Virus record (IMG/VR): IMGVR_UViG_3300045012_000027
Location: 1-22,772 of that record
Source: a virus
Length of the DNA: 22,772 nt
Direction: 5' to 3' (one strand)
Shown here one piece after another: positions 1 through 22,772 of this stretch. The notes under the pieces were generated by a model. The model saw only the letters and a program-made list of their open reading frames with translations, was not told where the DNA came from and ran no database searches. Position 1 is the stretch's first letter, and every line of letters begins with the position of its first letter. The position numbers were made by a program, and so were the translations under genes.

Positions 1-614
1 CGATCTTCTCGCCCGAAATGCCGACGGTGCCCTATCTTCGTAACAAGCTTCGTCGCATCAACAATATCCACGAAGGCATCGGGGATGCTTTCATTGACGA
101 ATATTTCAGGTTTATTGATTCGGATCCGACGGGCGCCGAGGATGATGATTTTGATCTGAGTTGGATTATCGACAAGGCGACAGAGGCAGTCTTGCGCGAT
201 GGCATCCGGTGCCTCTTGATCGATCCTTGGAACGAGGTCGAGCACGCGCGCGATCGGAACGAATCGATGACGGATTACATCGGGCGCGGTATTCGTATGC
301 TCAAGAGGTTTGCTAGGCAGTACGACGTTGCGGTGATCGTCGTCGCCCATCCGACCAAGGACATTGCTAAGGACGGGAAAAGCCGAGCGGTAAACCTATA
401 CGACATCGAGGGCTCGGCTCACTGGTTCAACAAGTGCGACCATGGGATCGTCATTGATCGCCCAAACTCCTATGCCGATGAGGCTGTGGTTCGAATTGCC
501 AAGGTTCGCTTCGAGGAGACTGGAGCCAAGGGCGAGGTAAAAATGAGTTACGACCGCGCCTCGTCAAAATATTTAACTTTGGATGGATCCACCGATGCCG
601 GCCAAATCACCTGA
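1..614 (+). CDS. DnaB/Twinkle-like replicative helicase, C-terminal part (5' partial)
   Basis: The frame is open to the left edge (first full codon at 3, reading IFSPEMPTV), so the gene starts outside the window; the ATG at 18 is probably internal. The visible part is a RecA-fold helicase C-terminal domain. A Walker B-like strand (IRCLLIDPWNEV, about residues 62-73 counted from the ATG) is followed by a strand ending in histidine (VAVIVVAHPTKD), the arrangement of DnaB_C/Twinkle helicases. A later segment (GSAHWFNKCDHGIVIDRPN) resembles the motif H4 region. The family unwinds DNA at the replication fork in ring form, and phage versions often carry a Toprim primase domain at the N terminus, which cannot be seen here. 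The Walker A motif lies upstream. The 3' end overlaps the next small gene. The fold is fairly secure; whether it is helicase only or primase-helicase is unknown. Confidence 0.8.
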   Translation, partial: IFSPEMPTVPYLRNKLRRINNIHEGIGDAFIDEYFRFIDSDPTGAEDDDFDLSWIIDKATEAVLRDGIRCLLIDPWNEVEHARDRNESMTDYIGRGIRMLKRFARQYDVAVIVVAHPTKDIAKDGKSRAVNLYDIEGSAHWFNKCDHGIVIDRPNSYADEAVVRIAKVRFEETGAKGEVKMSYDRASSKYLTLDGSTDAGQIT

Positions 615-807
615 AGCCTTGGAAAAGAAACGCCAGCGCCGCCGCGATCGAAGGGCTAAGCCAGAGCTGCTGCAGCTCAAGAAATCCGATCTACCGTGCT
701 ACAAGATCACGGCACGGCGGATGATGCCGAGGCTGCCGGAGAATATCAGCAAGGCTGACCTTCGTGCGATGCTGACGGAGGCTGTGAGAAATACGGTAGC
801 AACGTAA
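595..807 (+). CDS. Small basic phage protein, unknown function
   Basis: This 70-residue protein has a strongly basic N-terminal third (EKKRQRRRDRRAK, residues about 9-21) and a C-terminal helix (SKADLRAMLTEAVRNT). An ATG at 583 would add four residues. I prefer 595 because MPAKSPEALEKKR reads like the start of small phage proteins I have seen in alphaproteobacterial prophages, and neither start has a strong ribosome site. The gene overlaps the end of the helicase gene in another frame, which suggests co-transcription and coupled translation. The arginine/lysine patch could bind nucleic acid, but no catalytic motif is visible. I do not recognise a named family. Confidence 0.6.
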   Translation: MPAKSPEALEKKRQRRRDRRAKPELLQLKKSDLPCYKITARRMMPRLPENISKADLRAMLTEAVRNTVAT

Positions 808-816
808 AAATAACCG

Positions 817-845
817 TTGACATGGCGAAAATCGAGGATTAGAAA
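817..845 (+). promoter_or_regulatory. Candidate sigma-70-type promoter
   Basis: A perfect TTGACA (817-822) is followed after 17 bases by TAGAAA (840-845), four of six matches to the -10 consensus. It lies in the 81-base gap between two genes and 44 bases before the ATG at 889. It would start transcription near 852 and drive the downstream operon of ATGA-coupled small genes. The -35 match and spacing are good and the -10 is only fair, so this is a candidate. Confidence 0.45.
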
Positions 846-856
846 CGGGATTGTCG

Positions 857-871
857 GGGCCGCAGTGGCCC
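857..871 (+). promoter_or_regulatory. Small hairpin in the leader of the 889 gene
   Basis: GGGCC (857-861) and GGCCC (867-871) form a perfect 5-bp GC stem around the loop gcagt. It sits just downstream of the candidate start point and six bases before the ribosome site AAGGAGGA (878-885). It could be a short operator or an RNA hairpin. It is short enough to occur by chance in GC-rich DNA. Confidence 0.25.
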
Positions 872-888
872 GCTCCAAGGAGGACTAA

Positions 889-1092
889 ATGAACCCATCA
901 CCGCGAACTTTGGAACAGGTTAAGGAAAGCGTCGCCAACGCCCGCAAGGCTGGGTCGGCAGACCAGTTTATCTCCCTGCTGATTAAGTATGGCAATGTGA
1001 CGCCGGAAGCGTATCGCTACCTCGAAACCTTCCGGAAGGAATGCCCCCGCTGCGGTCTGCTCAATGGCCATCGCTATCCGTGTGCGTCATGA
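889..1092 (+). CDS. Small phage protein with one CxxC pair
   Basis: This 67-residue protein begins behind an excellent ribosome site (AAGGAGGA at 878-885), the strongest on the plus strand in this part of the window, fitting the first gene of an operon. The N-terminal two thirds look helical (TLEQVKESVANARKAG). The C terminus carries CPRCGLLNGHRYPC, a possible half zinc ribbon (Cys-x2-Cys, His, Cys). Its stop codon overlaps the next start (ATGA at 1089-1092), so translation is probably coupled. I do not recognise a family and infer nothing beyond possible metal binding. Confidence 0.7.
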   Translation: MNPSPRTLEQVKESVANARKAGSADQFISLLIKYGNVTPEAYRYLETFRKECPRCGLLNGHRYPCAS

Positions 1093-1292
1093 ACAATATT
1101 TTCACTACGACAGACACCGAGCTTTTCATGGAAGCGCTGTTCGGTCCTCCGCAGCACGATGCTCACATGCGCGCATGGAGATGGCATGAGATGATGGTGC
1201 ATGCCGACCCTAGTTATCTGTCCAAGGTCGCCGCCCGCCAAGCGTGGAAGCGCGCCGTGGGGATCGGGCAGGAAGGACTGTGCCGAGCATGA
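1089..1292 (+). CDS. Small hypothetical phage protein
   Basis: A 67-residue protein whose ATG at 1089 overlaps the stop of the previous gene in the ATGA pattern; a longer open frame from 1041 lies inside the upstream gene and is less likely. The sequence is rich in Met, His and Trp (MRAWRWHEMMVHADPSYL) and looks helical, ending in a basic stretch (AARQAWKRAV). There is no recognisable domain, signal peptide or membrane segment. The support is its place in a chain of ATGA-coupled genes running from 889 to 2266. Confidence 0.6.
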   Translation: MNNIFTTTDTELFMEALFGPPQHDAHMRAWRWHEMMVHADPSYLSKVAARQAWKRAVGIGQEGLCRA

Positions 1293-1480
1293 GCACATCC
1301 GTAGCAATTCGCGTGGCCGAGCTCGCCTACGAGGCGGAGAAGCGCAACGCCAAGGTTCTAGGACATGACGGACTAGACGTCGCCATGCTCAGCTTTGGTG
1401 CCTTTTGTGATACGCTGCTGCTGGCATATTCGAGTGATCGGCCGGCGGTAGAGCCGCGGTTTCGGAGGTTGATGCGATGA
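1289..1480 (+). CDS. Small hypothetical phage protein
   Basis: A 63-residue protein starting at ATG 1289, overlapping the preceding stop by four bases; the same frame is open further upstream but the coupled start fits the operon. It has a helical alanine-rich N terminus (VAIRVAELAYEAEKRNAKV), a more hydrophobic middle (MLSFGAFCDTLLLAY) and a basic tail (EPRFRRLMR). The hydrophobic stretch is interrupted by Asp and is not a convincing membrane segment. Function unknown. Confidence 0.55.
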   Translation: MSTSVAIRVAELAYEAEKRNAKVLGHDGLDVAMLSFGAFCDTLLLAYSSDRPAVEPRFRRLMR

Positions 1481-1869
1481 TCGACGCCGGGGAATGCTGG
1501 AAGTGCAAATGCCAAATTTGGCTGCCAGACGAACTTTATCACGCTGCCAAGGCGAGTTCGTCGATATCCATTCATTGCGGTTACGGTCATGCTGGCGTGT
1601 TCCGTGACGGTCCTACGGAAGCCGATAAGCTGCGTCAGGAGCGTGACCGGTTGGCGCAGCAAATTGCCTACAAGGACGATAGGATTAAGGGTCTGAAGGA
1701 TGAGCTTGCCATGACCGAGCGACAGCGCGCGGCCGCTAGGGGTCAGGTGACCAAGATTAGGAACCGTGTCGGCCATGGTGTTTGCCCGTGCTGTACCCGC
1801 TCATTCGAAAATCTTGCTCGACACATGAACAGCAAACATCCGGAGTTTCACGCGGAGGCCGCCGAATGA
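1477..1869 (+). CDS. Phage zinc-finger protein (N-terminal ribbon, coiled coil, C-terminal CCHH finger)
   Basis: This 130-residue protein has three visible parts. The N terminus carries CWKC (C7, C10) and later HCGYGH (C34, H38), a ribbon often written CxxC...CPxGH in this phage family. Residues 47-90 are a charged heptad-like helix (EADKLRQERDRLAQQ), likely a coiled coil. The C terminus holds CPCCTRSFENLARHMNSKH (C103, C106, H116, H121), a classical C2H2-type finger. I recognise this layout from many alphaproteobacterial prophages, where its function is not established; nucleic-acid or protein binding is the reasonable inference. The start overlaps the previous stop (ATGA), and the stop overlaps the HTH gene. 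Confidence 0.8.
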   Translation: MIDAGECWKCKCQIWLPDELYHAAKASSSISIHCGYGHAGVFRDGPTEADKLRQERDRLAQQIAYKDDRIKGLKDELAMTERQRAAARGQVTKIRNRVGHGVCPCCTRSFENLARHMNSKHPEFHAEAAE

Positions 1870-2150
1870 ACCGCGAACCGCGCGCAACTCTGCCCGCCAG
1901 AGAATTCAGACGGATTCGGCAGCATCTCGATTTGACCATGGATTCGTTCGCAATCGAGTTGGGATACGAGGGCAACCTGAGTTCTAACCGGACGACGATG
2001 AAGAGGTTCGAGACTGGCGAGCGGCCGATACCTTTGGCCGTCGCAAAGCTGGCTTGGCTGCTGGCGCGACACGGTCTGCCGGCAGGAGGTTGGCCTTCTG
2101 GGCTTGAGGCTGTGCTGCAGGAAGATGACAAGACGGGGGCGACGGCATGA
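1866..2150 (+). CDS. Cro/C1-like helix-turn-helix DNA-binding protein
   Basis: The 94-residue protein contains an XRE-type helix-turn-helix in about residues 12-65: FRRIRQHLDLTMDSFAIELG supplies the first helices and the next part (RTTMKRFETGERPIPLAVAK) matches the recognition-helix region and following helix of Cro/C1 proteins. It has no extra effector domain, typical of small phage regulators or antirepressor-like adaptors. It probably binds phage or host promoter DNA as a dimer, but its targets cannot be read from the sequence. The ATG overlaps the zinc-finger gene stop (ATGA), so it belongs to the same operon. It is not next to the divergent dyad region at 13 kb, so I do not link the two. 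Confidence 0.75.
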   Translation: MNREPRATLPAREFRRIRQHLDLTMDSFAIELGYEGNLSSNRTTMKRFETGERPIPLAVAKLAWLLARHGLPAGGWPSGLEAVLQEDDKTGATA

Positions 2151-2266
2151 AAGTCTATTTCGCCGTCATTCTCACGCTTATCGCTTGGGCCTATTTCAGT
2201 GAATACGTGGACGAGCATGCGATTCACTTTCCTATTTGCCGAGATGGAAGATGTGGAGCGAAATAA
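2147..2266 (+). CDS. 39-residue single-pass membrane or secreted miniprotein
   Basis: A short frame starts at ATG 2147, overlapping the HTH gene stop (ATGA), and stops at 2264-2266, one base before the next ATG. It encodes MKVYFAVILTLIAWAYFSEY and then a polar tail with two cysteines (CRDGRC). Residues 4-18 are hydrophobic after a single Lys, so it may be a membrane anchor or uncleaved signal sequence. The precise fit between two genes supports reality. It is too short to assign a function; the Cys pair could form a disulphide if the tail is periplasmic. Confidence 0.5.
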   Translation: MKVYFAVILTLIAWAYFSEYVDEHAIHFPICRDGRCGAK

Positions 2267-2267
2267 G

Positions 2268-2558
2268 ATGACCAACGAAGTTTCCGCCTCGTCCTCCCCT
2301 GATACCAGACCTCTATTGGTCCTCTGCGAGGCTTGCGGAAGTGAAGGCCGCCTTCTGACCAGCGATGGCGGCCCATACGACACCGACAATGGTCCATGTC
2401 CGTATTGCTCGGGAACGGGCTTGGCGCTTGTCGAGAGCGAGCCAGTTACCTTGGAGGACTTAGGCGTCGTTCCGCATGGCGGACCGACAGAGGCGCACCC
2501 AGATCGCCCTTACTGCAAGCCCGATCAATCGTGCTGCGACTTTTGCTGCGGGAATTAG
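2268..2558 (+). CDS. DnaJ-type zinc-ribbon phage protein
   Basis: The 96-residue protein starts at ATG 2268, one base after the previous stop. It carries CEACGSEG (about residues 20-27) and CPYCSGTG (about 44-51), two CxxCxGxG repeats like the zinc-binding elements of the DnaJ central domain. A second cluster near the C terminus (CCDFCC) follows CKPDQS. Two such repeats form one zinc site in DnaJ; here they are probably a free-standing ribbon without a J domain. Similar small proteins are common in phage early regions with unknown roles. Its stop is two bases before the next ATG. Confidence 0.7.
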   Translation: MTNEVSASSSPDTRPLLVLCEACGSEGRLLTSDGGPYDTDNGPCPYCSGTGLALVESEPVTLEDLGVVPHGGPTEAHPDRPYCKPDQSCCDFCCGN

Positions 2559-2560
2559 CC

Positions 2561-3013
2561 ATGAGCAACTATCCATATCACGGTGAGGATTTCTGCATCA
2601 CGCACGGACGCGAGTTCATGCGCTCTCAGATGGGTAATCCTATTCCGTTTTGCCAAGCATGCGAGGATGAAAGGGCAGTCGAGCCATCGGCTGAGTCCGG
2701 TGCTGCCCAATCAACGGTTTTGACGCACGAGCCGGTCGGCTGGCGTGTCAAATATGGAAATGGTGATTGGGTTTTCTATTACAGCGACCCGCACAAAACG
2801 AACGAAGACAAGAGCGATTGGACGGCTGTCGAACCGCTCTACGCCGCCCTAGCGCCCGGCAATGGCGCGGTGGAGACTGCTGAGGAAATGCGCAAGACCG
2901 CGCGAGAATTACGCGAAGGTGGCGGCTGTAATGCGATTGAGCAGGCTATCAGGTGGGAGCGAAAAGCCGATGCGATCGCCCCGCTTCCCGCAACTCAGGG
3001 AGACGGGGAATGA
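2561..3013 (+). CDS. Phage hypothetical protein with CxxC and an EPVGW...EPLYA element
   Basis: A 150-residue protein. The N terminus has two Cys/His features (CITHGREF, then CQACEDE) that could bind metal. The middle contains EPVGWRVKYGNGDW followed by WTAVEPLYAAL, a layout I associate with small phage proteins beginning with EPVAWR and ending in PLYA; the function of that family is unknown to me. The C-terminal third is helical and charged (AEEMRKTARELREGG). The end overlaps the DUF1643 gene (ATGA at 3010-3013). The start at 2561 is chosen because it directly follows the previous stop; the same frame is open upstream but runs over the preceding gene. Confidence 0.65.
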   Translation: MSNYPYHGEDFCITHGREFMRSQMGNPIPFCQACEDERAVEPSAESGAAQSTVLTHEPVGWRVKYGNGDWVFYYSDPHKTNEDKSDWTAVEPLYAALAPGNGAVETAEEMRKTARELREGGGCNAIEQAIRWERKADAIAPLPATQGDGE

Positions 3014-3567
3014 GCGAGTACGTCTCGAAAGGCGCTTCGATCTCGCCCTGCGGTAAATATCGCTTCTCGCTTTGGCGGGAGTGGCGAGGCGTAGCGACCA
3101 AGGAAAACTGGCGCTGGTACGGCGACAAGGATGGCAACGGGGCGGAACTTGGCGATCCGCTGTCATGCGTCTTTGTGATGTTGAATCCGTCAACGGCCGA
3201 TGCAGATCAGGACGACCCGACAATACGCCGCTGCGTCAGCTTCGCCAAGGCGATGAAATTTGATCGCGTCGAAGTCGTCAACCTTTACGCCTATCGCGCG
3301 ACCGACCCGAAAGACCTTTTTGCGGCTGGCGAAGCCATGCACCACCACAAAAACCAAGAGTACGTCGAACGCGCGGCGCGTGATTCTGGCATCATCATTT
3401 GTGCGTGGGGCGCTCACGGCGAGGAATTTCAGGCCGAGACGGTGCGCGGATGGATGCACACCAAGCAGCATTTCGCGCTCGGCTTCACGAAGTCGGGCCA
3501 GCCGAAACATCCCCTTTACCTGCCGAGCACCGCCGCACCAATTCCAATGGATCGAGGCCGCCCATGA
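3010..3567 (+). CDS. DUF1643 family protein
   Basis: The 185-residue protein shows the core of DUF1643: CVFVMLNPSTADADQDDPTI, then CVSFAKAMKFDRVEVVNLYA and YRATDPKDL, and further on IIICAWGAHG and a late HPLYLP. The family is widespread in bacteria and phages and has no firmly established activity that I know of; the conserved Asn-Pro-Ser and Asp residues suggest an enzyme. Length is normal for the family and the protein looks complete. It is translationally coupled to the preceding gene by an ATGA overlap. The longer upstream extension of the frame lies in the preceding gene and is not needed. Confidence 0.85.
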   Translation: MSEYVSKGASISPCGKYRFSLWREWRGVATKENWRWYGDKDGNGAELGDPLSCVFVMLNPSTADADQDDPTIRRCVSFAKAMKFDRVEVVNLYAYRATDPKDLFAAGEAMHHHKNQEYVERAARDSGIIICAWGAHGEEFQAETVRGWMHTKQHFALGFTKSGQPKHPLYLPSTAAPIPMDRGRP

Positions 3568-3602
3568 CAGACGCAATGCAGGTGAAAGAGGCGCTGCTAT
3601 GA
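3564..3602 (+). CDS. Possible 12-residue leader peptide
   Basis: ATG 3564 overlaps the DUF1643 stop (ATGA at 3564-3567) and opens a 12-codon frame, MTDAMQVKEALL, whose stop in turn overlaps the next ATG (3599-3602, ATGA). The double four-base overlap keeps the coupled-gene pattern unbroken. It could be a translated linker that hands ribosomes to the 3599 gene, or the remnant of a longer gene. A 12-residue product cannot be supported on composition alone. Confidence 0.25.
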   Translation: MTDAMQVKEALL

Positions 3603-3817
3603 AATTTGGCGCAACTGGAAAATTCCCCGATGGGATGCTTGGTCCAGATGACGAAGGTGCCCTTCAGGTGGGCGTTGCCCACGATAGCAACGGCACCGTC
3701 ATACTGAACTTCGGAAAGGAAGTTTCATGGATCGGGATGCCTGCTGAGCAGGCGATCAACTTCGCCAAACTGATTCTGCGCCATGCCGGCGCTAAGAAAG
3801 TGGAGATTACGCTGTGA
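3599..3817 (+). CDS. Small hypothetical phage protein
   Basis: A 72-residue protein starting at ATG 3599 with ATGA overlap. The order is polar/glycine-rich N terminus (KFGATGKFPDGMLGPDDEG), two short beta strands (ALQVGVAH, GTVILNFG), then SWIGMPAEQAINFAKLIL, which looks like a helix. This resembles small alpha/beta phage proteins with a GMP-type turn before a helix. No catalytic motif is seen. It has GTG stop-start coupling with the HAD gene (gtgagc at 3814 overlaps its stop). Confidence 0.6.
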   Translation: MKFGATGKFPDGMLGPDDEGALQVGVAHDSNGTVILNFGKEVSWIGMPAEQAINFAKLILRHAGAKKVEITL

Positions 3818-4884
3818 GCAAAATCGACGAGATCGAAAAGCGCATCAACGCGGGCGACAATATCACAATCGAACCGGACGGAACGGTACGCGATATGACC
3901 GCAGAAGAAGTCGCCAGTCGCGAAGCAGATGAAGCCCGCGCAAAGGAAAAGGTTTCAGCGAAGACACGCAAGCCAATCCTTTGCCTCGATTTCGACGGCG
4001 TAATCCACAGCTATTCGAGCGGATGGAAAGGGGCAGACGTGATTCCCGATCCGCCGGTCGAAGGGGCAATCGCCTTCATGCTTGGCGCGATCGAACATTT
4101 CAACGTGGTGATATTCAGCTCCCGCTCTAACCAGCGGGGCGGCCTGAAAGCTATGCAGAATTGGCTCCGCGAGCATGCCGGTGCGACTTGGTACGAATCG
4201 CCAGCGGGGCCGGGACTTGAAGATATTCGTTTCGTTACCGAAAAACCTGCCGCGCTAGTCACCATAGATGACCGAGTGATCACATTTGACGGTACATGGC
4301 CGTCGATGGAAACCCTCAAAGGCTTCCAGCCTTGGAACAAACGCGCCCGCGCCCCATCCCCCGCCGCGCTGGACCCAGTGACGGTGGAGGCGTGCGCGAA
4401 AGCCGCTGGTGGGGCTAGATCACAAGGCGGACGATTAGTAGCCGAAGCAATCCGCGCTCTTCTCTCCCATCCCGCCCCCACCGGCAATGCGCCGGAGCCG
4501 GTAGCGCTAGAGTACGCTAGCACAAATAAAATTGCCGCGTGCCGGTGTGGTTTGTTCCCAAGTGTCTATGGCGACGGCGCAAAGCCAGATGATGGCTACC
4601 GCTCCCTTTGGTGTCAAACGTGCATGGTTCACGTCACTAAAATGATGCCCAACGAGCGCGAGGTCATCGACCACTGGAACGAATTACGCGAACAGGAGCA
4701 CGCTGCGCTCTACGCCGCCCCGGCCAGCAATCCCCAAGAGGGGATGACGCCTCTGCAAAAGCGCATGAACTCAGGCGGCCCGTTTGGTGGTGAGGATGTT
4801 GCGGTCAAGCCCGCCGAAGTCATCACCGATGCAATTTCCGAGATATCCACTCTGCGAGCAAGCCTCGTCACGCGCCCAGACTGA
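3814..4884 (+). CDS. HAD-family phosphatase fused to a Lar-like zinc domain
   Basis: This 356-residue protein starts with GTG at 3814, overlapping the previous stop (GTGA). Residues 54-176 form a HAD phosphatase core: motif I LCLDFDGVIHS (D59, D61), motif II VVIFSSRS (S102/S103), and VTIDDRVITF (D152, D153) as the acidic motif. The pattern matches phage HAD proteins related to polynucleotide-kinase phosphatase domains; substrate unknown. Residues 241-292 resemble the Lar restriction-alleviation family: ACRCG (C243, C245), LWCQTC (C267, C270), then EVIDHWNELRE. Between them is a Pro/Ala-rich linker. Lar proteins counter host restriction in Rac prophage; activity here is inference. The C-terminal 60 residues are unassigned. 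The HAD part is secure, the Lar-like part moderate. Confidence 0.8.
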   Translation: MSKIDEIEKRINAGDNITIEPDGTVRDMTAEEVASREADEARAKEKVSAKTRKPILCLDFDGVIHSYSSGWKGADVIPDPPVEGAIAFMLGAIEHFNVVIFSSRSNQRGGLKAMQNWLREHAGATWYESPAGPGLEDIRFVTEKPAALVTIDDRVITFDGTWPSMETLKGFQPWNKRARAPSPAALDPVTVEACAKAAGGARSQGGRLVAEAIRALLSHPAPTGNAPEPVALEYASTNKIAACRCGLFPSVYGDGAKPDDGYRSLWCQTCMVHVTKMMPNEREVIDHWNELREQEHAALYAAPASNPQEGMTPLQKRMNSGGPFGGEDVAVKPAEVITDAISEISTLRASLVTRPD

Positions 4885-4910
4885 TTTTGACGCACAGAAT
4901 AGGAAATATC

Positions 4911-5162
4911 ATGCCAGGACTCGAAAATATGTGGTTTTGCAAGGCATCCGTTCTTCAAGACGAAGCTGATCAGGTCGTGAAGCGTGCCCTGTACGCGGCT
5001 GGATGGAAGCACACCAGTCAAACTCCAACTCATCGATGGATGTGGCAAAAAGAGCTTGATGGATGCCGCTATAGCGTGCCCCAAGAAATCGCTGCCGACA
5101 TCCAAGAGCACGCTGATCGGCGAGATTATTTCAACAAGTATCCAGACGAATTGAGCGATTGA
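4911..5162 (+). CDS. Small hypothetical phage protein
   Basis: An 83-residue protein. I start it at ATG 4911 because AGGAA (4901-4905) lies five bases upstream; a TTG at 4887 in the same frame would add eight residues. The sequence has an early WFCKASVL strand, a helix (DEADQVVKRALYAAGWKH), aromatic residues (HRWMWQKELDG) and an acidic C terminus rich in Asp/Tyr. There is no metal-binding motif or membrane segment. It is separated by 26 bases from the HAD gene and by 55 bases from the next gene. Function unknown. Confidence 0.6.
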   Translation: MPGLENMWFCKASVLQDEADQVVKRALYAAGWKHTSQTPTHRWMWQKELDGCRYSVPQEIAADIQEHADRRDYFNKYPDELSD

Positions 5163-5217
5163 CTCCTCGTATCTTCGCATCACCGTGCCGAAACCCCTAT
5201 AAATAAAGGAGATTGAG

Positions 5218-5511
5218 ATGGACGAGAAGCGCCAGCAAGTTACCGATCAGTGTCGCGTCGTCGCTCACCTCGCCAAAGCGATTTGGGAGGTCTACAGCGA
5301 CAAGGCCAAAATTTTCGCGTCCGACTCAAAAGGTCCAGATGACATCGTGGATCTCGTCGGTAAGTGGTCTCACGGCCATATGGAAACGCTCGGCGACATT
5401 CTGAACGGAATGGATGCTGTTGACGAAGAGGACGAGTGGACTGATCCGATTTTCGAGAAAGCCAAAGCTCTGTTTCCACAGGAAAACGCGGCGAGGATGG
5501 TGGCCCATTGA
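5218..5511 (+). CDS. Small acidic helical phage protein
   Basis: The 97-residue protein follows a clear ribosome site (AAAGGAGA, 5205-5212) at good distance from ATG 5218. It is mostly helical and acidic (DQCRVVAHLAKAIWEVY; GMDAVDEEDEWTD), ending in a basic/hydrophobic tail. The 55-base gap upstream contains nothing else I can name. Its stop (TGA 5509-5511) overlaps a TTG that may start the methyltransferase fragment. I recognise no family. Confidence 0.65.
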   Translation: MDEKRQQVTDQCRVVAHLAKAIWEVYSDKAKIFASDSKGPDDIVDLVGKWSHGHMETLGDILNGMDAVDEEDEWTDPIFEKAKALFPQENAARMVAH

Positions 5512-5810
5512 TAATGAGTTCTGTGATTTACATGAGATCAATGCACGGCAGAGCAATTCACCCGACCGAGAAGCCATCCGATTTGCTCGAGATCCTAATT
5601 CGTACATCTTGCCCGCCCTACGGCATTGTTGGCGACCTATTCGCGGGATCTGGCGCTGCAGGTGAAGCCGCAATGCGCGCTGGTCGACGCTATGCCGGAT
5701 GCGAGATCGACGCCGAAATGGCGGCAAGAGCCAATGCGCGCCTGTCGGCTATGTTGCCCTTCGGCCCTATGTCTCCGGCGAACCGGGCCGAAAAAGAACG
5801 GCAATCATAA
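5508..5810 (+). CDS. DNA methyltransferase C-terminal half, catalytic part missing
   Basis: About 100 residues from TTG 5508 (overlapping the previous stop) or 98 from ATG 5514. It reads HPTEKPSDLLEILIRTS, then GIVGDLFAGSGAAGEAAMRA, then GRRYAGCEIDAEMAARAN. These are the HPTEKP element, the SAM-binding FxGxG motif I and the following acidic strand of N6-adenine/N4-cytosine methylases in which the DPPY motif comes first. The DPPY catalytic motif and target-recognition part, which should lie upstream, are absent, and the adjacent genes at 4911 and 5218 do not supply them. It may be a decayed gene, a non-catalytic SAM-binding protein, or one half of a split enzyme. The domain call is secure; activity is doubtful. 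Confidence 0.75.
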   Translation: MIMSSVIYMRSMHGRAIHPTEKPSDLLEILIRTSCPPYGIVGDLFAGSGAAGEAAMRAGRRYAGCEIDAEMAARANARLSAMLPFGPMSPANRAEKERQS

Positions 5811-5835
5811 TTTGCAAAAAATAGCATTCCAGAGT

Positions 5836-5848
5836 ATTTGTGCCAAAT
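5836..5848 (+). promoter_or_regulatory. Short inverted repeat upstream of the small-terminase candidate
   Basis: ATTTG (5836-5840) and CAAAT (5844-5848) form a perfect dyad with three central bases in an AT-rich 67-base gap. The dyad contains TGTGCCA (5839-5845), which recurs at 6247-6253 and 6259-6265, just after the small-terminase candidate. It could be an operator or part of a packaging recognition region. The support is only the recurrence and position. Confidence 0.25.
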
Positions 5849-5877
5849 GAGCACAATCCATTTAACAGCAAATTCAA

Positions 5878-6225
5878 ATGGTTGACGAGAAAAATAGCGA
5901 CAGGGCCGGTAAGCTTAGGCGCGGTGGCCGAAAGCTGGGAACGCCAAACAAGAAATCACCGGCCGTCACGAAGGCGATCAAGTTCATCGTCCGCAAGTCT
6001 CTCAAGCAAATCCCAGATAACCAGCTATTTGAAGGCGATAGCTACGATTTTCTGGTCGTTATTTATAAGGACATGCGCCAGCCATTTCAGACCAGAATGG
6101 ACGCGGCGCGCGCGGCGATCAACCACGAACGGCCGCGGCTTCAATCCTCGACGGTGCAGCATTCCGGCACGTTGACGCTGGAATCTCTTGTGACTGAGGC
6201 GATAAAGAACCCTCCGAGCGAATAA
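5878..6225 (+). CDS. Terminase small subunit-like protein (candidate)
   Basis: The 115-residue protein begins with a basic GRKLGTPNKK-type segment (RRGGRKLGTPNKKSPAVTKA, residues 14-33), characteristic of a family of phage small-terminase proteins that start with GRPxGxPNK. The C-terminal part QTRMDAARAAINHERPRLQS matches the family pattern of a helix with R-x-DAA followed by Y/H-E-x-PRL, then a beta-like tail (STVQHSGTLTLESL). Small terminases bind the packaging site on phage DNA and present it to the large subunit. The large terminase lies 1.7 kb downstream with six small genes between, which is looser than usual. Another frame covers the same region from 5840 but has poor protein character. 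Confidence 0.65.
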   Translation: MVDEKNSDRAGKLRRGGRKLGTPNKKSPAVTKAIKFIVRKSLKQIPDNQLFEGDSYDFLVVIYKDMRQPFQTRMDAARAAINHERPRLQSSTVQHSGTLTLESLVTEAIKNPPSE

Positions 6226-6259
6226 TTATTGTACCGAACGAATTTCTGTGCCAATAATT
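6224..6259 (+). promoter_or_regulatory. Inverted repeat with two TGTGCCA copies
   Basis: AATTATTG (6224-6231) and CAATAATT (6252-6259) are a perfect 8-bp inverted repeat separated by 20 bases. TGTGCCA occurs at 6247-6253 and again at 6259-6265, twelve bases apart, the second ending on the ATG of the next gene. It lies in the 39-base gap after the small-terminase candidate. Possible uses are a regulator operator, a packaging-related site or a weak hairpin; there is no T run to make a terminator. Confidence 0.3.
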
Positions 6260-6264
6260 GTGCC

Positions 6265-6585
6265 ATGGAGAAACAGCCGTCAAAGTCTGATGCTCTACGC
6301 GCGATGCGCGAGGCAAAATATGAAGCCAATCATAATCCCAGAGCGAAACCGGAACCGAAGCAAGCTGTCGCGGAGACGCGCTCAAAGACGGCGAGCAGGG
6401 ATAAAACGGCCGGGAGTAGGCTACGTCCCGGGCGGACGGGACAAGCGGCTGGCCAAAGCGCGATAGCGCCAGCCGCACCTATTTTGAGGCGCGGCCGCCC
6501 AAAGATTACCGACCCGCGTCCTTGGGAATTGGAAGGTATTTCGAAACGAACATGGCACCGTCGGCGCCAGGCCGAGAAGCGGTAG
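6265..6585 (+). CDS. Basic protein with a C-terminal RGRPK...W.RRR element
   Basis: I start this 106-residue protein at ATG 6265; the frame is open further upstream from a TTG at 6229 but that would run through the inverted repeat. The N-terminal half is helical and charged (SDALRAMREAKYEANHN), the middle is low-complexity, basic and Ala/Gly-rich. The C terminus has RGRPKITDPRPWELEGISKR followed by TWHRRR. That tail, an AT-hook-like RGRP followed by a short helix-turn-helix-like W...GISxxTWxRRR, occurs in small phage proteins I associate with DNA binding; this is inference. A second open frame from 6248 is a shadow. Confidence 0.6.
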   Translation: MEKQPSKSDALRAMREAKYEANHNPRAKPEPKQAVAETRSKTASRDKTAGSRLRPGRTGQAAGQSAIAPAAPILRRGRPKITDPRPWELEGISKRTWHRRRQAEKR

Positions 6586-6590
6586 GATAA

Positions 6591-6722
6591 ATGAGATCGA
6601 TCAGCATATTTTGGCAATTCTTGTCGCGCTACGTGAAGTGGGGCGAGATTCGCAAGATATGGGCGGAACCGGCCAAAGAGCAAACTTTAACTTTTGAGGA
6701 ATGGTCACAGGATCAATGGTGA
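6591..6722 (+). CDS. 43-residue hypothetical miniprotein
   Basis: ATG 6591 lies five bases after the previous stop, with GGATAA just upstream as a weak ribosome site. The frame encodes 43 residues: an aromatic, basic N-terminal half (RSISIFWQFLSRYVKWGEIR) and an acidic C-terminal half (FEEWSQDQW). It may form an amphipathic helix with Trp residues at intervals. Its stop overlaps the next gene start (ATG 6716). It is supported mainly by fitting the gap between two genes; no family recognised. Confidence 0.45.
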   Translation: MRSISIFWQFLSRYVKWGEIRKIWAEPAKEQTLTFEEWSQDQW

Positions 6723-6976
6723 AACCACAACTAAAATTCAGTCCCAAGCGCGAAGCGGCTATCCAATCCAACGCCGAATTCATCTATAATTGGCTGCGGC
6801 AGTTGAAATCGCCGGCGGATGCTGCAGCAGCTCTTGCGATGGTACAATGCGCGCTAATCATGGGCCAGCGCCCGCGAGACGAGGCTGATGTGCGCGATAA
6901 GATGCGAATCACCACGGAGGGCATCGTGGATATGTGGAAGCAGCAGGTTTCACAGCAGAGCGAGACGAGGCAATGA
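6716..6976 (+). CDS. Small helical phage protein
   Basis: An 86-residue protein, taken from ATG 6716; an in-frame ATG at 6701 would add five residues but GAGGA (6696-6700) sits directly against it, too close to serve it. The sequence is helical: KREAAIQSNAEFIYNWLRQL, then SPADAAAALAMVQCALIM, and a final helix with MWKQQVSQQ. It looks compact and soluble, with no cofactor motif. Its stop overlaps the next ATG (ATGA at 6973-6976). It lies between the two terminase subunit genes. Confidence 0.6.
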   Translation: MVKPQLKFSPKREAAIQSNAEFIYNWLRQLKSPADAAAALAMVQCALIMGQRPRDEADVRDKMRITTEGIVDMWKQQVSQQSETRQ

Positions 6977-7251
6977 TGCTCTACGGGATGGACGAGAAAA
7001 GAACGATACAAATCAGGATCAACAAGCCAAGTCTCATCGAAGACCTGCTTCTCAGCGGAGCTTTCGTCGAGCGCATGACAGCGCCCATTGATGGCAAGAT
7101 ATACCATAATGGAATTTTGTGCCTTGTCATTCCCCTGGAGTTTTACGAGGCCTCAGAAGAGGATCTACATAGCGCAATCAAGGAACATGTTTTAAGTCTA
7201 ACGCGCGGTGCCGCCTCTGTTTTTGCGCTGCAGATTGCAGGCCAACGATGA
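6973..7251 (+). CDS. Small alpha/beta hypothetical phage protein
   Basis: A 92-residue protein starting at ATG 6973 (a second ATG follows directly); upstream in-frame sequence belongs to the previous gene. It alternates strands and helices: RTIQIRINKPSLIEDLLLSG, then GKIYHNGILCLVIPLEFYEA and SEEDLHSAIKEHVLSL. It resembles a small single-domain protein but I do not recognise it. The stop overlaps ATG 7248 of a 27-residue membrane miniprotein (ATGA). Confidence 0.6.
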   Translation: MMLYGMDEKRTIQIRINKPSLIEDLLLSGAFVERMTAPIDGKIYHNGILCLVIPLEFYEASEEDLHSAIKEHVLSLTRGAASVFALQIAGQR

Positions 7252-7331
7252 GCCATCGCGCATGGTTCTGGGGCATTTTGCTTTCTGTCCCTTTGTGGGG
7301 CATTATTTTTCTCGTGGTTTCATATTTGTAG
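7248..7331 (+). CDS. 27-residue membrane miniprotein
   Basis: ATG 7248 overlaps the previous stop by four bases and the frame ends at 7329-7331, nine bases before the next ATG. The product is almost entirely one hydrophobic segment (WFWGILLSVPLWGIIFLVVS) after MSHRA, so it should span the inner membrane once. The tight fit between genes and the clean hydrophobic profile argue for a real product, but 27 codons can arise by chance. Function unknown; a role in membrane tethering or in regulating lysis is possible only by analogy. Confidence 0.45.
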   Translation: MSHRAWFWGILLSVPLWGIIFLVVSYL

Positions 7332-7339
7332 GGGAATCC

Positions 7340-7645
7340 ATGGGTATCCAGGGCCACTTCGGGTTGACGCGGGCTGAAGGAAAGTTGCTCACGATATTGC
7401 TAGAGCAAAACCGTCCAACTCTATTGGATATCATGGACTATATTTACGGTCCCTCGAATGACCTGCGTCCCAGTGTGAAGATAGTTTCAGTGATGGTCTG
7501 TCATCTGCGGAAGAAAATGGACCTGTTCGGTATTGAAATAGAAAATGTCCACGGCATAGGCTACCGGATCGAGCCAGAGGTCAAGGCCAAGATCAGGCAG
7601 CAAATCTGCGCCGAAGACGAATCGGCAGGGAGCGTGGTGATTTGA
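7340..7645 (+). CDS. Free-standing OmpR/PhoB-type winged-helix DNA-binding protein
   Basis: The 101-residue protein is one winged-helix domain of the response-regulator C-terminal type. LTRAEGKLLTILLEQNRPTL gives helix 1, VKIVSVMVCHLRKKMDLFGI is the recognition helix and following strand, and VHGIGYRIEPE is the beta hairpin wing (family pattern: hxRGxGYRL). There is no receiver domain, so it is not phosphorylation-controlled in the usual way. ATG 7340 follows GGGGAA at fair spacing; an in-frame extension upstream overlaps the 27-residue gene. Similar one-domain proteins exist in alphaproteobacterial phages, some resembling CtrA-type DNA-binding domains. It probably controls phage or host promoters; targets are not known. 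Confidence 0.8.
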   Translation: MGIQGHFGLTRAEGKLLTILLEQNRPTLLDIMDYIYGPSNDLRPSVKIVSVMVCHLRKKMDLFGIEIENVHGIGYRIEPEVKAKIRQQICAEDESAGSVVI

Positions 7646-7920
7646 GCGGGACAGATCGCAAAGGAGAATTCTGCGCTACGCTGTTGGATGGGTCGCGCGT
7701 GACAATCTATTTCGATAATTTGGGATACTCAAAGAAAGCCAAGAGTTATCAGACCAGTTTCGAATTTGGTAGGTTTGGATTAATCACATGTTTCAAATCG
7801 GATTTTGCCGAGCAATTCATATGTCCAGCGCCAGATTTGCGGTTCGCTCACGATATGGAGCGGCTTGAAGATAGTGTTAAATCAGCGCTCGGCCGTTCGA
7901 TTGTGGAAATAGACATTTGA
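7642..7920 (+). CDS. Small beta-rich phage protein, TTG start
   Basis: The 92-residue protein can only begin at TTG 7642 if the frame is real, since the first internal ATG is far downstream; AGGGAG (7627-7632) lies nine bases before it. The TTG overlaps the previous stop (TTGA). The N-terminal part is beta-like (EFCATLLDGSRVTIYFDNLG), and the C terminus is helical (ERLEDSVKSALG). Its own stop overlaps another TTG that starts the large terminase. No family recognised. Confidence 0.6.
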   Translation: MSGTDRKGEFCATLLDGSRVTIYFDNLGYSKKAKSYQTSFEFGRFGLITCFKSDFAEQFICPAPDLRFAHDMERLEDSVKSALGRSIVEIDI

Positions 7921-9374
7921 GCGCAGCCAGCGACCAGATCTATCGCTGGAAAATGCACCCTGACAGGATGGTGCGCGACTTGTTCGGCGTTGAGCCTGAT
8001 TTCTGGCAAGAAGAGGGACTTCAGGCTTTCCCCACAACTCAGCGCATGGCGTTCAAGGCCTCAAAGGGCCCAGGTAAGACTTGCGAACTCGCGTGGATGA
8101 TCTGGAACTTCCTCTTGACACGTCCGCATCCGAAGATCGCGGCGGTGTCGATCGACCGGGACAATCTACGTGACAATCTTTGGACAGAGCTTGCCTATTG
8201 GCAGCAAAAGTCGCCACTCCTGTCAAAGACGTTCACATGGACGAAAGAGCGTATATTCGCCAACGATTTCCCGGAAACGTGGTGGTGTTCGGCTCGATCC
8301 TATGCCAAGTCGGCCGATAAGGCCCAGCAGGCCAATACGTTGGCCGGGCTCCATGCTGAGTACATCATGTTCGTGCTTGATGAATCAGGTGGCATGTCGG
8401 ACGCGATCATGTCGGCGGCCGACGCTGCGCTGGCATCGTGTACTGAGGGACACATTGTGCAGGCCGGCAATCCAACCCACCTAACCGGCCCCCTTTACGA
8501 TGCCTGTACACGGCATAAGTCGATTTGGAAGGTCATAGAGATCAATGGTGATCCGGATAATCCAAAGCGAGCCAAGCGCGTGAATATCGAATGGGCGCGC
8601 GAGCAAATCAGGCTACATGGCAAGGATAACCCATGGGTCTTGATTAACGTCTTCGGCCAGTTCCCGCCAAGTTCACTTAACACCTTGATAGGACCTGACG
8701 AGGTTCGGGCGGCCATGTCGCGGTATTACCGGGAATACGAGATCGGCAAGGCCCCGAAGGTTCTCGGTGTAGACGTCGCGCGGTTCGGCGACGACACGAG
8801 CGTTATTGCGCCGCGGTGGGGCATCCAGATGTTGCCGCTAATCAAGCGCCGCAACATCGACAGCACGCAGGGCGCCGGCATGGTTGCCAGGCAATGGGAC
8901 GATTGGGGTGCAGATGGAGCGTTTATCGACGCCACAGGTGGATTTGGATCAGGATGGATTGATGCTCTCGCACAGCTCGGTAAAGCCCCGGTCGGTGTGC
9001 AATTCGCGGGTAAGGCACACGACAGCGGTCGTTTCTTTAATAAGCGTTGCGAGATGGCTTTTGATTTCGTCGACTGGATCAAGGCAGGAGGTGGATTGCC
9101 TGAGGACGACAATCTCCTAGCCGCATTGGTCAACACGACTTACACGTTCAAGGGCGACAAATTCCTGCTCGAGCCCAAAGACGACGTGAAAATCAAGATC
9201 GGATCCTCGCCTGACGAGTTCGATGCGTGTATGCTGACGTTTGCCGAACCTGTCACCGCGGCAGCCGCAAAACGCCGCGAGAACCGATCGGCAATGCCTC
9301 AGCAATACAATGAGTTTGCCGAGATGGATGCTTTAGCGGCGACGGAAGACCTTTACCGTGGGAGATCGCGATGA
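7917..9374 (+). CDS. terL: Terminase large subunit
   Basis: The 485-residue protein has both activities of a phage packaging motor. ATPase: a Walker A-like KASKGPGKT (residues 47-55), and Walker B MFVLDESGG (151-159). Nuclease: GVDVARFGDDTS (D286, D292/D293) with the RNase H-like first acidic strand, FIDATGGFGSG (D338) and DEFDACMLTF (D433, D436) as later metal ligands. It packages DNA into the prohead through the portal and cuts the concatemer. The start is TTG 7917, overlapping the previous stop; ATG 7953 (MHPDRMVRDLFG) is an alternative that would drop 12 residues. Length and motif order are normal for the family. The last residues overlap a short membrane gene (ATGA). Confidence 0.92.
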   Translation: MSAASDQIYRWKMHPDRMVRDLFGVEPDFWQEEGLQAFPTTQRMAFKASKGPGKTCELAWMIWNFLLTRPHPKIAAVSIDRDNLRDNLWTELAYWQQKSPLLSKTFTWTKERIFANDFPETWWCSARSYAKSADKAQQANTLAGLHAEYIMFVLDESGGMSDAIMSAADAALASCTEGHIVQAGNPTHLTGPLYDACTRHKSIWKVIEINGDPDNPKRAKRVNIEWAREQIRLHGKDNPWVLINVFGQFPPSSLNTLIGPDEVRAAMSRYYREYEIGKAPKVLGVDVARFGDDTSVIAPRWGIQMLPLIKRRNIDSTQGAGMVARQWDDWGADGAFIDATGGFGSGWIDALAQLGKAPVGVQFAGKAHDSGRFFNKRCEMAFDFVDWIKAGGGLPEDDNLLAALVNTTYTFKGDKFLLEPKDDVKIKIGSSPDEFDACMLTFAEPVTAAAAKRRENRSAMPQQYNEFAEMDALAATEDLYRGRSR

Positions 9375-9529
9375 GATTCGGGATGGAAGCAAACCGCGGC
9401 AAGCGGCGTGAATTCTACCCAGCGCCATCGCGCGGCCAAGTTTTGCGAATATCGGTGGTGTTCGCCAGCGGTTTGGTCGTGATGATTGGCCTAGTCTATT
9501 TGGGCTATTACACGGTATCTCGCCTATAA
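9371..9529 (+). CDS. 52-residue single-pass membrane miniprotein
   Basis: ATG 9371 overlaps the terminase stop (ATGA). The product has a basic N terminus (NRGKRREFYPAPSRGQ), a hydrophobic helix (LRISVVFASGLVVMIGLVYL) and a short tail (GYYTVSRL). The positive residues before the helix predict an inside-facing N terminus and a single membrane crossing. It could be a small holin-like or tethering protein, but there is no lysin gene nearby to support a lysis role. Supported by operon fit and the strong membrane profile. Confidence 0.55.
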   Translation: MRFGMEANRGKRREFYPAPSRGQVLRISVVFASGLVVMIGLVYLGYYTVSRL

Positions 9530-9601
9530 CCGCACAATATCTAGACATTTGCCTCGTGTGGCCCTACCATGAGTGCCTCACGCTGATATTTGGGCGGGCT
9601 C

Positions 9602-9838
9602 ATGTCATTTTTAGCACCAAGTCCACCACCGTCTGCTCCGGCCATTGCGCCACCTCCGCCACCTCCTCCGCCACCTAATCCTCCGGTGCTAGCCGGCGGA
9701 TCCGCTCAAGCCTCGGGGGCGGCTCAGCGTGCAGCTGCGGCTGCAGCATTTGGCGGTGCTGCAACGGATAAGACGACGCCACAGGGGGCGGCAGCGCCCT
9801 CAACAACCTCTGGGGCAAAATCCCTACTTGGGCAATAG
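9602..9838 (+). CDS. Small proline-rich protein next to the portal
   Basis: The 78-residue protein (ATG 9602, GGGCGGG just upstream; a TTG at 9590 is in frame) starts SFLAPSPPPSAPAIAPP and has a run of nine prolines (about residues 17-25), then an Ala/Gly-rich region and ends GAKSLLGQ. Small proteins with a proline stretch and a KTLLG-like C terminus lie between the large terminase and the portal in many short-tailed phages I know; their function is not established, possibly a head or connector accessory part. The unusual composition comes from CCG/CCT/CCA codons. The 72-base gap before it (9530-9601) holds no feature I can name. Confidence 0.6.
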   Translation: MSFLAPSPPPSAPAIAPPPPPPPPPNPPVLAGGSAQASGAAQRAAAAAAFGGAATDKTTPQGAAAPSTTSGAKSLLGQ

Positions 9839-9841
9839 GTC

Positions 9842-11674
9842 ATGGAAGGCTCCCGCTGGGCTACCGCGCCATATGAGGAAATGAGCGCGTCTCTGCTCTC
9901 TGAGCAGCCGATCACGCCCACCGAGGAATTGCCGAGGCCGAACGAAAACTGGGACACGCTGTTCTCACATCTCGAGGCTCGGCTTGGGATGTTGCGGTCC
10001 TGGCGGTATTCGTGGTGGGCATTTTGGGCTGTTCTCGCACGTTTTTTCCTGCCCCGTCGTTATACGTGGTTGGTCGTGTCCAATCGCATGGATCGCGGGC
10101 AAGCTCTCAATGATGCAATCATAGATAGTACTGGCCAGCTTGCGGTTCGAACGTGCTCCTCGGGTATGTGGACAGGTCTAACAAGCCCGTCACGCCCGTG
10201 GTTCAAGCTCGCTAACAGCCTGCCGTGGATAGAGTTAGACGCCGCGGCAAAGGCCTGGATTGAGGACACTGAAACCCGCGTCTATACCGTTTTGGCTGGG
10301 TCGAATTTCTATACCCAGATGGCCCAGGCGTTTCAGGACGTCACGGTATTCGGGACGGCACCGGTCATCATTTACGAGGACGACGAGGACGGAATTCGGC
10401 TCTACCTGCCGTGCGCCGGCGAGTACTATTTGGCCGTTGGGTCGCGCAATGACGTAGACACCCTGTACCGAGAATTCAACATGACCGCGCGTGCGATCGT
10501 GGAGATGATCAAGTTCGAGAACTGTCCTTCGCAGGTGCAAACGGCGTTCAACACCGGTGGCGCTTCGTGGGATCTGGAATTCACGGTTGCCCATGCGATC
10601 GAGCCGAACGTCAAGCTGAGTTCGCGAGGTGGCAAGAATTCGTCGATCGCGGTATTGCCTGGTGGGTTTGTTTATCGGGAAGTCTATTGGCTCAAGGGGA
10701 CGAAAACCCCGGGGCCGCTGAGCAAGAGGGGCTTTCGGACCAAGCCGTTCATGGCGGCGCGCTGGGCCACGACATCGAATGATCCTTACGGCCGCTCGCC
10801 GTGCATGGATGCTATCGGCGACACCAAGCAGGTACAGCAAGAGACGCGGCGCAAGGCGGAATTCATCGAAAAGGGCGTGCGGCCGCCGATGGGCGCAAAC
10901 GTCGAGCTAAAGAACGAGCCGGCGTCGATAATTCCGGCCCAAATCACCTACACGTCGACCGAAGGCGGCAAGAAGGGATTTTGGCCCCTTTTCGAGGTTT
11001 CCCCGTCGTGGGTCACGCCTTTGATCGAGGACATCAAACAGATATCCGCGCGGATCCAATCGTGCTTGTTCGTCGACCTGTTCATGGCGATTTCGAGGAT
11101 GGAGGGCGTCCAGCCGCGGAACGAGCTCGAGCTGACCAAGCGCGACCTCGAGCGGCTTCAGGAACTCGGTCCGTTCGTGCATTTATTCGAGACGGAATTC
11201 GCAGGTCCGGCGATCATGCGTATCATGGACATATTGCAGCGCAAGGGGATGCTCAAGACCAAGCCTCCTTCGTTGCAGAACGTGCCGCTGAAGATCGATT
11301 ATGTGTCGATCATGAAGCTCGCCCAGGCCTCGGCAGAATCAGTCTCAATGAAGGACGTATTCGCGGTCGCTGGCTCGCTATCGAGCGCCGCCAAGGCTGC
11401 CGGCGTTCCGGACCCGATCCGCAAGATCAATCTAGATAAGGCACTCCAGCATTACGGCGAAATAACCAATTTCAAATCGGATCTATTCTATACCGACGAT
11501 GAAGTTGCGGACCACGACAAGATTCGCCAGCAAGAGCAGCAGAAGGCACAGGCTCCTCAGCAGGCCATGGCAGCGGTCAACGCTGCCAAGACGCTTTCGG
11601 AGACTTCTACCGGCGGTGGGTCGGCCTTGAGTGCCATGTTGCCGCCAGGGGCCGCTGGAGCGCCAGGTGGCTGA
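9842..11674 (+). CDS. Portal (head-to-tail connector) protein
   Basis: The 610-residue protein matches the head-to-tail connecting portal family of podoviruses (T7-like). Features: an N-terminal helical region with WDTLFSHLEARLGMLRSWR; the stretch SSGMWTGLTSPSRPWFKLAN (near residue 110), which resembles the family signature for binding to the head and tail; FGTAPVIIYEDDEDG; and a C-terminal portion with Gln/Ala-rich helix (QQEQQKAQAPQQAMAAV). Twelve copies form the ring through which DNA is packaged and ejected. Size is normal for the family. It follows the proline-rich protein by three bases, and its end overlaps a 40-residue membrane gene. Confidence 0.88.
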   Translation: MEGSRWATAPYEEMSASLLSEQPITPTEELPRPNENWDTLFSHLEARLGMLRSWRYSWWAFWAVLARFFLPRRYTWLVVSNRMDRGQALNDAIIDSTGQLAVRTCSSGMWTGLTSPSRPWFKLANSLPWIELDAAAKAWIEDTETRVYTVLAGSNFYTQMAQAFQDVTVFGTAPVIIYEDDEDGIRLYLPCAGEYYLAVGSRNDVDTLYREFNMTARAIVEMIKFENCPSQVQTAFNTGGASWDLEFTVAHAIEPNVKLSSRGGKNSSIAVLPGGFVYREVYWLKGTKTPGPLSKRGFRTKPFMAARWATTSNDPYGRSPCMDAIGDTKQVQQETRRKAEFIEKGVRPPMGANVELKNEPASIIPAQITYTSTEGGKKGFWPLFEVSPSWVTPLIEDIKQISARIQSCLFVDLFMAISRMEGVQPRNELELTKRDLERLQELGPFVHLFETEFAGPAIMRIMDILQRKGMLKTKPPSLQNVPLKIDYVSIMKLAQASAESVSMKDVFAVAGSLSSAAKAAGVPDPIRKINLDKALQHYGEITNFKSDLFYTDDEVADHDKIRQQEQQKAQAPQQAMAAVNAAKTLSETSTGGGSALSAMLPPGAAGAPGG

Positions 11675-11789
11675 TCGAATCATTTACGGCTTTCTCTACG
11701 TCGTCGGGGCGCTGGTCTTTTACGAATTGTGGGAGCACGATATTCTCTCGGCTAGCCTGATCTGGAAGATATTGGCGGCTGAGATTTGA
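11667..11789 (+). CDS. 40-residue membrane miniprotein, GTG start
   Basis: A GTG at 11667, with GGAG (11657-11660) six bases upstream, opens a 40-codon frame that overlaps the portal stop by eight bases. The product MADRIIYGFLYVVGALVFYE contains a hydrophobic helix, and the second half (ILSASLIWKILAAEI) may be an amphipathic helix. The ribosome site and the fit between the portal and the next gene support it; the unusual start and small size lower confidence. Function unknown. Confidence 0.4.
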   Translation: MADRIIYGFLYVVGALVFYELWEHDILSASLIWKILAAEI

Positions 11790-11852
11790 TTGGAACCAAT
11801 CGAGCCATCGCGACTTGATGCGATAGCGCCTTACAGCCATCGGGAGATAGCA

Positions 11853-12350
11853 ATGACCGATATGCAGACACATAACGACCCATTCGCACCGCCGCCTCCC
11901 GTGCTTGAGCCTCTTCCACATGAGCCACACGCCCCGTTTTCGCCGGATGACGCTATCGACCAGCGTGCCGCACAATTGGATCGGCGCGAGGCTGTAATTA
12001 CAGCGCGCGAAAATAGAATGGCGGAAATCCTGAAGAATAACGCCCTTGGGGCGTCGCCGCTCACAGATTCGTATATCGATAGCCAGATTATGGACCAGTT
12101 CGCGGTCACCGGCACCGACGCGTTCGACGGCCATCCGAACATTACGCCCCAAGCCGCGCGCGCCTTCGCGTGCATGACGCTTTGCGTCTACGTGCTGCGT
12201 AATGGTTTCGTGGTGACTGGAGAATCGTTCTCCGACAATCCCGAGGCTTACGACCACAACAAGGGCATGGCTGCGGCTCGCGATGATGCGAAGCACAAGA
12301 TTTGGATGCTTGAACGTTATGCGATGCGCAACAAGTTGATGGGGCTTTAG
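11853..12350 (+). CDS. Phage Gp49/66-family protein
   Basis: This protein of 165 residues starts at ATG 11853, with GGGAGA (11840-11845) at good spacing; an upstream TTG at 11790 in frame would add 21 residues. The N-terminal half is proline-rich (FAPPPPVLEPLPHEPHAP) and then a charged helix. The C-terminal half matches the Gp49-like/Sf6 gp66-type family: ACMTLCVYVLRNGFVVTGES, then a segment with KGMAAARDDAKHKIW and LERYAMRNKL, corresponding to the family pattern GRKIARENAREKIWPLEGY. The function of the family is unclear to me. It lies between the portal and the capsid module. Confidence 0.8.
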   Translation: MTDMQTHNDPFAPPPPVLEPLPHEPHAPFSPDDAIDQRAAQLDRREAVITARENRMAEILKNNALGASPLTDSYIDSQIMDQFAVTGTDAFDGHPNITPQAARAFACMTLCVYVLRNGFVVTGESFSDNPEAYDHNKGMAAARDDAKHKIWMLERYAMRNKLMGL

Positions 12351-12352
12351 CC

Positions 12353-12523
12353 ATGTCCATCGGTTTTGCCTTCTGGCTTCTTTGGCTCCTCTGGCTCATA
12401 TTCGGATTCGCCACCTATCGCGGCTATGTCGGCGCCTACGGATGGGCTGGCAACACGCTATTGCTTTTGGTGTTGTTCGGCTTGCTAGGATGGCACGATT
12501 TTGGTCCGCCAATCCACGGGTGA
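12353..12523 (+). CDS. 56-residue two-pass membrane miniprotein
   Basis: ATG 12353 lies two bases after the previous stop. The product shows two hydrophobic helices: one near the start (FAFWLLWLLWLIFGFA) and one from about residue 34 (NTLLLLVLFGLLGW), with the short loop TYRGYVGAYGWAG between. Trp and Leu richness is typical of small phage membrane proteins. Two spans and size resemble class II/III holins, but there is no lysin here and the gene lies in the head module, so a holin call would be speculative. Its stop is three bases before the next ATG. Confidence 0.55.
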   Translation: MSIGFAFWLLWLLWLIFGFATYRGYVGAYGWAGNTLLLLVLFGLLGWHDFGPPIHG

Positions 12524-12526
12524 CCG

Positions 12527-12631
12527 ATGAAAATCTACAGGCCAAAGCCTTCGTACGAACTCGGTAGACAGGACGCGATCGTTGCGGCGCTCGCCATTTC
12601 CCTAGTCGTGATCTGGCTATTTGTCGGGTAA
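12527..12631 (+). CDS. 34-residue single-pass membrane miniprotein
   Basis: ATG 12527 follows the previous stop by three bases. The product has a basic N terminus (MKIYRPKPSYELGRQD) and a hydrophobic C-terminal segment (AIVAALAISLVVIWLFVG), ending within the membrane region. It looks like a membrane anchor. Its last 15 bases overlap, on the opposite strand, the end of a minus-strand gene (12617-12631). Very short, so support is mainly position and composition. Confidence 0.4.
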   Translation: MKIYRPKPSYELGRQDAIVAALAISLVVIWLFVG

Positions 12632-12784
12632 CGGCACGATGACGAAACCAGCCTCGTAAAGCTGGCCCAAAATCCAATCCACTATCTGTTCTGGTTCTTC
12701 GCCGTTAATAGATGCCGCGATGATTTTTATCAGCGCCTCCCGCGCGCCGTTGCTTTGTGGGAATTGGACGATATCGGCAGTCAC
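12617..12784 (-). CDS. 55-residue minus-strand hypothetical protein, GTG start
   Basis: On the minus strand, a GTG overlaps the stop of the upstream HTH gene (GTGA at 12784-12781). It opens a 55-codon frame: MTADIVQFPQSNGAREALIK, then two helices (ASINGEEPEQIVDWILGQLY; EAGFVIVPLPDK). The composition is that of a small soluble protein and the coupling to the HTH gene supports it strongly. It ends inside the convergent plus-strand 34-residue gene (15-base overlap at 12617-12631). No family is recognised. Reverse-oriented in an otherwise plus-strand region, it may belong to a separately controlled unit. Confidence 0.55.
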   Translation of the reverse strand: MTADIVQFPQSNGAREALIKIIAASINGEEPEQIVDWILGQLYEAGFVIVPLPDK

Positions 12785-13014
12785 GGCACCCTCACCATCT
12801 GCAATTTAGCCCAATCTGCGACCTCGGTTGGCTTGTAGGCTACACGAGACCAGCGGATGCGATAAAACGGCGGACCCCTGCCGGCATTGTCTTTTGAAGC
12901 GAGATTGGCAAGGCGGCTAGGCGATATTCGATGGCCAAGAGCTGTAAGGTAGGCGGCGCACTCTTTGCGGTCTAACCATTCCCTACTTTCATACATCAGC
13001 CGCTCGTTCGCCAT
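12781..13014 (-). CDS. Excisionase/MerR-like helix-turn-helix protein
   Basis: The 77-residue protein starts at ATG on the minus strand at 13014, behind a near-perfect ribosome site (AGGAGGTGAT, 13027-13018) with seven bases from AGGAGG to ATG; an in-frame ATG further up (13041) is not needed. The segment SREWLDRKECAAYLTALG resembles the first helices of a MerR/excisionase winged helix, and the last part (YRIRWSRVAYKPTEVADWAK) is the wing with the conserved Y-x-x-x-E-V-x-x-W pattern of helix-turn-helix domain 17. Such proteins act as excisionases or small regulators. No integrase is present, so regulator is the safer reading. It is the first of two coupled minus-strand genes. Confidence 0.75.
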   Translation of the reverse strand: MANERLMYESREWLDRKECAAYLTALGHRISPSRLANLASKDNAGRGPPFYRIRWSRVAYKPTEVADWAKLQMVRVP

Positions 13015-13038
13015 GCCATCACCTCCTATAGTTTTGGC

Positions 13039-13078
13039 CATATATCGCATAATACCGCATTTTTGCAACAATATGTTG
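13039..13078 (-). promoter_or_regulatory. Candidate promoter and dyad for the minus-strand genes
   Basis: On the minus strand, TTGCAA (13068-13063) and TATATG (13044-13039) are separated by 18 bases, a fair sigma-70 pair. It would give a start near 13032, just before the ribosome site. The -35 overlaps a perfect 5-3-5 dyad, CAACA-ATA-TGTTG (13066-13078), a likely operator. Also visible nearby are two CGCAT steps ten bases apart (13046-13060). Regulation by a phage HTH protein is inference. Confidence 0.4.
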
Positions 13079-13092
13079 TAGGTAGGATAGGT

Positions 13093-13128
13093 TTCGGTCA
13101 CAAATCGCAAATGGGGCGATTGACCGAA
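13093..13128 (+). promoter_or_regulatory. Stem-loop or operator overlapping a gene start
   Basis: TTCGGTCA (13093-13100) pairs perfectly with TGACCGAA (13121-13128). Inside this, ATCGC (13104-13108) pairs with GCGAT (13116-13120), leaving a 3-base bulge (13101-13103) and a 7-base loop (13109-13115). The ATG at 13111, the best start for the following gene, lies in the loop. It may be an RNA structure that controls translation or a DNA dyad bound by a regulator; 13 paired bases are unlikely by chance. It lies in the divergent region with the minus-strand promoter candidate. Confidence 0.5.
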
Positions 13129-13599
13129 CCTGAGATTTTTTCGTGCCTTAGCGAGAACTTCGTTCTTGCAGCGCAATATTGTGACGATCTCGCCCGCCTA
13201 CCCCGCAAAGGACCGAGTTATAGAGCCCTCCGCGAATGCCTCGGCTTGATTGAGGGAGCGGCGCGTCAGGCGGCTTACTGGCGCCAGGACGCACGCTGGC
13301 TGCAAATCGGGCTTTATGTCGAGGAGGCGCACAAGCGCGCTGGTGGATGGCTGCGGGGTTACAAACTGCCGAATGGCCAGCGAATCACCATCCGAGAGGG
13401 TCATTTGCACCCTCTTTTTGTGAAATTGGCGGAAAATCTCCGAGCCGGCCATCGGAAGGCCGAGCAGTTCCGCACCAAAGCCACGGGCAGGATCGGAACC
13501 CTGCTACCCAAGCCGCAACGCGATCGCGGATCGCATCGTGAAACCTCACCGGTTGGCTATCGCAAGAGCGCCGGCGGCATCCTGATCCCGGCAGCATGA
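13111..13599 (+). CDS. Hypothetical phage protein of the head module
   Basis: The 162-residue protein is taken from ATG 13111 (in the loop of the stem-loop); a TTG at 13063 in the same frame would add 16 residues. No clear ribosome site precedes either. The N-terminal half is helical (ALRECLGLIEGAARQAAYWR, then DARWLQIGLYVEEAHKRAGG), then IREGHLHPLFVKLAENLRAG. The C terminus is basic and low-complexity (KPQRDRGSHRETSP). I associate such proteins with alphaproteobacterial phages carrying this head module but know no function. Its stop overlaps the Bbp19-like gene (ATGA). Confidence 0.6.
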   Translation: MGRLTEPEIFSCLSENFVLAAQYCDDLARLPRKGPSYRALRECLGLIEGAARQAAYWRQDARWLQIGLYVEEAHKRAGGWLRGYKLPNGQRITIREGHLHPLFVKLAENLRAGHRKAEQFRTKATGRIGTLLPKPQRDRGSHRETSPVGYRKSAGGILIPAA

Positions 13600-14018
13600 G
13601 CGATGAACCTGATCTTGAACTCGATCTCAATGACATTGCAGACCGAGCCCCAGCCGAACAAGAGACGGTTGGCGCTGACGACCTCGAAACTGAGAGACGG
13701 CGCCGAAATCGGATCAAGCGAGAATACGACGAGGCCGTTGGATTTTGGTCACACGCTCTCAGCACTGAGATCGGCCGACGAGAAATCTGGAAGCTTCTGG
13801 AATCCGCTCACGCATTTGAAGACCGTTTCGCGTGCGGTCCGAATGGCTTTCCGCAAGTCGAAGCCACTTGGTTCCAAGCTGGGGAAAAAGCCTTCGGGCA
13901 AAGACTTTGGCTCACCCTCCAAAAGTATGATCTTACGGGTGTTTTACGGATGCACGCCGAATTTGACGGCCGCTTGTCCAAGCCCAATGTTCCAAGGCGC
14001 AAGGTAAAAAATGGCTGA
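13596..14018 (+). CDS. Bbp19-like phage protein
   Basis: The 140-residue protein has an acidic N terminus (EPDLELDLNDIADRAPAEQE), a basic helix (ETERRRRNRIKREYDEAV), and a conserved core GRREIWKLLESAHAFEDRFA then ATWFQAGEKAFGQRLWLTLQ. The core resembles the Bbp19-type domain of BPP-1-like phages, in which a GRRVLxxLL segment is followed by F-x-x-G-x-R-x-x-G-x-x-L. Its position directly before scaffold and capsid fits. Function unsettled. Another long open frame (13603-14007) over the same bases has no recognisable character. The stop overlaps the scaffold gene by eight bases. Confidence 0.6.
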   Translation: MSDEPDLELDLNDIADRAPAEQETVGADDLETERRRRNRIKREYDEAVGFWSHALSTEIGRREIWKLLESAHAFEDRFACGPNGFPQVEATWFQAGEKAFGQRLWLTLQKYDLTGVLRMHAEFDGRLSKPNVPRRKVKNG

Positions 14019-14886
14019 TCCAGTCACACCAGTGCCAAGTGCCCCTGAATTGCCTCTTACCGGCGGTGCTGCAGCGCCAGAGGCCCCGGTCACAGTTTCA
14101 GCCACCGCAAGTGCACCTGATCCTGCAACGCCGACGGTAACGCCTGAGCCGATCAAAGAACCTACTGCTCCTGAACCAATCAAGACAGCGGCCGAAACGC
14201 CTTCATTACTCGAAGAGATCGGTGCACCGGAAAAGCCTGCAGAAGCACCTAAACCGGAAGAGAAACCCGGCGATAAGCCGGCCGAGAAGCCTGCGGAAAA
14301 GGCCGCCGAGGCCAAGCCTGCCGAGAAACAGGTAGAGGTTAAACCAGCCGAACCGGTCAAGCCAGAACCTGTTGCCTACGAATACACCGTTCCTGAGACG
14401 ATCAAGATGGACGACGCCCTAAAGGGCACGTTCCACACCGCTTTGGACAATTTCCGCGCCGACCCTACCAAGGGCGCGCAGGGTCTGATGGACCTCCACA
14501 ATCAGGCTATGACGGACTACGCCACTCACCTTGCGGCCGAGCAACAGCGAGTTTTCAGCGAAACCCGCAAGGAATGGCGCAAGCAAGTCATGGCGGACGA
14601 GCAATTAGGCGGATCTGGCTACCAAACCACCATGAAGGCCGTCGCGCGGATGCGTGACATGGCCGTCCCCGAGAAAGATCGGGCCTCGTTCAACGAATTC
14701 CTGCGCGTGACCGGTGCTGGCGACCATCCGGCGTTTCTCCGCGCGATGCACAATTTCGCACGGTATTTCGACGAGCCTGGCCTACCCCCGCCGAATCCGA
14801 CGCCTCCACCCGGTAACGGCGCGAGACCCGGAGCGCGCGGGAGAGTGCTTTACGATAACCCAAGGTCATCAACCAACCGCCAGTAA
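14011..14886 (+). CDS. Scaffolding protein (head assembly)
   Basis: The 291-residue protein has a long Pro/Ala/Glu/Lys-rich N terminus (residues 1-120, repeated KPAEKPAE-type units), followed by a helical region with WRKQVMADEQLGGSGYQTTM and VTGAGDHPAFLRAMHNFARY. These last elements match phage scaffolding proteins of the T7/BPP-1-like type, where a WxxQVxADxExGG...GNHPxLxR pattern recurs. The protein should fill the procapsid and direct capsid assembly, leaving before maturation. The extreme C terminus reads GRVLYDNPRS (residues 278-286) plus SSTNRQ-like tail, and scaffold C termini commonly contact the capsid. It lies directly upstream of the major capsid gene. Confidence 0.78.
   Translation: MADPVTPVPSAPELPLTGGAAAPEAPVTVSATASAPDPATPTVTPEPIKEPTAPEPIKTAAETPSLLEEIGAPEKPAEAPKPEEKPGDKPAEKPAEKAAEAKPAEKQVEVKPAEPVKPEPVAYEYTVPETIKMDDALKGTFHTALDNFRADPTKGAQGLMDLHNQAMTDYATHLAAEQQRVFSETRKEWRKQVMADEQLGGSGYQTTMKAVARMRDMAVPEKDRASFNEFLRVTGAGDHPAFLRAMHNFARYFDEPGLPPPNPTPPPGNGARPGARGRVLYDNPRSSTNRQ
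14848..14868 (+). other. LYDNPRS heptapeptide, copy 1 (scaffold C terminus)
   Basis: Codons ctt tac gat aac cca agg tca encode LYDNPRS near the end of the scaffold. The same heptapeptide is at 21242-21262 and, with His for Asn, at 21558-21578, with different synonymous codons. See the finding for interpretation. Confidence 0.7.
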
Positions 14887-14914
14887 GCGGGCGAATTAGG
14901 GAAGGACTAATATC

Positions 14915-15961
14915 ATGGCGACTGGTCAATGGCCGACTCTGGTGGATCTGACGTCTCGCGTCGCTCCCGACGGCAAGCAGGCATACATCGCGGAAATGCT
15001 GTCTCAGTCGATCGAGACGCTTGAAGATATCCCGATGAAGGAATCGAACGAGATCGGCGGCCATGAATTCGTGTTCCGCACATCGATCCCGGCAGGTGCA
15101 TGGCGCCAATACAATCAGGGCGTCCCCTACTCCAAGTCGACGACCGCGAAGGCCCGCGTCGGCCTCGGCTCGTTGGAGGATTATTCCCAGGTCGACCGGA
15201 TGTTGGCTGAGGACTCTGGCGACATTGACGAGTTCCGAGAGAACGAGGACGTGGCGTTCCTCGAGGGCATGGGTCAGACGATGGAACAGACCCTCTGGTA
15301 CGGCAATACGGCGGTAACGCCGGCCGAGTTCATGGGCATGGCGCCGTTCTACAACACGGTTTCGACGGCCAATGCCCAGAACGCCCAGAACGTGATCGAC
15401 TGCGGCGGCACTGGTTCGTCGAACCTGTCGCTGTGGCTGGTTTGCTGGGGCGAGCGAACGATTTTCGGCCTTTATCCTCGGGGCTCCAAGGCCGGCATCA
15501 CCATGGAAGACAAGAGCGATACGGTCCCTGGATTCGACTCGGTCGGCAACCGGTTTGAAGCCTATACTTCGTGGTTCCGCCATCAGATGGGTGTTTGCCC
15601 GCAGGATTGGCGGTACGGCGTGCGTGCGGCAAATATCGACGTGACTAATGCTGGCCTAGCTGGCCCTAACGCGCTTGATTTCTTCGCCACCATGGCAGAA
15701 ATGATGCTGTTCCCGCCTCACCTCGGCAAGGGAACGTCCGGCATCACCAAGACAGACGCGCCGAATGACCCGGCGCCAGGTATCCGTCCGGTGTTCTACA
15801 CAAATCGCACGGGCCGGCATTGGATGGATGTGCAAGCAATGAGAGATAGGAATGTCCTCTTGCGGATTGATGACTACGCAGGCCGTGTGGTCGACGGCTA
15901 TCGCGGAATCCCGATCAAGATCTCTGACCAACTATTGACCACCGAATCTCGGGTGACCTGA
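14915..15961 (+). CDS. Major capsid protein
   Basis: The 348-residue protein begins behind a good ribosome site (AAGGA near 14901) and follows the scaffold gene. Segments typical of capsid proteins of the BPP-1-like podovirus group (Bbp17 type) are ATGQWPTLVDLTSRVAPDGK at the N terminus, MKESNEIGGHEFVFRTSIPA, FLEGMGQTMEQTLWYGN, and near the C terminus RPVFYTNRTGRHWMDVQAM and YRGIPIKISDQLL. The fold is expected to be HK97-like, forming the icosahedral shell; no protease motif is seen. Length and gene order (scaffold, capsid, cement) are standard. A 60-base gap downstream (15962-16021) holds no terminator I can see. Confidence 0.88.
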   Translation: MATGQWPTLVDLTSRVAPDGKQAYIAEMLSQSIETLEDIPMKESNEIGGHEFVFRTSIPAGAWRQYNQGVPYSKSTTAKARVGLGSLEDYSQVDRMLAEDSGDIDEFRENEDVAFLEGMGQTMEQTLWYGNTAVTPAEFMGMAPFYNTVSTANAQNAQNVIDCGGTGSSNLSLWLVCWGERTIFGLYPRGSKAGITMEDKSDTVPGFDSVGNRFEAYTSWFRHQMGVCPQDWRYGVRAANIDVTNAGLAGPNALDFFATMAEMMLFPPHLGKGTSGITKTDAPNDPAPGIRPVFYTNRTGRHWMDVQAMRDRNVLLRIDDYAGRVVDGYRGIPIKISDQLLTTESRVT

Positions 15962-16021
15962 TCGCTCCGAACCTGACCGATTTACCGGCGAAAGCCATAG
16001 AGACAAGAAAGGAATTATATC

Positions 16022-16591
16022 ATGCGTTCGGATGCACTTGTTGCCTTTATTCCGCTTGGTGCGCCGCTGTCGCTGGCCAACCTCGGAGCCGGCATTGTCG
16101 CGAATACGAACCCTCTCGATCTTCTTGGCCTCGGTGTCGGCATCAACCCGGCATCGGCCAATATCATCGGCAATGCGGCATTGTTCGGGACAGATCTCGG
16201 TGTTGGCGGGAAGAGGCCGGAACTCAATATTGGTGTTGGGACGGCCTTCGCGGCGGCAGCGGGTACGCTTCTGAAGATTGCACTACAGGCCGCTCCAGAT
16301 CTCGGCGTCGGCGGCAACTTCCAGCCGGGAACGTGGCAGGACGTCGTGTCCCAAGACAATATCGCCATTGCGAACCTGACGGCCGGCGCGATCCCGTTCC
16401 GTTGCCCGTGGATTCCCGACATGCCTCCTAGTCTGCGTCCGCGGTTCATGCGGCTGCAATTCTCACCGATGAGCGCCACGGCATTGCCGAGCGGCAGTTT
16501 CACGGCTGGCACGATCGCGTTTGCCCTCGTCACGACCGTCCGCGACGATCAGGCCAACAAGTTCGCCTCGAAGAATTACGCCGTCCAGTAA
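16022..16591 (+). CDS. Bbp16-like capsid cement protein
   Basis: The 189-residue protein follows the capsid gene with a clear ribosome site (AAAGGAA). It is rich in Gly/Ala/Leu and beta-like strands, with FAAAAGTLLKIALQAAPDLG, GGNFQPGTWQDVVSQDNIAI, FRCPWIPDMPPSLRPRFMRL and a final VTTVRDDQANKFASKNYAVQ. I recognise this as the Bbp16 family, decoration or cement proteins that bind the shell of BPP-1-like phages; the final strand-and-tail pattern is characteristic. It should stabilise the capsid. Position after the major capsid gene supports this. Confidence 0.72.
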   Translation: MRSDALVAFIPLGAPLSLANLGAGIVANTNPLDLLGLGVGINPASANIIGNAALFGTDLGVGGKRPELNIGVGTAFAAAAGTLLKIALQAAPDLGVGGNFQPGTWQDVVSQDNIAIANLTAGAIPFRCPWIPDMPPSLRPRFMRLQFSPMSATALPSGSFTAGTIAFALVTTVRDDQANKFASKNYAVQ

Positions 16592-16621
16592 ACTTGGCCG
16601 GCTTCAAAAGGATTTTAGCCC

Positions 16622-17413
16622 ATGGCTGGGCGCAGAAAACGGAGCGACGTTATGACCGAAGCGACGGAAGCCTTGCCGCTGACCGAAACGCCTGAGTTCA
16701 AGGAAGCTGTCACGAAAGCAACGCAGGCCGCGATTGCATCGGCGCTGCCGGGAATCGTGGCAGAACTCGCCAGGGCGAAAGGTGGTCTACCTATCTCGGC
16801 TGGTGAGCAGACTTGGGCCGAAGGTTTGGCCATGGCGATCGCTCAGCTTACCGATCAAGGCACAGGTCGTAAGCGCGTGGCCCCGGAAATCGTCAAGGCC
16901 CGTGAGGAAGCGCGGAAGGAAATGACCCGGCTTATCATTGAGGCCAAGACCTTCCACGACAAAGCAAAGGCAGAGGGGAAAGAGGACATCGCTCGGTCAT
17001 ATCTGCCGCTCTACCAGCTCCGCAATAAGGTCTATCTCGAGGAGATCCTGATCGAACCGGTTTATATTGACGTTGCCACGAAGGCACCGAGGCCCACAGA
17101 AATTGGCTGGCCTGGCGTACCGAGCGAGGCGATGATCCCGGTCAATGACGTGGCCAAAGGCATCCACGAGGCATTTTCGAATTCCATCGGTTCGACCGAA
17201 TGGCAGAAGAAGCCTGACACATTTGGTATCACCGCCGGTGGCCTCGTCGTTAAGAACGGCGCCGTCCAGCCCAAGCGCGGTCTTCCATCGGAAAATGGCA
17301 ATATCGATCCGTCCGGACTCACGATTCACCGCGGCGGCAGGACTGGGGACAAGAATTTCAAGGAAATTCCGATCCTTGGCACGGTGGCTCAACCGGCGAG
17401 GCAGGCGGTCTAG
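16622..17413 (+). CDS. Hypothetical structural-region protein
   Basis: A 263-residue protein from ATG 16622 (ATG 16652 is an alternative; the first 10 residues are strongly basic, AGRRKRSD). The first half is helical (EFKEAVTKATQAAIASALPG; EIVKAREEARKEMTRLIIEA), and the middle contains LPLYQLRNKVYLEEILIEPV, followed by a beta-rich C-terminal part (TFGITAGGLVVKNGAVQPKR) ending with Gly/Arg-rich sequence. I do not recognise the family. It lies between cement and a beta-rich structural protein and may be a virion or tail-adaptor component; that is inference from position. Confidence 0.65.
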   Translation: MAGRRKRSDVMTEATEALPLTETPEFKEAVTKATQAAIASALPGIVAELARAKGGLPISAGEQTWAEGLAMAIAQLTDQGTGRKRVAPEIVKAREEARKEMTRLIIEAKTFHDKAKAEGKEDIARSYLPLYQLRNKVYLEEILIEPVYIDVATKAPRPTEIGWPGVPSEAMIPVNDVAKGIHEAFSNSIGSTEWQKKPDTFGITAGGLVVKNGAVQPKRGLPSENGNIDPSGLTIHRGGRTGDKNFKEIPILGTVAQPARQAV

Positions 17414-17416
17414 TCT

Positions 17417-18316
17417 ATGGGGATTCCTGGCTCAGTCGGCATGCAAGCGTCTGGTCTCCCCCCTTTGGGGGATCAGGCTAATGCTGTCCTATCTGGCCAG
17501 ATCACTGCGGTAGGTCCGCAGTCGGCTTTCGCTTTTCGCGGGCCGATGAACCTTGAAATCTATGCGTCGATCAGTACGGCCCTGACTACCACGGTTGGAT
17601 CATTGGCCGCTACGGTCGCCGCTGCGACCGGTCTCGCGGCTGGCAACGCGATCAAGAGCGCAAATCTTCCTGGCGGGTCGACAATAGGAGCTATTGCAGG
17701 CACGAACGTCACTCTTGCGTTAGCTCCGCGAACGCATTGGGGTATTATTGATTCGTCCGGCAAGATTACCGGCAATTTCCCCACCGATCGCCTTCTGAAT
17801 GCGACGGTTACGGTTGTACAGCCTAGTGCAGAGGGCGTGACACTGCCGGCAGGGACGACTGTTTCAGCTATTCTACAGGCAAATGCGGTGCCGCCATCTG
17901 GCGCACAGGGCAATATCACTCCCGGCATCATTCAGCTTTCCAACGCGCCAACGGCATTGCCGGCCGAGGGCGCCCAAGTGGCATTCCTGTTTGCTCTTAC
18001 CGGTAACGGTGTCCAGGCAACGGGAGCTGATGCTACGGCGACGTTTACTGGCGGTCTAATTACGTGGTCTGGCACGGTCCAGCTTGAGCGCAGTTTCGAC
18101 GGCGGCCAGACTTGGGTCGTTGGCAACATCGGGGCGACCGGAACGCTGGCACAATGGACCGCTGGTCCGATCAGCATCACGTTTGGCGAACCGGAAAAGA
18201 ACGTGCTCTACCGGCTGAATACCATCGCGTACACGAGTGGTACGATAAATTACAGGATCAGTCAGACGGGCGGCGCCGCCGAATCGTTGGCCATTGGGCC
18301 GCTGTCTAGCGGCTAG
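17417..18316 (+). CDS. Beta-rich structural protein (head-fibre or tail-like)
   Basis: The 299-residue protein lies three bases after its neighbour. The first part has GSLAATVAAATGLAAGNAIK and SANLPGGSTIGAIAGTNVTL, then VTLPAGTTVSAILQANAVPP, a repeating GTxV...GTTVTxIxG pattern common in phage fibres and beta-solenoid surface proteins. The C-terminal third (VQLERSFDGGQTWVVGNIGA; KNVLYRLNTIAYTSGTINYR) looks like a beta-sandwich domain. No catalytic motif is visible. A virion surface role is likely from composition and position. The PAGTTV element recurs twice in the exported protein encoded next. Confidence 0.65.
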   Translation: MGIPGSVGMQASGLPPLGDQANAVLSGQITAVGPQSAFAFRGPMNLEIYASISTALTTTVGSLAATVAAATGLAAGNAIKSANLPGGSTIGAIAGTNVTLALAPRTHWGIIDSSGKITGNFPTDRLLNATVTVVQPSAEGVTLPAGTTVSAILQANAVPPSGAQGNITPGIIQLSNAPTALPAEGAQVAFLFALTGNGVQATGADATATFTGGLITWSGTVQLERSFDGGQTWVVGNIGATGTLAQWTAGPISITFGEPEKNVLYRLNTIAYTSGTINYRISQTGGAAESLAIGPLSSG

Positions 18317-18326
18317 GGAGAATGAC

Positions 18327-18827
18327 ATGAAGAGGATTTTGGCAGGCGTTGCAGCCCTCGGCCTTCTTGCAGGAATTGCTCTTGCTCAAGTGCCCGGGCT
18401 TTTCATCGCATCGCCGACTGGACTTGAACAGATCAACGTGCTGGTGCCTAGCACCGGGACGGTTGTCACCAATCCTCAGATTCAGACCGTCACTGTCAAC
18501 CAGATCAGGAATGCGACGGGCATTTTGGTCATCCCTGCAGGGACGACGGTTAATACTGTCTTGACCACCGCTACTGCAAAATTGGTATCCAGCGGCGCTA
18601 TTACGACATGGAATATCACCCTGCCGGCTTCTCCGTTCGATGGCGAAACTGTCGAGGTAGCCTGTCCTGGCGGCACTGCTACGGTAGCGGTTTCTGCAGC
18701 GGCAGTCCCGGCCGGTACAACGATCGTCGGGACGGCATTTACGGCCTGCACCTCAGGCGGTGCTGCGGCAAACACCGGAGAATATATTTACTCAATCGCC
18801 AACAACAATTGGTATCGGATTCAGTAA
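18327..18827 (+). CDS. Exported protein A of a paralogous pair
   Basis: The 166-residue protein starts at ATG 18327 after AGGGAGAA (18315-18322). It has a convincing Sec signal peptide: KR, hydrophobic ILAGVAALGLLAGIALA, and a probable cleavage after ALA at residue 20, giving a mature N terminus QVPG. The mature part is beta-rich and contains IPAGTTVNTVLTTATAKL and VPAGTTIVGTAF, like repeats in the gene before. The C-terminal half TWNITLPASPFDGETVEVAC to GEYIYSIANNNWYRIQ aligns with the next protein. Two Cys pairs (near 104 and 143) could form disulphides. Being exported, it is unlikely to be an intracellular head part; periplasmic, outer-surface or virion location is open. Confidence 0.68.
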   Translation: MKRILAGVAALGLLAGIALAQVPGLFIASPTGLEQINVLVPSTGTVVTNPQIQTVTVNQIRNATGILVIPAGTTVNTVLTTATAKLVSSGAITTWNITLPASPFDGETVEVACPGGTATVAVSAAAVPAGTTIVGTAFTACTSGGAAANTGEYIYSIANNNWYRIQ

Positions 18828-18854
18828 CCATCGCTCAACGCACGGAGAAGTAAG

Positions 18855-19340
18855 ATGAAGAGGCTTAGGATTTTAGTGTTGGCGCTGGCTGGAGTCCTTG
18901 GCCTAAGCGTCGCGATTGCTCAGGTGCCGTCGATACCGATCATCGGCAATCACCTTGCGCCGGATTTGATGCTGGTTATTCCGAATGGCGTTCCAAATGC
19001 GCAGTCTCAATTCTGCCAGTGGAATTGCATCACGAACGTCTACGGCTACTACAAGAACGGCACGGGCACGCAGAACCAGACTTACAACACGCCGGCGAAC
19101 ACTTCTCTTGTTCATTGGGGCAATGCCTCGGCGATTGCCAATTTGTATCTCTACCTGCCGTCGGCTCCGCTTGACGGCGCCCAAAACTGCTATTTATCGA
19201 TCGGTGGCGTGACGGCGATGACGCTCTACGCTGGCTTGACAGCGCAGACGCTCAACAACGCCATCACGGCGATGACGGCCAACACGCGCTATTGCTATCT
19301 CTATAGTGTCTCAAATACTGCCTGGGATCGCATCGACTGA
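18855..19340 (+). CDS. Exported protein B of a paralogous pair
   Basis: The 161-residue protein (ATG 18855, GGAGAAG upstream) has a Sec signal peptide: KRLR, hydrophobic ILVLALAGVLGLSVAIA, cleavage likely after AIA at residue 22 and mature start QVPS. The C-terminal portion parallels protein A: LPSAPLDGAQNCYLSIGG and YCYLYSVSNTAWDRID versus LPASPFDGETVEV and YIYSIANNNWYRIQ. Four cysteines, two close together (CQWNC), suggest disulphides outside the cytoplasm. Asn/Tyr-rich central sequence (YYKNGTGTQNQTYNTPANTS) is typical of surface proteins. The stop (TGA 19338-19340) shares its last base with the ATG of the O-antigen ligase-like gene (TGATG). Confidence 0.68.
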   Translation: MKRLRILVLALAGVLGLSVAIAQVPSIPIIGNHLAPDLMLVIPNGVPNAQSQFCQWNCITNVYGYYKNGTGTQNQTYNTPANTSLVHWGNASAIANLYLYLPSAPLDGAQNCYLSIGGVTAMTLYAGLTAQTLNNAITAMTANTRYCYLYSVSNTAWDRID

Positions 19341-20521
19341 TGAAATGGCTTTCCGACCATCGAATGGCGGTGCTTGGCTTTACGGTCAGCACCGCCTTTT
19401 TGCCGTTTCAGCTTGAGGGCGATTTTGTCCCACGTTGGGCCGCGATTGCGGTCGGAATTCCATTGGTGTCGAAGCTTGATATTCGTGCGCTGTCCGAGCC
19501 GATGATGCTTTTACTGGGCTTCCTGTTCTTCGTTTGCGTCATTTCACTCGTTCAAACGCCGTTCTTTCTCGTTGGCATGAACGACATGATTTTCGTCGTG
19601 ATCCTGTCTCTGGCGTTCCTGATGGGTGCTGGCCTAGAGACGATCGATGACTTAATGAAAGGCCTAGCCGTCGGCATTTCTATATCTACCGCGTTGGTTT
19701 CTGTGCAATATTTCAGCCAATGGTCCCCGTTCCCAGTAGGATCAATTAGCCCAGCCGGCCTATTTTATAATAGTGAGGTCATGGGCGAATTCGCGGCTTT
19801 GATCTTCGTGTGGGCTATGGCGAAGCGTAAGCTCATGCTCGCCGCCGCAACTGGGCTGGCCTTGGCATTGAGTTTCAGCCGGGTAGGACTGGGAGTTGCG
19901 GTGATCGGTCTTCTCGTCGCGTGGCGCCCGCGGTTGCGTGTGTTGCTCCCGGTAATCATCGCTGCGTTGGTTACTGGCGTGGCCCTTCTTGTATTTACCA
20001 AATTTTCCTCGTCATTCCATCGCATCGTCCTCTGGGGCGCCACGGTCATGTCGTTCACATCGCTCGGGCATGGTCTAGGCTGGGCGTCATTGGCATTTCC
20101 TGAGGAAGAGTTTAGCCATAGCGACGCGTTGCAGGCTATTGCTGAGCTCGGGATTGGCGGCTTAGCGCTTGTGTTGATCCCGATCGCGGCATTCCGCGGG
20201 AAACGAGCCGGTTATGCAGAGCATGCAATTTTCGCCGCGGTTTTGGTCGAAGTCCTTGTATCGTTCCCACTACATTTCCCGGCAAGTGGCTTTGTGGCTG
20301 CGGTTGTGGCGGGCTTTATGGTTGGCCTTAGGCCTGATGTACGCCGTCTGCCATTTGTCAGCCATCCATCGTATGAGTTATGTCGTGTTCGGTGGCGAGA
20401 TGCTGAAAACGGAAATGATGGACACGGCCAACGCCTCGGTGGCGTGGTATCCATTCGATCCGTATTTGAGAAGCTTGCGACATTACGTCCGAGATCAACT
20501 CGCATCACTGGAGAAGCGTGA
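19340..20521 (+). CDS. O-antigen ligase/polymerase-like membrane protein (Wzy_C class)
   Basis: The 393-residue protein has about nine or ten hydrophobic segments (for example around residues 54-72, 83-97, 150-160, 165-178, 183-195, 202-220, 269-284, 297-330). Its centre carries the features of the Wzy_C family: [20 protein letters not shown] (R181), then a loop with [20 protein letters not shown] (R228, W232) and [17 protein letters not shown] (H260, E269). These enzymes polymerise or ligate O-antigen or other glycans on a lipid carrier at the inner membrane's outer face. Phages use such genes for serotype conversion. It starts with ATG 19340 overlapping the previous stop by one base. The last 60 codons (from about 20337) are atypical: another frame has better coding character there. 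Confidence 0.75.
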
Positions 20522-20621
20522 TGCCACCAGTCAGCCAAGCGCAACGCAAGGCCATGTGGGCAGCGGCCTCTGGGAAGTCGACCCTCGGAATTCCGAAGAA
20601 AGTGGGGAAGGAATTCGCTGA
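20337..20621 (+). other. Alternative-frame coding segment at the end of the O-antigen ligase-like gene
   Basis: A +1-shifted frame relative to 19340, from ATG 20337 (or 20373), reads [20 protein letters not shown] then [20 protein letters not shown]. In the 61 codons from 20337 to 20519 I counted G or C at the third position in 39 (64%), against 25 of 63 (40%) for the annotated frame over 20330-20518. The neighbours use G/C-leaning third positions, so this frame is the likelier coding one. It would be either the true C terminus after a frameshift or a separate gene overlapping the next one. Frame continues to a stop at 20619-20621. Confidence 0.5.
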
Positions 20622-20694
20622 AGCTGATCCTGGCGGCAAGCTTCCTGAGAAGAAGAAATCTCGCCGCGAGGCATTTTACGGCAAGAAGGGCTGA
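20521..20694 (+). CDS. 57-residue basic phage protein
   Basis: ATG 20521 overlaps the previous stop (TGATG). The product starts [20 protein letters not shown], followed by [20 protein letters not shown] and a basic tail ([17 protein letters not shown]). I recognise small phage proteins with the pattern [42 protein letters not shown]; their role is not established to my knowledge. Highly charged and basic, it probably binds nucleic acid or virion proteins. The final EAFYGKKG is at the same place as the LYDNPRS/LYRKD-like tails of neighbouring genes. Confidence 0.7.
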
Positions 20695-20695
20695 A

Positions 20696-21274
20696 ATGGT
20701 CGATGACGATGACGATGACGATGAAAATGATCGGATCATCTTATCTCCAAAGGTGGGGAAGGACGGCCTATTCGTCGAGGTCGACGACGATTCTCCGGAG
20801 CGTGAAACCGTCGAGATCCATAATCGCGAGCGGTTTGCGATCCATTTCAAGTATGCCGACAAGCTTTGTGGACTTCAGCCGACCTATGACGAGAAGGGTG
20901 ACTATAACTGCGGGCGGTGCAATCAGGCGGACGAATACGAATGCCTGCTCGTCGATATCCCAAGGATCGACCGAGACGCGGGGTCTTGCGGCGATTGGGA
21001 GAAAATCCGCAAGGGCGATCCCGAATTGCGGCTCGAGAAATCAGACGCACAGAAATCTGTCACTGCGGCTGGATACGGCGTTGCAGCAAACGGCAAGGGA
21101 TTTGGCTGCCATCGTTGTCCGTTCGCCTCGCGCGCGATTCGGCCTGATAGCGCCAACCGAGACCTGTATTGCGGCAAAGGTGATTTCCGTGTGTCGGGGA
21201 ATGCCTGCTGTGTTCTCAACGGCGCGCCTTTGCGAAAGAAGCTTTACGACAACCCGAGGTCGAGGGCATCATGA
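20696..21274 (+). CDS. Cys-rich phage protein with Asp run and LYDNPRS tail
   Basis: The 192-residue protein starts ATG 20696 with seven Asp in a row (residues 3-9), from a GATGAC repeat. It has ten cysteines: C58, C72, C75, C83, C98 (DYNCGRCNQADEYECLLVD; SCGDWEK) and C138, C141, C159, C171, C172. The first set, CxxC x7 C x14 C, has the order of iron-sulphur or zinc ligands in HiPIP-like small proteins, though the spacing differs from HiPIPs. The second (GCHRCPFASRA ... ACC) suggests another metal or disulphide site. It ends KKLYDNPRSRAS. Exact cofactor unknown. Position suggests a virion-associated protein; a high cysteine content is unusual for phage structural genes. Confidence 0.65.
   Translation: MVDDDDDDDENDRIILSPKVGKDGLFVEVDDDSPERETVEIHNRERFAIHFKYADKLCGLQPTYDEKGDYNCGRCNQADEYECLLVDIPRIDRDAGSCGDWEKIRKGDPELRLEKSDAQKSVTAAGYGVAANGKGFGCHRCPFASRAIRPDSANRDLYCGKGDFRVSGNACCVLNGAPLRKKLYDNPRSRAS
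20702..20724 (+). repeat. GATGAC hexanucleotide run coding for Asp
   Basis: The sequence holds (GATGAC) three times plus GATGA at 20702-20724, encoding part of the seven-Asp run. Such a short tandem repeat is prone to slippage and the number of Asp may vary between related phages. Confidence 0.7.
21242..21262 (+). other. LYDNPRS heptapeptide, copy 2 (Cys-rich protein C terminus)
   Basis: Codons ctt tac gac aac ccg agg tcg give LYDNPRS, identical to the scaffold copy but with four synonymous differences in seven codons; then Arg-Ala-Ser and stop. Confidence 0.7.
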
Positions 21275-21528
21275 GTTCGCTTTCGATGGTCGATATGATG
21301 AGCCGCAGCATGGCTGAGCCGAAGAAGAAAAAGGGTTGGATCAAGAAGGGTGCTTCGAAGCATCCCGGTCTGTTTCGGAAGAAGGCCGAGCGCGCTGGCG
21401 AGACTACGCGGGAGTTTGCCGAGGAAAAGAAGGATGTCGGGGGTAAACTCGGCAAGGAAGCCAATTTTGCATTGAACGCGGTGGGCGCCGCGAAGAAGCG
21501 CAAAAGCCCGCTTTATCGAAAGGACTGA
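21271..21528 (+). CDS. Small very basic virion-region protein
   Basis: The 85-residue protein (ATG 21271 overlapping the previous stop, ATGA) is Met/Ser-rich at the start (SSLSMVDMMSRSMAEP), then has a basic segment (KKKKGWIKKGASKHPGLFRK) and a helix (ETTREFAEEKKDVGGKLGKE), ending AAKKRKSPLYRKD. Lys-rich composition suggests nucleic-acid contact, as in small internal virion proteins. I do not recognise the exact family. Its tail SPLYRKD partly resembles LYDNPRS (LY plus a basic residue). Next ATG is two bases after its stop. Confidence 0.6.
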   Translation: MSSLSMVDMMSRSMAEPKKKKGWIKKGASKHPGLFRKKAERAGETTREFAEEKKDVGGKLGKEANFALNAVGAAKKRKSPLYRKD

Positions 21529-21530
21529 CG

Positions 21531-21965
21531 ATGGCCGAAGAGAAAAAGAAATCGAGACTTTACGACCATCCTCGCAGCGGCGGTAAGGGCGAGGAGCCCA
21601 AGGCTGAGAAAAAACTCGCTGAGAGAGAGTCGAAGCCTGCGGCCGACGAAAAGCCGAAGGCGGAGATTAAATCCGAAAAGCCTGCCGAGAAGCCGATCCA
21701 CGAACGGCACGCCGAAGAACGCGAGGCGATGCACAAGACGCACGAGACCGAGCGTCGTGACATGCACGGCAACCACCGCGAGGAGCATCGTATGATGCAC
21801 TCCAGACATGAAAAGGCCCACAAGGAGCTCGGCGAGCGGCAGATGGCCGAAATGGCGGCTGCCCCTGCGGCCGGGGGTGCACCGGGGGATGCGCCGGCGG
21901 CGGCTGGTGCTCAGGCCCCGGCGGCCGCGGCACCGGCTGCGCCATCCGCACCGATGGCGGCCTAG
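21531..21965 (+). CDS. Lys/Glu/His-rich helical protein with N-terminal LYDHPRS
   Basis: The 144-residue protein starts ATG 21531 after AAAGGAC. It opens MAEEKKKSRLYDHPRSGGKG, so the heptapeptide is at residues 10-16 with His for Asn. Residues 18-55 are Lys/Glu/Pro-rich (KPAEKP units like the scaffold's). Residues 57-104 form a long helix with histidine in a near-regular spacing (HERHAEEREAMHKTHETERR; MHGNHREEHRMMHSRHEKAH). The C-terminal 40 residues are Ala/Pro-rich. The helical HxxxH repeats could bind metal or pair with acidic partners, but nothing is known. I have seen similar His-rich proteins near capsid genes in other phages. Virion association is inference. Confidence 0.65.
   Translation: MAEEKKKSRLYDHPRSGGKGEEPKAEKKLAERESKPAADEKPKAEIKSEKPAEKPIHERHAEEREAMHKTHETERRDMHGNHREEHRMMHSRHEKAHKELGERQMAEMAAAPAAGGAPGDAPAAAGAQAPAAAAPAAPSAPMAA
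21558..21578 (+). other. LYDHPRS heptapeptide, copy 3 (His-rich protein N terminus)
   Basis: Codons ctt tac gac cat cct cgc agc give LYDHPRS, differing from the other copies by Asn-to-His and by synonymous codons. Unlike copies 1 and 2 it is near the N terminus. Confidence 0.65.
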
Positions 21966-21967
21966 CC

Positions 21968-22267
21968 ATGTGGAGTCGGCTCGTAGACATGGAACTAGAC
22001 GACGAATCCAAGTTGGATGCGTGCTGTCCTATGCCGTGTCCAAAGCCGGATTATCCATATGGATTAAAAATCAGCCTAACCCACAAAGAGCTTGAAAAGC
22101 TTGGACTAGATGCTGATTGTGATGTCGGAGATATGCTTGATATTCGTTGCTTTGCCACGGTGACGTCGGTAAGCAAGAGCGAAGACGGCGATGGTCAACG
22201 ATGTTCCGTGGAGCTTCAGATCGAAAAAATGGCCGTTGAAGACGAAATGAACGAATCGGAGGACTAA
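21968..22267 (+). CDS. Capsid staple-like small phage protein
   Basis: The 99-residue protein (ATG 21968, two bases after the previous stop) has MWSRLVDMELDDESKLDACC, then PKPDYPYGLKISLTHKELEK LGLDADCDVGDMLDIRCFAT in two adjoining parts, and VTSVSKSEDG with a strand ending in VELQIEKMAV. It matches a common phage family with the pattern LxDEDKxD...PDYPYGLRIxLxxxExxKLGL...CxVGDMIxxxAxAxVTSVS...ELQI; I believe it is a capsid-linked staple or decoration protein in some phages, but the assigned name is uncertain. Four to five Cys are present (CCPMPC near 20-25). It lies 6 kb after the major capsid gene, which is unusual if it is a capsid part. Confidence 0.6.
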   Translation: MWSRLVDMELDDESKLDACCPMPCPKPDYPYGLKISLTHKELEKLGLDADCDVGDMLDIRCFATVTSVSKSEDGDGQRCSVELQIEKMAVEDEMNESED

Positions 22268-22268
22268 A

Positions 22269-22481
22269 ATGCCAGCATTTCTGAAACAGTTTGACCCAGC
22301 TTTGGCTGCGGCTGCCGGTAAGGCGGCCCTTGAGAGCGGCGCCCTTTCCACTGATCAATTCAATGTCTTGGTCGACCTTCTGACGCCAGGATACGAACTT
22401 TCCACCCTCATGCTGGCTGACTATAAAAGCCAGCACCCAACTAAGGTTGAGCCTACTCCACCGAACGAGGCTACTTCCTAA
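22269..22481 (+). CDS. Small hypothetical phage protein
   Basis: A 70-residue protein from ATG 22269, one base after the previous stop. The N-terminal half is helical and Ala-rich (FDPALAAAAGKAALESGAL), then STDQFNVLVDLLTPGYELST, and a Pro-rich C terminus (HPTKVEPTPPNEATS). It looks soluble and compact. No family or motif recognised. It precedes the SGNH hydrolase gene by 26 bases. Confidence 0.55.
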   Translation: MPAFLKQFDPALAAAAGKAALESGALSTDQFNVLVDLLTPGYELSTLMLADYKSQHPTKVEPTPPNEATS

Positions 22482-22507
22482 TCCATTTCTATCTCAGAGG
22501 TGACCCC

Positions 22508-22772
22508 ATGCGGATCGGTCTCATATTCGCTCTTATGGGGGCCTTGATTGGGCATGGAGCGGCGGCTCAAATTGCATCGTTTGGCGACAGCATAAGCGCC
22601 GGCACGCTGACGCCAGCAGCCGCAAATTGGCCTCAGATAGCCGGAATTTTCAAGAACGAAGCCATCACAAACTATGCGGTGTCCGGTGCTCAGGCAGCCG
22701 ACCAAGCCGACGAGATTTACGGCCTCCTCTCCGTAGATGGCAGCACATTCAGTAAGTCCCCAAAAGTCACCT
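22508..22772 (+). CDS. Exported SGNH/GDSL hydrolase (3' partial)
   Basis: From ATG 22508 (AGAGGTG upstream) the frame is open to the window end, giving the first 88 residues. A Sec signal peptide (RIGLIFALMGALIGHGAAA, probable cut after residue 20) leads to QIASFGDSISAG, the GDSL block I with nucleophile S28. It is followed by ANWPQIAGIF and NYAVSGAQAADQADEIYG, block II with the conserved Gly. Blocks III and V, with Asn and the Asp-His pair, lie beyond the window. SGNH enzymes cleave acyl or acetyl esters, often on polysaccharides. With a signal peptide it may modify host surface glycans or be part of a tail spike. Proximity to the O-antigen ligase-like gene supports a cell-surface role. Confidence 0.8.
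   Translation, partial: MRIGLIFALMGALIGHGAAAQIASFGDSISAGTLTPAAANWPQIAGIFKNEAITNYAVSGAQAADQADEIYGLLSVDGSTFSKSPKVT

Follow-up and report, generated by a model that had tools for sequence, protein, structure and literature searches.

A short tail shared by the putative scaffold and unrelated small proteins in head modules of GP7-type phages, a candidate capsid-docking tag

Short peptides that address proteins to a capsid are already known, both as cargo-loading peptides and as capsid-targeting tags. In encapsulins, unrelated cargo is loaded by means of a short peptide at one protein end, which attaches to the inside of an HK97-fold shell. Among phages, T4 uses its capsid targeting sequence (CTS), a short tag carried by diverse small internal proteins, to bring them into the precursor head (PMC3012670), and in P1 the N-terminal segment of DarB is sufficient to send a reporter to the capsid (PMC9024508). 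In the P22 scaffold gp8, the C-terminal end sits on the inner face of the procapsid and binds the coat protein there; removal of the 11 C-terminal residues abolishes coat binding (PMC9965877). A partial literature search gave no report of a tag that consists of the C-terminus of the scaffold itself and is kept matched to it across unrelated proteins. Such an arrangement is proposed here for a phage head module of the epsilon15/BPP-1 type.

The head module and its heptapeptides

The window, i.e., the whole stretch of 22,772 nucleotides that was analyzed, contains a GP7-family major capsid protein (MCP) gene, a PF12236 portal gene upstream of it and a PHROG 458 gene immediately before it, and is consequently assigned to the GP7-type head modules (Table 1). 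The PHROG 458 product is putatively the scaffold, as suggested by its position and by its homology with proteins found at the same place in epsilon15 (gp6), phiV10 (p09) and BPP-1 (bbp18).

Table 1. Coordinates of the features discussed, in the window and, in the last two rows, in epsilon15
Feature	Position	Strand	Evidence or remark
Source: IMG/VR virus record IMGVR_UViG_3300045012_000027	1 to 22,772		22.8 kb
Portal (head-tail connector), context	9842..11674	+	PF12236, E 1.2e-106
Scaffold-position protein, 291 aa	14011..14886	+	PHROG 458, E 1.3e-13; directly 5' of the MCP gene
Tag LYDNPRS, scaffold C-terminus	14848..14868	+	In relatives kept as [LIVM]YD[NH]PRS or variants
MCP, GP7 family (epsilon15/BPP-1 type)	14915..15961	+	PF20911, E 8.5e-99; 3j4u, 3j40
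Small basic protein, family D (MPPVSQAQR...)	20521..20694	+	PHROG 16759
Tag variant AFYGKKG, family D C-terminus	20671..20691	+	Sequence
Cys-rich protein, family E, 192 aa	20696..21274	+	Open gene
Tag LYDNPRS, Cys-rich protein C-terminus	21242..21262	+	3 residues before protein end
Small basic protein, family B (KKxWIKKxxxxHxGxFRKKAE)	21271..21528	+	PHROG 20603
Tag variant SPLYRKD, family B C-terminus	21505..21525	+	Tyr invariant in 11 orthologs
His-rich protein, family A, 144 aa	21531..21965	+	Tag near N-terminus; Tyr-Asp invariant in 11 orthologs
Tag LYDHPRS, His-rich protein	21558..21578	+	Residues 10-16
gp10-family protein (PHROG 825)	21968..22267	+	E 3.6e-17; homolog of epsilon15 gp10 and BPP-1 bbp20
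epsilon15 (L209) gp8	4472-4864		130 aa; annotation: similar to BPP-1 cement protein
epsilon15 (L209) gp10	5206-5541		Ends AFYPDGEDD

Some further genes of the window have recognizable features. Within the head module, positions 19340-20521 encode a very hydrophobic protein of 393 aa, with multiple membrane spans and no Pfam match, look-alikes of which are present at the same place in contigs L009 and L060. Positions 18294-18827 (177 aa) and 18855-19340 (161 aa) encode two consecutive proteins, both with signal-peptide-like starts. The gene at 22509-22772, which runs off the window end, also has a signal-peptide-like start, followed by FGDSISAG, a stretch that resembles the SGNH/GDSL hydrolase motif.

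A sequence-only reading of this DNA had pointed out a heptapeptide, LYDNPRS in two copies and LYDHPRS in one, shared by the scaffold and two later small proteins. All three copies are indeed in frame in open genes, that of the scaffold lying five residues before the protein end, and their codons are as originally read, with synonymous differences at many positions. On the basis of residue composition, the predicted proteins of the window should contain only 5.4e-6 copies of LYD[NH]PRS. The differing codons indicate that the sharing does not result from recent DNA copying. A functionless exchange of gene ends by recombination would account for the terminal position of the tails in their genes and for their matching inside each genome; nevertheless, it is very improbable, given the many synonymous differences within this one genome, the invariance of the Tyr across orthologs and the unrelated flanks. 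The neighboring ends SPLYRKD and AFYGKKG, previously described as partly similar, are genuine members of a wider tail motif.

In viral contigs, a degenerate DNA pattern for LYDHPRS gives 28 matches vs 5 when the codon order is scrambled. In nine of these 28 contigs a scaffold or a small protein ends in LYDHPRS, the small proteins adjoining this head module or belonging to the same families as its own, while the rest of the matches resemble spurious short frames. The partial literature search returned no mention of the heptapeptides.

Scaffold tails and other tag bearers in GP7-type phages

MCP relatives were gathered from viral contigs and bacterial genomes, and the tails encoded by the gene just before the GP7 MCP gene were counted without preselection for the motif (a count on motif-preselected scaffolds was dropped). 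The pair [LMIFVW]Y is present within the last 20 residues in 125 of 145 distinct tails, vs 18.7 expected after shuffling each tail, and the background rate of a hydrophobic-Tyr tail among other genes is 8.9%. In 12 more tails Phe or His replaces Tyr, and several of the remaining untagged ones look like miscalled frames. The form of the tail varies by lineage (LYDNPRS, IYDHPRS, LYTHPTS, MYDHPSS, VLYGK, AFYPKK, LYPNxx, GWYDS, LYASK, EKRYGTKS), which indicates that LYDNPRS is the form taken locally by a scaffold end common to the whole family. Consequently, the motif originally suggested for searches, [LM]YD[NHK]xRS, is real in this clade but too narrow for the tail found across GP7-type phages. 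In Pseudomonas phage AF (L341), the gp07 scaffold ends in EAVLWPTMQQQ, with Trp for Tyr; a gp10 homolog was not seen in the part of this genome inspected.

The tag is also carried by several non-homologous families. The first is the gp10 family (family F, PHROG 825), which includes epsilon15 gp10, phiV10 p13 and BPP-1 bbp20. Five additional families occur in the window's clade: A, His-rich and tagged at the N-terminus; B, with the signature KKxWIxKAVP...; C, with KLxGEAASKAAxQATAMVKxGVPEG; D, with MPPVSxAQR...GGKLPEKKK; and E, Cys-rich. Most of the bearers are small, several different tagged families are found per genome, and a short tag is common to unrelated proteins of one phage, as is characteristic of the T4 CTS type. 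The window carries families A, B, D and E together with a gp10-family protein whose tail is acidic and tagless; in this clade the gp10 tag is mostly lost. Family D orthologs in other genomes end in LYDHPRS, LYTHPRS or RWYGKS, and a Cys-rich 65-aa protein in L035 has the same tag at its end. In L062 the scaffold reads LHDHPRS, with His for Tyr, and the same replacement is observed in VLHDHPRS and PLHDNPRS, located near the N-termini of two open frames at -5280 and -2389 relative to the MCP gene start. Families C and D never occur together in one genome of this set and, where seen, either of them sits shortly before family B (e.g., L014 and L060 vs the window, L005 and L129, the last a related prophage of Rhizobium sp. 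BK313), as if either could fill a single cargo position.

The matching tail is absent from the other head and tail proteins inspected in epsilon15, phiV10 and BPP-1. A direct homolog search with the His-rich protein gave no hit in viral contigs or GenBank phages, and families B, C and D have no match in GenBank phages. The gp10 fold has phage homologs only, with no match among solved structures.

Co-variation of the tails and dependence on capsid type

For the co-variation analysis, family members were identified by their body alone, with tails stripped or excluded from the models, and the match of each tail to the scaffold of its own genome was compared with that to permuted scaffolds. At MCP identity below 80%, the z values are 7.2 for family B (n=30), 6.9 for C (n=16), 5.1 for D (n=20) and 7.9 for gp10 (n=32); below 65%, they are 4.9 (n=14), 5.5 (n=10), 3.8 (n=9) and 6.6 (n=16), respectively. 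The controls, namely cargo body segments, a scaffold body segment and MCP C-termini, show no comparable excess (z from -1.7 to 2.1). The permutations are tree-free and kinship is handled through clustering and these negative controls, which render it unlikely that the matching stems from shared ancestry or composition. Furthermore, the gp10-scaffold match remains when the hydrophobic-aromatic pair is left out, with p<=5e-5 at both 90% and 75% clustering and p 0.013 at 60%, where only 7 pairs contribute.

Cargo tails of non-homologous families also match each other within genomes, as observed for B-C and B-D (p<=5e-5) and for D-gp10 (p 0.02), with no within-genome match for B-gp10 (p 0.53). For the N-terminal tag of family A, co-variation with the scaffold is not significant (p 0.19, n=9), which limits the claim. 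Pairs within a genome include LYTHPTS/LYTHPTS, GWY/RWY and LFDKKS/LFNKKS, and particularly striking matches are found in contigs L051, L060, L255, L261, L332, L071/L073, L302 and L319. The same is readily apparent in described phages when the scaffold tail is set beside that of the gp10-family protein: AFYPKK (gp6) and AFYPDGEDD (gp10) in epsilon15, AEVLYGK and AETLYGNGGE in phiV10, RRLYAASNMNP and QRLYGASSMSA in BPP-1, RMYPDM and RMYADDPSMKD in CP2.

The presence of the tag follows the capsid type and not the small-protein family. In contigs with a GP7 MCP, Tyr occurs within the last 13 residues of 42 of 46 distinct tails of family B, 19 of 22 of family C and 28 of 29 of family D. In contrast, B or C proteins are tagless in four contigs with other major head protein families (phrog_3437 in L238 and L323, phrog_1357 in L263, phrog_371 in L317), where their ends are simple basic stretches, e.g., NKMQSKHAKKK or LAETLARVRK. 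These four, few as they are and consistent in direction, were the ones used, each having an identified head protein of another family; the bulk of the non-GP7 contigs was dropped as a control, being impure and containing many fragments. This dependence also bears on the notion that a host or phage processing factor reads the tail, as a degron or a protease recognition site, on proteins meant for removal. The label 'protease' that PHROGs assigns to PHROG 458, the scaffold-position family, would favor it, yet it is very unlikely, considering that tag presence tracks capsid type, that tags are found at either terminus and vary between phages with similar hosts (LYGK in phiV10, AFYP in epsilon15), and that the BPP-1 capsid proteins are uncleaved (PMC3863775).

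Proposed docking role and comparison with known systems

The best explanation of these findings, and a likely one, is a capsid-docking tag copied from the scaffold C-terminus that recruits accessory proteins to the procapsid. In GP7-type phages the home of the tag would be the C-terminal end of the scaffold, and its form a hydrophobic residue followed by Tyr (or Phe, Trp, rarely His) and a lineage-specific extension, here LYDNPRS. Its target would be a site on the head during assembly, most likely located on the inside of the MCP. Unrelated accessory proteins bearing the same tag at one end would, according to this proposal, bind the same site and be gathered with the scaffold into or onto the procapsid; the bearers would be the gp10 family in most of the group and, in this clade, also the small basic, Cys-rich and His-rich proteins. 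When this site changes over time in a lineage, the tags of scaffold and cargo would be expected to change in step. The small proteins are thus probably recruited through a single docking site on the new capsid, shared with the scaffold. Of the docking tag already put forward from the sequence, the sharing with the scaffold C-terminus and the conservation at protein level stand, in view of the co-variation and of the tagless proteins in the four contigs with other capsids; the MCP is its presumed receptor, the scaffold tail possibly binding the MCP inner face as in P22.

The nature of the receptor was approached with AlphaFold2, by reading the scaffold tail through into the MCP (stop codon as Gly, 31 rows). 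The MCP folded and the tag was left unplaced, with pLDDT <50 for residues 1-53, in a monomer predicted from a shallow alignment. The unplaced tag lends docking to the shell no support and, since a site between subunits is unable to form in a monomeric chain, is no refutation of it either. The same tag might instead address another receptor, for example a packaging protein, the portal or a different region of the scaffold, with recruitment there and not to the shell. This would be in line with the missing site on the MCP monomer and with the fact that portal, scaffold and MCP travel together, so that co-variation cannot separate them as receptor. It is nevertheless unlikely by analogy with P22, where the coat protein is contacted by the C-terminus of the scaffold (PMC9965877), and the MCP is preferred here.

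Carriage of the small tagged proteins into the virion is supported indirectly by epsilon15, where proteomics of infectious particles putatively detected gp10, which has an AFYP.. end like that of its scaffold (PMC9207676). This protein was at one time built as the outer staple; a subsequent study concluded that a different protein of 130 aa fits the density (PMC9207676). The length of gp8 is the same as that of this protein, suggesting that gp10 is probably not the outer staple. It is therefore a candidate for a virion protein without an assigned place that bears the scaffold's own tail. Alternatively, the tagged small proteins could be competitors, and not cargo, which stay unpackaged and act by timing scaffold release or restricting assembly; any protein that uses the scaffold's site will necessarily compete with the scaffold, and small size is common among the bearers. 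This alternative is improbable, because the several tagged families per genome exceed the need for one regulator and epsilon15 gp10 is putatively a particle component. Under the preferred capsid-docking explanation, the tagged proteins would be packaged and would act later.

On a broader scale, the scaffold C-terminal end could be an interchangeable address label throughout the GP7-type group, forming a general cargo-loading system similar to that of encapsulins, a generalization with about even chances. Unrelated proteins would gain the label at either end, lose it, or keep it matched to the local scaffold. If true, the system would include the model phages epsilon15, phiV10 and BPP-1, would explain the presence of epsilon15 gp10 in virions without an outer staple role, and would imply a set of packaged proteins delivered into the host. 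The tag offers a sequence rule for predicting which uncharacterized proteins are head-associated in a large and widespread phage group, a likely shared role for the orphan families PHROG 825, 16759 and 20603, and a short peptide that may serve to load proteins into GP7-type capsids. The key prediction is tag-dependent binding to the procapsid.

With respect to the systems described so far, the likeness to encapsulins is in principle only, as the sequences differ and no scaffold is imitated in encapsulins. The T4 CTS resembles the present tag in being short and borne by diverse small proteins, but it targets the scaffolding core, whereas here the scaffold-position protein itself ends in the tag. 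The present tag is further set apart from the CTS family in that it is mostly C-terminal and aromatic-centered, occurs in podoviruses of the epsilon15 type and varies together with the scaffold. The P1 DarB signal differs in being N-terminal, 30 residues long and confined to one protein, and the available part of PMC9024508 mentions no sharing with a scaffold. The C-terminal end of P22 gp8, similar in binding the inner coat face, is a helix-turn-helix that acts on a different coat family, and the accessible sections of PMC9965877 do not describe the sharing of this element with cargo. In the family of epsilon15 gp10 and BPP-1 bbp20 (PHROG 825), the tag is present and matched to the phage's own scaffold.
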